A stretch of DNA of 64,000 nucleotides from Rhodopseudomonas pseudopalustris (lineage in GTDB: Bacteria > Pseudomonadota > Alphaproteobacteria > Rhizobiales > Xanthobacteraceae): the NCBI RefSeq assembly GCF_900110435.1, contig NZ_FODT01000005.1:310001-374000 (forward strand), read 5' to 3'. Position numbers and translations under genes: made by a program. A model generated the notes under the pieces. That model saw only the letters and a list, made by a program, of their open reading frames with translations, was not told where the DNA came from and made no database searches. Within the stretch, counting starts at the first letter, position 1. Every line of letters begins with the position of its first letter. Shown here piece after piece: positions 1 through 64,000 of the stretch.

Positions 1-600
1 TCGAAGTCGGGCATTCACCGGTTGATCACGGCGCTGGAGGAGCGCGGCTTCATTCGCCGCCTGCCCAACCGCGCCCGCGCCATCGAAGTGATCAAGCTGC
101 CTGATCTCGGCGGCAACACCGGCGGCGGCCGCCGCGGCTTCACCCCGAGCGTCATCGAAGGCACCCTCGGCAAGGTCCGCCCGCCGAGCCACTCCCATGC
201 CGAGGACGAGTCCGATCGCAATGTCGCGGTGCCGGTGATGGGCCGGATCGCCGCCGGCACTCCGATCGAGGCGCTGCAGACCCGCAGCCACACCATCAGC
301 GTGCCGCCCGACATGCTCGGCTCCGGCGAGCACTACGCGCTCGAAGTGCGCGGCGATTCGATGGTCGAGGCCGGCATTCTCGACGGCGACATGGCGCTGA
401 TCCAGCGCAACGAGAGCGCCGAGACCGGCGACATCGTGGTGGCGCTGATCGACGAGGAGGAAGCAACTCTGAAGCGCTTCCGCCGCCGCGGCGCATCGAT
501 CGCGCTGGAGCCAGCCAACGCCGCCTACGAAGTCCGCATCCTGCCGCCGAACCGCGTCCGGATTCAGGGCAAGCTGATCGGGTTGTATCGCAAGTACTAA
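1..600 (+). CDS. lexA: LexA SOS repressor, 5' end missing
   Basis: Transcriptional repressor of the SOS regulon, inactivated by RecA-stimulated self-cleavage. The reading frame is already open at base 1 with the end of the winged helix-turn-helix ([17 protein letters not shown]), so roughly 40 N-terminal residues lie outside the window. The autocleavage site Ala-Gly in GRIAAGTP is near nt 250-262, the catalytic Ser is in RGDSMVEAG (about nt 358) and the catalytic Lys in ATLKRF (about nt 472). The linker between the DNA-binding and peptidase domains is long, as in other alphaproteobacterial LexA proteins. Its probable target in this window is the double LexA box at 26898-26930. The gene converges on comEC. 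Confidence 0.97.
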
Positions 601-633
601 GCCGACGCCCGCGCGGTCATTCGCTCGCTGTCG

Positions 634-2928
634 TCAGTCGTCGGCGTCCTGGTCCTGCGGCGCCGGCGTGGCGTCGACCAATGCGGGACGCGGCGTGCGG
701 GGCTGCGACGGATCGTTGGCCGACGCCTCGGCGGGCGCGGGCGACCACGGCCGGTCGAGCCGTTTCGGCCGCGCCGCCTCGATCACAAATCCGCCATCAC
801 CGCCCCGGTTTCGCCACAGCGCCAGCGCGCCGCTGTCCTTGAGCAACTCGGCGCTGATCAGACGCGCGGCGCAATCCGGCGGCGGCTGCGCCAGCGCGAT
901 CACCAGCGTCGCCCGCGCGCAATCGTCCGCGACACCGTCCGCCCGGAACGACAGCGCCACCAGGGCGCCATCGGCGAGCGCCGCGACGCAGCCATCGGCG
1001 TCGCAGGATACGCCCTCGCGCAGCGAGGCCGCATCGGCCGCGCGCGAATCCGCATCGGCCGCAAGCCATTCCTTCAGCCTGAAGTGATCAGCACCGCTCT
1101 GCATCACCCGCAGCCGGCCATCCGCCCCGCGCAGCGCGACCTGCCGACCGTCACCGGCAATCAGGATGTCCGGCTGCGGCGTCAGCAGCGCCCAGCCGGT
1201 CGCGACCATCATTATGATGAGTCCGCCATAGCGCAGCGGCGTGCGCAACAAGCCGAGCAGGATGATGCCGAGCGAGGCCAGCAGCAGCGGCCCGCTGCCG
1301 AAAGCGGCAATCTTGCCGATCGCCCCCGGCAACGTCGCGACCCACAAGGCGACGATCATCATCCAGTCGATGCCGACTTCCATGATCCGCCAGAACACGC
1401 CGTCCAATCCGAACGGCATCGCGGCGAGCCCGAGCAGACCCGCGGGCATCACCATCACCGACACCACCGGCATCGCCAGCAGATTGGAAATCACGCCATA
1501 GGGCGTGACGCGGTGGAAGTGAAACGCCGCGTAAGGCGTGGTCGCGAGGCCTGCGACCAGTGAAGCGAGCGCCAGCATCATGATCTCGCGCCCGCCCCAC
1601 AGCGCGGCGCGCGCGGTCGTCGAACTATCCGGCGTGGCGAACAACGCCGGCATTCCAATCTGCACCAGCGCGACCAGCCCGAGCGTTGCGGCGAACGACA
1701 TCTGAAAGCTCGGATGCACCAGCGCTTCCGGCGCGATCAGCAACACCACCAGCGCCGCAATCGCCAGCGTTCGAAAAGTGATGGCGCGGCGATCGACCAT
1801 CACTGCGATCAGCACCACGGCCGTCATCAGAAACGATCGTTGCGTCGCGACCTCGGCGCCGGACAGCAACAAGTAGAACGCCGCGGCGGCGAGCGCGGCC
1901 GCGGCCGCGACTTTCTTGATCGGAAAAATCACCGTCAGCGCCGGGATCAGCGCCAGCAGCGCGCGGACCGCGAAGAACACCACGCCGGCGACGACCGCCA
2001 TGTGATAACCGGAGATCGACAGCACATGGCCGAGGCCCGAGACGAACATCGCATCATTGACCGGCGTCGAGATCGCGTCCCGCCGCCCGGTCAGCAGCGC
2101 GGTCGCGATCGCACGCTGATCGCCGCCGAGCGACATCCGGATCCGCGCGTCGATCGCGTCGCGCAGCCCCTGCATGATCGCTGTGTAGCGCAGCCGCCAA
2201 CCGCCGTCGCCGGGCGGATCGAGCGCAGTGATCGCGCCCAACGCGAAGCCCGACGCGGCGATGCCTTGAAAATACAGATCGCGGCCGAAATCATAGGAGC
2301 CTGGCCGCAACGGCGACAGCGGCGGCTGCAGCCGCGCCTTCAGCGACACGAAGCTGCCGACTGCCGGCGCTGTGCCCTTGCGCACCGACAGCCGGACACG
2401 CTCCAGCGTCGGCGCGCGGCCCGCGGTCTCCATCTCGGTGACGCGCAGCACGAAACGATCAGTGCGCTCGCGCTCCTCGCGGGTCTCGACGAAGCCTTTC
2501 AGGGTCGCCGCCGGCACCGGTTTCGCCAGCACCGGATGCGCGATCCGCTGCGCCTTCAGCGAAACGGTGGCAAAGCCCGCGGCGAAGGCCGCGATCAGCA
2601 GCGCAAGCGGAAACGCACGATTCCGGCGCAGCAGAAAGGCGGCGACGCTGAAAGTGCCAGCCGCAAGGCAAACAACCCAGGCCACCGGCTCATGCGCCGC
2701 GGCGAAGTACAGCGCGATCCCGGCGCCGAACGCCACCGGCACGAAGGGCAATAGCCGGCCCGGCCCAGCTTCGGCGCGAACCCATGCGCGTAGCCTGTCC
2801 GACAGCGCCGGCCAGAACGAAGCTCCCCAGAAAGCCCCCAACGACGCGAGCGCGCCGACCCGGGTCGCGGCGCGCGTCGGCCAAGTCCGTGCCTTGGTTG
2901 GTACTCTGGCTCGATCGCCCCGCTCCAC
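634..2928 (-). CDS. comEC: ComEC/Rec2 family DNA-uptake channel protein
   Basis: Polytopic inner-membrane protein of the ComEC/Rec2 family, which moves single-stranded DNA across the cytoplasmic membrane in natural competence. An N-terminal membrane/DUF4131 region (about residues 55-250) is followed by the Competence domain with the typical GLGHVLSISGYHMA stretch (about residue 300) and many hydrophobic segments up to about residue 570. The C-terminal 190 residues show no HxHxDH metallo-beta-lactamase motif, so the nuclease-like domain found in many ComEC proteins is absent or degenerate. Its place next to lexA and the gltX/gltA genes is common in Rhizobiales. The start is the furthest upstream; a shorter start is possible. 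Competence itself cannot be judged from one gene. Confidence 0.88.
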   Translation of the reverse strand: MERGDRARVPTKARTWPTRAATRVGALASLGAFWGASFWPALSDRLRAWVRAEAGPGRLLPFVPVAFGAGIALYFAAAHEPVAWVVCLAAGTFSVAAFLLRRNRAFPLALLIAAFAAGFATVSLKAQRIAHPVLAKPVPAATLKGFVETREERERTDRFVLRVTEMETAGRAPTLERVRLSVRKGTAPAVGSFVSLKARLQPPLSPLRPGSYDFGRDLYFQGIAASGFALGAITALDPPGDGGWRLRYTAIMQGLRDAIDARIRMSLGGDQRAIATALLTGRRDAISTPVNDAMFVSGLGHVLSISGYHMAVVAGVVFFAVRALLALIPALTVIFPIKKVAAAAALAAAAFYLLLSGAEVATQRSFLMTAVVLIAVMVDRRAITFRTLAIAALVVLLIAPEALVHPSFQMSFAATLGLVALVQIGMPALFATPDSSTTARAALWGGREIMMLALASLVAGLATTPYAAFHFHRVTPYGVISNLLAMPVVSVMVMPAGLLGLAAMPFGLDGVFWRIMEVGIDWMMIVALWVATLPGAIGKIAAFGSGPLLLASLGIILLGLLRTPLRYGGLIIMMVATGWALLTPQPDILIAGDGRQVALRGADGRLRVMQSGADHFRLKEWLAADADSRAADAASLREGVSCDADGCVAALADGALVALSFRADGVADDCARATLVIALAQPPPDCAARLISAELLKDSGALALWRNRGGDGGFVIEAARPKRLDRPWSPAPAEASANDPSQPRTPRPALVDATPAPQDQDADD

Positions 2929-3003
2929 GGCGCTCGCTCCTGATGAGGCGCGACGCCCAGAGTGGCGCAGATCGGGATCGCCGGCAACAGCCGACGCGTA
3001 GCG

Positions 3004-4689
3004 TCAGCTCTTGCCGCTGACTTCCTTGGCGAAGGTATCGCGCAGTCCGATGGTGCGATTGAACACGGGTTTGTCGGCGGTGGAATCCGCGTCGCGGACG
3101 AAATAGCCCTGACGTTCGAATTGGATCGGTTCCGCGGAATTGCTCGCCGCCACCGACAGTTCGATCCGCGCGTTGGTCAGCACTTCAAGCGATTGCGGAT
3201 TGAGGTCGGCTACGAAATTAGCCGCGCTCGGCGCCGGATTGGCGAACAGCTGATTATAAACGCGAATCTCAGCCGGCACCGATTGGGCCGCCGGCAGCCA
3301 GTGCATCGTCGCCTTGACCTTGCGGCCATCCGGCGCGTTTCCGCCACGGGTCTCGGGATCATAGCTGCAGCGCAGCTCGACGATCTCGCCCTTGTCGTTC
3401 TTCACCACCTCGCGGCACTTGATGAAGTACGCGTAGCGCAACCGTACTTCGTTGCCGGGAAACAGCCGGAAGAACTTCTTCGGCGGCGTCTCCATGAAGT
3501 CGTCCTGCTCGATATACAGCTCGCGGCCGAACGTGATCTTGCGGGTGCCGGCGGAGGGATCGTCCGGATGGTTGATCGCCTCGAGTTCCTCGGTCTGGCC
3601 TTCCGGATAGTTTTCGATCACCACCTTCAGCGGCCGCAGCACTGCCATCCGGCGCTGCGACGTGCGGTTGAGCTCCTCGCGGATGCAGAATTCCAGCATT
3701 CCGACGTCGACCACACTGTTGGCCTTGGCGACGCCGATCCGCTTCACGAATTCACGGATCGCCGCCGGCGGCACGCCGCGGCGCTTGAGGCCGGCGATCG
3801 TCGGCATCCGCGGGTCGTCCCATCCGCTGACATGACCTCCGCGGACGAGCTCCGTCAGCACCCGCTTCGACAGCAGCGTATAGGTGATGTTGAGCCGTGC
3901 GAATTCGTATTGCTTCGGCTGCGACGGCACCGGCAGCTTCGACAGCAGCCATTCGTAGAGCGGCCGGTGATCCTCGAATTCCAGCGTGCAGATCGAATGG
4001 GTCACCCCTTCGATCGCGTCCGACTGGCCGTGCGCATAATCGTAGCTCGGATAGATCGACCAAGCGTCCCCGGTGCGCGGATGATGCGCGTGCAGGATCC
4101 GGTACAGCACCGGATCGCGCAGATTGATGTTGCCCGACGCCATGTCGATCTTGGCGCGCAGCACCCTTGCGCCGTTCGGGAATTCACCGGCCTTCATGCG
4201 GCGGAACAGGTCGAGATTGTCCTCCACCGAGCGGTCGCGGAACGGGCTGTTGCGTCCCGGCTCGGTCAGCGTGCCGCGGCTCGTTCGAATTTCCTCCTGC
4301 GACTGGTCGTCGACATAGGCGTCGCCGTTGCGGATCAGCAGTTCGGCCCATTCATACAGCCGCTCGAAATAGTCCGAGGCGTAGAATACATTCCTGCCCC
4401 AGTCGAAGCCCAGCCAGCGCACATCGGCCTGAATCGAATCGATGTATTCCTGCTCTTCCTTGGTCGGGTTGGTGTCGTCGAAGCGCAGGTTGCAGCGGCC
4501 ACCGAATTCCTGGGCGATGCCGAAATTCAGAGCGATCGACTTGGCATGGCCGATATGCAGATAGCCGTTCGGCTCGGGCGGGAACCGCGTCACGACCTCG
4601 CGGTGCTTGCCGGCCTCGAGATCGGCCTGGACAATATCGCGAATGAAGTCGCGCCCTGCCTCGCCAGTCGCTGCGTCTGCCGTCGTCAT
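3004..4689 (-). CDS. glnS: Glutamine--tRNA ligase
   Basis: Class I aminoacyl-tRNA synthetase that charges tRNA-Gln with glutamine in the cytoplasm. The HIGH motif appears in [15 protein letters not shown] near the N-terminus and a KMSKS-type LLSKRVL further on. The C-terminal half is the paired anticodon-binding beta-barrels. From the chosen ATG at 4689 (MTTADAATG) the protein has 561 residues, close to the family norm. The frame stays open upstream to 4872, but that stretch is made of the palindromic repeat at 4712-4800, so the longer start is rejected. The gene is divergent from gltX. Many alphaproteobacteria lack GlnS and make Gln-tRNA by transamidation, so its presence beside gltX is of interest. 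Confidence 0.95.
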
Positions 4690-4711
4690 GAATCCATCTT
4701 TCTGCCTGGAA

Positions 4712-4800
4712 GCGTTTTCGAGCGAAGTGGATGCCGGCTCGCGTGAAGAAAACGCGTCGAAAATTGAACCTGAAGCTCCGGTTCTATCAGAACCCGAGCT
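4712..4800. repeat. Interspersed palindromic repeat, modules B and C
   Basis: Two adjacent inverted repeats lie in the glnS-gltX divergent intergenic region. Module B (4712-4755) is bounded by GCGTTTT/AAAACGC and contains TTCGAGCGAAGTGGATGCC. Module C (4774-4800) is a 12-bp stem with one mismatch around a 3-nt loop. Related copies in the same B-then-C order occur at 35695-35790 (opposite strand) and 57168-57257. Confidence 0.75.
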
Positions 4801-4941
4801 CTGGTCGGAACCCGAAGCGGTATCTGCCAAATCCGAGGCCCCGCGCCAACCCCCGAAGGATGCGCGGACCACTTTAGTTATGCGCCGATCCTGCTATACA
4901 CCCTCCGCGCCGCTCCGGCCCGCTTGCAAACCCAGCTCCGA

Positions 4942-6363
4942 ATGACCCGACCTGTCGTCACCCGCTTCGCGCCCTCGCCCACCGGTTTCCTCCATATCGG
5001 AGGCGGCCGCACCGCCCTTTTCAACTGGCTGTACGCGCGCAAGCACGGCGGCAAGATGTTGCTGCGAATCGAAGATACCGATCGCCAGCGCTCGACCCAG
5101 CCGGCAATCGACGCCATCCTCGACGGGCTGAAATGGCTCGGGATCGAATGGGATGGCGACACCGTCTACCAGTTCGCGCGCGCCGCGCGGCACCGCGAGG
5201 TCGCCGAGCAATTGCTGGCCGAGGGCAAGGCTTATCGCTGCTATGCGACCGCCGAGGAACTGACGGCGATGCGGGACAAGGCCCGCGCCGAGGGCCGCTC
5301 GAAGCTGTACGACGGCAGCTGGCGCGATCGCGATCCGTCCGATGCGCCAGCGGACCTCAAGCCGACGATCCGGCTTCGCGCGCCGCTCACCGGCGAGACC
5401 GTAATCGAGGATCAGGTCCAGGGCCGCGTGGTCTGGCAGAACGAAAACCTCGACGATCTGGTGCTGCTGCGCGGCGACGGCACGCCGACATACATGCTCG
5501 CGGTGGTGGTCGACGACCACGACATGGACGTCACCCATATCATTCGCGGCGACGACCATCTGATCAACGCTGCGCGGCAGAAACAAATCTACGACGCGAT
5601 GGGTTGGGAGCTGCCGGTGATGGCGCACATCCCGCTGATCCACGGCCCGGACGGATCGAAGCTCTCGAAGCGCCACGGCGCGCTCGGCGTCGACGCCTAT
5701 CGCGCAATGGGTTACCTGCCGGCGGCGCTGCGCAACTACCTGGTCAGGCTGGGCTGGAGCCATGGCGATCAGGAGCTTTTTACCACGCAGGAAATGATCG
5801 ATGCGTTCGATCTGTCCGCAATCGGACGCTCGGCGGCGCGGTTCGATTTCGCCAAGCTGGAAAGCCTCAACGGCCACTACATCCGTCAGACCGACGATCA
5901 ATCTCTCGTGACCCTGCTGGAGGATCTGCTGCACTATGTCCCGCAGGGGCCGGCGATCGCCGCCCGCCTCACTGATACCACCCGCGCCCAGCTCTTGCAG
6001 GCGATGCCGGGGCTGAAAGAACGCGCCAAGACGCTGCTCGAACTGCTCGACAATGCCGGCTTCATCTTCGCCGACCGCCCGCTCGCTGTCGACACCAAGG
6101 GCCAGACGGTTCTGACGCCGGAAACACGCGCTCTGATCGGACGTCTGCGTGCGGCGCTGGAGGATGTCTCGCCATGGACCGCGGCGAATACCGAGGCGGC
6201 AATGCGGACTTTTGCCGAACAGACCGGGCTGAAGCTCGGCGCGGTGGCGCAACCGCTGCGCGTTGCGCTCACCGGGCGGACCACGTCACCCGGAATATTC
6301 GACGTTCTGGCGGTTTTGGGGCGGGAGGAATGCCTGTCCCGCCTCGCCGATCAGGCCGCGTAG
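4942..6363 (+). CDS. gltX: Glutamate--tRNA ligase
   Basis: Class I synthetase charging tRNA-Glu with glutamate (and possibly tRNA-Gln in species that use GatCAB). The HIGH motif lies in [20 protein letters not shown] at the N-terminus and KMSKS appears as [11 protein letters not shown]. At 473 residues the length is normal. The ATG at 4942 is chosen over an in-frame TTG at 4924 because [20 protein letters not shown] begins just ahead of the first conserved strand, where the family usually starts. It is followed 150 bp later by gltA on the same strand. A second gltX or GluQ-type paralogue elsewhere in the genome is likely in this group but cannot be seen here. Confidence 0.95.
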
Positions 6364-6513
6364 CGCGCCCCGGGATTGGCACAGAGATGCGCCGTCTTGC
6401 GGTGCACACAGCAATAAGCTACCCATTCCGCGTGCGCTTTTAGGCCAACCAGTCTCGCTCGCATCTTCGGTGCGCCGCCGCTGGTTTCGACAACGAACAT
6501 CGGGGACCACACG

Positions 6514-7818
6514 ATGGACGCAACGACAAACAACAAGTCAGCAACGCTTACGGTTGGAAACAACGCTTACGATCTTCCCATTCTGACCGGAACGGTGGGC
6601 CCCGATGTCGTCGACATCGGCAAGCTTTACGCCCAGGCGGGGTTGTTCACTTACGACCCTGGTTTCACGTCGACGGCGAGCTGCCAGTCCAAGATCACCT
6701 ATATCGACGGCGATGCCGGCGTTCTCGAATATCGCGGCTATCCGATCGAGCAACTCGCCCAGCAGGGCGACTTCCTCGAGACCTGCTATCTTCTGCTGTA
6801 CGGCGAACTGCCGACCAAGGCGCAGAAGGAAGATTTCGACTACCGGGTCACGCGCCACAACATGGTGCACGAGCAGATGGCCCGATTCTTCCAGGGCTTC
6901 CGCCGCGACGCGCATCCGATGGCGGTGATGGTCGCGTCGGTCGGCGCGCTGGCCGCGTTCTATCACGACTCTACCGACATCAACGATCCGACCCAGCGGA
7001 TGATCGCCTCGATCCGGATGATCGCCAAGATCCCGACGCTGGCGGCGATGGCCTACAAATACTCGGTCGGCCAGCCGTTCATGTACCCGAAGAACTCGCT
7101 GACCTTTGCCGGCAATTTTCTGCACATGTGCTTCGCCACACCTTGCGAGGAGTACAAGGTCAATCCGGTGCTGGCGCAAGCTCTCGACAAGATCTTCACG
7201 CTGCACGCCGATCACGAGCAGAACGCCTCGACCTCGACGGTCCGCATCGCGGGCTCCTCCGGCGCCAACCCGTTCGCCTGCATCGCTGCCGGCATCGCCT
7301 GTCTGTGGGGTCCGGCGCATGGCGGGGCCAACGAGGCTGCGCTGGCGATGCTGAAGGAAATCGGCTCGGTCGAGAACATTCCCGACTTCATCGCGCGCGT
7401 GAAGGACAAGAACTCCACGGTGCGGCTGATGGGCTTCGGCCACCGCGTCTACAAGAACTACGATCCGCGCGGCAAGATCATGCAGCAGACCTGCCATGAA
7501 GTGCTGGCCGAGACCGGCCATCACGGCGACCCGCTGTTGAAGGTGGCGATGGAGCTCGAGAAGATCGCGCTCAGCGACCAGTACTTCATCGACCGCAAGC
7601 TGTATCCCAACGTCGACTTCTATTCGGGCATCACCCTGAAGGCGATGGGCTTCCCGACCGACATGTTCACCGTGTTGTTCGCGGTGGCGCGCACCGTCGG
7701 CTGGATCAGCCAGTGGAGCGAGATGATCGAGGATCCGCAGCAGAAGATCGGCCGTCCGCGCCAGCTCTTCACCGGCTCGCCGAGCCGCCAATATGTCGCG
7801 ATCGACAAGCGCGGCTGA
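6514..7818 (+). CDS. gltA: Citrate synthase (type II)
   Basis: Condenses acetyl-CoA with oxaloacetate, the entry reaction of the TCA cycle. The 434-residue length and overall sequence match the hexameric, NADH-sensitive type II enzymes of Gram-negative bacteria. Catalytic-region motifs are visible: [28 protein letters not shown] with its His, [13 protein letters not shown], and the downstream Asp in YPNVDFYSG. The start ATG is preceded by the purine-rich CGGGGACCACACG leader. The gene stands alone on the plus strand and ends 24 bp before a strong bidirectional hairpin terminator shared with the converging lpxB operon. Confidence 0.97.
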
Positions 7819-7842
7819 TCCGCTTCGACCGTAGCTCGACAA

Positions 7843-7875
7843 AAAACGGCGAACCGCCCCGCGGTTCGCCGTTTT
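7843..7875. terminator. Bidirectional intrinsic terminator between gltA and lpxB
   Basis: Perfect 15-bp stem (7843-7857 with 7861-7875) around a 3-nt CCC loop. T-rich tracts follow on both strands: TTTTGCTTT on plus, and TTTTTT on minus because the stem is preceded by AAAAAA. It lies between the converging ends of gltA and lpxB. Confidence 0.93.
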
Positions 7876-7929
7876 GCTTTGGAGAGTCCTGAACAGGGCG
7901 GAGAGCGTGGCCCTGCCCGCCCGCCGGCG

Positions 7930-9111
7930 TCACGCCTTGCGCAGCACCGCCAGCACGACATCCGCCGCGCAGGCGCTCGGCGTTTGCGCGCCGGTCGACA
8001 TGATCTCGTCGATCCGGGTGAAGCCTTCGAGCTGGCGCGTCCGCATCGGCGAGTCGGCCAGCACCTCCCGCAATGCCGGGACCAACTTGTCGGGCACGCA
8101 GTCTTCCTGGATGAACTCCGGGATGACGTTTTCGCCGACGACGAGATTGGCGAGGATCACCGAGGCCGAGCGGATCACCCGCTTGCCGATCCACGCCTCC
8201 ATCGCCCCGGCCTTGTAGACCGCCACCATCGGCACATGCGCCAACGCCAGTTCGAGCGTCACCGTGCCGGATTTTGCGAACGCCGCCCGCGCGATCCGGA
8301 ACGCGGCCTTTTTCTCGGCATCGCCGACCACGATGGTCGGCTGCACCGGCCAGTCACGCACCCCGGCCTCGACCGCGTCGCGCAGATGCGGAACCGTCGG
8401 CAGGATCAGTTCGAGATTGCCCTGCTCCGCCTGAAGCCGCCCCAGCGTCTCGCCGAACACCGCCATCTGATGGAAGATCTCGCTGCGCCGGCTGCCAGGC
8501 AGCACCACCAGCACCGGCGGATCGGAATCGCGCCGGGCCTGCTCGGCCGGGCTCGGACGCAGACTGTCGATCTGCTCGGTCAGCGGATGGCCGACATAGG
8601 TGCAGGGCGGACCGCGCAGCCTGCGATATTCCTGCGGCTCGAACGGCAACAGCGCCAGCACGTGATCGACATAGGGCCGCATCGCGCGCGCCCGGCCCGG
8701 CCGCCATGCCCAGACCGTCGGAGATACGTAGTTGACGATCGCGATCGACGGGTCACGCACCCGCACCCGCTTGGCGACTCGATGGGTAAAGTCGGGACTG
8801 TCGATGATGATCAGCATGTCGGGCCGGGCGCGATGCACCGCCTCGGCGGTGCTGCGGATCCGGCGGAGGATCGAGGGCAGCCGTCGCACCACGGCGGAGA
8901 TTCCCATGATCGACAGCTCCTCGATCGGAAACAGCGAGACCAGCCCCTGCTCCGCCATCGCCCGGCCGCCGACGCCTTCGAACCGAACGGAGACGCCGAG
9001 CCGCTGCTGCAGCTCCTTCATGAGCGCCGCACCAAGGCGATCGCCGGATTCCTCGGTGGCGATCAGAAACAGCCTGTGCTGCGCGCCTGGGCTCGAACGC
9101 GCAGCCATCAT
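7930..9111 (-). CDS. lpxB: Lipid-A-disaccharide synthase
   Basis: GT-B-type glycosyltransferase (GT19) that joins UDP-2,3-diacylglucosamine and lipid X to give the tetra-acylated lipid A disaccharide at the inner face of the cytoplasmic membrane. The conserved N-terminal GVGGRAMAEQGL stretch, IDSPDFTHRVAKRVR, the YVSPTVWAWRPGRA motif and the C-terminal LPGSRRSEI region are visible. 393 residues is normal. Its ATG overlaps the lpxI stop by 4 nt (ATGA). It is the last gene of the lpxD-fabZ-lpxA-lpxI-lpxB run and ends at the terminator at 7843-7875. Confidence 0.96.
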   Translation of the reverse strand: MMAARSSPGAQHRLFLIATEESGDRLGAALMKELQQRLGVSVRFEGVGGRAMAEQGLVSLFPIEELSIMGISAVVRRLPSILRRIRSTAEAVHRARPDMLIIIDSPDFTHRVAKRVRVRDPSIAIVNYVSPTVWAWRPGRARAMRPYVDHVLALLPFEPQEYRRLRGPPCTYVGHPLTEQIDSLRPSPAEQARRDSDPPVLVVLPGSRRSEIFHQMAVFGETLGRLQAEQGNLELILPTVPHLRDAVEAGVRDWPVQPTIVVGDAEKKAAFRIARAAFAKSGTVTLELALAHVPMVAVYKAGAMEAWIGKRVIRSASVILANLVVGENVIPEFIQEDCVPDKLVPALREVLADSPMRTRQLEGFTRIDEIMSTGAQTPSACAADVVLAVLRKA

Positions 9112-9965
9112 GCCGGCACACCTGTGACGAACAGGCCAGCCGCGTCTGCGGCTTTGATCGTCTCCTGCGGTTCGGCGACCAGCGTGTTGCCGGCTGCAAC
9201 CGCGATGCCGGCGAGCCCTGCGGCCGCGACGCCTTCGACGGTGCGCGGGCCGAGCGTCGGCAGGTCAAAGCGGAGGTCCTGGCCGCTCTTGGGCGACTTC
9301 ACCAGGACGCCGCGACCGGGTTTCGCGTGGATGGCGCCCTGCGCCCGCAGCCGCGCCAGATTGGCGAGCAGCGCATCGGTGCCGCCGATATCCTCGACCG
9401 CCACGACATGGCCGTCGATCACGATCACGCCCTGCCCGATATCGAACGGGCTGAGCGCCGCCAGCACCGCGATGCCCTTGGCGATGTCGGCGAGATGTCC
9501 CTCATCGGGAGCAGCCCGGGTGAGTTCGCCCCGTGGCATCAGCAGCTCCGGCGCGACGTCCTTGACGCCGTGCAGGCGAAAGCCTTCGCCCTCGAAGATC
9601 CGGCCGATGCTGGTGAGCAGATGATCGTCGCCGCCGCGATACGCGGCCATCACGCTCGGCAGAACTCGCACCGCGCCCCAGTCGAGCCGAACCGACGCCA
9701 GCGACGGCCGCACCACGGAGCCGATGAACATCACGTCGCGGCAATGCTCGGCCCGCAACAGCCGCTTCAAACGGCCGTACTGGCCGATCGAGATCCAGTG
9801 GTGGCGAAAGCGCGCAATCCCGCTCGGATCGCAGAAGCCGCGCAGCCCGATCAGCAGCGGCGTGATCTGCCTCGCCTGCATCGAGTCCGCGATGGCGAAC
9901 GGCAATACGCCGCCGCCGGCGATGACGCCGACGGGCGAACCGATCTGCAGGCCGGGAGCCGTCAT
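9108..9965 (-). CDS. lpxI: UDP-2,3-diacylglucosamine pyrophosphatase LpxI (DUF1009)
   Basis: Hydrolyses UDP-2,3-diacylglucosamine to lipid X, the step LpxH performs in enterobacteria. LpxI is the functional replacement in most alphaproteobacteria. The 285-residue protein has the DUF1009 pattern: an N-terminal GVIAGGGVLPFAIADSMQA motif and, in the C-terminal domain, DGHVVAVEDIGGTDALLANL and the GRGVLVKSPKSGQDLRFDLP stretch. It sits between lpxA (18 bp upstream) and lpxB (4-nt overlap), exactly where the missing lipid A step belongs. No lpxH is visible in the window. Confidence 0.93.
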   Translation of the reverse strand: MTAPGLQIGSPVGVIAGGGVLPFAIADSMQARQITPLLIGLRGFCDPSGIARFRHHWISIGQYGRLKRLLRAEHCRDVMFIGSVVRPSLASVRLDWGAVRVLPSVMAAYRGGDDHLLTSIGRIFEGEGFRLHGVKDVAPELLMPRGELTRAAPDEGHLADIAKGIAVLAALSPFDIGQGVIVIDGHVVAVEDIGGTDALLANLARLRAQGAIHAKPGRGVLVKSPKSGQDLRFDLPTLGPRTVEGVAAAGLAGIAVAAGNTLVAEPQETIKAADAAGLFVTGVPA

Positions 9966-9983
9966 GGCGCGTCCGCTGCTGGT

Positions 9984-10823
9984 CTAGGCGTCGTCGTGAT
10001 CGTGGTCGTCGCTGCTGCGCGCGCCGTCGGCCGCCATGCACAGGGGGCGGCGACGCTTGCGGCTCTGGCCGTCGTCGATGAAGGCGATGATCTCGGCGAT
10101 GGCCGGGTCTTCGGACGCGCGCGGACGCACCCGCTCAAGCCGTTCGACGAACAGCCCCGGGCTGTAGAACAGATCGCTGAAGAACGAGCGAACAACGGAC
10201 AGCCGCTCCCTGGTGAATTTACGCCGGCGCATCCCGACGATATTCAACCCGGAGAGCCGCGCATAGATGCCGCTGGCGAGGGCGTAGGGAATGACATCGT
10301 CGCGCAGCCCGCTCATACCGCCGATCATCACCTGGGGACCGACCCGGGTGAATTGCTGCAGCACCGTCATGCCGCCGATAAAGGTGTAGTCGCCGATCTC
10401 GCAATGACCGCCGAGCGTCGCCATGTTGGCGAAGATCACGTCGTCACCGACGATGCAGTCGTGACCGACATGACTCGCCGCCATGAAGAAGCCGCGGTCG
10501 CCGACCCGGGTCACCCCGCCGCCGCCGACCGTGCCTGTATTCATCGTCACGTTCTCGCGGATCACGCAGGCGCTGCCGATTAGGAGCTTCGTCGGCTCGC
10601 CTTTGTATCCCGTCGACTGCGGCGCGCCGCCCAGCGACGCGAACGGGTGGATCGTACAATTGTCGCCGATCGTGGTGTGACCGGTCACGCTGACATGGCC
10701 GACCAGCCTCGACCCCGCACCGATGCTGACGTTCGAACCAATCACGCAATACGGCCCGATCGACACGTCGTCGCCGATCACGGCGCCGTCTTCAATTCGC
10801 GCGGTTGGGTCGATACTGCTCAT
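9984..10823 (-). CDS. lpxA: Acyl-ACP--UDP-N-acetylglucosamine O-acyltransferase
   Basis: First enzyme of lipid A synthesis, transferring a 3-hydroxyacyl chain to UDP-GlcNAc. The N-terminal two thirds are left-handed parallel beta-helix hexapeptide repeats (pattern IxDxxxIGxxxxIG). The catalytic His lies in the ASHVGHDCIVGD segment and the helical C-terminal domain is marked by GLNIVGMRRRKFTRERL. 279 residues is slightly longer than E. coli LpxA because of an Arg/His/Asp-rich tail of about 15 residues (SSDDHDHDDA). It starts 10 bp after fabZ. Confidence 0.96.
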   Translation of the reverse strand: MSSIDPTARIEDGAVIGDDVSIGPYCVIGSNVSIGAGSRLVGHVSVTGHTTIGDNCTIHPFASLGGAPQSTGYKGEPTKLLIGSACVIRENVTMNTGTVGGGGVTRVGDRGFFMAASHVGHDCIVGDDVIFANMATLGGHCEIGDYTFIGGMTVLQQFTRVGPQVMIGGMSGLRDDVIPYALASGIYARLSGLNIVGMRRRKFTRERLSVVRSFFSDLFYSPGLFVERLERVRPRASEDPAIAEIIAFIDDGQSRKRRRPLCMAADGARSSDDHDHDDA

Positions 10824-10833
10824 GAAATGGCGA

Positions 10834-11289
10834 TCAATCCGTCAGCATCGCGCCGACGTCGGCTTCCGCAACGGTCTTTCCGTCGACGAGAGCGTCGCCG
10901 TGGAACCACCACATCGTCTTGCGGCGGCCGATACTCGTCATGTGATACTCGACGGTATCGCCCGGCAGCACCGGCTTGCGAAACTTGCATTTGTCGATGG
11001 TCAGGAAATACACCGCGCGCGGCTTCTCGGTGCCGGAGACCGACATGATTCCGATCACGCCAGCGGTTTGAGCCATCCCCTCGATCATCAGCACGCCGGG
11101 AAATACCGGCCGATCCGGGAAGTGTCCCTGAAACGCTGGCTCGTTGAATGTGACGTTCTTGACGCCAATGCCGCTGTAGTCCTCGCGGATGTTTCTGACG
11201 CGATCGATCAGCAGAAACGGAAAGCGGTGCGGGAGGGTCTTCAGGATGGTGTTGATATCTACATTCTCGAAACGTATCGGCGATTCCAT
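10834..11289 (-). CDS. fabZ: 3-hydroxyacyl-ACP dehydratase FabZ
   Basis: Dehydrates 3-hydroxyacyl-ACP in fatty acid elongation. In this cluster it competes with LpxA and LpxD for the same 3-hydroxyacyl-ACP pool. The hot-dog fold motifs are clear: [16 protein letters not shown] with the catalytic His, and [19 protein letters not shown] with the catalytic Glu. From the ATG at 11289 the protein has 151 residues. Its start codon shares one base with the lpxD stop (TGATG), so translation is probably coupled. The longer open frame upstream is lpxD coding sequence in another frame and is rejected. Confidence 0.96.
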
Positions 11290-12362
11290 CAGCCCCGTTC
11301 CCCATTTTTTCCGTCGTCGGACTTCGGCGCTGCACCGCTCCGCAGCAGACGCTCGACCGCAATGATCTCCCGGAACCACTGCTTGGTCGGCTTCGCGAAG
11401 AACCCGCCCCAGCGCTCGCCAGCCGGCACACTGTCCTTGACCGCGCTCATCGCGGTGATCTGCGCGCCATCGCCGATCGTAACGTGATTGTTGACGCCGA
11501 CCTTGGCGCCCAGCGCCACGTTGTCGCCCAGCGTCAGGCTGCCGGCAAGGCCGCATTGCGCCGCGATCACGCAATGTCGACCAATTGTTACGTTGTGGCC
11601 GACCTGGACCTGATTGTCGATCTTGGTGCCCTCGCCGATCACCGTATCGCGCAGGCCGCCCCGATCGACCGTGGTGCCGGAGCCGATCTCGACGTCGTTC
11701 TGGATGATCACCCGGCCGACCTGCGGCACCTTCTGATGGGTTTGGGCGAAGATGAAGCGGAACCCGTCTTGCCCGATGTGACAGCCGGGGTGAATCAGAA
11801 CGTTGTTGCCGATCAGCGCGAACTGGATCGTGGTGTTGGCGCCGACATTGCAGTCGCGACCGATCTTGACACCGCTCGCGATCACGCTGCCCGCGCCGAT
11901 CACACTGCCCGCGCCGATTTCGACCTCTGGACCAATTACAGCCAGCGGATCGACGATCACGCCGTCCTCGAGATGGGCCGTGGGATGAATCACCGCCGAC
12001 GGAGCGATGCCGGCGCTGCCGAAGCCCGACATCGGCCGCATCGCATCTTCGTGGATGTGCCGCGCATAGGTGACGAAAGCGCGGACCGGGCTTTTCACCC
12101 GCAGCACGGCCACATGTGACGGCACGCGGCCCTCATGCCGCTGCGTCACCAGGCAGGCACCAGCGCAGGTCTGCTCAAGTTCCGCAACGTAATTGAGGTT
12201 CTCGAAAAATCCGAGATGCATCGGCCCCGCCTCGTCGAGCGAGGCGATGCCGGTGATGACGCGGTCGCCCTGTGAAGGGTCGATCAGCTCTGCCTTCGTC
12301 AACGCGGCGATTTCAGCCAGCGTGGACGAAGGACGCGGTTTGAAGAACAAAGTCGAGGTCAT
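11289..12362 (-). CDS. lpxD: UDP-3-O-(3-hydroxyacyl)glucosamine N-acyltransferase
   Basis: Adds the second 3-hydroxyacyl chain to the glucosamine precursor of lipid A. The N-terminal uridine-binding domain (about residues 1-100) is followed by a long left-handed beta-helix of hexapeptide repeats. The catalytic His is in [18 protein letters not shown]-terminal helix closes the protein. The ATG at 12362 ([18 protein letters not shown]) gives 357 residues, normal for the family. An upstream in-frame Met would run into the end of bamA and is rejected. Gap to bamA is 28 bp; fabZ overlaps downstream. Confidence 0.95.
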
Positions 12363-12390
12363 CCTGCGTTCGCAGTCCCGACCGCGGGAC

Positions 12391-14943
12391 TTAGAACGTC
12401 GTCCCGCCGCCGAATTTGAATTCCTGGACGCGGTCGTACTTACCCTTGGTGATCGGGATAGCATAGTCGAACCGCAGCGGACCGAACGGCGAGGCCCAGA
12501 TCAGGCCGACACCGACCGAGGTGCGGACCAGATTGGTGTCGTCGTAGTTCAAGCCGGCGCACGAACCGATCGATGTCTCGGTCGCCCTCGAACAGCCCGC
12601 CCCGTTGACTTCGTTGGTGAGCGTCCACGACGTCGGGCCCTTGTAGTCGAACAGCGAACCGGCGTCGGCATAGACGGCGCCCTTGAGCCCGACTTCCTTC
12701 GGCAGGAACCAGAACGGCATCTGCATTTCGACCGATGCGCCCCAATAATTGGTGCCGCCCAGCGCGTCGCCGCCATAGCCGTAGAAGGCGTACTGGCCGA
12801 TGTCGCGCGGACCAATGCCGTTCGGCGCGAAGCCGCGGACCAGGTTCGGACCCATCTGGAAGTGATCGAGCATCCGGAGCTGGTTGTCGCCATAGCTGCT
12901 GAGGTTGCCGGCCTGCAGGCGGATGATGCCGACCACTTCCGAAACCAGCGGGGTGTAGTACTTCGCGTCGAACGCCGACTTGATGAACTTCACGTCGCCA
13001 CCGAGGCCCGCGAAATCCTGACGGAAGTCGACCAGCAAACCGTTGGTCGGGTTCCGGGTGTTGTCGAGCGTATTGTAGGTCAGCGTATAGCCGATCGACG
13101 AGGTCCAGTACGCGGCGTTGGAGAGGCCGATGCGGACCGGCAACGAGGCTTCGCCGTCAGCCAAACAGCCCAACCCGGGATTCCCGTTCGGATTGTTCGC
13201 GATGAAGTTCATGTACTGGGGCGTCGGATTGTAAAGCGGATTCGCAGTCCCATCGGCGAGGAACTGATTGTTGTTACAATTGTTCAGGTAGCCCGGCAGC
13301 GTGATCTCCTGCCGATACAGCGAATAGCGCAACTGCAGCGACAGGTCCTCACGCAGGGCGAAGCCGAGCCGCGGGCTGATGCCGAGCGTCTTGGTGCCGT
13401 ACGAGATGTAACGGTTGGCCAGCTGTTCCCGCTGATACAGGTCGAGACCGAGCGCGACGCGATAGTCGAGCAGATAGGGCTCGACGAACGACAGCGAATA
13501 GCCACGGGCATACTGGCCGTATTGCACGGTCGCCTTGGCGAACAGGCCGCGGCCGAGGAAGTTGCGCTCCGAGACGCTGACTTCGCCCAGCGCACCGTCG
13601 CTGGTCGAATAGCCGCCCGACACCGAGAAGTCGCCGGTCGATTTCTCTTCGAGGTTGACCACCAGGATCACGCGGTCGCTCGACGAGCCGGGCTCGGTGG
13701 TGATCTTCACCGATTTGAAGAAGTCGAGGTTCTTAAGCCGTCGCTCGGCACGATCGACTAGAGCGCGGTTGTAGGCATCGCCTTCGGACAGGTCGAACTC
13801 ACGCCGAATGACGTAGTCGCGGGTCCGGGTGTTACCCAGCAGATTGATGCGCTCGATATAGACCCGCGGCCCCTCTTCGATCGAAAACGCGATCGAAACT
13901 GTATGGGACTCGAAATTACGGTCGCCACGCGGCCGCACCGTCGCGAAAGCATAACCGCGACGCGACATCTCGATCTGCATTTCCTCGACGGACTTTTCGA
14001 GCGCCTCGGCGTTGTACAGCGAGCCGACACTCACGCGCGAATAGCTCCGCAGCGAATTGGCGTCGAAGTTCGGAATGGCCGAGTCGAACGTCACCGAAGA
14101 AACGCGATACTGCTGACCTTCCTCGATCTTGAAGGTCACCAGGAAGCCCTTGCGACCCGGATCGTATTCGGTCAGCGCGGCGACCACCTGCACGTCGGCA
14201 TAGCCGTTCTTCAGATAGAAGCGGCGAATGAGGTCGCGGTCGGCCTCGACCCGGTCCGGATCGTAGACGTCGCCCGAGCCGAGGAAGCTCAGCAGGTTGG
14301 ATTCGCGGGTCTTGATGACGTCCTTCAGCCGGTAGGACGAATACGCTTGATTTCCGATGAACTCGATCGACTTCACGCCCGTCTTGGCGCCCTCGTCGAC
14401 CACGAACACGAGGTCGATACGATTGTTCGGCTGCTCGATGATCTGCGGGTCGACGCGAACGTCGTAACGGCCCGACCGGCGGTAGATTTCGGCGATGCGC
14501 AGCGCATCGGACTGGACCATCGGACGCGACAGCGTGCCCCGCGGCTTCGACTGGATTTCAGCCGAAAGCTGCTCGTCCTTGATCTTCTTGTTGCCCTCGA
14601 ACGCGAGCCGGCCGATCACCGGATTCTCGACCACGCTGACAACCAGACGGCCACCGCCGCCCTGATTGATCCGGACGTCCTGGAACAGGCCGGTCTCGAT
14701 CAGCGCCTTGAGGCCATCGTCGATGCTGCCCTGGTCGAGCCGGCCACTGGGGCCCGGCTTGAAGTAGGAGCGAATGGTATCGGCTTCGACCCGGCGGTTG
14801 CCCTCGACCTGAATCGAGGAAGCAGACTGCGCGGCCGCAGGCGACGCCGTCAATACAGCGGTCGCCGTCGTGGCAACCGGTACGGCGAAAAACACCAGGG
14901 CGGCAAGAACTCCCCCCCGCAACACTCGCATTCCAGCATTCAT
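12391..14943 (-). CDS. bamA: Outer-membrane assembly factor BamA
   Basis: Central subunit of the BAM machinery that inserts beta-barrel proteins into the outer membrane. A signal peptide (hydrophobic core [18 protein letters not shown], cleavage near AAA-QSA) precedes five POTRA domains (about residues 45-420). A 16-strand barrel follows, ending in the expected C-terminal aromatic residue (FGGGTTF). A VRGF-type motif is seen ([17 protein letters not shown]). The ATG at 14943 is preferred because an AAGGGCG Shine-Dalgarno lies about 10 nt upstream; the protein then has 850 residues. It follows rseP and precedes lpxD, the standard alphaproteobacterial order. Confidence 0.96.
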
Positions 14944-15111
14944 GCGCAACGCGCCCTTGTCATTCCATTGCCGACGCGCAGCCCCCGCGCCGGCAGAATC
15001 CCCAACTTGCCTTGCTTGTAGACAATTTTGCCAACGGGGCAAACGTCCTTTCGCACTGCGATTTCATTTTCATTCCAACACGTTGCCCATCGGCCACGAT
15101 CGGGTCCCGCG

Positions 15112-16263
15112 TTACGACGACGCCAGGTGAAGAATGTCGTTGTAGGTCGCGAAAACCATCAACATCAGCACCAATCCCAGCCCGATCCGGAAGCCCATTT
15201 CCTGAGCCCGCTCGGACAACGGACGTCCGCGAACGGCCTCGATCGCATAGAACATCAGGTGGCCGCCATCGAGCAACGGAACCGGAAACAGGTTGAGAAG
15301 ACCGATCGAGATCGACAGCACCGCAGCCAGATGGAGCAGCGGCGTAAAGCCGATGGTCGCGACCTGTCCAGAGATCTGGGCGATTCGCAACGGACCGCCG
15401 AGTTGGTCGGCCGCCTCGCGGCCGGCGAACAGGCCGCCGATATAGGAGAAGGTCCGGTCGACGACGAACCAGGTCTCCTTGATTCCCATCCAGACCGCGA
15501 CGGCCGGGTTGACCCGCTCGGTCGTGGCCTCGTTTGCGGTCGTGGAGCGGCTGATGCCGAGGATGCCGAGGCGCTGGACGTTGCCGAACCGGTCCTTGAT
15601 CTCGCGCAGCTCCGGCGTCGCCTTCAGATCGATGGTCGAGCTGCCGCGCTGGACCGTGAATTTCATCTCCCGGCCGGCGTCGCCGCCGACCTTGCGCTGC
15701 ATGTCGAGAAAGCTGTGAATCGGGCTGCCGTCGATCGCCAGAATCACGTCGCCGGCCTGGAAGCCGCCCGCCTCCGCGGCGCTGCCCGGCTGGATGGCAT
15801 CGACCCGAGCCGAGGTGCTCGGCACGCCGAACACCGCGAACAGGAAGGTGAACAGCACGATTGCAAGGATGAAATTGGCCAGCGGCCCGGCGACGACGAT
15901 CGCCGCACGCGGACCGACGCCCTTGTGATGGAAGCTGACCGAGCGCTCGTCCGCGCTCATTTTCGACAGAGAATCGTTCGACGGCGTACTGGCCTCGCTG
16001 TCATCGCCGAAGAATTTAACGTAGCCGCCGAGCGGAATCGCCGAGAGCTTCCAGCGCGTGCCGTGACGGTCGTTGAAGCCCGCGATCTCCGGACCGAAGC
16101 CGAGCGAAAACGTCAGCACCTTCACGCCGTTCCAGCGCGCCACCAGAAAATGGCCGAGCTCATGGAAGAACACGACGATCGTCAGAACGAACAAAAAGGG
16201 CACCACGTAACCCACGATTCCGTGGCTCAACGTGCTGAACCCATTCATAAAAATATCGGCCAT
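15112..16263 (-). CDS. rseP: RIP zinc metalloprotease RseP (M50 family)
   Basis: Intramembrane site-2 protease that cleaves membrane-anchored anti-sigma factors and remnant signal peptides. The zinc motif HELGH is at about residues 34-38 within the first transmembrane helix. A PDZ domain (about residues 130-210, GSAAEAGGFQAGDVILAIDG) follows, and the second catalytic motif NLFPVPLLDGGHL lies near the C-terminus. 383 residues and a single clear PDZ domain are normal for alphaproteobacteria. It lies between dxr (44 bp) and bamA, linking envelope stress sensing to outer-membrane assembly. Confidence 0.95.
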   Translation of the reverse strand: MADIFMNGFSTLSHGIVGYVVPFLFVLTIVVFFHELGHFLVARWNGVKVLTFSLGFGPEIAGFNDRHGTRWKLSAIPLGGYVKFFGDDSEASTPSNDSLSKMSADERSVSFHHKGVGPRAAIVVAGPLANFILAIVLFTFLFAVFGVPSTSARVDAIQPGSAAEAGGFQAGDVILAIDGSPIHSFLDMQRKVGGDAGREMKFTVQRGSSTIDLKATPELREIKDRFGNVQRLGILGISRSTTANEATTERVNPAVAVWMGIKETWFVVDRTFSYIGGLFAGREAADQLGGPLRIAQISGQVATIGFTPLLHLAAVLSISIGLLNLFPVPLLDGGHLMFYAIEAVRGRPLSERAQEMGFRIGLGLVLMLMVFATYNDILHLASS

Positions 16264-16307
16264 CCCATTCCTCTCAAGCAGAACCGACGGCCCTGTTCCC
16301 CAAACCT

Positions 16308-17531
16308 CTAGGATGCCTTTGCGGCAATTTGAGGCAATAGGGTGGCAGCCATTTTTCGCGCGTTATGGTCAACGGCGATGGCGTCGTCGGCGCTGCTGAG
16401 CGGCGCCAGATTGCCGGCCCGGACCCACCCGTTGAGAGTGTCCTCGACCAGCCGGGCGATTGCTCCAAACCGGATTTTCTGGGCGATGAAGGCCGCGACC
16501 GCCATCTCGTTCGCCGCATTGTAGACCGTGGTGGCTCCGTTGCCGGTCCGAAGCGCATCGTAAGCCAGCCGCAGCCCCGGGAAACGGACGAAGTCCGGCG
16601 CCTCGAAGGTGAGCTGGCCGATCTTGGCAAGGTCGAGTCTGGCCGCGCGGCCGGCGATCCGGTCCGGCCAGCCCAGACAATGCGCGATCGGGATCCGCAT
16701 GTCCGGCGCGCCGAGTTGCGCCACCACGGAATGATCCGCAAACTCGACCAGGCCATGAACGATCGACTGCGGGTGCACCAGCACGTCGATCTCATCGGGC
16801 GACAGCGCGAACAGATACGACGCCTCGATCACCTCGAGGCCCTTATTCATCATCGAGGCCGAGTCGATCGTGATCTTCTGGCCCATGCTCCAGTTCGGAT
16901 GCTTGAGCGCCTGCGCCAGCGTCGCCTGTTCGATATCAGCGGCGGCCCAGGTCCGGAACGGCCCGCCGGAGGCAGTGATGATGACGCGGGTGAGTTCGTG
17001 GCGGTTGCCCGAGGCCAGCGCCTGGAACAGCGCGTTGTGCTCGGAATCGGCCGGCAGGATCCGCGCGCCCGCCGCGACCGCCCGGCTCATGAAGAAGTCG
17101 CCGGCGCAGACCAGACACTCCTTGTTGGCCAGCGCGACGGTGGCGCCACGGTCGACCGCTGCCAAGGCAGGTTTGAGACCGGCCGCGCCGCTGATCGCCG
17201 CCATCACCCAATCGGCCGGCCGCGAAGCTGCCTCGATGACCGCGCTCTCGCCAGCCCCGCAGGCGATCTCGGTGCCGGCCAGCGCGGCGCGCAATTCGCC
17301 GAGCCGGGCCGGATCGGCCACCGCGACGAATTTGGCGCTGAACTCCTTCGCCAGCTTTGCAAGGCCGGCGACATTCGCGTTGCCGGTCAGCGACTCGACC
17401 CGATACTTCTCGGGCGCAGCGCGCAGCAGGTCCATCGTGCTGTCGCCGATCGAGCCGGTGGCGCCGAGAACGCTGATGGTGCGCACGCCAGCATGGGCGG
17501 CGCCGTCATTCTTCAAAGGGACTGCACTCAT
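16308..17531 (-). CDS. dxr: 1-deoxy-D-xylulose-5-phosphate reductoisomerase
   Basis: Second enzyme of the MEP isoprenoid pathway, converting DXP to MEP with NADPH. The N-terminal Rossmann motif [37 protein letters not shown] and the flexible-loop region around ITASGGPFR are all present. The ATG at 17531 (MSAVPLKND) gives 407 residues and lies 4 bp beyond the cdsA stop. An alternative start 48 nt upstream would overlap cdsA and is less likely. Its product feeds UppS upstream in the same gene run. Confidence 0.96.
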
Positions 17532-17535
17532 CGGA

Positions 17536-18393
17536 TCACCACACCATAAGACCGCGACCAATACCATCCAGCGATCCACGCGTCAGCCCGATCAGGACGG
17601 CAAGCGCAACGGCCGCGACATAACCGTCGAGCCGGTCGAGCAAGCCGCCATGGCCGGGGATGATGTGGCTGGAATCCTTCACGCCGAACCGGCGTTTCAC
17701 CGCCGATTCGAACAGGTCGCCAAGTTGCGAAACCGTTGAAAGAACTGCCGCAAGCATCAGCAGCGGAAGCACTTTTCCAAATCCGGCCAGCGCGAATCCG
17801 AGCCCCACCAGCAGGCTCAGGACCAGCCCGCCGATCGCGCCGGCCCAGGTCTTTTTCGGGCTCACACGGGGCCAGAGTTTCGGGCCGCCGATACTGCGGC
17901 CGGCAAAATAGCCGCCGATATCGGAGCCCCAGACAATCAGCAGAACCAGCACAAGCGCGGTAAATCCGTACTCAGGGTCGAGCCTGATCAGAATGGAGGC
18001 GATCAGCGCCGTCGCTGCGTAGCCGAGCCCGGAGGTGGTCCAGCGCCGCGGCTGATCGCCGAGCACCGCAAGCCCGCCGACGCCGAGCGCGGCCGCCAGC
18101 ATTGCCGGCCCGGTCTTGTCGAACATCAGCCCGATTCCGCAAACCAGCAGCGTCAGGCAGCCGATCACCAGCACGCGGAAGTCCCGCGCCGCGCCGACAA
18201 TCGACAGCCATTCCAGGAACAGACCGATCGCGACGGCGGTGCCGAGCGCGGCCCAGGCCCAGCCGCCGACATAAGCGATCGCGATCGCCGTCGGCGCCAG
18301 AACGAGTGCTGCGGCGACTCGCAGCAAGAAATTCCGGGAGCCCTGCTCGGCTACCGGCGCTGGCGCCGCCTTGTCCTGGCTCACGCGTGTCAC
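17536..18393 (-). CDS. cdsA: Phosphatidate cytidylyltransferase
   Basis: Integral membrane enzyme making CDP-diacylglycerol from phosphatidic acid and CTP, the branch point of phospholipid synthesis. The CdsA signature is complete near the C-terminus ([13 protein letters not shown] followed by [12 protein letters not shown]). About eight hydrophobic segments precede it. 285 residues is normal. Its start overlaps the uppS stop by 4 nt, and dxr follows 4 bp after its own stop, so the three genes are almost certainly co-transcribed. Confidence 0.95.
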
Positions 18394-19148
18394 GATCCTG
18401 TTTTTGCGGCCAAGCCGCCGAAACGGCGCTCGCGCCGGGCATATTCGGCGATCGCGCCTTCCAGCGCGGCCTTGTCGAAGTCCGGCCAGTGGATCGGCAC
18501 GAACACCAGTTCACTGTACGCCGCCTGCCACATCAGGAAATTCGACAATCGTTGCTCTCCGCTGGTGCGGATGATCAGGTCGGGATCGGGAATGTCGGGG
18601 GCGTCAAGGTAGCGGCCGAGCGTCTCGATATCGATGGTCGCCGGATCACGCTTGCCTTCGGCAACCTCGCGCGCCAGCCGCTGCGCGGCGTTGGCGATCT
18701 CCTGCCGCGAGCCGTAATTGAAAGCGACCACCAGATTGAGCTTGGTGTTGTTCTGGGTCAGTTCCTGGGCCTCGTCGAGCATCGCGCACAGGTCCCGGTC
18801 CAGACGGTCGCGCTCCCCGATCACCCGAACACGCACGCCATCGCGGTGCAGCGATGCCAGATCGTTCCGGATGAACCGGCGCAGCAGCCCGAACAGATCC
18901 CCGATCTCAGTGGCTGGCCGAGCCCAGTTCTCCGAACTGAACGAAAAGATGGTGAGGTACTGGATGCCGATTTCATTCGCCGCCCGGACGACGCGGCGCA
19001 GCGCCTCGACGCCGCGGCGGTGACCTTCGGCGCGTGGCAGGCCGCGCGCTGCGGCCCAGCGGCCGTTGCCGTCCATGATGATGGCGACATGCGCAGGTAT
19101 GACGGGAGGATCCGATCGGTCGGTCGCGGTGGCGGCAGCTTTCGACAT
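18390..19148 (-). CDS. uppS: Undecaprenyl pyrophosphate synthase
   Basis: Cis-prenyltransferase elongating farnesyl-PP to the C55 lipid carrier used for peptidoglycan and other cell-wall polymers. Family motifs are plain: [13 protein letters not shown] with the catalytic Asp, [22 protein letters not shown] and [19 protein letters not shown]. 252 residues is normal. It is the first gene of the tightly packed uppS-cdsA-dxr group, after a 257-bp gap from frr in which no gene is seen. Confidence 0.97.
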
Positions 19149-19405
19149 AGGTCAATTCCCGAAGCGTCATCCCGCGAAGAAGTACCCGTTCGCCGCCAGA
19201 AATTCTTCCAGATCAATAAGTTATAGCGGCCTCAATCACAAGACTCGATGCCGCCGTCATCGCACTAGGCCTGATTCTCGCGCATTAGCGAATGCCTCGC
19301 TGGGGCAGCGATCGCAGCAAAGGCACGTCCCGGACATCCGACCGCCGCCCAGCCCCGTGGCATGTTCGCTTCCTGCGCCGGCCGGATCAGCACCGAAGCA
19401 GAAAG

Positions 19406-19969
19406 CTAGACGGTCAGGATTTCTTTTTCCTTGTTTGCGAGCAACTGATCAATCTCGGAAATTGTGGCGTCGGTGGCCTTCTGCACTTCATGGTCGAGAC
19501 GCTTCTGATCGTCCTCGGAAATTTCGTGCGCCTTCTCGAGCTTCTTGATGATGTCGAGCCCGTCGCGGCGGACGTGACGGACCGCGACGCGCGCGGCTTC
19601 GGCATATTTGTGCGCGACTTTCACCAGCTCCTTGCGGCGGTCCTGGTTCAGTTCGGGAATCCGCAGCCGCAGCACCTGCCCTTCGGTCGCGGGGCTGAGG
19701 CCGAGGTTGGAATCGACGATCGCTTTTTCGACCGCCTTGACCATCGACTTGTCCCACACTTGAACCGACAGCAATCGCGGCTCCGGCACCGAGACGGTGG
19801 CGACCTGATTGAGCGGCATGTGGGTGCCATAGGCATCGACCTGAACCGGCTCGAGCATCGAAGCCGAGGCGCGGCCGGTGCGCAGACCGCCGAGTTCGTG
19901 CTGCAAAGCCTGGGACGCGCCGTGCATCCGGCGCTTCACTTCATTGATATCGAATTTTTCGGACTGCAT
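19406..19969 (-). CDS. frr: Ribosome recycling factor
   Basis: Splits post-termination ribosomes together with EF-G. The 187-residue sequence is a typical RRF: an N-terminal helix with [25 protein letters not shown], the beta domain ([24 protein letters not shown]) and the long C-terminal helices ([26 protein letters not shown]). The ATG at 19969 is chosen because AAGGAG lies 9-14 nt upstream. An in-frame GTG at 19978 overlaps that ribosome binding site and is unlikely. It follows pyrH by 52 bp. Confidence 0.96.
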
Positions 19970-20021
19970 GCCAGTCACTCCTTCCAGAATTTCAATCCAT
20001 CATCGCCATGGCGGCCGCGTA

Positions 20022-20738
20022 TCAGCCAGCCACGACAGTGGCCCTGCCCGCGCCGCCCAGCACGGTCCCGATCGAACCCGGCTCGGCGATGGAGAACACG
20101 ATGATAGGCAGCGAGGTTTCGCGGGCAAGCGCGAAAGCAGTCGCATCCATGACCTTGTAGCCGCCGGCGAGCGCTTCCGAATGTGTCAGCCGCTCGAAAC
20201 GCGTCGCCTTCGGATCGCGCTTCGGATCGGCGCTATAGACCCCATCGACATTGGTCGCTTTCAGCACCGCGTCGGCGCCGATCTCGGCGGCGCGCAGGAC
20301 AGCGGTAGTGTCGGTGGTGAAGAACGGATTGCCGGTGCCGCCGGCGAGCAGCGCAATGCCGCCCTCGCCCAGCGTCTGCTGCGCGGCTGCGCGGGTGTAG
20401 AGCTCGCAGACCTGCGGCATCACGAAGGATGACAGCGTCCGCGCTTTCTGGCCGTGGCGCTGCAGCGCCTCGCCGAGCGCAAGACAGTTCATCACCGTCG
20501 CCAGCATCCCCATGGTGTCGCCGGTCGGTCGCGACACGCCCCGCGCGGAGACTTCGACGCCGCGGAAGATATTGCCGCCGCCGACCACGACAGCGATCTC
20601 GACGCCGAGACCGCGCGCCGCGATCAAATCGCCGGCGACGCGATCGATGGTGGACTGATCGATGCCGTAGCTTTGGGGACCGGCGAAATACTCGCCCGAT
20701 AACTTGACGACCACACGACGATAGATCGGCTCACCCAT
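20022..20738 (-). CDS. pyrH: UMP kinase
   Basis: Amino acid kinase-fold enzyme phosphorylating UMP to UDP, a hexamer in bacteria. The N-terminal [14 protein letters not shown], the nucleotide-binding [13 protein letters not shown] and the [20 protein letters not shown] region are diagnostic. 238 residues is normal. It sits in the conserved rpsB-tsf-pyrH-frr order. A GC-rich hairpin in the tsf-pyrH gap (20769-20791) may reduce read-through from the highly expressed rpsB-tsf pair. Confidence 0.97.
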
Positions 20739-20768
20739 GATGCGGTCGCGCCCCTCGGTGGGTTTAAG

Positions 20769-20791
20769 CTCCCGGCCCGAGCGGCCGGGAG
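20769..20791 (-). terminator. Hairpin between tsf and pyrH, probable terminator or attenuator
   Basis: Perfect 9-bp GC-rich stem with a 5-nt loop lies 19 nt past the tsf stop. On the minus strand it is followed by GCTTAAACC, which has only a weak T tract, so partial termination is more likely than full. Confidence 0.5.
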
Positions 20792-20810
20792 TACGTCATA
20801 TCGAAAGCGA

Positions 20811-21737
20811 TTACTTCTGACCGCTGGCCGCCGCGACTTCCGCCGCGAAGTCCGACGTCTGCTTCTCGATGCCTTCGCCGAGCGCGTAGCGGAAGAAGCC
20901 GGTGATCTTGATCGGCGCGCCGACCTTGCCCTCGGCATCCTTCACCGCCTGGCCGACGGCCTTGCCCTTTTCGTCGTGGATGTAGGCCTGCTCGAGCAGG
21001 CAGACTTCCTTGTAGTAGGTCTTCAGGCCGTTCTCGACGATCTTCTCGATCATGTTCTCGGGCTTGCCCTGCTGACGATACTTGTCGGCCATCACCTCGC
21101 GCTCGCGGCGGACGACCTCCGGGTCGAGCCCGGCCGGATCGAGCGCCTGCGGATTGGTGGCGGCGATGTGCATCGCGAGCTGACGGCCGAGCACGCCGAG
21201 TTCGTCGGCCTTTCCGGTCGATTCGAGCGCGACGATCACGCCCATCTTGCCGGCGCCGTCGATCACCGCGTTGTGGATGTAGCTCGCCACGACGCCCTGA
21301 GTGACTTCCAGCGCGGCGGCGCGGCGCAGCGTCATGTTCTCGCCGATGGTGGCGATCGCATCCGAGATCGCACCGGCGACCGTCGAGGAGCCGACCGGCG
21401 CGGCGTTGATCTTGTCGACGTCGGCGCCGACCTTGAGCGCGACCTGGGCGATCATCTTGACGAGGCCCTGGAACTGCTCGTTGCGCGCGACGAAGTCGGT
21501 CTCGGAATTGACCTCGATCACGACGCCCTTGGTGCCGTCGGTCAGCGCGCCGATCAGGCCTTCGGCAGCGACGCGGCCGGCCTTCTTGGCGGCCTTCGAC
21601 AGGCCCTTCTTGCGCAACCAGTCGACCGCGGCTTCCATGTTGCCGTCGTTCTCGGCCAGCGCCTGCTTGCAGTCCATCATGCCGACGCCAGTGGTCTCAC
21701 GCAGCTCCTTGACCATCGCTGCAGTAATCGTTGCCAT
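20811..21737 (-). CDS. tsf: Elongation factor Ts
   Basis: Nucleotide exchange factor for EF-Tu. The N-terminal UBA-like domain ([19 protein letters not shown]) and the signature [15 protein letters not shown] are visible, followed by the dimerisation/core domains. The ATG at 21737 ([12 protein letters not shown]) gives 308 residues, typical of alphaproteobacteria. A 10-codon upstream in-frame extension does not resemble the family. It lies 184 bp after rpsB, with a strong hairpin in between. Confidence 0.96.
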
Positions 21738-21885
21738 GCTCGTAGTCCTTTGCCTGTCAGGGCGCACCGCGCGGCTGGAGCCCGCGGCACGCGATCAGGA
21801 ATTCATCACAGATTTCGACGACCGGAACATTTCCCCGGCGCCTTGGAATTCGACTTGCCGGAAATGCTGTCGATCAATGGACGAA

Positions 21886-21912
21886 GCTGCGGCCGGACGG
21901 ACCGGCCGCAGC
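21886..21912 (-). terminator. Hairpin after rpsB, probable attenuator
   Basis: Perfect 11-bp stem (21886-21896 with 21902-21912) around a 5-nt loop begins 8 nt beyond the rpsB stop. On the minus strand TTCGTCC follows, a poor T tract. Partial termination between rpsB and tsf, or a 3'-end stabilising hairpin, is the likely role. Confidence 0.5.
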
Positions 21913-21920
21913 GTCTCGCA

Positions 21921-22916
21921 TTACTCCGCCTCGGCGGTCAGCCCCTTGGCCTGGGCGACCCAGCCGTCGGCGCGGCCCGGCAGACCGACTTCTTCGCCGA
22001 TCTGAAGCACGGTGTCATGGTCGAGCTCGGCGAACTGCCAGTAGTGGAAGATGCCGAGGTCGTTGAACTTCTTCTCGATATCGCCGGACACGCCGGTGAG
22101 CTTCTTGAGATCATCCGGGGTACCGCGCGGACCCGACAGGCCCTGGAAGCCGGTCGCCTGCGCAGCCGGCAGATCCTCGCGCAGCGGACGCGAAGCCGCG
22201 CCGATGTCGATGCCGGAATCGCCCTGAGCGCGCGAAATGCCGTCGATCACCGCGCGCGCGATCAGATCGCAATACAGCGCGATGGCGCGGCCGGCGTCGT
22301 CATTGCCCGGGACCAGATAGGTGATGCCCTTCGGATCGCAATTGGTATCGACGATCGCCGCGACCGGGATGCCGAGGCGCTGGGCCTCCTGAATCGCGAT
22401 GTCTTCCTTGTTGGTGTCGATCACGAAGATCAGGTCCGGCAGGCCGCCCATGTCCTTGATGCCGCCGAGCGAGCGGTCGAGCTTGTCGCGCTCGCGCTGC
22501 AGCGTCAGCCGCTCTTTCTTGGTGTAGGCGCTGGCGTCGCCCGAGTTCAGCACGTCATCGAGATGACGCAGCCGCTTGATCGAGCCCGAGATCGTCTTCC
22601 AGTTGGTCAGCGTGCCGCCGAGCCAACGCGAATTGACGAAGTACTGCGCCGAACGCTTGGCGGCGTCGGCGACGGCGTCCTGCGCCTGCCGCTTGGTGCC
22701 GACGAACAGGACGCGGCCGCCCTTGGCGACGGTGTCGCTGATCGCCTGCAGCGCGCGATGCATCAACGGCACGGTCTGGGCGAGATCGATGATGTGGATG
22801 TTGTTGCGGGCGCCGAAAATGTACTCAGCCATTTTCGGATTCCAGCGGTGCGACTGGTGACCAAAGTGCACGCCAGCTTCGAGCAACTGACGCATCGTGA
22901 ATTCAGGAATCGCCAT
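21921..22916 (-). CDS. rpsB: 30S ribosomal protein S2 with C-terminal helix-hairpin-helix-like extension
   Basis: Small-subunit ribosomal protein S2. Residues 1-230 follow the universal S2 sequence ([22 protein letters not shown] at the N-terminus, [33 protein letters not shown]). The protein is 331 residues long against about 240 in E. coli. The extra C-terminal part (about residues 255-331) contains [20 protein letters not shown] and a VAQAKGL tail, resembling the small helix-hairpin-helix-type domain also attached to other alphaproteobacterial proteins such as L21. The extension is common in this class, so it is not a fusion artefact. It heads the rpsB-tsf-pyrH-frr group. Confidence 0.96.
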
Positions 22917-23124
22917 AGGTTTATTCTCCGGTTGTTCCTCCGGAAGCGTGTGAGCAAGGGGCGTTGGGACAGGACAATCCTGCCTTCCGGCCCGGTGCCA
23001 CCGGACGGCGTTTAAGCCATGCTTCCGTGTGAGATGGCGCGGGTTATAGCCGGATTCCCCAGCAAAGCAAGGAATTCCGCCCCTCCCGCCGACGGGTCGG
23101 GCAAGCTTTCAGCAGCGACCGGAC

Positions 23125-26100
23125 TCAGAGCGTCTCGACGTGCTCGACCCCGATCACCGCCTTGATCGCCCCGGCGATCTGGGGCGACACCTGAAACCGG
23201 CCGGGAATTTCGAATTCGACCTCGGTCTGCGGGTCGAGCCGCAGCACCAGGGCGATATTGCCTCCCGCGACCTTGGTCTCCGGCGGCTGCAGCCGTTTCG
23301 AGATCGAATCCAGCGGCTTGGTGTCCCGCAGGAAAATCCGCAGCCCTTTCTGGGTCTTGGCGGCAGCAGCGTCGAGCGGCTCGGCGTGCAGCACGCGGGC
23401 GCGAACGTCCTCGCCCTGCAGCTCGGCGCCGAGCTGCAGCAGCACCGCGGCGCCCGGCTCCAGCACTTCCCGATACTGCGCGAGCCCCTCGGAGAACAGC
23501 ACCGCCTCGAAATGGCCGGTCGGGTCGGACAGGCCCATGATCCCCATCTTGTTGCCGGTCTTGGTGCGGCGCTCCATCCGCGACACCACCGTGGCCGCAA
23601 CCTTCCCCGCCGTCGCGCCCGACTTCACCGCCTTGCAGAAATCCGACCAGGATTGCACCCGCAGCCGCTTCAGCGCGGTGGCGTAGTCGTCGAGCGGGTG
23701 ACCGGACAGGAAGAAACCGATGGCGTCGTATTCGCGCCGCAGCCGCTCCGCCGGCAGCCACGGCTCGACCTGCGGCAGCACGATCGATGGCGCATCCGCA
23801 AGTCCGCCGAACATGTCGTTCTGGCCGCTGGTGGCCGCCTCGTGGCTGCGCTGGCAGGCGGCGATGATCGCGTCGGCGCCGGCGAACACCCGCGCGCGAT
23901 TGGGATCGAGGCAGTCGAACGCGCCGGCGGCCGCGAGGCTTTCGATCACCCGCTTGTTGATCGCCCGCGGATTGACCCGGGCGGCGAAGTCCGCGAGTGA
24001 GCTGAACGGCTTGTCGCCCCGCGCCTCGACGATCATCTGAACCGCGTGCTGGCCGACGCCCTTCAGGCCAGCGAGCGCGTAGTAGATCGTATTCTCGCCG
24101 ACCTCGAAGGTCGGGCCGGACCGATTGACCGAGGGCGCTTCGACCTTGATACCGAGTCGCTGCGCCTCGGCGCGGAATTCCGACAGCTTGTCGGTGTTGT
24201 TGAGATCGAGCGTCATCGACGCCGCGATGAACTCGACCGGATAATGCGCCTTCATATAGGCGGTGTGATACGACACCAGCGCGTAGGCGGCCGCGTGACT
24301 CTTGTTGAAGCCGTAGTCGGCGAACTTCGCCAGCAGATCGAAGATCGTGTCAGCGGCGTCCTTGGGCACGCCGTTTCTGGTGGCGCCCTCGACGAAGATC
24401 GCGCGCTGCTTCTCCATCTCGGCGCGGATCTTCTTGCCCATCGCGCGGCGCAGCAGGTCGGCTTCGCCGAGCGAATAGCCGGCCATCACCTGCGCGATCT
24501 GCATCACCTGTTCCTGGTAGATGATGACGCCGAACGTCTCCTTGAGAATCGGCTCCAGCATCGGATGCAGATATTCCGGCTCCTCGTCGCCGTGCTTGCG
24601 CGCGCAATAGGTCGGGATGTTCGCCATCGGACCCGGGCGATACAGCGCGACCAGCGCAATGATGTCCTCGAAGCGGTCGGGGCGCATGTCGACCAGCGCG
24701 CGGCGCATGCCCTGACTTTCAACCTGAAACACGCCGACCACATCGCCGCGCGCCAACATCTGATAGCTCGGAGCGTCCTCGATCCCGAGCGTCGCCAGAT
24801 CGATATGGATATTGCGCTGCTTGAGCAGCTTCACCGCGACATCGAGCACGGTGAGCGTCTTGAGGCCGAGGAAGTCGAACTTCACCAGACCCGCCGGCTC
24901 GACCCATTTCATGTTGAACTGGGTCACCGGCATATCGGATTTGGGATCGCGATACATCGGCACCAGATCGCTGAGCGGCCGATCGCCGATCACGATGCCG
25001 GCGGCGTGGGTCGAGGCGTGGCGGGTCAGGCCCTCGAGCTTCTGCGCGATGTCGAAGGCGCGCGCCACCACCGGGTCTTCGTCGCGAAAGGCCTGCAGCT
25101 TCGGCTCGCTTTCGATCGCCTGCTTCAGCGACACCGGCGCGGCTGGATTCTGCGGCACCAGCTTGGTCAGCTTGTCGACCTGCCCGTACGGCATCTGCAG
25201 CACGCGGCCGACGTCGCGCAGCACGCCGCGCGCCTGCAGCGTACCGAAAGTGATGATCTGGGCGACCTGATCGCGGCCGTAGCGCTGCTGCACATATTCG
25301 ATCACTTCGCCGCGGCGGTCCTGGCAGAAGTCGATGTCGAAGTCCGGCATCGACACGCGTTCGGGATTGAGGAAGCGCTCGAACAGCAGGCCGAAGCGGA
25401 TCGGATCGAGATCGGTGATGGTCAGCGAATACGCCACCAGCGAGCCCGCGCCGGAGCCGCGGCCCGGGCCGACCGGAATGCCGTGCGCCTTGGCCCATTT
25501 GATGAAGTCGGACACGATCAGGAAGTAACCGGCATATTTCATCCGGGTGATGACATCGAGCTCGAAGGCGAGCCGCTTGCGATAGTCCTCCTCGGACATG
25601 CCCTGCGACAGGCCGTGGATGCGCATCCGGTCGGCGAGCCCCTGCTCGGCCTGGCGACGCAGTTCGGCGGCTTCCGCAGCCGCCGCCTCCTCGGCGTCGT
25701 TGACGCTGGCGCCGACGGTGAACAGCGGCAGGATCGGCTTGCGGGTCAGCGGCCGATAGGCGCAGCGCTGCGCGATCTCGACGGTGGAGGCCAGCGCCTC
25801 CGGCAGATCAGCGAACAGCACCGCCATTTCGGCGCGGGTCTTGAAGCGGTGGTCGGGCGTGAGCTGGACGCGATCGGTCTCGGCGATCAGCTTGCCGGAG
25901 GCGATGCACAGCAGCGCGTCGTGCGCCTCGAAATCATCGGAGGTCGCAAAATGCGGCTCGTTGGTGGCGACCAGCGGAAGCCCCATGTCGTAAGCGACGT
26001 CAATCAGCCCTGCTTCAGCGCGGCGCTCGAAATCGGTGTTGTGGCGCTGCAGCTCGATATAGAGCCGGTCGCCGAACGCCTGCGCCAGCCGCTCGCAGCG

Positions 26101-26580
26101 CAGCCGTCCCAGCGCCGGATCGGTCAGCATCGCCAGCGAGATCGGCCCGTCCGGCCCGCCGGTCAGCGCGATCACGTCCTCGGTCTCGCCGTCGAGCCAG
26201 TCGAACTTGATGTGCGGCGGCTGGTTCACCGGGGTTTCGAGGAACGCCCGCGAATTCAGCCGCATCAGGCTGCGATAGCCGCGCTCGCGCGTCGCCAGCA
26301 ATACGATCCGCGACGGCGCCGCCACCGCGGTGTTGCGCGAGTTCGGGTCCTGGTCGCCGAAATCGATCCCGAGCTCGAGGCCGACGATCGGCTGGATGCC
26401 GCTGCCGGCGAGCTTATCGGAGAATTCCAGCGCGCCGAACATGTTATCGGTGTCGGTCAACGCCAGCGCCGGCTGGTGGTCGGCTTTGGCAAGTTCCGCC
26501 AGCCGCGCGATCTTCATCGAGCCCTTCAGCAGCGAATAGGCCGAGTGAACGTGCAAATGGACGAATCCGGCATTGCTCAT
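23125..26580 (-). CDS. dnaE: DNA polymerase III subunit alpha
   Basis: Replicative polymerase (C-family), 1151 residues. The N-terminal PHP domain begins HLHVHSAYSLLKGSMKI. The palm catalytic acidic motif is PDFDIDFCQDRRGEVIEY, preceded by the GPGRGSGAGSLVAYSL region. The C-terminal part holds the helix-hairpin-helix (YALAGLKGVGQHAVQMIVEA) and OB-fold. The length and the presence of the beta-clamp-binding region support the main DnaE1 rather than the error-prone DnaE2. The gene is separated from rpsB by about 200 bp and follows an unusual SOS micro-ORF upstream. The start ATG (MSNAGFVHLHVHS) is well placed. Confidence 0.96.
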   Translation of the reverse strand: MSNAGFVHLHVHSAYSLLKGSMKIARLAELAKADHQPALALTDTDNMFGALEFSDKLAGSGIQPIVGLELGIDFGDQDPNSRNTAVAAPSRIVLLATRERGYRSLMRLNSRAFLETPVNQPPHIKFDWLDGETEDVIALTGGPDGPISLAMLTDPALGRLRCERLAQAFGDRLYIELQRHNTDFERRAEAGLIDVAYDMGLPLVATNEPHFATSDDFEAHDALLCIASGKLIAETDRVQLTPDHRFKTRAEMAVLFADLPEALASTVEIAQRCAYRPLTRKPILPLFTVGASVNDAEEAAAAEAAELRRQAEQGLADRMRIHGLSQGMSEEDYRKRLAFELDVITRMKYAGYFLIVSDFIKWAKAHGIPVGPGRGSGAGSLVAYSLTITDLDPIRFGLLFERFLNPERVSMPDFDIDFCQDRRGEVIEYVQQRYGRDQVAQIITFGTLQARGVLRDVGRVLQMPYGQVDKLTKLVPQNPAAPVSLKQAIESEPKLQAFRDEDPVVARAFDIAQKLEGLTRHASTHAAGIVIGDRPLSDLVPMYRDPKSDMPVTQFNMKWVEPAGLVKFDFLGLKTLTVLDVAVKLLKQRNIHIDLATLGIEDAPSYQMLARGDVVGVFQVESQGMRRALVDMRPDRFEDIIALVALYRPGPMANIPTYCARKHGDEEPEYLHPMLEPILKETFGVIIYQEQVMQIAQVMAGYSLGEADLLRRAMGKKIRAEMEKQRAIFVEGATRNGVPKDAADTIFDLLAKFADYGFNKSHAAAYALVSYHTAYMKAHYPVEFIAASMTLDLNNTDKLSEFRAEAQRLGIKVEAPSVNRSGPTFEVGENTIYYALAGLKGVGQHAVQMIVEARGDKPFSSLADFAARVNPRAINKRVIESLAAAGAFDCLDPNRARVFAGADAIIAACQRSHEAATSGQNDMFGGLADAPSIVLPQVEPWLPAERLRREYDAIGFFLSGHPLDDYATALKRLRVQSWSDFCKAVKSGATAGKVAATVVSRMERRTKTGNKMGIMGLSDPTGHFEAVLFSEGLAQYREVLEPGAAVLLQLGAELQGEDVRARVLHAEPLDAAAAKTQKGLRIFLRDTKPLDSISKRLQPPETKVAGGNIALVLRLDPQTEVEFEIPGRFQVSPQIAGAIKAVIGVEHVETL

Positions 26581-26778
26581 CGGCGTGGCGGCTCTCGATC
26601 GGGCGGCAAATCGTGGGGGCGATCAGCGGTGAAGGTGGAGGGCCGGCGCGCGGAGCGCAGCCGACTCGACCGAAATGGTGGTCCGACCGACGCGGCCGCG
26701 CAAGTCAGTCGGGCAACCTTATCCCCGCTATCGGCGCAGCGCTCCCCGTAGTTGGCGCAGCGCTCCCCGCCGCTGCAT

Positions 26779-26877
26779 TCAGAGCTGCGGCAGCACCTGA
26801 GCCCAAACCGCCACCATCCCGATGAACAAAGCAATCGACGTCAGCGCTGCAGCTTCCTGGATGAAGATCTTCAACAT
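26779..26877 (-). CDS. 32-residue LexA-controlled membrane peptide, SidA-like candidate
   Basis: Short open frame of 33 codons including TGA. The encoded peptide begins MLKIFIQEAAALTSIAL, has one hydrophobic stretch (about residues 11-29) long enough to span a membrane, and ends WAQVLPQL. The ATG is preceded by a good Shine-Dalgarno (AGGGAGCGG, about 7 nt away). Directly upstream are two LexA boxes at 26898-26930, and no other gene faces them. Caulobacter SidA is a 29-residue, LexA-controlled inner-membrane peptide that blocks division after DNA damage. Size, topology and regulation match, but sequence homology has not been tested. The family assignment is therefore inference; expression as an SOS gene is well supported. 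Confidence 0.72.
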   Translation of the reverse strand: MLKIFIQEAAALTSIALFIGMVAVWAQVLPQL

Positions 26878-26897
26878 CGTCCGCTCCCTGGACACGT

Positions 26898-26930
26898 GAA
26901 CATAAGCAGAACAATGTTCTCTTTATGTTC
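26898..26930 (-). promoter_or_regulatory. Double LexA box, SOS promoter of the micro-ORF
   Basis: GAAC-N7-GAAC at 26898-26912 and GTTC-N7-GTTC at 26916-26930, three bases apart, together form a near-perfect 33-bp palindrome. GAACN7GAAC (or its complement) is the LexA operator of Rhizobiales and other alphaproteobacteria. On the minus strand a CTTGACG sequence at 26934-26940 could be the -35, so LexA would sit over the promoter. The nearest box ends 20 nt before the ATG at 26877. Confidence 0.88.
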
Positions 26931-27073
26931 GATCGTCAAGCAGCGGTATCTGGACGAAGCTGACAATCATCCCGAACCATGCGCCGTGGTTAATCGACGC
27001 CGCACGACCTTCCAACGTTTGGCGCTGCCTCAATCGCGATCCGGCGTTCCCAGCGGAAAAATACGAGCCGCGA
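26931..27073. other. Intergenic, no gene seen
   Basis: Lies between the LexA boxes and the end of the rlmN-like gene. No open frame with family resemblance and no strong hairpin with a T tract were found. Confidence 0.5.
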
Positions 27074-28153
27074 TCACGTCATCCGGCCTTGCCGAGGTCG
27101 GTTTCCGACCGGAAGGCCCTTGAGATCGCGCAGCCAGAGCTGGCCGCAGGCCGCGGAGATGTCGCGACCCTGGGTATCCCGCACGACGACGGGAACAAGC
27201 GCATTTTCGAGCGTCGTCCTGAAATGCGCGAGGCTTCGATCGGGCGTTCTTTGCAACCCGACGCCGTCGACCGGATTCCATCTCATCAGATTCACGCGGG
27301 CCGGAGAATCCCGCAGCATCGCCGCAAGGCGCCTTGCATCTGCGATACTGTCGTTGATGCCCGGCAGGACCAGATAGGCGAACGTCACCGGCCGATTGTG
27401 CCGCCTCGCCCAAGCGCACGCGCGTTCGACCACTTCACCAAGAGGGTGCTTCCGCGCTCCCGGAATCAGGCGGTCGCGAACCTCCTGCGTTGTCGCGTGC
27501 AGCGAGATCGTCAAATTGATCGCCAGATGCTCCTCGCGCAGTTGCTTCAGCGCCTTCGGAATGCCGATCGTCGACAATGTGATGCCGGTCGTGGGGAAGT
27601 TCATCCCCTGCCGGTCTCGCAGGATCCTGATGGCCTTGAGGACCTGTTGGTAGTTGTTGAGCGGCTCGCCGATTCCCATGAAGACAATGCGGTTGACCTT
27701 TGGCCCGAGGCGGACGACCTGCTCGACGATCTCACCCGCTTCGAGATTGCGCATCAATCCGGCTTGGCCCGACGCGCAGAAGCGACAGGCAAATGCGCAA
27801 CCGACCTGCGATGAAATGCAGGCGGTGTGGCCATCGAAACGCCGGATCAAAACACTCTCGACGGCATAGCCGTCGTGAAGCCCGAACAGCATCTTTTCAG
27901 AGCGGCCACCCTGGTCCCGTCCGATCCTGGTCAGGGTGCGAAGCCGGACCCCGCGAGACCGGGCCCAATTCTGCAATCGGCGCGGAGGATCGGCATGAGG
28001 GAAGAACAGCTCCCGGTAAGTGACGTCGGGGACAGCACCTTCATGCAAGCCGGCGAACTCGGACGAGGTCAGACCGAGCGAGAGCCCGGACACCCCGGCC
28101 GGGTTGCGCTGGCGGACCAGATCTGGCGTCGAATGTCGTTGTGCGCTTGCCAT
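27074..28153 (-). CDS. RlmN/Cfr family radical SAM 23S rRNA methyltransferase, divergent
   Basis: Radical SAM enzyme of the RlmN/Cfr group, which methylates adenine 2503 (C2 or C8) of 23S rRNA. The iron-sulphur motif CxxxCxxC is GCAFACRFCASGQ (Cys 119, 123, 126) inside CISSQVGC. The methyl-carrying C-terminal Cys is at about 336 in ISAACGQLW. GEPLNNYQQV and STIGIPKAL are also conserved. The N-terminal 70 residues do not look like a standard RlmN accessory domain. The segment AYLVLPGINDS is closer by eye to Cfr than to the E. coli RlmN equivalent. It is preceded by a TetR gene and a perfect operator over its promoter, unlike a housekeeping rlmN. Whether it acts as RlmN or Cfr cannot be decided here. 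Confidence 0.85.
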   Translation of the reverse strand: MASAQRHSTPDLVRQRNPAGVSGLSLGLTSSEFAGLHEGAVPDVTYRELFFPHADPPRRLQNWARSRGVRLRTLTRIGRDQGGRSEKMLFGLHDGYAVESVLIRRFDGHTACISSQVGCAFACRFCASGQAGLMRNLEAGEIVEQVVRLGPKVNRIVFMGIGEPLNNYQQVLKAIRILRDRQGMNFPTTGITLSTIGIPKALKQLREEHLAINLTISLHATTQEVRDRLIPGARKHPLGEVVERACAWARRHNRPVTFAYLVLPGINDSIADARRLAAMLRDSPARVNLMRWNPVDGVGLQRTPDRSLAHFRTTLENALVPVVVRDTQGRDISAACGQLWLRDLKGLPVGNRPRQGRMT

Positions 28154-28160
28154 CCTGGAC

Positions 28161-28177
28161 CCCGCTGCGGTAGCGGG
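28161..28177 (-). promoter_or_regulatory. Leader hairpin before the RlmN/Cfr-like gene
   Basis: 6-bp GC-only inverted repeat (CCCGCT/AGCGGG) with a 5-nt loop in the predicted short 5' leader, ending 8 nt before the start codon. It could shield the ribosome binding site. Significance is uncertain because of its small size. Confidence 0.35.
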
Positions 28178-28178
28178 A

Positions 28179-28208
28179 TGTTTATAACCGTCGCGACGGT
28201 TATAAACA
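28179..28208 (-). promoter_or_regulatory. Perfect 30-bp palindromic operator, probable TetR site
   Basis: Perfect inverted repeat of 15 bp per arm, arm TGTTTATAACCGTCG, centred between 28193 and 28194 in the 74-bp gap between the tetR-like stop and the methyltransferase start. Size and symmetry fit a TetR-family operator. It overlaps both promoter elements of the downstream gene. Confidence 0.85.
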
Positions 28209-28209
28209 A
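28181..28209 (-). promoter_or_regulatory. Promoter of the RlmN/Cfr-like gene inside the operator
   Basis: On the minus strand TTGTTT (28209-28204) and TATAAA (28186-28181) are 17 nt apart, a good sigma-70 arrangement. Both hexamers fall almost entirely within the palindrome, so repressor binding should block transcription. The predicted start is near 28174, giving a leader of about 20 nt. Confidence 0.7.
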
Positions 28210-28227
28210 GCCAGAATGAAACGCGTC

Positions 28228-28797
28228 CTATTCGAACGTATGACCGGGGTAGAGAACGCTCAGAACCTGTCGGGTCTGCTCCGTCATGAACGCGTCAAGC
28301 GGTCCGTTTCGGGCGATCAGCCACTGCATGCAGGCCCCCTGAATGACAGCCTGGACCAACCCGGATGCCTGTTCCGGGTTGTGCGGCTCCGATGGGAGAC
28401 GTCGCTCAATCGCCCCGCGAACCAACTCGTTTCGCTCGAGAGCCAGCGCCCGAAGTGCCGGTTCCTGGGTGTCCCCCCAATACAACAGCAGATGGCCGGC
28501 AGCATCCTCACCGCTTCCCATTCCGCCGATCAGGTCCTTGAGCATGGTCCAAAGCGGCGCGAGCCCGGTATGCGATGGCGCGGCATCGAAGTAGTCCCGA
28601 ACCTCCTGCGTCATCCGTTCCATGATCCTGCGTTGCAGCGTCGCCTTGTCGGTGAAGCGCTGGATCAGCGCGGCCCTGGAGATTCCGACGGCCTTGGCGA
28701 CATCGGACAGCGTGAAGTGGGATGGCCCCTGTCGCAGCAGCACAAGCTGGGCCGTGTCGAGAATGTCGTCGTCGCTGTGCAGTTTCGGTCGGGGCAT
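28228..28797 (-). CDS. TetR/AcrR family transcriptional regulator
   Basis: 189-residue one-component repressor. The N-terminal TetR helix-turn-helix is clear (ILDTAQLVLLRQG, FTLSDVAKAVGISRAALIQRFTDK, about residues 12-55). The C-terminal ligand domain is unremarkable and gives no hint of the inducer. The ATG at 28797 (MPRPKLHSDDD) starts at the usual distance from the helix-turn-helix; the longer open frame upstream is rejected. The gene is transcribed toward the RlmN/Cfr-like gene, with the palindromic operator between them, so that gene is the likely target. No operator copy is obvious upstream of its own start. Confidence 0.9.
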   Translation of the reverse strand: MPRPKLHSDDDILDTAQLVLLRQGPSHFTLSDVAKAVGISRAALIQRFTDKATLQRRIMERMTQEVRDYFDAAPSHTGLAPLWTMLKDLIGGMGSGEDAAGHLLLYWGDTQEPALRALALERNELVRGAIERRLPSEPHNPEQASGLVQAVIQGACMQWLIARNGPLDAFMTEQTRQVLSVLYPGHTFE

Positions 28798-29085
28798 TCG
28801 AGTGTCGCTTTCGGATCCGCAGGATTTGGCGATGCTCGCCTGAGGCCAGAATCTCGGTCGCAGTGTACACCGCGCAGCCATCCGGCAATGGCTTCCCGAT
28901 CAACGGTTGGTCGCGGAATCGCGCGCCGCCAATCCGCGCCTTGACGGGAACCTGCACCGGGAGCACGAGTTGCTGGGTGAAATCGAAGCCGCCACACCGC
29001 CATCGCGGACATGCTCAGTCTCGCCGTGCCACCGCCATCGATCGGTGATCGGCCACGGCGACCATCAGTTGAACGGGAGAATGCG

Positions 29086-29325
29086 ATGCGCACCCTGCCC
29101 TTGATCCTGCTGGCCGTCCTCGCCGCGCCGGCCGCGGCCGCCGCTCAGCCTTACGACAACTATCCGGTCTGCCTGCGGATTTATGGCCCGGTGCGTTACG
29201 ACCAGTGCCGCTACACCTCGATCGAGCAATGCCGGCCGAGCGCACAGGGCATCGCCGGTCAATGCGTCACCAATCCATGGTATCAGCCGCCCGCCGAGCC
29301 GACGCGCCGGCATCGCGCGCGTTGA
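29086..29325 (+). CDS. Small secreted DUF3551 protein, copy 1
   Basis: 79-residue protein with a signal peptide (MRTLPLILLAVLAAPAAAAA, cleavage near AQP) and a Cys/Tyr-rich mature part: YPVCLRIYGP, YDQCRYTSIEQCR and CVTNPWY. This is the DUF3551 pattern, a family of small periplasmic or secreted proteins abundant in Bradyrhizobium and Rhodopseudomonas with no known function. The ATG at 29086 follows CGGGAGA. A near paralogue follows 29 bp later on the same strand. Four Cys residues in the mature part suggest disulphides. Confidence 0.8.
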   Translation: MRTLPLILLAVLAAPAAAAAQPYDNYPVCLRIYGPVRYDQCRYTSIEQCRPSAQGIAGQCVTNPWYQPPAEPTRRHRAR

Positions 29326-29354
29326 GCGCGGCGGCAGATCAGACGGAGTTCAAG

Positions 29355-29612
29355 ATGCGCAAACCATTGCTGGTCGGGATGCTCGCTTTGCTCGGGCTCA
29401 CCGGAATCGCCGAGGCGCGGGACTATCCGGTCTGCCTGCGGGTCTACCACAACTACCGCGACTGGTACGACGAGTGCAGCTACACCTCGATCCCGCAGTG
29501 CCGGATGTCGGCCTCGGGACGCGCCGCCGAGTGCATCGTCAATCCGTGGTACAAAGCCCCGGAGCCACGCAAGAAGACGCGCCCTCACCGGCGACATCAC
29601 CAGCAGCGTTGA
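29355..29612 (+). CDS. Small secreted DUF3551 protein, copy 2
   Basis: 85-residue paralogue of the preceding gene: signal peptide (MRKPLLVGMLALLGLTGIAEA), then YPVCLRVYHNYRDWYDECSY, TSIPQCRMSASGRAAEC and NPWYKAPEP, with a basic tail (KKTRPHRRHHQQR). The order of Cys residues and the NPWY end are shared with copy 1, pointing to tandem duplication with later divergence. An ACGGAG Shine-Dalgarno lies just upstream of the ATG at 29355. Function unknown. Confidence 0.8.
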   Translation: MRKPLLVGMLALLGLTGIAEARDYPVCLRVYHNYRDWYDECSYTSIPQCRMSASGRAAECIVNPWYKAPEPRKKTRPHRRHHQQR

Positions 29613-29670
29613 GCCGACAAACCCGCTGGCTGCGAAGGCGAATCCGGCGCGGCGCTGGATGCGACCGGCA

Positions 29671-30369
29671 CTATTCCAGTTCGATGATGACGCCGTCTTC
29701 GATCGATACCCGGCGATCCATCCGGCCCGCCAGCTCCATATTGTGGGTAGCGATCAGCATCGCCACCTGGGTCGCCTTCACCAACTGCGTCAGCGCCTTG
29801 AAAACGTGATCGGCGGTGTGCGGGTCGAGATTGCCGGTCGGCTCGTCGGCGAACAGAACGCGGGGCGCATTGGCAACCGCGCGCGCGATCGCGACGCGCT
29901 GTTGCTCGCCGCCCGACAATTCCGACGGCCGGTGGGTGATGCGGTCGCCGAGGCCGAGATAGGCCAGGATCTCCTTGGCGCGGCTGACCGTCTCGCTGCG
30001 CTTCAGGCCGCGGATCATCTGCGGCATCATCACGTTTTCCAGCGCGGTGAATTCCGGCAGCAGCCGGTGCGACTGGTAGACGAAGCCGATGTCGGTGCGC
30101 CTGATCTGGGTGCGCTCGGCGTCGGTCAGCGCCGTGGTCGCGGCGCCGCTGACATAGACCTCCCCCTCATCCGGATGCTCGAGCAGGCCGGCGATGTGCA
30201 GCAGCGTCGACTTGCCGGAGCCCGATGGTGCGACCAGCGCCACCGATTGCCCCGCCCACAGCGCCAGCTTGGCGCCGTTGAGGATCGTCAGCGTGGCTTC
30301 GCCCTGCGTGTATTGCCGCTTGATGTCGTGAAGGTAGACAACCGGGATGTCTTCCGCGCCCTGCTCCAT
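29671..30369 (-). CDS. lolD: Lipoprotein-releasing ABC transporter ATP-binding protein
   Basis: ATPase of the LolCDE complex that extracts outer-membrane lipoproteins from the inner membrane. The ABC motifs are complete: Walker [13 protein letters not shown]-loop [20 protein letters not shown], signature [14 protein letters not shown], Walker [14 protein letters not shown] and an H-loop ATHN. 232 residues is normal. It starts 10 bp after the permease gene, so the two are co-transcribed. The C-terminal side abuts the DUF3551 pair on the other strand. Confidence 0.95.
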
Positions 30370-30379
30370 GATCCGCGCC

Positions 30380-31648
30380 TCACTCGTACCGAAGCGCGTC
30401 GACGGGATCGAGCCGCGCCGCGCGCCACGACGGATACAGCGTCGCGAGGAACGACAGCGTCAGCGCCATGATCACCACCGCGCTGGTCTCGGCGAAATCG
30501 ACCTCGGCCGGCAGCTTGGACAGGAAATACAGCTCCGGCGAGAAAAGTTCGGTGTTGGTGACCCAGGACAGAAACTGCCGGATCGACTCGATGTTCATGC
30601 AGATCAGGAGACCGACGGCGAAGCCGCACAGCGTGCCGACCACGCCGATCGCTGCGCCGGTGATCAGGAAAATACGCATGATCGAGCCCTGCGTCGCGCC
30701 CATGGTGCGCAGGATCGCAATGTCGCTGCCCTTGTCCTTCACCAGCATGATCAGGCCGGAAACGATGTTCAGCGCCGCCACCAGCACAATCAATGTCAGG
30801 ATCAGGAACATCACGTTACGTTCGACCTGCAGCGCGTTGAAGAAGGTCGAGTTGCGCTGCCGCCAGTCGACCAGAAACACCGGCCGCCCTGCAGCCTCGG
30901 TCACGCTCTTGCGGAACGCGTCGATCCGGTCCGGATTGGTGGTGTAGACCTCGATCGCGGTGACGTCGTTGTTACGGTTGAAATAGGCCTGCGCTTCCTT
31001 CAGCGGCATGAACACGAAGGTCGAGTCATATTCCGACATGCCGATCTCGAACACCGCGGTGATCTTGTACGGCTTGATCCGGGGCGTGGTGCCCATCGGC
31101 GTCACCGCGCCGCGCGGCGCGACCAGGGTGACGCTGTCGCCGGCGTGCAGCGAAAGCTGATCGGCCAGCCGGCGTCCGATCGCGACGCCCTGCCCGTCGT
31201 CGAAGCCTTCGAGCGTGCCCTGCTTGATGTGGTTGGCGATCGAGGAGAGATTGTTGAGGTCGTCGGCGCGGATGCCGCGCACGAGCACACCCGAGGCGTT
31301 GAACGGCGACGACGCCAGCGCCTGGCCGTCGATCACCGGCGCCGCGAGCTTGATGCCCTGCACGCCGCTGATGCGATCGGCGACGTCCTTCCAGTCGGTC
31401 AGCGGGCTTTCCAGCGGCTGCACCAACAGGTGGCCGTTGAGGCCGAGAATCTTGTCGAGCAATTCCTTGCGGAAGCCGTTCATCACCGCCATCACGATGA
31501 TCAGCGTGGCGACGCCGAGCATGATGCCGAGGAACGAGAAGCCGGCGATCACCGAGATGAACCCCTCACGGCGACGCGCACGCAAATAGCGCCCGGACAG
31601 GAGCCATTCGAATGGCGCGAAAGGAGGAGTTCGAACAGGCTCGGTCAT
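30380..31648 (-). CDS. lolC: Lipoprotein-releasing ABC transporter permease LolC/LolE
   Basis: Membrane subunit of the lipoprotein-release transporter, 422 residues. The typical opening is [21 protein letters not shown], followed by one transmembrane helix, a large periplasmic domain (about residues 50-270) and three C-terminal helices with the MacB/FtsX-like core ([20 protein letters not shown]). Alphaproteobacteria often carry a single LolC/E-type permease (also called LolF), presumably a homodimer, and only one is present here. It lies between proS and lolD. Confidence 0.93.
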
Positions 31649-31716
31649 GCTGTGATCCAGGCTCCGAATTTCACACGATTCAGGCTAATTCTAGCCGAGC
31701 CCCCGGTGGATAAATT

Positions 31717-33036
31717 CTACGGCGCAAGCCGTGCGACCGCCTCCGCCAACGCGATCGTCTCGCGCGAGCCGTCACTGCGCCGCTTCAGCTCGACCTTGCC
31801 GTCTGCCAGGCCCTTCGGCCCGACCAGCACCTGCCACGGAATGCCGATCAGATCCGCGGTCGCGAACTTCGCGCCGGCGCGCTGGTCGGTGTCGTCATAC
31901 AGCACATCGACGCCCTTCGCCGCGAGCTCACGATAAAGCTGCTCACACGCGGCATCGGTCTGGGCATCGCCCTGCTTCAGGTTGAGGATCGCGACCCGGA
32001 ACGGCGCGACCTCTTCCGGCCACTTGATGCCGTTCTCGTCATGGCAGGCTTCGATGATCGCGCCGACCAGGCGCGACACGCCGACGCCGTAGGAGCCGCC
32101 GTGGATCGGCGCATCGGCGCCGTCGGGGCCGGCGACATTGGCCTTCATCGAGTCGGAATATTTGGTGCCGAAATAGAAAATCTGGCCGACCTCGATGCCA
32201 CGGGTGTTGAGCCGGTTGGCCTCGGGCACTTCGCTCTCGTAGCGGGCCGCGTCATGCACGTCTTCTGTCGCGGCGTAGACCGAGGTCCACTGCTGGATGA
32301 TCGGCGTCAGATCGCCATCATAGTCGACGTCCTCGCCCGGCACCGGCAGGTTCAGCACGTCGCGATCGCAATACACGCCGGACTCGCCGGTATCGGCCAG
32401 CACGATGAATTCGTGGCTGAGGTCGCCGCCGATCGGTCCGGTCTCGGCGCGCATCGGAATCGCCTTCAGCCCCATCCGCGCAAAGGTCCGCAAATAGGCG
32501 ACGAACATCCGATTATACGACTTGCGCGCGGCGGCCTCGTCGACGTCGAACGAATAGGCGTCCTTCATCAGGAATTCGCGGCCGCGCATCACGCCGAAGC
32601 GCGGGCGCTGCTCGTCGCGGAACTTCCACTGGATGTGATACAGGTTGAGCGGCAGGCTCTTGTACGACTTGACGTAGGCGCGGAAGATCTCGGTGATCAT
32701 TTCCTCGTTGGTCGGCCCGTACAGCAGCTCGCGCTTGTGGCGATCGGCGATCCGCAGCATCTCCGGACCATAGGCGTCGTAGCGACCGCTCTCGCGCCAC
32801 AGATCGGCGAGCTGCAGCGTCGGCATCAGCAGCTCGATCGCGCCGGCGCGGTTCTGCTCTTCGCGCACGATCTGCTCGATCTTCTTCAGCACCCGGTGAC
32901 CGAGCGGCAGCCAGGCATAGATGCCGGCGGCTTCCTGGCGCAGCATCCCGGCGCGCAGCATCAGCCGGTGCGAGACGATCTCGGCTTCCTTCGGGTTTTC
33001 CTTCAGGATCGGCAGGAAGAATCGCGACAAACGCAT
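31717..33036 (-). CDS. proS: Proline--tRNA ligase, short alphaproteobacterial type
   Basis: Class II synthetase charging tRNA-Pro, 439 residues. The sequence begins [19 protein letters not shown] and shows class II motifs ([40 protein letters not shown]) plus a C-terminal anticodon-binding domain. The editing insertion domain of E. coli ProS is absent, which is normal in this class and explains the length. A conserved neighbour of lolC and lolD in Rhizobiales. The upstream 275 bp hold no gene. Confidence 0.96.
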
Positions 33037-33255
33037 GGGATTTGCTCAAGAATCAGGGGAAATCAGGTTTGCGCCAGTGAAACCGGATCGGACGCCAAAA
33101 CACAAGGGCAAGGCCGCGCAACTTTGCGAAAACCACTGATTCAGCGTGCGATGTCGGTCGCGGCGCTGGAGCGGCGGCTGGCGTCGATCAGGTGCGACGC
33201 CAGCGTCGTGACCGGGCAAGCCCCGGCTCAAGGGGCAGGTCCGCCCATCAACGCC

Positions 33256-33277
33256 GCGACCGCCCAAGCGGTCGCGA
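33256..33277. repeat. Perfect hairpin in the proS-PCuAC gap
   Basis: 9-bp perfect stem with a CCAA loop, 35 bp past the end of the PCuAC gene. There is no T tract on either strand, so it is not a classical terminator; it may act as a 3'-end stabiliser. Confidence 0.4.
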
Positions 33278-33311
33278 CGCGTGCCCATTCCGTTTCATCA
33301 CTGCGGTTGCC

Positions 33312-33833
33312 TCAGTGGCCGGAATGCCCCTTGTGGTCCGTCTTCGTCATGCTGCCGCCGGCATCGCCCGGCGCCTTGGCGCCGACGCCCGCGACATCGA
33401 GCGTGACCGGCACCTTTCCGGCCTTTTCGAATTGCAGCGTCACCGGCACCTTCTCGCCTTCCTTGAGCGGGCCTTTCAGGTCCATCAGCATGATGTGATA
33501 GCCGCCCGGCGCGAGCTTGACGGTCTTGCCCGGCTCGATTGAAAGGCCCTTGTCCAGCAGCCGCATCTTCATCACGCCGTTGTCCATCGACATCTCGTGG
33601 ACCTCGACCTTGCCGGCGACGTCGGCCGTCGCCGACACCAGCCGGTCGGCCGCAGCGCCCTTGTTGTCGATGGTCAGGAAGCCGCCGGCGACCTTGGCGC
33701 CACCGGGCGTCGCGCGGCTCCAGGCTTCGGTGATCACCAGATCGCCGGCCTTGATTTCGGCCGCCTGTACGGCGGCGACGGACAGCAGGCTGACGGCGGC
33801 AACGGAGGCGAATGTACGAATGAGTCTGTTCAT
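33312..33833 (-). CDS. Periplasmic copper chaperone PCuAC
   Basis: 173-residue secreted copper-binding protein of the PCuAC (DUF461) family, which delivers Cu(I) to cytochrome oxidase. The signal peptide is MNRLIRTFASVAAVSLLSVAAVQA. The metal motif H(M)x10Mx21HxM is visible as VHEMSMDNGVMKMR followed by GGYHIMLMDLKGPL. A His-rich tail (DHKGHSGH) adds possible ligands. The ATG at 33833 is preceded by GAGGA. It lies downstream of a DUF2946 gene on the same strand, separated by a palindromic repeat at 33980-34028; the two probably serve copper handling together. Confidence 0.92.
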   Translation of the reverse strand: MNRLIRTFASVAAVSLLSVAAVQAAEIKAGDLVITEAWSRATPGGAKVAGGFLTIDNKGAAADRLVSATADVAGKVEVHEMSMDNGVMKMRLLDKGLSIEPGKTVKLAPGGYHIMLMDLKGPLKEGEKVPVTLQFEKAGKVPVTLDVAGVGAKAPGDAGGSMTKTDHKGHSGH

Positions 33834-33979
33834 GATCGAATCCTCGATGGGACTTGCTGGGGATGAAACGGTCCGACGACAGCGCGGATGCACGACGCAT
33901 CCGTCCCCGCCCCGGTCCGATGAACTCTTCAGAAGATGGCAGCGCGAACGCTGCGAATGCACTTGGCGAAAATACGCTC

Positions 33980-34028
33980 GAGCATGATCCCGAAAAGTGG
34001 ATGCCGGTTTTCGGAAAAGATCATGCTC
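33980..34028. repeat. Interspersed palindromic repeat, module A
   Basis: 49-bp element bounded by GAGCATGATC/GATCATGCTC with an inner CCGAAAA/TTTTCGG pair, able to form a long hairpin. A copy in opposite orientation at 57115-57163 differs at only two positions. It lies between the DUF2946 and PCuAC genes. Confidence 0.85.
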
Positions 34029-34038
34029 CATCAAGAAT

Positions 34039-34419
34039 CTAGGCGGCGACCCGCGACGGAGGTGCGCGGGCCCGTGCGTTGAGCCCGGCGCGCGCGACAG
34101 GCGGCGCCTGTTCGGACACCGACCAGACCAGCCGCTGGTACGTGCGCTCGACCACCGCGAACTCCCGCGGCGCAGCCGCAGGCATCGGCGCTCCGCCGAG
34201 GCCGACGGCGCAAACCGCGCAACACCCGCCGTCATGCGGCACACCGGTCGGGCTGGTCTCGCCATTATCGGCGGACGCCATCACGGAACAAAGGTGAACG
34301 GAGGATGAGGGATCGGCGATCGCGGAGGCGACGAAACGGAACGCTCCGATCGGCGACAGCAGCTGCACCAGCAGGGCAACTGCAAAGATCGGAATCACTC
34401 GCCAGAGACGTCGGCGCAT
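34039..34419 (-). CDS. DUF2946 family membrane-anchored protein
   Basis: 126-residue protein: one N-terminal hydrophobic segment (WRVIPIFAVALLVQLLSPIG), a Cys-rich centre (HDGGCCAVCAVG), and the conserved end LNARARAPP typical of DUF2946. Proteins of this family are often encoded near copper genes, and here PCuAC lies downstream on the same strand. The start is taken at the ATG at 34419 (MRRRLWRVIP), just ahead of the hydrophobic segment. A role in copper uptake or sensing is inference from context. Confidence 0.78.
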   Translation of the reverse strand: MRRRLWRVIPIFAVALLVQLLSPIGAFRFVASAIADPSSSVHLCSVMASADNGETSPTGVPHDGGCCAVCAVGLGGAPMPAAAPREFAVVERTYQRLVWSVSEQAPPVARAGLNARARAPPSRVAA

Positions 34420-34965
34420 CACGGCCTGTCCTCCATCGTGGCGAAATAACACGCAGGTTTACCGCTGTCGATCGCGGTCAGATCCCCTCGCCTCTAAGCC
34501 AGCAATAACAGCTGCAATCGACAACCGACCGCAAATGGGGAGTTTTCGTTCATTTCACCGCGCGCCTTAAATTTGAACATTCGTTGCCGAAAATGGTGAC
34601 AAGTCAAAAAACTTCGGTTACGAATATAGCAACAGGCATAGCCCTAGGGCGAAAGTCTGGTGGTCCAAGTCTCGGGAGGAACCCTGACGCGCAAAAATGC
34701 AGCGTCGCCCGGCAAACAAAACAATAACTTCAAATCATTCGGGAAAATATTAGGGTCGACACAGTTTTCAGCAGGGCACCCGCCCTGCTTTTCTTTTTCC
34801 AGCCTCGCTTATCGTTGTTTTGCTTCAGCGCCTGTCGTTTGGACGGCGTGTTCAGAACAGCGAATCGCGCACATCGGACAGCTCACGCGACACACACGAT
34901 TCGCGCGACGAACCCATTGTCGTCGGTCGATGATGAGCGCTGCGAATCGACTTGGCGCGCGGGTT
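34420..34965. other. 546-bp non-coding stretch with orphan leader and terminator
   Basis: No convincing gene. The stretch is visibly more AT-rich than its surroundings. Features on the plus strand: a 10-bp palindrome GCCCTAGGGC (34641-34650), a strong Shine-Dalgarno-like CGGGAGGAACC near 34675 with no proper reading frame behind it, then the terminator at 34770-34797. It could hold a small RNA or the remains of a lost gene's promoter and leader. It also contains the promoter of the DUF2946 gene. Confidence 0.5.
34770..34797 (+). terminator. Orphan intrinsic terminator
   Basis: Perfect 8-bp stem AGCAGGGC/GCCCTGCT with a 4-nt loop, followed by TTTCTTTTT. It has the right orientation for a plus-strand transcript, but no plus-strand gene lies upstream. 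Confidence 0.85.
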
Positions 34966-35250
34966 CTACAGCGGAAATCCCATCAGCTTTGACAGCCGTT
35001 CGACGCCGAGCCAGCCGGAGCGATAGGCGTACAGCGCGGCGGCGAAGATCGTTGCCGAGATCAGCGTGGTCCACAGCACCTTGCGGGCCATCAGCGTCTT
35101 CACCGGTGCGCCGGGATCAGCGCCGGCAACATCGCCGTCCGTCTCGCCGGTCTCGGCGCGATTGCGCACGCCGAATGGCAGGGCCATGAACAGCACGACC
35201 CACCACAGTACAAAGTAGATCGCCAGCAGACTCGCGACCTGGGCGACCAT
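34966..35250 (-). CDS. DUF1467 family small membrane protein
   Basis: 94-residue protein with two hydrophobic segments (about residues 5-25 and 60-80) and the conserved opening YFVLWWVVLFMALPFGVRN. DUF1467 is a family of unknown function found in alphaproteobacteria, usually between mce and proS. Here the start codon directly abuts the mce stop (TAAATG), so the two are co-translated. The neighbour proS is separated by the copper genes and non-coding DNA described above. Confidence 0.88.
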   Translation of the reverse strand: MVAQVASLLAIYFVLWWVVLFMALPFGVRNRAETGETDGDVAGADPGAPVKTLMARKVLWTTLISATIFAAALYAYRSGWLGVERLSKLMGFPL

Positions 35251-35655
35251 TTACGACTGCTCGATTTCGACCAGCGCGCCCGAGAAATCCTTCGGATGCA
35301 GAAACAGCACCGGCTTGCCGTGCGCGCCGATCTTCGGCTGGCCGTCGCCGAGCACGCGAGCGCCCTCCTTGATCAGCGTGTCACGCGCCGCGATGATGTC
35401 CGGCACTTCGTAGCAGACGTGATGGATCCCGCCGTCGGCGTTTCGCTCCAGAAACTTCGCGATCGGCGACGCCTCGCCGAGCGGCTGGATGAATTCGATC
35501 TTGGTGTTCGGCAGCGTCACGAACACGGTGATGACGCCGTGATCCGGCAACGGCACGGCCGCGGAAATCTCCGCGTTGAAAGCAGCGCCGTAGATCTTCG
35601 CCGCCTGCTCCGCATCCTTCACCGCGATGGCCACATGATTGAGCCGGCCCAGCAT
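35251..35655 (-). CDS. mce: Methylmalonyl-CoA epimerase
   Basis: Interconverts (R)- and (S)-methylmalonyl-CoA in propionate metabolism. A vicinal-oxygen-chelate fold protein of 134 residues: LNHVAIAVKDAEQAAKIY at the N-terminus with the first metal His, then GIHHVCYEVPDI and LHPKDFSGALVEIEQ with the further metal ligands. Length and sequence are typical. It is followed without gap by the DUF1467 gene, and is separated from rnj by a 139-bp gap filled with palindromic repeats. Confidence 0.94.
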   Translation of the reverse strand: MLGRLNHVAIAVKDAEQAAKIYGAAFNAEISAAVPLPDHGVITVFVTLPNTKIEFIQPLGEASPIAKFLERNADGGIHHVCYEVPDIIAARDTLIKEGARVLGDGQPKIGAHGKPVLFLHPKDFSGALVEIEQS

Positions 35656-35694
35656 GATTACGTCTCCTTTGTTGTTTCTTGTTGTTCGATCCTC

Positions 35695-35790
35695 GGAGCT
35701 TCGGTCTGATCGAAACAGAACCGAAGCTCCAGCTCCTAACCTTGAAGCGCTGTCTTCATGCGAGCCGGTCTCCGGTTCGCTCGAAAACGC
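35695..35790. repeat. Interspersed palindromic repeat, modules C and B, inverted copy
   Basis: Module C at 35695-35730 (GGAGCTTCGG/CCGAAGCTCC arms) and module B at about 35745-35790. Read on the minus strand, B then C gives the same order as at 4712-4800. It begins 3 nt after the rnj stop and may serve as its 3' hairpin. Confidence 0.75.
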
Positions 35791-35793
35791 TCG

Positions 35794-37467
35794 CTAAACC
35801 TTCAGCACGTGCACGAAGCACAACGGCTTCTTGCCCCACTCCGTCTGCACCACAGAGCGCACCGTGCGCCGCACCGATTCCGCGACCGCATCGGGATCGC
35901 GCCTGCGCGCCTTCGGCAACCCTTCGACCGTCGACACGACGGCGTCGAACACAATGTCGTCGAGCGGCTCGCCGGCGCTATTGTTTTCCGGAATGCCGAT
36001 CAGTTCGACTTCTGGATCGTCGACCAGCTCGCCGGCCTGGGTCAATGCCAGCGTCACGAAGGCGCAGCCGGCGAACGCCATCTTGCGACGTTCGACCACC
36101 GCGCGCGACTTTTCCTCTTCGAGGATGGTGCCGTCCTTGTAGAGCCGGCCCGACGGCAATTGTTCAATGATCGCAGGGTCACCCGGCCCGAGCCGGACCA
36201 GATCGCCGTTGCGGCAGACCATCACCTTGGGCACACCCATCTGCCGCGCCAGCTTGGCGTGCTCGTTGAGATGCAGCGCCTCGCCGTGCACCGGAATCAG
36301 CAGTTGCGGCCGCACCCAGGAGATCATCTCGCGCAGTTCTTCGCGGCGCGGATGGCCGGAGACGTGCACCAGATGATCGCGGTCGGTGATCACCTCGATG
36401 CCCTGGTTGACCAGCCCGTTGATGATGCTGCCGACCGCCTTCTCGTTGCCCGGAATGGTGCGCGACGAGAAGATCACGCAGTCGCCCTTGTTCAGGGTGA
36501 TCTCGGGATGATCGTCGCGCGCGATCCGCGCCAGCGCCGCGCGCGGCTCGCCCTGGCTGCCGGTGCACAGCGCCAGCACCTTGTCCGGCGGGAAATGGCC
36601 ATAATATTCGGGCCCGCGGAAACCCTGAATGCCGTCGAGATAGCCGCATTCGCGCGCGACGTTCGAGACGCGGTCCATCGCGCGACCGACCAGCACCACT
36701 TCCCGCCCAGCCGCCTTAGCGGCTTGGGCGACGGCATGAATGCGACCGACATTCGAGGCGAAGGTCGTCACCGCGACGCGGCCCTTGGCGGCCTTGATCA
36801 GGCCGGTGAGCGACGCGCCCACCTCGGTCTCCGACGGCGAACGTCCGTCGCGCACCGCATTGGTGGAATCGCCGATCAGCGCCAGCACGCCCTCGTCGCC
36901 GAGTTCGCGCAGCCGCTTTTCGTCGGTGGGCGGGCCGACCACCGGCGTCGGGTCGATCTTCCAGTCGCCGGTGTGCAGCACGAGGCCGGCCGAGGTGCGG
37001 ATCGCCAGCGCGTGCGATTCGGGAATCGAATGCGCGACCGGGATGAACTCGATGTTGAACGGCCCGAGATCGATGCGACCGCCGGACGGCACCTCGGTGA
37101 TCGGGATCTTCAGCGTGGTGCGCTCGGCCGCGAGCTTGGCGGCGAACAGCGCCGCGCTGAACTTTGTCGCATAGATCGGGCAGCGCAGCTTCGGCCACAG
37201 GTCGATGATGGCGCCGAAATGGTCTTCGTGGGCGTGGGTCAGCACCAGCCCGACCAGATTCTTCTTCTCTTTCTCGAGAAACCGGACATCCGGCATGATC
37301 AAATCGATGCCGGGCAGGTGTTCCTCGTCGCCGAACGACACGCCGAGATCGACCGCGAGCCAGCTCCGCTGATGGCGGTTGCCGAGCCCGTAGATCGACA
37401 GATTCATCCCAATTTCGCCGACACCGCCCAAGGGCGCAAAAGTAAGTTCGTCCGGCCGCGCCATCAA
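35794..37467 (-). CDS. rnj: Ribonuclease J
   Basis: Metallo-beta-lactamase/beta-CASP RNase with 5'-3' exonuclease and endonuclease activity in RNA turnover and rRNA maturation. The zinc motif is LTHAHEDHFGAI; GDSTNAV, FSSRTIPGNEKAV and VSGHPRREEL follow, with a shortened C-terminal domain. 557 residues is normal for alphaproteobacteria. Its start overlaps the birA stop by 4 nt, putting it at the end of the nuo-birA-rnj transcription unit. Confidence 0.95.
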   Translation of the reverse strand: MMARPDELTFAPLGGVGEIGMNLSIYGLGNRHQRSWLAVDLGVSFGDEEHLPGIDLIMPDVRFLEKEKKNLVGLVLTHAHEDHFGAIIDLWPKLRCPIYATKFSAALFAAKLAAERTTLKIPITEVPSGGRIDLGPFNIEFIPVAHSIPESHALAIRTSAGLVLHTGDWKIDPTPVVGPPTDEKRLRELGDEGVLALIGDSTNAVRDGRSPSETEVGASLTGLIKAAKGRVAVTTFASNVGRIHAVAQAAKAAGREVVLVGRAMDRVSNVARECGYLDGIQGFRGPEYYGHFPPDKVLALCTGSQGEPRAALARIARDDHPEITLNKGDCVIFSSRTIPGNEKAVGSIINGLVNQGIEVITDRDHLVHVSGHPRREELREMISWVRPQLLIPVHGEALHLNEHAKLARQMGVPKVMVCRNGDLVRLGPGDPAIIEQLPSGRLYKDGTILEEEKSRAVVERRKMAFAGCAFVTLALTQAGELVDDPEVELIGIPENNSAGEPLDDIVFDAVVSTVEGLPKARRRDPDAVAESVRRTVRSVVQTEWGKKPLCFVHVLKV

Positions 37468-38273
37468 TTCGCTCCTGCTGATGCAGCCGTTCTGAAATAC
37501 ACGTCGCCGGCCGAAACCGGCACACGTCTGCCGTCGGAGGTGCGCACGATCAGGCAGCCTGTTTCGTCAATCGTATCAAAAATGCCGTCGATGGTCGTTG
37601 ATCCTGATTGGACCGACACCGGCCCGCCGAGTCCAGCGGCGCGCGCGAGCCACTGCCGACGGATCTCGCCGAATCCACGCCCCTCGTTCCACACCGCGCG
37701 CGTCTCTGCCCAGGCATCCGACAAGGCCGCGAACAGGTCTTCGGCGCTGACGTGAATGCCGAGGCCGTGCAGCGACGCAGCGGGGTAAGGCGTATCGTCC
37801 GGAGCCGCCACCACGTTGGTGCCGATGCCGACCACGACGGCGAGACGGTCGGCGCCGACGCTTTCGGCTTCAAGCAGGATGCCGGTCAGCTTCTTGCCGC
37901 CCGCCAGCACGTCGTTCGGCCATTTCAGGCGGAAGCCGAAATCCGCCCCGCCTGCCCGCGCCCGCGCTTCGAAGCTGACCTGCTGCAGCGCCGTCTCCAG
38001 CGCCAGCCCCGCAGCAAAGCCGAGCGTGGCGGCAACGCCGGGCGGCACAGCCAACACTTCGAGAACGGTGGCGGCGAGATTACCCCGCGGCGCGATCCAC
38101 GCGCGCTGCCGTCGGCCGCGGCCTGCCGTCTGCTCGGTGGTGACGAACCACATCGGTCCGCGCTCGCCGGCGCGCGCCTGCGCCAGAGCCTCCGAATTGG
38201 TCGAGCCGATCGCATCGAAGGCGGCGAGACGATATCCCGCCGCCTTTGCTCTCGGCCCGAGTTGCAGAGCCAT
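37464..38273 (-). CDS. birA: Biotin--[acetyl-CoA-carboxylase] ligase
   Basis: Class I biotin protein ligase: activates biotin to biotinyl-AMP and transfers it to carboxylase carrier domains. The adenylate-binding GRGRRQRAWIAPRGNLAATV is present, with RLKWPNDVLAGGKKLTGILLE further on. There is no N-terminal helix-turn-helix, so it is not a BirA-type repressor. 269 residues. It starts 1 nt after the nuoN stop and overlaps rnj by 4 nt, a conserved link in Rhizobiales. Its enzyme targets would include the carboxylase that produces methylmalonyl-CoA, the substrate of Mce. Confidence 0.94.
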   Translation of the reverse strand: MALQLGPRAKAAGYRLAAFDAIGSTNSEALAQARAGERGPMWFVTTEQTAGRGRRQRAWIAPRGNLAATVLEVLAVPPGVAATLGFAAGLALETALQQVSFEARARAGGADFGFRLKWPNDVLAGGKKLTGILLEAESVGADRLAVVVGIGTNVVAAPDDTPYPAASLHGLGIHVSAEDLFAALSDAWAETRAVWNEGRGFGEIRRQWLARAAGLGGPVSVQSGSTTIDGIFDTIDETGCLIVRTSDGRRVPVSAGDVYFRTAASAGAN

Positions 38274-39710
38274 CTAGAACAGCGACTTGGCTGCCGCCGT
38301 CGCGGCGTTCACCAGCGGCGCCGGATAGATGAAGAACAGCATGTTGAACAGGCCGGCGATCACCAGCACGCCGCGCAGCTCCAGCCGCATCGGATCAACG
38401 CCCGGCGCCGGCTCGTCGAAATACATCACCTTGATGATCGCGAGATAGTAATAGGCGCCGACCACGCTGGTTACGACGCCGATCACCGCCAGCGCAAACA
38501 GCCCGGCCTTGATCGCCGCCATAAACACGTAGAATTTGGCGAAGAAGCCGGCGAGCGGCGGGATGCCGGCCATCGAGAACAGCAGCATCGCGAAGAAGAA
38601 CGCCAGCGCCGGCTTGGTGCGCGACAGACCGGCGAAGTCGCTGATGTTCTCCACATGCAGGCCGTTGCGGCGCATCGCCAGGATCACCGCGAACGCCCCC
38701 AGCGTCATCGCGACATAGATCGAGATGTAGATGATGACGCCCTGCGCGCCTTCGACCGTTCCGGCCGACAGGCCGACCAGCGCGAATCCGATATGGCCGA
38801 TCGCCGAATACGCCATCAGGCGCTTGATGTTCTTCTGCCCGATCGCCGCGAACGAGCCCAGCGCCATCGAGGCGATCGCGACGAACACCACGATCTGCTG
38901 CCACTGCGGCACGATCCCGGGAAACGCCGTCAGCGTCACGCGGGTGAACACCGCAAGGCCCGCGACCTTGGGCGCCGAGGCGAAGAACGCGGTGACCGGG
39001 GTCGGCGCGCCTTCATAGACGTCCGGCGTCCACATATGGAACGGCACCGCCGAGACCTTGAAGCACAGGCCGGCGAGCAGGAACACCAGACCGAACACCA
39101 GGCCGACGCTGCCGTCCTTGGCGGCGGCGGCTATGCCAGCGAACTGCACCGTGCCGGTGAAGCCGTAGATCAGCGAGGCGCCGTACAGCAGCATGCCCGA
39201 CGACAGCGCGCCGAGCACGAAGTACTTCATGCCGGCCTCGTTCGACTTGGCATCCTCACGGTTGCTCGCCGCAACGACGTAGAGCGCGAGGCTCATCAGT
39301 TCGAGACCGAGATACAGCATGATCAGGTCGCCGGCCGAGATCAGCAGCATCATGCCCGCCGACGACAACAGCACCAGGATCGCGTATTCGAAAATCCGCC
39401 GCGACGGATTCGACAGGATTTCGGCCGACAGGATCAGCGTGACCGCTGAACCGATCAGCGCCAGCACCTTCAGAAAGCGGGCGAAGTCGTCGACGATGAA
39501 GCTGCCGCCGAAGGTGACCAGCTTGCCGGCCGGCAGCATCAGTTCGAGCGCGCCGGTCGCGACCAGCAGCAAGACCGCAAGCGTCGTAATGAGGCCGGTG
39601 GTGCGCTCGCCACGATAGGCGCCGAGCATCAGGAGAAGCATCGCGCCGATCACCAGCACGAGTTCCGGCATGATCGGTTGCAACGAATAACCGGCGGTTT
39701 CGAAGTTCAT
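38274..39710 (-). CDS. nuoN: NADH-quinone oxidoreductase subunit N
   Basis: Antiporter-like membrane subunit of complex I (ND2), 478 residues with about 14 hydrophobic segments. Conserved proton-channel features include LGLELMSLALYVVAASNR (Glu in helix 5), the Lys-containing LCFKVSAVPFHMWTPDVYEGAPTP and the KRLMAYSAIGHIGFALVG helix. It is the last nuo gene; birA follows directly. The gap from nuoM is 19 bp. Confidence 0.97.
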   Translation of the reverse strand: MNFETAGYSLQPIMPELVLVIGAMLLLMLGAYRGERTTGLITTLAVLLLVATGALELMLPAGKLVTFGGSFIVDDFARFLKVLALIGSAVTLILSAEILSNPSRRIFEYAILVLLSSAGMMLLISAGDLIMLYLGLELMSLALYVVAASNREDAKSNEAGMKYFVLGALSSGMLLYGASLIYGFTGTVQFAGIAAAAKDGSVGLVFGLVFLLAGLCFKVSAVPFHMWTPDVYEGAPTPVTAFFASAPKVAGLAVFTRVTLTAFPGIVPQWQQIVVFVAIASMALGSFAAIGQKNIKRLMAYSAIGHIGFALVGLSAGTVEGAQGVIIYISIYVAMTLGAFAVILAMRRNGLHVENISDFAGLSRTKPALAFFFAMLLFSMAGIPPLAGFFAKFYVFMAAIKAGLFALAVIGVVTSVVGAYYYLAIIKVMYFDEPAPGVDPMRLELRGVLVIAGLFNMLFFIYPAPLVNAATAAAKSLF

Positions 39711-39729
39711 AGCGTGCAGTCCTTGCCGG

Positions 39730-41247
39730 TTACGGAAGCGCGGCTGCCTTTACGGCAGTCACGGCGGCGGCGTAATTGTTGACGAGCTGTTGGACCGAGG
39801 CGGCCGACATATCCAGAACCGGCTTCGGGTAGAAGCCGAACAGAATGGTCAGCACGACCAGCGGGGCCAGCGTGATCCCCTCGCGCCAGGTCAGGTCCTT
39901 GATAGTGCCCAGCGCCGGCTTGGTCAGCGTGCCGAACACCACCTTGCGATAGAGCCACAGCGCGTACGCTGCCGACAGGATCACGCCGAGCGTGGCGATG
40001 GTCGCGGTCGGAATGTTGACCCGGAAGGTCCCCAGCAGCGTCAGGAATTCGCCGACGAAGCCCGAGGTGCCCGGCAGGCCGACATTCGCCATGGTAAACA
40101 CCAGGAACACGAAGGCGTAAATCGGCATCCGGTTGACGAGGCCGCCATAGGCCGCGATCTCGCGGGTGTGCATCCGGTCGTAGACGACGCCGACGCAAAG
40201 GAACAGCGCGCCGGACACGATGCCGTGCGAGATCATCTGGAACACGCTGCCGGCGACGCCCTGAGTGTTGCCGGCGAAAATGCCCATCGTGACGAAGCCC
40301 ATATGCGCGACCGAGGAGTACGCGATCAGCTTCTTGATATCCTCCTGCATCAGCGCGACCAGCGAGGTGTAGACGATCGCGATCACCGACAGCGCATAGA
40401 CCAGCGGCGCGAAATACAGCGACGCTTCCGGGAACATCGGCAGCGAGAACCGCAGGAAGCCGTAGCCGCCCATCTTCAGCAGGATCGCGGCCAGCACCAC
40501 GGAGCCCGCGGTCGGCGCCTCGACATGCGCATCCGGGAGCCAGGTGTGCACCGGCCACATCGGCATCTTGACCGCGAACGAGGCGAAGAAGGCGAGCCAC
40601 GCCCAGGTCTGCAGATTGCGCGGAACGGCGGTGTTCATCAGCGTCGGAATGTCGGTGGTGCCGGCGGTCCAGTACAGCGCCATGATCGCCAGCAGCATCA
40701 GCACCGAGCCGAGCAGCGTGTAGAGAAAGAACTTGAAGCTGGCATAGACCCGGCGCGGACCGCCCCAGACGCCGATGATCAGGAACATCGGGATCAGGCC
40801 GCCTTCGAAGAACAGATAGAACAGCACCAGATCCAGCGCCGAGAAGGTGCCGATCATCAGCGTTTCCAGCACCAGAAACGCCATCATGTATTCGCGCACG
40901 CGCATCGTGACCGACTTCCAGCTCGCGATGATGCAGAACGGCATCAGCGCGGTGGTGAGGATCACGAACGGCAACGAAATGCCGTCGACGCCCATGTGAT
41001 AGCCGATGCCGCTGGCGAGCCAGGGCGCTTTCTCGACGAACTGGAAGCCCGGATTGGCGGCGTCGTAGCGCCACAACAGGATCAGCGACACCGCGAAGGT
41101 GATGAGCGTGGTCCACAGCGCGATCCAGCGCGCATTGCGGCGCGCCGCCTCGTCGTCGCCGCGGCTGAGATAAACCAGCGCCGCACCGACCACCGGAAGG
41201 AAGGTGACGACCGAGAGGACCGGCCAGGTCATGATTGAAGCCGACAT
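39730..41247 (-). CDS. nuoM: NADH-quinone oxidoreductase subunit M
   Basis: Antiporter-like membrane subunit (ND4) of complex I, 505 residues. Helix 5 Glu in [20 protein letters not shown], helix 7 Lys in [20 protein letters not shown] and helix 8 [18 protein letters not shown] are recognisable. The ATG at 41247 (MSASIMTWP) shares one base with the nuoL stop (TAATG). A much longer frame upstream is nuoL read in another frame and is rejected. Confidence 0.97.
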
Positions 41248-43340
41248 TACCGGCCTCCCCCGCCGAGCATGAACCAGGTGATCAGACCGGCGACGCCGAT
41301 CAGCATCGCGAACGCGTAGTGGTAGAGATAGCCGGTCTGCAGCTTGACGACGCCGCGGGTGACGTCGAGCACGCGGGCGGAGACGCCGTCCGGGCCGATG
41401 CCGTCGATCAACATGCCGTCGCCCTTCTTCCAGAGCTGGCGGCCGATCCACTTCGCCGGCCGCACGAAGATCACCTCGTAAAGCTCGTCGAAGTACCACT
41501 TGTTGAGCAGGAATTTGTACAGCAGCGGGTGCTGGGTCGCGAGTTCGACCGGCAGATACGGTCGGCGGATGTAGAACAGCCACGAAACCAGGAAGCCCAC
41601 CACCATCATCACCGTCGGCAGCAAGGCAATCGAGGCCGGGATGTGGTGCATCTCCTCGATGATGCCCGGATGCATCTTCAGCGAGGTGCGGAAGAACTCC
41701 TCGATGCCGTGACCGGCGAACAGCTCCTTGAACGGATAGCCGGCCGCCAGCGCGCCGACCGCGAGGACGAACAGCGGGATCGTCATCGTCAGCGGGCTTT
41801 CGTGCGCGGCTTCATAGTGCTTCTGGTCGTGCGGCTCGCCGTGGAAGGTCTTGAAGATCAGCCGCCACGAATAGAACGAGGTCAGCAGGGCCGCCACGAC
41901 CGTCATGACGAAGCCGTAGAACGCCATCGGATTTTTCGAGACGTAGGCCGCCTCGATGATCGCGTCCTTGGAGAAATAGCCGGCGGTCAGCGGGAAGCCG
42001 GTCAGCGCCAGCGTGCCGATCACCATCACGATGTAGGTGAACGGGATGCGGTTCTTCAGGCCGCCCATGTGGCGGATGTCCTGCTCGTGATGCATCGCAT
42101 GAATCACCGAGCCCGCGCCCAAGAACAGCAGCGCCTTGAAGAAGGCGTGCGTGAACAGATGGAACATGCCGACCGAATAGGCGCCGGCGCCCATCGCCAC
42201 GAACATGTAGCCGAGCTGCGAGCAGGTCGAATACGCCACGATCCGCTTGATGTCGTTCTGCACCAGACCGACGGTCGCCGCGAACAGCGCGGTGGTGCCG
42301 CCGATCAGCATCACGAAGGCCTGGGCATTCGGCGCAAGCTCGAACAGCGGCGACAGCCGGGCCACCATGAACACGCCGGCGGTGACCATGGTCGCGGCGT
42401 GGATCAGCGCCGACACCGGGGTCGGGCCTTCCATCGCGTCCGGCAGCCAGGTGTGCAGCAGGAACTGAGCCGACTTGCCCATCGCGCCCATGAACAGCAG
42501 CAGGCAGATCAGGGTCAGCGCATCGGCGTGCCAGCCGAAGAAGTTGATGGTCTTACCGGTCAGACCGGGAGCGGCTGCGAAAATGGTCTCGAAATCGGTC
42601 GAGCCGACCAGCATGAAGACCGAGAAGATGCCGAGGTAAAATCCGAAATCGCCGACGCGGTTGACGACGAAGGCCTTGATTGCTGCGGCGTTCGCAGACG
42701 GCCGCTGATACCAGAATCCGATCAGAAGATAGCTCGCCAGACCGACGCCTTCCCAGCCGAAGAACATCTGCACCAGATTGTCGGCGGTCACCAGCATCAG
42801 CATCGCGAAGGTGAACAGCGACAGATAACCGAAGAACCGCGGCCGATGCGGATCCTCGTGCATGTAGCCGATCGAATACAGGTGAACCAGCGACGACACC
42901 GTCGTCACCACCACCAGCATTACCGCGGTCAGGGTGTCGACCCGCAACGACCATGCGACCTGAAGGTCGCCGGAGTTGATCCACGGGAACAGCGCGACAC
43001 GGGCGTCGTGATGCATGAAGCCGACATCGACCAGCGTCACCCAGGACAGCGCGGCCGAGACCAGCAGCAGCGCGGTGGTGATCACCTCGGCGGTGCGCGA
43101 TCCCATCGCGATCGGCTCGACCGGGCCATGATGATGGCCGCGATCGTCAGGTCCGGCTTCATGCGCTGTATCGCCGTGTGCGTGAGCATCGAGACCGTGC
43201 GCGTCGGCGCCATGGCCGTGGCCATGATCGGTGTGCTCGACGGTGTCGCCGCTCGGGTGTCGGGCATGGGCGCCGGCAAGGGCGATGACGGCCGCGATCA
43301 GTGCGCCGATCAGCGGCAGGAAAACGATAGCCTCGATCAT
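41247..43340 (-). CDS. nuoL: NADH-quinone oxidoreductase subunit L, with His-rich loop
   Basis: Largest antiporter-like subunit (ND5) of complex I, 697 residues, with the C-terminal lateral helix. Conserved parts: [55 protein letters not shown] and [19 protein letters not shown]. Between the first two transmembrane helices (residues 25-71) is an insertion with 13 His plus many Asp and Gly residues that is not part of the normal ND5 core. The start follows nuoK by 65 bp. Confidence 0.97.
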
Positions 43341-43405
43341 GCTCGCGCCTTCGCTCGGAGCCGGATCGCGCCGCGAGCCCGCGACGGGTGATTGCCGATC
43401 ATGCC

Positions 43406-43717
43406 CTAGCCCTTCATCAAGTTGATATCCTCAACCGCGATCGAACCGCGGTTGCGGAAGAACACCACCAACACCGCGAGGCCGATCGCGGCCTCGGCCG
43501 CGGCGACGGTCAGCACCAACAGCGCAAAGACCTGGCCGACGATGTCGTTGAGATAGATCGAGAACGCCACCAGGTTGATGTTGACGGCGAGCAGCATCAG
43601 CTCGATCGACATCAGGATGATGATGACGTTCTTGCGATTGAGGAAGATGCCGAGCGTGCCGAGCGTGAACAGCACCGCGGCGACCGACAGGAAGTGTCCC
43701 AGACCGATCTCGTTCAT
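43406..43717 (-). CDS. nuoK: NADH-quinone oxidoreductase subunit K
   Basis: Small membrane subunit (ND4L), 103 residues and three transmembrane helices. The two functional Glu residues are in [14 protein letters not shown] and [14 protein letters not shown]. The ATG at 43717 overlaps the nuoJ stop (ATGA). A GTG three codons upstream is possible but would lengthen the protein beyond the usual 100-103 residues. Confidence 0.96.
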
Positions 43718-44352
43718 CGCACCCACTCCGCGGAGTCGCTTTCGGACAGCCCCTGCCCCGGCTTGACCTGCCGGATCGCCATCGCGGCCTCTTTGGTCCT
43801 GGCGTTCTGCTCGTTGATGTTCTGCCGCTTCACCGACTTCTTGTGGCGCAGCGTCAGCACGATCGCGCCGATCATCGCCACCAGCAGGATCACACCCGAG
43901 ATCTGGAAGTAGTGGATGTAGCGGGTGTACAGCACCAGGCCGAGCGCCTCGGTGTTGCTGACATTGGTCGGGATCGGCGCCGTGATCGTCTTGGTGATGG
44001 TCGGGGTGATCACCCAGCCGCCGGCCAGCAACAGCAGTTCGGCGAGGAAGATCGCTCCGATCAGGAGGCCGAACGGCAGATATTCGAGGAAGCCCTCGCG
44101 CAGCCGGCTGAAATCGACGTCCAGCATCATGATCACGAACAGGAACAGGACGGCGACTGCGCCGACATAGACCACGATCAGGATCATCGCCAGGAATTCG
44201 GCGCCCATCAGCACGAACATGCCGGCGGCGTTGACGAAGACCAGGATCAGGAACAGCGCCGAATGCACCGGATTGCGCGCAACGACGACCATCACGGCGG
44301 CGGCGATTGCGGCCCCGGCGTAGAGATAAAAGAACAGAACAGGCATGGACAT
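43714..44352 (-). CDS. nuoJ: NADH-quinone oxidoreductase subunit J
   Basis: Membrane subunit (ND6) of complex I, 212 residues with five hydrophobic helices. The conserved helix 3 region is [24 protein letters not shown], with the pi-bulge tyrosine. A charged C-terminal tail (about residues 170-212) extends beyond the last helix and is common in alphaproteobacteria. Overlaps nuoK by 4 nt and follows nuoI by 9 bp. Confidence 0.96.
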
Positions 44353-44361
44353 GGCGTCAGC

Positions 44362-44850
44362 TCACCGGTACGGCGCGTCGAGTTCGATGGACTTCGCGAT
44401 CTCGCGCTCCCAGCGGTCGCCATTCGCCAGCAGCCTCGCCTTGTCGTAGTAGAGTTCCTCGCGTGTTTCGGTGGCGAACTCGAAGTTCGGCCCCTCGACG
44501 ATCGCGTCGACCGGACAGGCTTCCTGGCACAGCCCGCAATAGATGCATTTCACCATGTCGATGTCGTAGCGCACGGTGCGGCGGGTGCCGTCGTTGCGCC
44601 GTGGACCGGCCTCGATGGTGATCGCCTGCGCCGGACAGATCGCCTCGCACAGTTTGCAGGCGATGCAGCGCTCCTCGCCGTTCGGATAGCGGCGCAGCGC
44701 GTGCTCGCCGCGGAAGCGGGGCGAGATCGGGTTCTTCTCGAAAGGATAATTGATCGTCGGCTTCGGCCTGAAGAAATAGCGCATGGCGAGGAAGAACGCC
44801 GATACGAATTCCGTCAGCAGCAGCGAACGGGCGGTTGCGTTGATATTCAT
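44362..44850 (-). CDS. nuoI: NADH-quinone oxidoreductase subunit I
   Basis: Peripheral-arm subunit (TYKY) carrying two [4Fe-4S] clusters, N6a and N6b. Both ferredoxin motifs are complete: [16 protein letters not shown] and [16 protein letters not shown]. The N-terminal amphipathic part ([19 protein letters not shown]) contacts the membrane arm. 162 residues is normal. It lies 7 bp after nuoH. Confidence 0.97.
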
Positions 44851-44857
44851 GAGGGCC

Positions 44858-45883
44858 TCATTTCGGCGCGAGCCCCGCGAATTGCAGGACAGCTGCGACG
44901 ATCACCACCATCGCCAGCGACAGCGGCAGGAACACCTTCCAGCCGAGCCGCATCAGTTGGTCGTAGCGGTAGCGCGGTACGATCGCCTTGGCCATCGCAA
45001 ACAGGAAGAACATGAACAGGACTTTGAGCGCGAACCACACGATCCCCGGCACCCAGGTGAACGGGGCGTAAGGCACCGGCGGCAGCCAGCCGCCGAGGAA
45101 CAGGATCGTCCCCATCGCGCACATCGTGACGATCGCGACGTATTCGCCGAGCATGAACAGCAGATACGGCGTCGACGAGTACTCGACCATGAAGCCGGCG
45201 ACCAGCTCGGATTCGGCTTCGACGAGGTCGAACGGCGGGCGGTTGGTTTCCGCCAGCGCCGAAACGTAGAACACCACGAACATCGGAAACAGCGGAAGCC
45301 AGTACCAGCCGAGCATGCCCCATTGCGAATTCTGCGCCTCGACGATCGCGGTGAGATTGAGCGAACCTACGCACAGCAGCACGCAGATCACCACGAAGCC
45401 GATCGAGACCTCGTAGGACACCATCTGCGCCGCCGAGCGCAGCGCGGCCAGGAACGGATATTTCGAGTTCGACGACCAGCCGGCCATGATGATGCCGTAG
45501 ACCGACAGCGACGACACCGCGAGGATGTACAGCACGCCGACATTGATGTCCGCGATCACCCAGCCGGCATTGACCGGGATGACGGCCCAGGCCGCTAACG
45601 CCAGAACGCAGGTCACCAGCGGCGCGAGCAGGAACACGCCCTTGTTGGCGCCTGACGGAACCGTCGGCTCCTTCACGACAAACTTCAGAAGATCGGCGAA
45701 GGATTGCAGCAGGCCCCACGGCCCGACCACGTTCGGTCCGCGCCGCAACTGCACCGCCGCCCAGATCTTGCGGTCGGCAAGCAGGATATAGGCGATCGAG
45801 ATCAGCAACAGCACGAGCAGCAGCACGCTCTGCCCGATCACGATGATCAGCGGCCACAGGTTGGTCGCGAAGAATTCAGCCAT
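44858..45883 (-). CDS. nuoH: NADH-quinone oxidoreductase subunit H
   Basis: Membrane subunit (ND1) that forms the quinone-entry channel with NuoB and NuoD. 341 residues with eight hydrophobic helices. Conserved loops: [25 protein letters not shown], FAFDxxEAE-type [20 protein letters not shown] and [23 protein letters not shown]. It starts 9 bp after nuoG. Confidence 0.97.
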
Positions 45884-45892
45884 TTGTCTCGC

Positions 45893-47968
45893 CTACTCCG
45901 CCGCCGTCAGCAACTGCCCCGACGCAAGGCGGGAGCATTCCGCCATCACGGCCGAGGCCCGCGCGATCGGGTTGGTCATGTAGAAATCGGAAATCGCCGG
46001 CTTGAACGGCGCCTTGTCGACGCTGCCGCCGACGGCGGCGAGCGTGCGCACGGCGCCGGCGTCGCCGGCCTCGATCTGGTCGACCCGCATCAAATGCGGC
46101 ACGGCGGCAAAGATCGCCTTTCGCAGCGCAGCCAGAGAGTCGTAGGGCAGCTTGTGGCCGAGCGCTTCCGACAGCGCGCGGATGATCGACCAGTCTTCGC
46201 GCGCCTCGCCCGGCGGGAACGACGCGCGATTGGCGATCTGCACACGGCCCTCGGTGTTGACGTAGATGCCCGACTTCTCGGTATAGGCCGCGCCCGGCAG
46301 AATGACGTCGGCGCGATGCGCCCCGCGGTCGCCATGGGTGCCGATATAGACCACGAACGCGCCGTCCGGCAGCTTCACTTCGTCGGAGCCGAGCGAGAAC
46401 AGCACGTCGATCGCGCCCTGCGTCGTCATCTGCGTGGCGTCCATGCCGCCTGCGCCGGGCGCAAAGCCGATGTCCAGCGCACCGACGCTCGATGCCGCCG
46501 GATGCAGAACGGCGAAACCGTTCCAGCCGTCGGCCAGCGCGCCGACATCGACGGCGAGCTTGGCGGCCGCCGACAGCAGCGCTGCGCCATCGCGGCGTGG
46601 CATCGCCGCGGCGCCGATCAGCACGATCGGGTGCTTGGCCTTCTTCAGCGTCTCGGCGAACGGATGTTTGCCCGACGCGATGTCGGCCAGCGTCTCGGCG
46701 CCGGCGCCGAGATAGTCGGTCGGATAGGTCAAATCCGCCCGCTCGCCGATCACGCCGATCGGCATCCCGCCGCTGCGCCAGCGCTTGCGGATGCGGGCGT
46801 TGAGAATCGCCGCTTCCTTGCGCGGGTTGGAGCCGATGATCAGCAGCGCGTCGGCCTGCTCGATGCCGGCGATGGTGGGATTGAAGATGTAGGACGCCCG
46901 TCCCGCCTTCGGATCGAACGCCGCGACGCTCGGGGCTGCGAGGTTCGAAGAGCCGAGCTTTTCGAGCAACTGCTTCAGCGCGAACATCTCCTCGACCGCG
47001 GCGAGATCGCCGGCGATCGCGCCGATCTTCTTGCCGCCGACGCCGGCGAGTTTCGCCTTGATGGCGCCGAACGCTTCCGGCCAGCTCGCCGGACGCAGCT
47101 TGCCGCCCTCGCGGACATAGGGCTGGTCGAGGCGCTGGGTGCGCAGTCCGTCGATGACATGGCGGGTCTTGTCGGAAATCCACTCCTCATTGATCGCCTC
47201 GTTGATGCGCGGCAGGATCCGCATCACCTCGCGGCCACGGGTGTCGACCCGGATCGCCGAGCCCAAGCCGTCCATGACGTCGATCGACTGCGTCTTGCCG
47301 AGCTCCCAGGGACGCGCCGCGAACGCGTAAGGCTTCGAGGTCAGCGCGCCCACCGGGCAGATGTCGACCAGATTGCCCTGCAGCTCCGAGGTCAGAGCGC
47401 TTTCGAGATAGGTGGTTATCTCCATGTCCTCGCCGCGACCGGTCGCGCCCATTTCCGGCACGCCGCAGACTTCGGCGGCGAAGCGCACGCAGCGGGTGCA
47501 CTGGATGCAGCGGTTCATCGAGGTCTTGACCAGCACGCCGAGGTACTTGTCCTCGACCGCGCGCTTGTTCTCGGCGAAGCGGCTGGAGTCGACGCCGTAG
47601 CCCATCGCCTGATCCTGCAGGTCGCACTCGCCGCCCTGATCGCAGATCGGGCAGTCGAGCGGATGGTTGATCAGCAGGAACTCCATCACGCCCTCGCGGG
47701 CCTTCTTCACCATCGGCGATTTGGTGTTGATCTCAGGCAGTTCGCCGTTCGGGCCGGGCCGACAATCGCGCACGCCCCATGCGCAGCTCGCCACCGGCTT
47801 CGGCGTGCCCTTCAGCTCGACCAGACACATCCGGCAATTGCCGGCGATCGACAGCCGCTCGTGATAGCAGAACCGCGGAATCTCCGCGCCGGCCTGTTCG
47901 CAGGCCTGCAGCAGCGTGTATTCCGGCGGAACCTCGACTTCCTTGCCGTCGACGATGATCTTGATCAT
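45893..47968 (-). CDS. nuoG: NADH-quinone oxidoreductase subunit G
   Basis: Large iron-sulphur subunit of the NADH-oxidising arm (75-kDa homologue), 691 residues. An N-terminal [2Fe-2S] domain (CYHERLSIAGNCRMCLVELK) is followed by the His/Cys [4Fe-4S] region (HPLDCPICDQGGECDLQDQ), CIQCTRCVRFAAEVCG and a molybdopterin-oxidoreductase-like C-terminal part without visible cofactor function. The ATG at 47968 (MIKIIVDGKEVEV) is the family start; an open extension upstream overlaps nuoF and is rejected. It starts 5 bp past the nuoF stop. Confidence 0.97.
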   Translation of the reverse strand: MIKIIVDGKEVEVPPEYTLLQACEQAGAEIPRFCYHERLSIAGNCRMCLVELKGTPKPVASCAWGVRDCRPGPNGELPEINTKSPMVKKAREGVMEFLLINHPLDCPICDQGGECDLQDQAMGYGVDSSRFAENKRAVEDKYLGVLVKTSMNRCIQCTRCVRFAAEVCGVPEMGATGRGEDMEITTYLESALTSELQGNLVDICPVGALTSKPYAFAARPWELGKTQSIDVMDGLGSAIRVDTRGREVMRILPRINEAINEEWISDKTRHVIDGLRTQRLDQPYVREGGKLRPASWPEAFGAIKAKLAGVGGKKIGAIAGDLAAVEEMFALKQLLEKLGSSNLAAPSVAAFDPKAGRASYIFNPTIAGIEQADALLIIGSNPRKEAAILNARIRKRWRSGGMPIGVIGERADLTYPTDYLGAGAETLADIASGKHPFAETLKKAKHPIVLIGAAAMPRRDGAALLSAAAKLAVDVGALADGWNGFAVLHPAASSVGALDIGFAPGAGGMDATQMTTQGAIDVLFSLGSDEVKLPDGAFVVYIGTHGDRGAHRADVILPGAAYTEKSGIYVNTEGRVQIANRASFPPGEAREDWSIIRALSEALGHKLPYDSLAALRKAIFAAVPHLMRVDQIEAGDAGAVRTLAAVGGSVDKAPFKPAISDFYMTNPIARASAVMAECSRLASGQLLTAAE

Positions 47969-47973
47969 GGCTG

Positions 47974-49299
<1,326 letters not shown>

Positions 49300-49317
49300 G
49301 GCTTGCGGCGTTCCCTG

Positions 49318-49533
49318 TCAGCGATTGGATTGCATGTAAGCCAGGCCGGCGGCGCAGACACCGAAGGTAAGCGCCCAAAGCAGGCTCGATTCGAGTGTCG
49401 CACTCAGCGCGTAGCGCTGCAGTAGAAAAATGAAGCTCGCGGCGATGACCGCGTGCATCGCAATATAGATCGGCTGGCGCATCGTTTCGGCCCTCTCCGC
49501 GCGGCGCGAGGCCGCCCTGCTCGGCTCGGTCAT
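49318..49533 (-). CDS. Small membrane protein between nuoE and nuoF
   Basis: 71-residue protein with two hydrophobic segments (about [15 protein letters not shown] and [17 protein letters not shown]), after a basic N-terminal stretch. The start overlaps the nuoE stop by 4 nt and the end is 18 bp before nuoF, so it is translated with the operon. I do not recognise a family. Position suggests a co-expressed accessory or assembly factor of complex I, but this is inference. Confidence 0.75.
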
Positions 49534-50279
49534 GGCGGGTTCTTTTCAGTCGCGTCGGCAACCGGCGCCTTCGGCGCGGGACGCTCCTGCGTATTGGCGG
49601 ATTCGCTCGCCTTCTTGGGTTCCTGATCGGTCAGCGCCGGCCCGTCATGGGTGTCGGTCGCGACATTGATCCCGCCGGTCTTCAGCGTCGTCGGACCGCT
49701 GATCGGCGCTGCATACTGGCGACCGTTCTGCGGGCCGGGCTTCGGCTTGTTGCCGGAGACGAACCCGTCGAGCACCTTGTTCAGGCTCTCCGGCGTCAGG
49801 TCCTCGTAGGTATCTTTCCAGATCTGCACCATCGGCGCGTTGACGCAGGCGCCGGCGCACTCGACCTCTTCCCAACTGAAATCGCCGTCGGCGGACAGAT
49901 GCAACGGGTCATGGTGGATACGGCTCTTACAGACCTCGATCAGCTCGCCGGCGCCGCGCAGCCGGCACGGCGTCGTGCCGCAGACCTGCACATGCGCCTT
50001 CTTGCCGACCGGGTTGAGCTGGAACATCGTGTAGAAGGTCGCGACCTCGAGGGCGCGAATGTGCGGCATCCCGAGCATGTCGCCGATGACGCGGATCGCC
50101 GCTTCCGGCAACCAGCCGCCGCATTGCTCCTGGGCCCGCCACATAATGGCGATCACCGCCGAGAACTGCCGGCCGGGCGGGTATTTCGTGATCTCACGCT
50201 TGGCCCATGCGAGGTTTTCCTCGGAGAAGGCGAAGCTTTCGGGCTGCAGCTCCTTGGGAGCCAGACGACGAACGGACAT
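49530..50279 (-). CDS. nuoE: NADH-quinone oxidoreductase subunit E
   Basis: 24-kDa subunit with the N1a [2Fe-2S] cluster. Thioredoxin-like domain with cluster ligands in [15 protein letters not shown] and [13 protein letters not shown]. The catalytic core is about 190 residues. The remaining 60 residues form a low-complexity Pro/Lys/Thr/Ala tail (for example [18 protein letters not shown]) usual in alphaproteobacterial NuoE. It follows the FkbM-type methyltransferase by 2 bp. Confidence 0.96.
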
Positions 50280-50281
50280 GA

Positions 50282-51253
50282 TCAGTTTCTCATCGAGCGC
50301 TTGGCCGCGCTCGCATTCAGGTTTTCAATACGGGTCTGCCAGAACGCGCTCGCAGTTCCGACGACGTTGTAGCCGACATTCGACGCGACCTTGATGCGGT
50401 CGAGGATCGCGAGGTCGACGACGGTCTCGAACTGGTTGCTGCCGGGATCGTAGACCACGAGCTTCATCGGGGTGTGTTCGAGGATGAAGCGCGACACGGT
50501 ATGATCGCGGTCGCTGCCGTGCTCCTCGCAAATGATTGCGGTGTCGCCCTGCAGCAGCCGCTCGCCGCCGCGGATCGCGTCGATCTCGACGCCTTCGACG
50601 TCGAGCTTGACCAGATACTTGCCGCCGTGCGCGATCCGGCCTTCGTCGAGCAGGTCGTCGAGGCGGATCACCGGAACGTCCTCACCGGCCGCGCGGGCGC
50701 TGCCGACGATGCTGAGCGCTTCGTGCTTGGTGCCCGACAGCGTCGCGGTGCCGCGCTGCGCACCGATCGCGCATTTCATCACTTCGAAACGGTCGCTGTT
50801 GACATGCGCGTTGTGTGCGAGCCGGGCGAAGTTGGCGCGCGACGGTTCGATCGCAATCGCTCGATGCGCGCCGAACGGCTTGCTCGACACCAGCACCGAC
50901 CAGTAGCCGTAGTTAGCGCCGCAATCGATCAGCGTGTAGTCGACATCGGCGGAGCCTTCGAACAGCAGATCGAGTTCGATCTCGTAACGATACGAGAGCT
51001 CGAGCAGCTTGCTCCAGTAGCCGTCGCCGTAAGGAAACACGAAGGTGGCGTCAGGGTTGAGCTTGATGGCGATGTCGCGTTGCGGCAACGCCTTGCGCAT
51101 CAAGTTCGCCGCGGCGTTGTAGCCGCGATACGAGAACCCCGACGACACCCGCGCGCCCATCACCAGCGCGCACGCAGCCAGGCGCTCGAGAGCGTTCGCG
51201 CCCTCGAGAGCGCCGGTGGCGCGGTCGAACTGAATGGGCTTTGGCGCGATCAC
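50282..51253 (-). CDS. FkbM family SAM-dependent methyltransferase inside the nuo operon
   Basis: 323-residue protein. The SAM-binding motif is [18 protein letters not shown], followed by [28 protein letters not shown] and [22 protein letters not shown], the FkbM methyltransferase pattern. FkbM enzymes usually methylate sugars or natural products. The GTG start at 51253 overlaps the nuoD stop (GTGA), and nuoE begins 2 bp after its stop, so it is fully embedded in the operon. Its job here is unknown. It might modify a complex I subunit, or it may simply have been captured by the operon. Confidence 0.85.
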
Positions 51254-52500
51254 CGATCGACCTCTCCGAACACGATGTCGAGCGAACCCAGAATCGCCGA
51301 AACGTCGGCGAGCAGATGGCCGCGGCAGATGAAGTCCATCGCCTGCAGATGCGCGAAGCCCGGCGCGCGGATCTTGCACTTGTACGGCTTGTTGCTGCCG
51401 TCCGAGACCAGATACACGCCGAACTCGCCCTTCGGCGCCTCGACCGCGACATAGACCTCGCCTTCCGGCACGCGGAAGCCCTCGGTGTACAGCTTGAAGT
51501 GATGGATCAGCGATTCCATCGAGCGCTTCATCTCGCCACGGCGCGGCGGGAAGATCTTGTTGTCGTCGATCGCCACCCGGCCCTGCCCGTCCGGCGCGCG
51601 CAGCTTGGCGATGCACTGCTTCATGATCCGAATCGACTGCCGCATCTCCTCGACGCGCAGGCAATAGCGGTCGTAGCAGTCGCCGTTCTTGCCGATCGGA
51701 ATGTCGAAATCCATCTCGGCGTAGCACTCGTAGGGCTGCGACTTGCGCAGATCCCAGGCGGCGCCGGAGCCGCGCACCATCACCCCGGAGAAGCCCCATT
51801 CCCACGCCTGCTCCAGCGTCACCACGCCGATGTCGACGTTGCGCTGCTTGAAAATGCGGTTGTCGGTGAGCAGCGTCTCGAGATCGTCGACCACCTGAAT
51901 GAAGCTGTCGCACCAGCTGTCGATATCCGCGACGAGCTGCGGCGGCAGATCCTGATGCACGCCGCCGACGCGGAAATACGCCGCGTGCATCCGGCTGCCG
52001 GAGGCGCGCTCGTAGAACATCATCAGCTTTTCGCGTTCCTCGAACCCCCACAGCGGCGGGGTCAGCGCGCCGACGTCCATCGCCTGAGTGGTGACGTTGA
52101 GCAGATGCGACAGGATGCGGCCGATCTCGCAATACAGCACGCGGATCAGCTGCGCGCGGCGCGGCACGGCGATGCCGAGCAGCTTCTCCACCGCGAGGCA
52201 GAACGCGTGCTCCTGATTCATCGGCGCGACGTAGTCGAGCCGGTCGAAATACGGGATCGCCTGCAGATAGGTCTTGTGCTCGATCAGCTTCTCGGTGCCG
52301 CGATGCAGAAGGCCGATATGCGGATCGACCCGCTCGACCACTTCGCCATCGAGTTCCAGCACCAATCGCAACACGCCATGCGCCGCCGGGTGCTGCGGTC
52401 CGAAATTGATCGTGAAGTTGCGCAGGCCCGGGGCCTCGGCAGCGGCTTCAGCCGTGGGAGCTTGAGCCGTGGGAGCTTGAGCCATGGGAGCTTCAGCCAT
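51250..52500 (-). CDS. nuoD: NADH-quinone oxidoreductase subunit D
   Basis: 49-kDa subunit lining the quinone site with Nuo[43 protein letters not shown] and the C-terminal [13 protein letters not shown] are diagnostic. The core begins at about residue 25. Before it is an Ala/Pro-rich leader built from a 15-nt tandem repeat encoding QAPTA-like units. The ATG at 52500 is used, giving 416 residues; ATG at 52485 lies in the next repeat unit and is equally possible. Confidence 0.96.
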
Positions 52501-52504
52501 GGGA
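52450..52504. repeat. 15-nt tandem repeat in the nuoD 5' end
   Basis: Three full units and most of a fourth of a 15-nt repeat (AGCCGTGGGAGCTTG and near copies). Each unit encodes five residues, so loss or gain of units keeps the frame. Two units contain an ATG, so repeat number also changes the choice of start codon. Confidence 0.85.
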
Positions 52505-52554
52505 CACGCTCCGCTTGCAGACCAACAACGGCGAATGACGGGTGGCGAATGCGA

Positions 52555-53169
52555 TCACGGCTTCACCCCGGCCTTCTCGTCGCCCGGCAGGATCGGATAG
52601 TCCGCTCCTTCCCACGGCGACTGGAAATCGAATTTGCGGAATTCCTGGTTGAGCCGCACCGGCTCGTAGACCACCCGCTTCTGGTCGTCGTCGTAGCGGA
52701 CTTCGACGAAGCCGGTGAGCGGAAAATCCTTGCGCAGCGGGTGGCCGTCGAAGCCGTAATCGGTGAGCAACCGGCGCATATCGGGGTGGCCGGTGATGAT
52801 GATGCCATAGAGGTCGTAGACCTCGCGTTCGAACCAGTCGGTGCCCGGAAACACGCTGATGATCGACGGCACCAAAGTGGTTTCGCCGACTTCGGCGCGC
52901 AGCCGGATTCGCGCATTCAGCGTCGGCGACAGGAAGTGATACACCAGATCGAAGCGCGGCACGCGGCCCGGATAGTCGACCGCGGTGACGTCGACGATAT
53001 TGATGAAGCGGCAGCGCGGATCGTCGCGCAGGAACCGCACCACATCCACCACCTTCGTGGCGTCGATCGTCACGGTCAGTTCGCTATACGTGACCACGTG
53101 ACCGATCGCAGCACCCGGCAAGGCGCCGACGATCGTCTGACCCAGGGTGTCGAGCCCGTTGTCGTCCAT
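52555..53169 (-). CDS. nuoC: NADH-quinone oxidoreductase subunit C
   Basis: 30-kDa hydrophilic subunit of complex I, 204 residues. The signature ERLVYDLYGI-type motif appears as [22 protein letters not shown], followed by [19 protein letters not shown]. Not fused to nuoD, as is normal for this class. It lies 13 bp after nuoB and 54 bp before nuoD. Confidence 0.97.
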
Positions 53170-53182
53170 GAAGCAGCTTTCT

Positions 53183-53803
53183 TCAGCGTTCGATAGTGCC
53201 AGTCCGACGGATCTTCTTCTGCAGCAGCATCACGCCGTACAGCAGAGCTTCTGCGGTCGGCGGGCAGCCCGGAACATAGATGTCGATCGGGACGATGCGA
53301 TCGCAGCCGCGCACCACGGAATAGGAGTAGTGATAATAGCCGCCGCCGTTGGCGCATGATCCCATCGAGATCACGTAACGCGGCTCCGGCATCTGGTCGT
53401 AGACCTTGCGCAGCGCCGGGGCCATCTTGTTGGTCAGCGTTCCGGCCACGATCATGACGTCGGACTGGCGCGGCGAGGCGCGCGGCGCAAAGCCGAAACG
53501 TTCGGCGTCGTATCGCGGCATCGACAACTGCATCATCTCGACCGCACAGCAGGCAAGACCGAATGTCATCCACATCAGCGAGCCGGTGCGCGCCCAGGTG
53601 ATCAGATCGTCGGTCGCTGCAACGAAGAAGCCCTTGTCGGACAACTCGCGATTGACGCCCAGGAAGAACGGATCATCTGCGCCAACAGGCTTTCCGGTGT
53701 TCGGATCGATGATGCCGCTCGGCGCGCGCGCGATCAGCGGCTGCGCGCCTTCGGGGCGCAGTGCCGACGCTTGCTGTTGCATGGAGGATGAACTCAATCC
53801 CAT
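53183..53803 (-). CDS. nuoB: NADH-quinone oxidoreductase subunit B
   Basis: PSST subunit carrying cluster N2, which passes electrons to quinone. Ligands are in [14 protein letters not shown] (tandem Cys), [14 protein letters not shown] and [12 protein letters not shown]. The start at 53803 ([11 protein letters not shown]) is preferred because AGAAGG lies about 10 nt upstream; it overlaps the nuoA end by 10 nt. The ATG at 53782 lacks a ribosome binding site. 206 residues from the chosen start. Confidence 0.95.
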
Positions 53804-54159
53804 TCCAGCGCGCCCTTCTTCCACTCGTATGCAAAGCCGACAGTCAACACGCCGAGGAACACCATCATCGACCAGAAGCCGGTGGCGCCTAGCTTGCCGA
53901 AAGCAACCGCCCAAGGGAACAGGAACGCGACCTCGAGGTCGAAGATGATGAAGAGGATGGCGACCAGGTAGAACCTGACGTCGAATTTCATGCGGGCGTC
54001 GCCGAAAGCGTTGAACCCGCATTCATAGGCTGAGAGTTTTTCAGGGTCGGGCTGTTGATAGGCGACGGCAAAGGGCGCCACCAGGAGCACGAAGCTCAGT
54101 CCAGCCGCAACAAGAATGAACACAACGATTGGCAGATAGTTCGGCAGAATGCCGCTCAT
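53794..54159 (-). CDS. nuoA: NADH-quinone oxidoreductase subunit A
   Basis: Small membrane subunit (ND3), 121 residues and three hydrophobic helices. The conserved loop is [43 protein letters not shown]. First gene of the nuo operon. The ATG at 54159 is preferred to a GTG one codon upstream. Confidence 0.96.
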
Positions 54160-54495
54160 CACCGTTCCCTATCCCGCGGTTGTTGCACCGCCGAAGACTC
54201 GTTTGCATTTGAATTGTTCTACCGCTTAGCGCAGTGCAACAGGGGGCGCAAGACAAGCTGTGTTGACACCTAGGTACCTCGCCATGTGGACACCGCGTGG
54301 CTGATCGCAACACGGTTTCAAACGCACGTTCAAAGCTTCGACGCCAGCTCCCCGAAATTGCCCCGTATACCTTCCGGAAACCATAGCTGGGTCAAACGAA
54401 ACCATTTTCGGAACCCGCGAAACTATCCTGAAACACACGCCGGGTAAGTCTGTGTGCATTGAAGAAGGCAACGAGACCCCGCGCGGAGGCGTCAG
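54160..54495. other. Divergent intergenic region upstream of nuoA
   Basis: Promoter region for the nuo operon (leftward) and for the 64-residue membrane protein (rightward). I could not pick a convincing sigma-70 pair for nuo by eye. No open frame with family features is present. Confidence 0.5.
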
Positions 54496-54690
54496 ATGAA
54501 TCACTCAATTCATTCAGCGGATCGGGCGACCCATCTGAAGATTGTCGTGGTGGCTCTGGTTGCCGGCATCGGTGTCGCCGCGTTCGGTATCAGCGCCCGG
54601 GTGAGCGCCGACTACAGCCAGACCGCTCATGTCGTGAAGGCAACAAAGCAGATCACCGTCACGAGTTCCGAAAGCTCGATCGTGAGATAA
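54496..54690 (+). CDS. Conserved small membrane protein, 64 residues
   Basis: Begins MNHSIHSADRATHLKIVV, with one hydrophobic segment (about residues 15-34, IVVVALVAGIGVAAFGISAR) and a polar C-terminal part with YSQTAHVVKATKQI and a SSES end. The type is familiar from Bradyrhizobium and Rhodopseudomonas genomes, where many paralogues exist, but the function is unknown. A GGAGG Shine-Dalgarno lies 8 nt upstream and the gene has its own strong terminator at 54739-54761, so it is a single-gene unit. Confidence 0.82.
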   Translation: MNHSIHSADRATHLKIVVVALVAGIGVAAFGISARVSADYSQTAHVVKATKQITVTSSESSIVR

Positions 54691-54738
54691 TTTCGGCGGG
54701 TCGCCTGCCCGCAACGCCTTTCACAGAATGTCGAGATC

Positions 54739-54761
54739 GGCCGCCTTCGAGCGGCCTTTTT
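54739..54761 (+). terminator. Intrinsic terminator after the 64-residue protein
   Basis: 6-bp GGCCGC/GCGGCC stem with a 6-nt loop followed by TTTTT, 49 nt past the stop codon. Confidence 0.9.
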
Positions 54762-55030
54762 GATTCATCCACCCTCGGACAATTTCGAAGAGCGACGAAG
54801 CGTCGCGGCTGCCGCGACTTCTCCACAACGTGCTGAACCGAATCTGACCTCGTCGACGCTGCCGTACCGGCCAGGGCGCAGAACCACCCGCGCACGGCCG
54901 GAGTCGACGCGGGCGGTCACGTTCAAACAGCACCAGGCTGCCTGCAAACGCGCGAAGCGGCACCATGCATCAACAGATTGATTTCGGGGATTTGCGAGTT
55001 TTCGCCAAACGCCTGAATGACAAGGCTGAA
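54762..55030. other. Intergenic, no gene seen
   Basis: Between the terminator and tRNA-Asp. Nothing recognisable beyond the probable 3' trailer of the tRNA. Confidence 0.5.
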
Positions 55031-55107
<77 letters not shown>

Positions 55108-55355
55108 GTGGTTTGCGTCCCGCGCAGGCGGTCGATCTAACGGGGCGTTCCTCCCGAGTCAAGCGGGTTGCGCGAGAGGTTGCGTTTCCGCCCACACGGG
55201 ATCGCGGTTGTCCTTTGATCCCGGCGGTTTTCAGGCACGCGATGCGAATAATGGGCTGTTTACGGGCAAAACAGCGTATGCAGTCCCCACCCGAATCATC
55301 TAAGGCCTGCTACGTCTTAGTTTCCTAAGCCGCTACAAAACCCGGAGGGCTAAAT

Positions 55356-55667
55356 ATGGCGAAGAAAGCAGTTGCGAAAGCCGCGACACCCACAACCGTC
55401 ACCCTGAAGCATCTCGCCGCGGCGCTCGCCGAAGAGCACGAGCTGTCGAAGAAGCAGACCGAAGCCATCCTCGGCGACCTCGTCGCCCGCATCACCAAGC
55501 ACCTCAAGAAGGGCGAGCGCATCCGCATCGTCGGCCTCGGCATCCTGCAGGTCCGCAAGCGCGCTGCCCGCACCGGCCGCAACCCCGCCACCGGCGAGAC
55601 CATCCAGATCAAGGCCAGCAAGAAGGTCGCGTTCCGCGCCGCGAAGGAACTCAAGGAAGCCATCTGA
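55356..55667 (+). CDS. HU family DNA-binding protein
   Basis: 103-residue histone-like protein. The C-terminal 90 residues match HU: LAAALAEEHELSKKQTEAIL, the beta-arm region RKRAARTGRNPATGETIQI with the Arg-Asn-Pro tip, and KASKKVAFRAAKELK. A 12-residue Lys/Ala-rich leader (MAKKAVAKAATP) precedes it. A CGGAGG Shine-Dalgarno lies just upstream. Monocistronic, ending before the hairpin at 55694-55726. Paralogues with the canonical length may exist elsewhere. Confidence 0.93.
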   Translation: MAKKAVAKAATPTTVTLKHLAAALAEEHELSKKQTEAILGDLVARITKHLKKGERIRIVGLGILQVRKRAARTGRNPATGETIQIKASKKVAFRAAKELKEAI

Positions 55668-55693
55668 AGTTTCCCCTTCGGACGATCCACGCG

Positions 55694-55726
55694 ATCCCGG
55701 GAGGCCGCCTCGCGGCTGCCCGGGAT
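55694..55726 (+). terminator. Hairpin after the HU gene
   Basis: 8-bp outer stem ATCCCGGG/CCCGGGAT with further inner GC pairing. The T tract behind it is weak (GGCGATTTGT). It covers the ATG at 55725, the first in-frame start of pepT, which argues against using that codon. Confidence 0.55.
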
Positions 55727-55781
55727 GGCGATTTGTAACGATCCCGGTATTTCGGTCTTTGTGAGGTCTGGCGGTCCTGCA

Positions 55782-57053
55782 GTGAACTCTTCACCGATCC
55801 GCTCCAGCCAAATCGATTTCAGCCACAGCGTCATTGAGCGCTTTCTGCGCTATGTCGCGATCGACACCCAGTCCGATCCCGCCTCTTCGACCTGCCCCTC
55901 GACCGCGAAGCAGAAGACCCTCGGCGCCTTGCTGGTGCAGGAGCTGCGCGATCTCGGGCTTTCGGACGCCCATCTCGACGAGCACGGCTACGTCTACGCC
56001 ACGATCCCGGCGACCACTGACAAAAACGTCCCGGTGATCTGCTTCTGCGCGCATATGGACACCTCACCCGATTGTTCAGGCGAAGGCGTCAAGCCTCAGA
56101 TCGTGAAGAACTATCAGGGTGGCGACATCGTCCTGCCGGCGGACCCGACGCAGGTCATCCGCGCGACCGAGCATCCGGCGCTGGCGCAGCAGATCGGCCA
56201 TGACATCGTCACGACCGATGGCGTCACCTTGCTCGGGGCGGACAACAAGGCCGGAATCGCGGAGATCATGGACGCCGCGGCATTCCTGATCGCCAATCCG
56301 CAGATCAGGCATGGCACGCTCAAAGTCCTGTTCACGCCCGACGAGGAGATCGGCCGCGGCGTCGACAAGGTCGACCTCGCCAAACTCGGCGCCGATTTCG
56401 CCTACACCATGGACGGCGAGACCGCGGGCAATATCGAGGACGAAACCTTCTCCGCCGATTCGGCGGTCGTCACCATCACCGGCGTGAGCGCCCATCCGGG
56501 CTTCGCCAAGGGCAAGATGGAGCACGCCATCAAGATCGCTGCGGCGATCGTGGAACGGCTTCCCAGGGACGCCTGCTCGCCGGAAACCACCGAGGGCCGC
56601 GAGGGCTTCCTGCATCCGGTCGGCATCACCGGCGCGCTGGAGCAGACCACGCTGAGTTTCATCGTCCGCGACTTCACCGAGGCCGGACTGCAGCAGAAGG
56701 AAGCGCTGCTGCAGCGAATCGTCGACGAAGTGATGCGCGATTATCCGCGCTCGACCGCGACGATCGAGATCAAGCAGCAGTATCGCAACATGAAGCAGGT
56801 GCTCGACCGCCATCCCGAGCTGGTCGAGAACGCCCGCGAGGCGATTCGACGCGCCGGCCTGACGCCGGTCACCACCGCGATTCGCGGCGGCACCGACGGC
56901 TCGCGGCTGTCGTTCATGGGGCTGCCCTGCCCCAACATCTTCGCCGGCGAACACGCCTTCCATTCAAGGCTCGAATGGGTCAGCCGCCAGGACATGGAGG
57001 CCGCCGTTCGCACCATCGTGCATCTGGCGATGATCTTCGAGGAGCAGGCGTAA
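55782..57053 (+). CDS. pepT: Peptidase T (tripeptide aminopeptidase)
   Basis: M20-family di-zinc aminopeptidase removing the N-terminal residue from tripeptides. Metal and catalytic motifs: ICFCAHMDTSPD, TTDGVTLLGADNKAGIAEIM, FTPDEEIGRG with the catalytic Glu, YTMDGE and EHAFHSRLEWVS. The GTG at 55782 is chosen, giving 423 residues. An in-frame ATG at 55725 is covered by the HU hairpin, and its 19 codons have a low-GC third position unlike the rest of the gene. IERFLRYVAIDTQS aligns with the start of E. coli PepT about 15 codons further in. It is followed by a block of palindromic repeats. Confidence 0.93.
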   Translation: MNSSPIRSSQIDFSHSVIERFLRYVAIDTQSDPASSTCPSTAKQKTLGALLVQELRDLGLSDAHLDEHGYVYATIPATTDKNVPVICFCAHMDTSPDCSGEGVKPQIVKNYQGGDIVLPADPTQVIRATEHPALAQQIGHDIVTTDGVTLLGADNKAGIAEIMDAAAFLIANPQIRHGTLKVLFTPDEEIGRGVDKVDLAKLGADFAYTMDGETAGNIEDETFSADSAVVTITGVSAHPGFAKGKMEHAIKIAAAIVERLPRDACSPETTEGREGFLHPVGITGALEQTTLSFIVRDFTEAGLQQKEALLQRIVDEVMRDYPRSTATIEIKQQYRNMKQVLDRHPELVENAREAIRRAGLTPVTTAIRGGTDGSRLSFMGLPCPNIFAGEHAFHSRLEWVSRQDMEAAVRTIVHLAMIFEEQA

Positions 57054-57061
57054 GCCGCGTT

Positions 57062-57104
57062 CTAGAGCAGGATGACTTATCTTCGAATCGTCATCCCGCT
57101 CTAG
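57062..57104. repeat. Palindromic repeat, module D
   Basis: 43-bp inverted repeat with arms CTAGAGC/GCTCTAG and inner GGATGAC/GTCATCC, starting 8 nt past the pepT stop. Of a type frequently scattered in Bradyrhizobium and Rhodopseudomonas intergenic regions. It may act as a 3' hairpin for pepT. Confidence 0.8.
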
Positions 57105-57114
57105 GTTCTTGTTC

Positions 57115-57163
57115 GAGCATGATCTTTTCCGAAAACCGGTATCCCCTTTTCGGGATCATGCTC
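57115..57163. repeat. Palindromic repeat, module A, inverted copy
   Basis: 49-bp element matching the one at 33980-34028 with two substitutions, in opposite orientation. Lies in the convergent gap after pepT. Confidence 0.88.
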
Positions 57164-57167
57164 TAAC

Positions 57168-57257
57168 GTTTTCGAGCGAAGTGGATACCGGTTCGCGTCA
57201 AGAGAACGCGGCAGAACATCAAGTTCGAGCTTCGGTTCTGATTCGATCAGAACCGAA
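57168..57257. repeat. Palindromic repeat, modules B and C
   Basis: Module B at 57168-57210 (TTTTCGAGCGAAGTGGATACC core, compare 4712-4755) followed by module C at 57231-57257, a perfect 12-bp stem with a 3-nt loop. Same order as at 4712-4800. Together with the D and A copies it forms a composite about 200 bp long. Confidence 0.78.
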
Positions 57258-57269
57258 AAAGCGCGAGCC

Positions 57270-57554
57270 TCAGTTCGGCGGATTGGCGGGTTTGCTGCGC
57301 TTTTCCGGTGCGGGCTTTGCAGCCGTCTTTTGCGCGTCGCCACCGCGAACATTGCCCCAAGGATCGACAGGTCCGGAGGCGTTCGGGACATTGCCGAGCG
57401 ACCTTTGATAGGCCTTTTCCGCGCGCTTCTCGGCCTCGATCTCGCCCTGCGTTTTTTCCTTGTCGGGATCGCCGTATTTCTGGATCGGCGCGGTTTGCGC
57501 GTAAGCGGGCCCGGCCAGCAAAGCGATCATCGCGACGGCACACAAGACTCTCAT
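57270..57554 (-). CDS. Small secreted protein of unknown function
   Basis: 94-residue protein: signal peptide (MRVLCAVAMIALLAGPAYA, cleavage near AQT), then a charged mature part KYGDPDKEKTQGEIEAEKRA, a short conserved block AYQRSLGNVPNASGPVDPWG, and a Lys/Pro/Ala-rich tail. Similar proteins occur in Bradyrhizobium, but I know of no function. A GGGAGA ribosome binding site supports the ATG at 57554. It is convergent with pepT across the palindromic repeats. Confidence 0.78.
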   Translation of the reverse strand: MRVLCAVAMIALLAGPAYAQTAPIQKYGDPDKEKTQGEIEAEKRAEKAYQRSLGNVPNASGPVDPWGNVRGGDAQKTAAKPAPEKRSKPANPPN

Positions 57555-57672
57555 GCTGTTCTCCCAATCAGGCGAGGCCTGCATATCACCGCGCCGACCG
57601 CGACGCCAACAGGCCGCAGGACGACCCGGTCGCCTTGCACAGACCACGACCGGCGGGCTAGATAGGCCCTGC

Positions 57673-57749
57673 GGGCGGCTAGCTCAGCTGGTTAGAGCAT
57701 CTCGTTTACACCGAGAGGGTCGGGAGTTCGAATCTCTCGCCGCCCACCA
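57673..57749 (+). tRNA. tRNA-Val (TAC)
   Basis: 77 nt including CCA. Acceptor GGGCGGC/GCCGCCC, D arm AGCTCAGCTGG, anticodon stem-loop CTCGTTTACACCGAG with anticodon TAC, T arm GAGTTCGAATC. Discriminator A. Decodes GTA and related Val codons. Confidence 0.97.
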
Positions 57750-57836
57750 CGCCCCTCCTGTCCGTCTCTCCTCTCCGGAAACCAAAGCGGCGCCCCCTGA
57801 GGAGCGCCGCTGATGTCGTTATGAGGCTCGCGCCGC

Positions 57837-60275
<2,439 letters not shown>

Positions 60276-60431
60276 GGCCCGTTCCTTTCGTTATGCCCCC
60301 TTGCACGCGGCCCGCCCCCCGGCGCAGCCACCACAAGGTGCCGAGTGTACCGGCGCGTTTCGGCCGGCTCAGGCCCCACTCGTCCGGGTTTGAAGGCGAA
60401 TCCTGGTAACGCTTGTCATCGCCGAGAACAT

Positions 60432-60460
60432 TAGGTGGCTATCCACCCGGGGGGTGTCAA
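60432..60460 (-). promoter_or_regulatory. Possible lon promoter, heat-shock-like
   Basis: On the minus strand CTTGACA (60461-60455), then 17 nt to CACCTA within CCACCTAAT. The -35 fits both sigma-70 and alphaproteobacterial sigma-32 (CTTG); the -10 is only partly like CCATAT. Position about 155 nt before the lon ATG is reasonable. Tentative. Confidence 0.4.
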
Positions 60461-60528
60461 GTCATGGAAAAGGCGCTGATTAATCCGGCGTGTACGCGTG
60501 CGTGTGCGCGTGGAAGCGCAGACGAAAT

Positions 60529-60556
60529 CGGGCTGCCGAGAGGTCTCGGCAGCCCG
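60529..60556 (-). terminator. Probable clpX terminator
   Basis: Perfect 12-bp stem CGGGCTGCCGAG/CTCGGCAGCCCG with a 4-nt loop, 47 nt past the clpX stop. ATTTCG follows on the minus strand, a short T tract. Confidence 0.65.
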
Positions 60557-60603
60557 GTCTTGAAAACCCATTCGCCCGGACGACGCCGTGCGGTCGGTTA
60601 CCA

Positions 60604-61878
60604 TTACGCGCTGGCGCTGCTCTCCGCCGCCCGGTCTGAACGGTCGGCATAAATGTAGAGCGGACGCGCTGTTCCATCGACGACTTCGCGCGAGATCACA
60701 ACTTCCTCGACGCCTTCGAGACCCGGCAGATCGAACATCGTCTCGAGCAGAATGCTCTCCAGAATCGACCGCAGGCCGCGGGCGCCGGTCTTGCGCTCGA
60801 TCGCCTTGCGCGCCACCGCACCAAGCGCCTCGTCGGCGAAGGTGAGTTCGATGTTCTCCATTTCGAACAGCCGCTGATACTGCTTGACCAGCGCGTTCTT
60901 CGGGTCCGTCAGGATCTTCTTCAGCGAGGCCTCATCGAGATCCTCGAGCGTTGCCACGACGGGCAGACGGCCGACGAATTCCGGAATCAGGCCGTACTTC
61001 AGCAAGTCTTCCGGCTCGACGTGACGGAAGATTTCGCCGGTGCGGCGATCTTCAGGCGCGAGCACCTGCGCCGCGAAGCCGATCGAGGTCGAACGGCCGC
61101 GCGCCGAGATGATCTTTTCAAGGCCCGCGAACGCACCACCGCAGATGAACAGAATGTTGGTGGTGTCGACCTGCAGGAACTCCTGCTGCGGATGCTTGCG
61201 GCCGCCCTGCGGCGGGACCGAAGCCACCGTGCCTTCCATGATCTTCAGCAGCGCCTGCTGGACGCCCTCGCCCGACACATCGCGGGTGATCGAGGGATTG
61301 TCCGACTTGCGCGAAATCTTGTCGATTTCGTCGATATAGACGATACCGCGCTGCGCCCGCTCGACGTTGTAGTCGGCAGCCTGCAGCAGCTTCAGAATGA
61401 TGTTCTCGACATCCTCGCCGACATAGCCGGCTTCGGTCAGAGTCGTCGCATCCGCCATCGTGAACGGCACGTCGAGAATCCGCGCCAGCGTCTGCGCCAG
61501 CAGCGTCTTGCCCGAGCCGGTCGGACCGATCAGCAGGATGTTCGACTTCGCGAGCTCGACGTCGTTGTGCTTGGTCTGGTGATTCAGCCGCTTGTAGTGG
61601 TTGTGCACCGCGACCGAGAGCACCTTCTTCGCATGGCCCTGGCCGATCACATAATCGTCGAGGACCTTGCAGATCTCCTTCGGGGTCGGGATGCCGTCGC
61701 GCGACTTCACCAGCGAAGATTTGTTCTCTTCGCGGATGATGTCCATGCACAGTTCCACGCATTCATCACAGATGAATACCGTGGGGCCGGCGATCAGCTT
61801 GCGGACCTCGTGCTGGCTCTTTCCGCAGAACGAGCAGTACAGGGTGTTCTTGGAGTCGCTCGTACCGACCTTACTCAT
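60604..61878 (-). CDS. clpX: ClpXP protease ATPase subunit ClpX
   Basis: AAA+ unfoldase that feeds substrates to ClpP. N-terminal zinc domain with [12 protein letters not shown] and CDECVELC, Walker [18 protein letters not shown], Walker [12 protein letters not shown], sensor [17 protein letters not shown]. The ClpP-contacting loop ([11 protein letters not shown] region nearby) is intact. 424 residues is normal. It is the target adaptor of CtrA and other cell-cycle regulators in alphaproteobacteria. A GGAG ribosome binding site precedes the ATG. Confidence 0.97.
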
Positions 61879-62264
61879 TTCGTTCTCCGTCCGCAGTTCG
61901 GTCTTCTCTGGTGACCGTGTCTCCCGGCTGGACCCGGCAGATTTGGTATAAATGGAGCAAATTCCGTACCAGAAAAGACCCCCCGCACTTCTGTGGCCGC
62001 ACCAATCGCGGCCGTTTCGAATCCCCCAAACACTTTCGTCGATCAGGTTCAGCCAACCATGCTGTCACCCGTCTATCAAGAATTCACTAATCGACAGCAC
62101 GCCGAAGCGCGTGACAATAGCGTGATTTGCTGCAATTGCGCGACCCCGCATTACGGAAATCAGGGCAGAGTTGCGCCTTTGCCACGCGTGAATCGGCACG
62201 AAAGCGGAACATCCAGGCTGTTCCTGAGGATTCCACGAGGCTCTTGTCCGAGCCAGCCGCTCGA
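61879..62264. other. clpP-clpX intergenic region
   Basis: 386 bp without a recognisable gene. A TTTATACC stretch on the minus strand near 61945-61955 could be part of a clpX promoter. No strong terminator follows clpP. Confidence 0.5.
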
Positions 62265-62909
62265 TCAGGGCGCCTTCGGACCCGAGGCCGAGGCCGTCTC
62301 TTCGGCGCGCTTGTCGATCACCTTGTCGACGATGCCGAATTCGCGCGCCATCTCGGCGGTGAGGAACTTGTCGCGCTCCAGCGCGTCCTCGATCGCCTTG
62401 TAGGTCTGGCCGGTGTGGTGAACGTAAATCTCGTTCAGCCGCTTCTTCAGGTTCAGGATCTCCTGGGCGTGCAGCATGATGTCGGTGGCCTGGCCCTGGA
62501 ACCCGCCCGACGGCTGATGCACCATGATCCGCGCGTTCGGCAGCGAGAACCGCATGTCCTTGTGGCCGGCGGCGAGCAGCAGCGAGCCCATCGAAGCGGC
62601 CTGGCCGGTGCACAGCGTCGAGACCGGCGGGCGGATGAACTGCATGGTGTCGTAGATCGCCAGACCCGATGTCACCACGCCGCCCGGCGAGTTGATGTAC
62701 ATCGAGATTTCCTTCTTCGGATTCTCGGCTTCCAAGAACAGCAGCTGGGCGACCACCAGCGTCGACATGCCGTCCTCGACCGGTCCGGTCAGGAAGATGA
62801 TCCGCTCTTTCAGGAGGCGCGAGAAGATGTCGTAGGCTCGCTCGCCGCGGTTGGTCTGCTCGACCACCATCGGCACGAGGTTCATATAGGTTTCCACCGG
62901 ATCGCGCAT
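62265..62909 (-). CDS. clpP: ATP-dependent Clp protease proteolytic subunit
   Basis: Serine protease core of ClpXP. Catalytic Ser in [15 protein letters not shown], His in [19 protein letters not shown], and Asp further on in [21 protein letters not shown]-terminal axial loop region [20 protein letters not shown]. 214 residues is normal. Transcribed between tig and clpX on the same strand, the standard order. Confidence 0.97.
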
Positions 62910-63230
62910 AATTCACCTGAGGTTGTCGAAGACGACTGCTCGAGGGGCCGAAAATATAGGCTCCGCAGCGAGCGATCGTCCCGTGATGCAGGACATGAAG
63001 CGAGTGCTCACATATGGGCCGATTGCGCGGCGACAAGGGCGAGCCCCGTTTCTGAGCCGAGTTGATACTGATTCGGCCGGTCGCGGCAAAACCGTCAGAG
63101 CCGATTCAGGATCGAATCGCCGGGCTTTCATGGCGCATCGTTAACGCCGCCTCACGATGCGAAACGGCCGCCGTGACGGGGTCACAGCGGCCGATCAAAG
63201 CGATCAAAGCTCAAAAGATGAAAGACTGGC
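62910..63230. other. tig-clpP intergenic region
   Basis: 321 bp without a gene. It contains the hairpin at 63165-63193 after tig and presumably the clpP promoter. Nothing else recognised. Confidence 0.5.
63165..63193 (-). terminator. Probable tig terminator
   Basis: 7-bp CGGCCGC/GCGGCCG stem, one mismatch, then 5 more pairs (GTGAC/GTCAC) around a GGG loop. Followed on the minus strand by TTTCG. It begins 38 nt past the tig stop. Confidence 0.55.
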
Positions 63231-64000
63231 TCAGGCCGCCGTCTTGTCGGCGTCGTCGTCCTTGTAGAGCTCCTCGCGGGTGACCTTCTTCTCGGTCACA
63301 TTGGCGAGCTCGAGGATGTAATCGACCACCTTGTCTTCGTAGATCGGGGCGCGGAGCTGGGCCAGCGCCTCGTTGTTGCTGCGGTAGAAGTCCCAGACTT
63401 CCTTCTCGCGGCCGGGCATCTGCCGGGCGCGCTCGATCACGGCGCGGCTGACCTCGTCGTCGGTGACCTGGATCTTGTTCTTCTCGCCGATCTCCGACAG
63501 CACCAGGCCGAGACGGACGCGGCGGTCGGCGATCTTGCGATATTCCTCGCGCGCCGCCTCTTCGGTGGTGTCCTCGTCGGCGAAGCTCTTGCCGTTCTGC
63601 TGCATCTCGGCGTTGATCGAGCGCCACATCACCTCGAACTCCTGCTCGACCAGCGATGGCGGCGCGTCGAACTTGTGGGTCTCGTCGAGGCGGTCGAGCA
63701 GCTGCCGCTTGACCCGCAGACGGGTGGCGCCGGCATATTCGGCACCGAGCCGGGCGCGTGCGGCTTCCTTCAGCTTGTCGAGCGATTCCATGCCGAGGGT
63801 CTTGGCGAATTCGTCGTCGATGGTGACGTCCTGCGGCGCCTCGACCTTGGTCGCAGTAGTCTCGAACTCGGCCGGTTTGCCGGCGAGCGTGTCGCTGGCG
63901 TAATTGGCCGGGAACGACACCTTGATGGTGCGGGTCTCGCCGACGGCGATTCCGGCGAGCTGGTCCTCGAAGCCCGGAATGAAGCTGCCCGAGCCGATCA
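63231..64000 (-). CDS. tig: Trigger factor, N-terminal part outside the window
   Basis: Ribosome-associated chaperone and peptidyl-prolyl isomerase. The visible part includes the PPIase domain ([20 protein letters not shown], then [20 protein letters not shown]) and the C-terminal chaperone arms ([22 protein letters not shown]). The frame is open to base 64000; roughly 200 residues including the ribosome-binding domain are missing. The end is acidic with a short [10 protein letters not shown] tail. Followed by clpP, as in most Proteobacteria. Confidence 0.96.

Follow-up and report, generated by a model that had tools for sequence, protein, structure and literature searches.

SidA of Caulobacter holds back cell division during the repair of DNA. 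It is a 29-residue inner-membrane peptide acting on FtsW, and its action on FtsW/FtsN and the division block are known for that genus, according to the accessible parts of PMC4211646. The sidA gene is given as CCNA_02004 (PMC10769358, excerpt) and the Caulobacter dnaE as CC1926 (PMC1839093, excerpt). DidA, also of Caulobacter, is described as a small DNA-damage-induced inhibitor of division with a single span, and in this resembles what is proposed below; by the same description it is set apart, being 71 aa long, SOS-independent, and interacting with FtsN (PMC4211646). In the same paper, yneA and sidA are described as having no relation to sulA (PMC4211646). YneA of Bacillus, which interacts with FtsW, and SosA of Staphylococcus are comparable, on partial descriptions, as SOS- or damage-induced division inhibitors, but they are genes of other phyla. 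CC1926 (dnaE) is taken here to adjoin CCNA_02004 (sidA).

The locus described here lies in a window of 64,000 nucleotides and is a short frame, predicted to encode a membrane peptide, behind two LexA boxes. It very probably represents an ortholog of Caulobacter sidA, that is, a LexA-controlled, division-holding peptide; the probability of this whole reading is put at about 0.84. In common with SidA, it has LexA-type boxes in the promoter, a length of about 30 residues with one hydrophobic span, a position directly upstream of dnaE (as in the Caulobacter records), and the core (E/D)xxAxxS(I/V)xxF(I/V)xM. The window peptide differs from SidA in its length (32 versus 29 residues), in its later W25-A26-Q27, and in having an inverted twin operator, whereas single, tandem or imperfect boxes are found in Caulobacteraceae. 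Furthermore, where all 22 Caulobacteraceae rows have the Trp of the FVWM motif, the window's family has Gly, so the contact with FtsW may differ in detail.

Peptide gene, operator and neighbours in the window

The features of the locus are as follows.

26779..26877, minus strand: candidate SidA-like gene, 32 codons plus TGA (frame ATG...TGA, translation MLKIFIQEAAALTSIALFIGMVAVWAQVLPQL)
26884..26889, minus strand: Shine-Dalgarno sequence AGGGAG, 6 bases 5' of the ATG
26898..26912, plus strand: predicted LexA box GAACATAAGCAGAAC, exact GAACN7GAAC, start-codon-proximal half of the twin operator
26916..26930, minus strand: predicted LexA box GAACATAAAGAGAAC, exact GAACN7GAAC, distal half of the twin operator
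26935..26939, minus strand: TTGAC, likely -35 element, 4 bases 5' of the twin operator
23125..26580, minus strand: dnaE (DNA polymerase III alpha, DnaE1; NF004226), 198 bases 3' of the stop of the peptide gene
1..600, plus strand: lexA, cut by the left edge, the match starting 111 bases left of the window

An earlier note on this DNA had read a 32-residue frame with a Shine-Dalgarno sequence and two opposed LexA boxes 3 bases apart, and both readings were borne out: the frame runs from 26877 to 26779 on the minus strand behind AGGGAG, and the boxes at 26898-26912 and 26916-26930 are both exact. Each box is a direct repeat GAACN7GAAC, and the two stand back to back as an inverted pair with a spacing of 3 bases. 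The complete pattern, GAACN7GAACN3GTTCN7GTTC, occurs once in the genome of 5,270,741 bases, where 0.0006 occurrences of the inverted twin pattern are expected from base composition. There are three exact boxes in the window, including both halves of the twin operator. Boxes with at most one mismatch number 56 in the window against a shuffle mean of 50.65, which is chance level, and therefore it is the exact pair that carries weight. With two exact boxes, of a type shared with GAACACATACTGAAC, which lies upstream of the lexA of the genome and outside the window, the promoter is predicted to be of the LexA type found in Alphaproteobacteria. That the twin operator means unusually tight repression is a guess. 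The strict sigma-70 promoter scan recognised no promoter in 26500-27100, and the terminator scan recognised no terminator in the same interval. Some 26 kb separate the lexA gene at the left window edge from the peptide gene.

The best 19-residue hydrophobicity mean of the 32-residue peptide is 2.03, at residues 11-29, and one membrane-spanning stretch is predicted at about these residues. The window has 144 frames that start with ATG and encode 25-50 aa; one of these matches the hydrophobicity of the peptide frame. Searches of the peptide against Pfam and NCBIfam models gave no match, an example of how a gene of this kind may be overlooked. Between the peptide gene and dnaE, at 26735-26770 of the window, a GCGCAGCGCTCCCCG stretch occurs twice as a direct repeat, and no terminator was recognised by the scan in these copies.

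Conservation in the window's family

When 296 genomes of the window's family were searched with the peptide, a match at E<=1 was obtained in 237; in seven of these the match is weaker than 1e-3. In all 50 family loci inspected (44 distinct), dnaE is downstream on the same strand, with a gap of 111 to about 2,000 bases. The selection analysis covered the 44 distinct loci from 21 genera; L032 and L034-L038 were omitted as second copies. The frame starts with ATG in 44/44 loci and has an internal stop in none, while the other two frames are interrupted in 43/44 and 11/44 loci. Between pairs of loci, the mean number of differences out of 32 is 7.92 at the first codon position, 2.31 at the second and 14.17 at the third, and the median dN/dS over 771 pairs is 0.148. 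By these patterns of substitution, the peptide frame is under purifying selection in the relatives, and the short frame is, judged from sequence, a real gene.

The twin operator is conserved as well. A search for the same frame behind paired boxes before dnaE in related genomes, proposed in the earlier note, found it in 44 distinct loci with an exact copy of the twin operator in 42; in the two exceptions, L030 and L051, the operator is degenerate. TTGAC is located 3-6 bases 5' of the operator in 42/44 loci. The ATG is 12-26 bases 3' of the operator, except for two loci with 54 and 86 bases. In L049, the peptide gene (3001-3096) and the twin operator are together and the start of dnaE is about 2 kb downstream, suggesting that this operator is the peptide's own.

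The family genomes without a peptide match comprise the 20 listed and 39 more, and dnaE could be placed in 17 of those listed. LexA boxes were sought in the 900 bases upstream of dnaE, with one A/T exchange tolerated in one half-site; L256 has merely 174 bases before dnaE. No box was present in this interval in 16 of the 17 loci. The remaining one, L240, has a twin box followed by a divergent 32-residue hydrophobic frame. None of the 17, L240 included, joined the SidA HMM described below. A kept operator with a lost frame, named in the earlier note as what would speak against the peptide, was thus sought in 17 family loci and no case was seen. This observation is an addition to the earlier note, as are the dnaE1 position in common with Caulobacter and the conservation of the twin operator.

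Relation to the Caulobacter peptides

Genomes of one family, Caulobacteraceae, were sampled by means of a CtrA query sequence, and in many of them a 29-residue hydrophobic frame is found behind LexA boxes before dnaE. A scan of named genomes with two such peptides as query gave 20 loci: 15 from Caulobacter (including one record of Caulobacter vibrioides OR37 and one of Caulobacter ginsengisoli), one from Brevundimonas, and one, two and one labelled Caulobacteraceae, Caulobacterales and Proteobacteria, respectively. The peptide has 29 aa in 20/20 of them, noting that a 29-aa query favours 29-aa loci. In 19/20, dnaE is directly downstream at a distance of 25-131 bases; in the twentieth, L230, the sequence stretch ends soon after the peptide. 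An exact LexA box is present within 75 bases before the start in 11/20 loci and a box with one changed half-site in 9/20. These 29-aa peptides are taken as SidA and stand in for the published NA1000 SidA sequence. Ten loci of the Caulobacteraceae sample (L166, L167, L169, L174, L178, L180, L195, L207, L208, and L209) have two LexA boxes of the same orientation before dnaE, a twin layout that differs from the inverted pair in the window's family.

A SidA HMM was seeded from the 20 named peptides alone and iterated at E<=0.001 over the 2,917 segments obtained by translating, in three frames, at most 900 bases before dnaE in each of 196 loci. Round 1 took in 46/50 Caulobacteraceae loci, round 2 took in 47/50 and L089 of another family, and later rounds reached 9 and finally 48/49 loci of the window's family, a set that includes five second copies (L034-L038). 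The window peptide was reached with an E of 5.6e-9. With the 2,917 segments reversed and added as decoys, there were no decoy hits in nine rounds and the result was unchanged. The family locus missed is L049, where the peptide is about 2 kb from dnaE and so beyond the 900 bases searched. No hit was obtained for L181, L182, and L184 of Caulobacteraceae. L217 of the named set and L196 of the Caulobacteraceae set are one and the same piece of contig, so the training and test sets overlap by at least one locus.

In hhalign, profile against profile, the E was 1.1e-5 over 25 columns, and of 200 permutations of the columns that preserved hydrophobicity, one reached the score of the real profile. With the closest row removed, the E was 6.2e-5 and none of the 200 permutations was as good. 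Profile A3 excludes L208 (31 aa) and near-identical rows. Pairwise comparisons with 2,000 class-preserving shuffles gave a z of 7.09 against the Caulobacteraceae peptide of L190, with no shuffle as good, and 4.28 against that of L215, with 0.2% of shuffles as good. Significance was not reached with L196, whose peptide is from Caulobacter (z 1.48; 9.5% of the shuffles did equally well), with L208 of Caulobacteraceae (z 0.37) or with the peptide of family f122 (z 0.01). The profile of the window's family alone, run against 385 genomes of the class, found nothing convincing outside the family, the best such hit having an E of 0.00145 over 16 of 32 positions. Because the direct comparison with a Caulobacter peptide was not significant and the class-wide profile search was unconvincing, it is by way of intermediate sequences and of the common locus that the window peptide is linked to SidA. 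The comparison with SidA that the earlier note had called for was thus made with 29-aa Caulobacter peptides from upstream of dnaE, and its proposal of a functional equivalent is supported as a probable orthology by the dnaE locus together with the iterated HMM and the profile comparison. Homology of the window peptide to these Caulobacter peptides, via intermediates, is what the sequence comparisons indicate.

For the class as a whole, 80 dnaE upstream regions were hand-picked among the matches listed (324/385 genomes matched), mostly one per family; six of the regions are truncated by the end of a contig, and L099 begins at a contig end. An exact LexA box is present within 1 kb upstream of dnaE in 21/80 regions, and there is none in the 44,786 bases further upstream. 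It is followed by a short hydrophobic frame in 15/21. The other six (L121, L128, L142, L151, L158, and L165) have a box and no frame passing the filter. In L121, L128, L142, and L151, a GTTCN7GTTC box is 51-79 bases before the dnaE match without a filtered hydrophobic frame; these boxes may represent direct LexA control of dnaE, or chance. The decoy-controlled SidA HMM takes in only 5/80 class regions, namely L086, L089, L163, L164, and L165, the last despite failing the frame filter. The other frames of the class sample may be diverged relatives or analogues. A separate HMM for the class sample had the peptides of that sample as its own seeds, which makes it circular, and was left out of account. 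It was the weak partial hits outside the family in the class-wide profile search that drew attention to the position before dnaE1.

Proposed role and alternative explanations

In an undamaged cell, the two boxes, which take up the sequence immediately 3' of the TTGAC of the likely -35 element, would be occupied by LexA and the promoter thereby kept shut. DNA damage would activate RecA and lead to self-cleavage of LexA, a short leader would then be transcribed, and the 32-residue peptide would be made. It would be inserted in the inner membrane, with its short N-terminal side probably inside, and would keep the late septal proteins (in Caulobacter, FtsW/FtsI/FtsN) from acting until LexA has been restored. 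The first steps of this scheme rest on sequence, and the septal arrest is transferred from Caulobacter as described in the accessible part of PMC4211646. We thus infer that LexA binds the operator, that the peptide is induced and inserts in the membrane in the direction given, and that it has an FtsW-type target and arrests division; inhibition of division through FtsW is proposed by analogy.

Alternatively, the purpose of the LexA promoter could be an increase in dnaE1 expression upon damage, with the peptide frame as an upstream leader ORF that tunes dnaE. In favour of this, a distance of 198 bases separates the peptide frame from dnaE, which has the same orientation, no terminator was recognised in 26500-27100, and dnaE is downstream in 50/50 family loci inspected. 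This explanation is nevertheless improbable, as selection acts on the amino-acid sequence, the gap to dnaE varies from 111 to about 2,000 bases, and L049 keeps peptide and twin operator together about 2 kb from dnaE; moreover, the Caulobacter peptide acts on division (PMC4211646, in part). A frame that occurs by chance behind real LexA boxes serving another gene is very improbable. Short frames are indeed common (144 of 25-50 aa with an ATG start in this window), but this candidate is already contradicted by the purifying selection and by frames intact in 44 loci, all with ATG and none with a stop, and boxes without a peptide were seen in 0/17 family loci lacking a peptide match.

The peptide might also be another LexA-controlled membrane peptide, such as a DinQ-like membrane-active toxin, resembling SidA in looks alone; DinQ is a known SOS-regulated toxic single-span inner-membrane peptide (PMC3567139, in part). 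Both locus and sequence tie the window peptide to the Caulobacter 29-aa peptides, which argues against such a toxin. The spread of toxin loci is usually patchy, unlike that of the present peptide, with matches in 237/296 family genomes and dnaE downstream in 50/50 loci. A toxin of this kind is therefore unlikely, marginally more so than a regulatory upstream ORF and far less so than a chance frame. The ortholog of sidA remains the preferred reading.

No SidA relative or SOS division inhibitor of Bradyrhizobium or Rhodopseudomonas was recognised among the matches listed in a partial literature. In PMC5082802, on small ORFs of Bradyrhizobium, a term search of the accessible main text found neither dnaE nor LexA, and the same partial literature yielded no paper on CCNA_02003. 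As the coverage of the literature is partial, no claim is made that the finding is unpublished.

The peptide is a concrete candidate for the SOS division inhibitor of a large bacterial family, for which no other was found named among the matches listed in the partial literature. Its natural variants, with Trp or Gly in the span, are a ready series for studying the contact with FtsW. It is possible, though well short of an even chance, that SidA is an old alphaproteobacterial checkpoint peptide, fixed before dnaE1 since before the split of the Caulobacter lineage and the window's family, and that LexA derepression reads through into dnaE1; if so, the division block and the supply of the replicative polymerase would rise together. 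Under the preferred reading, the checkpoint peptide would no longer be that of a single model organism, but a family that can be recognised by its dnaE1 locus, its operator, and a short core.
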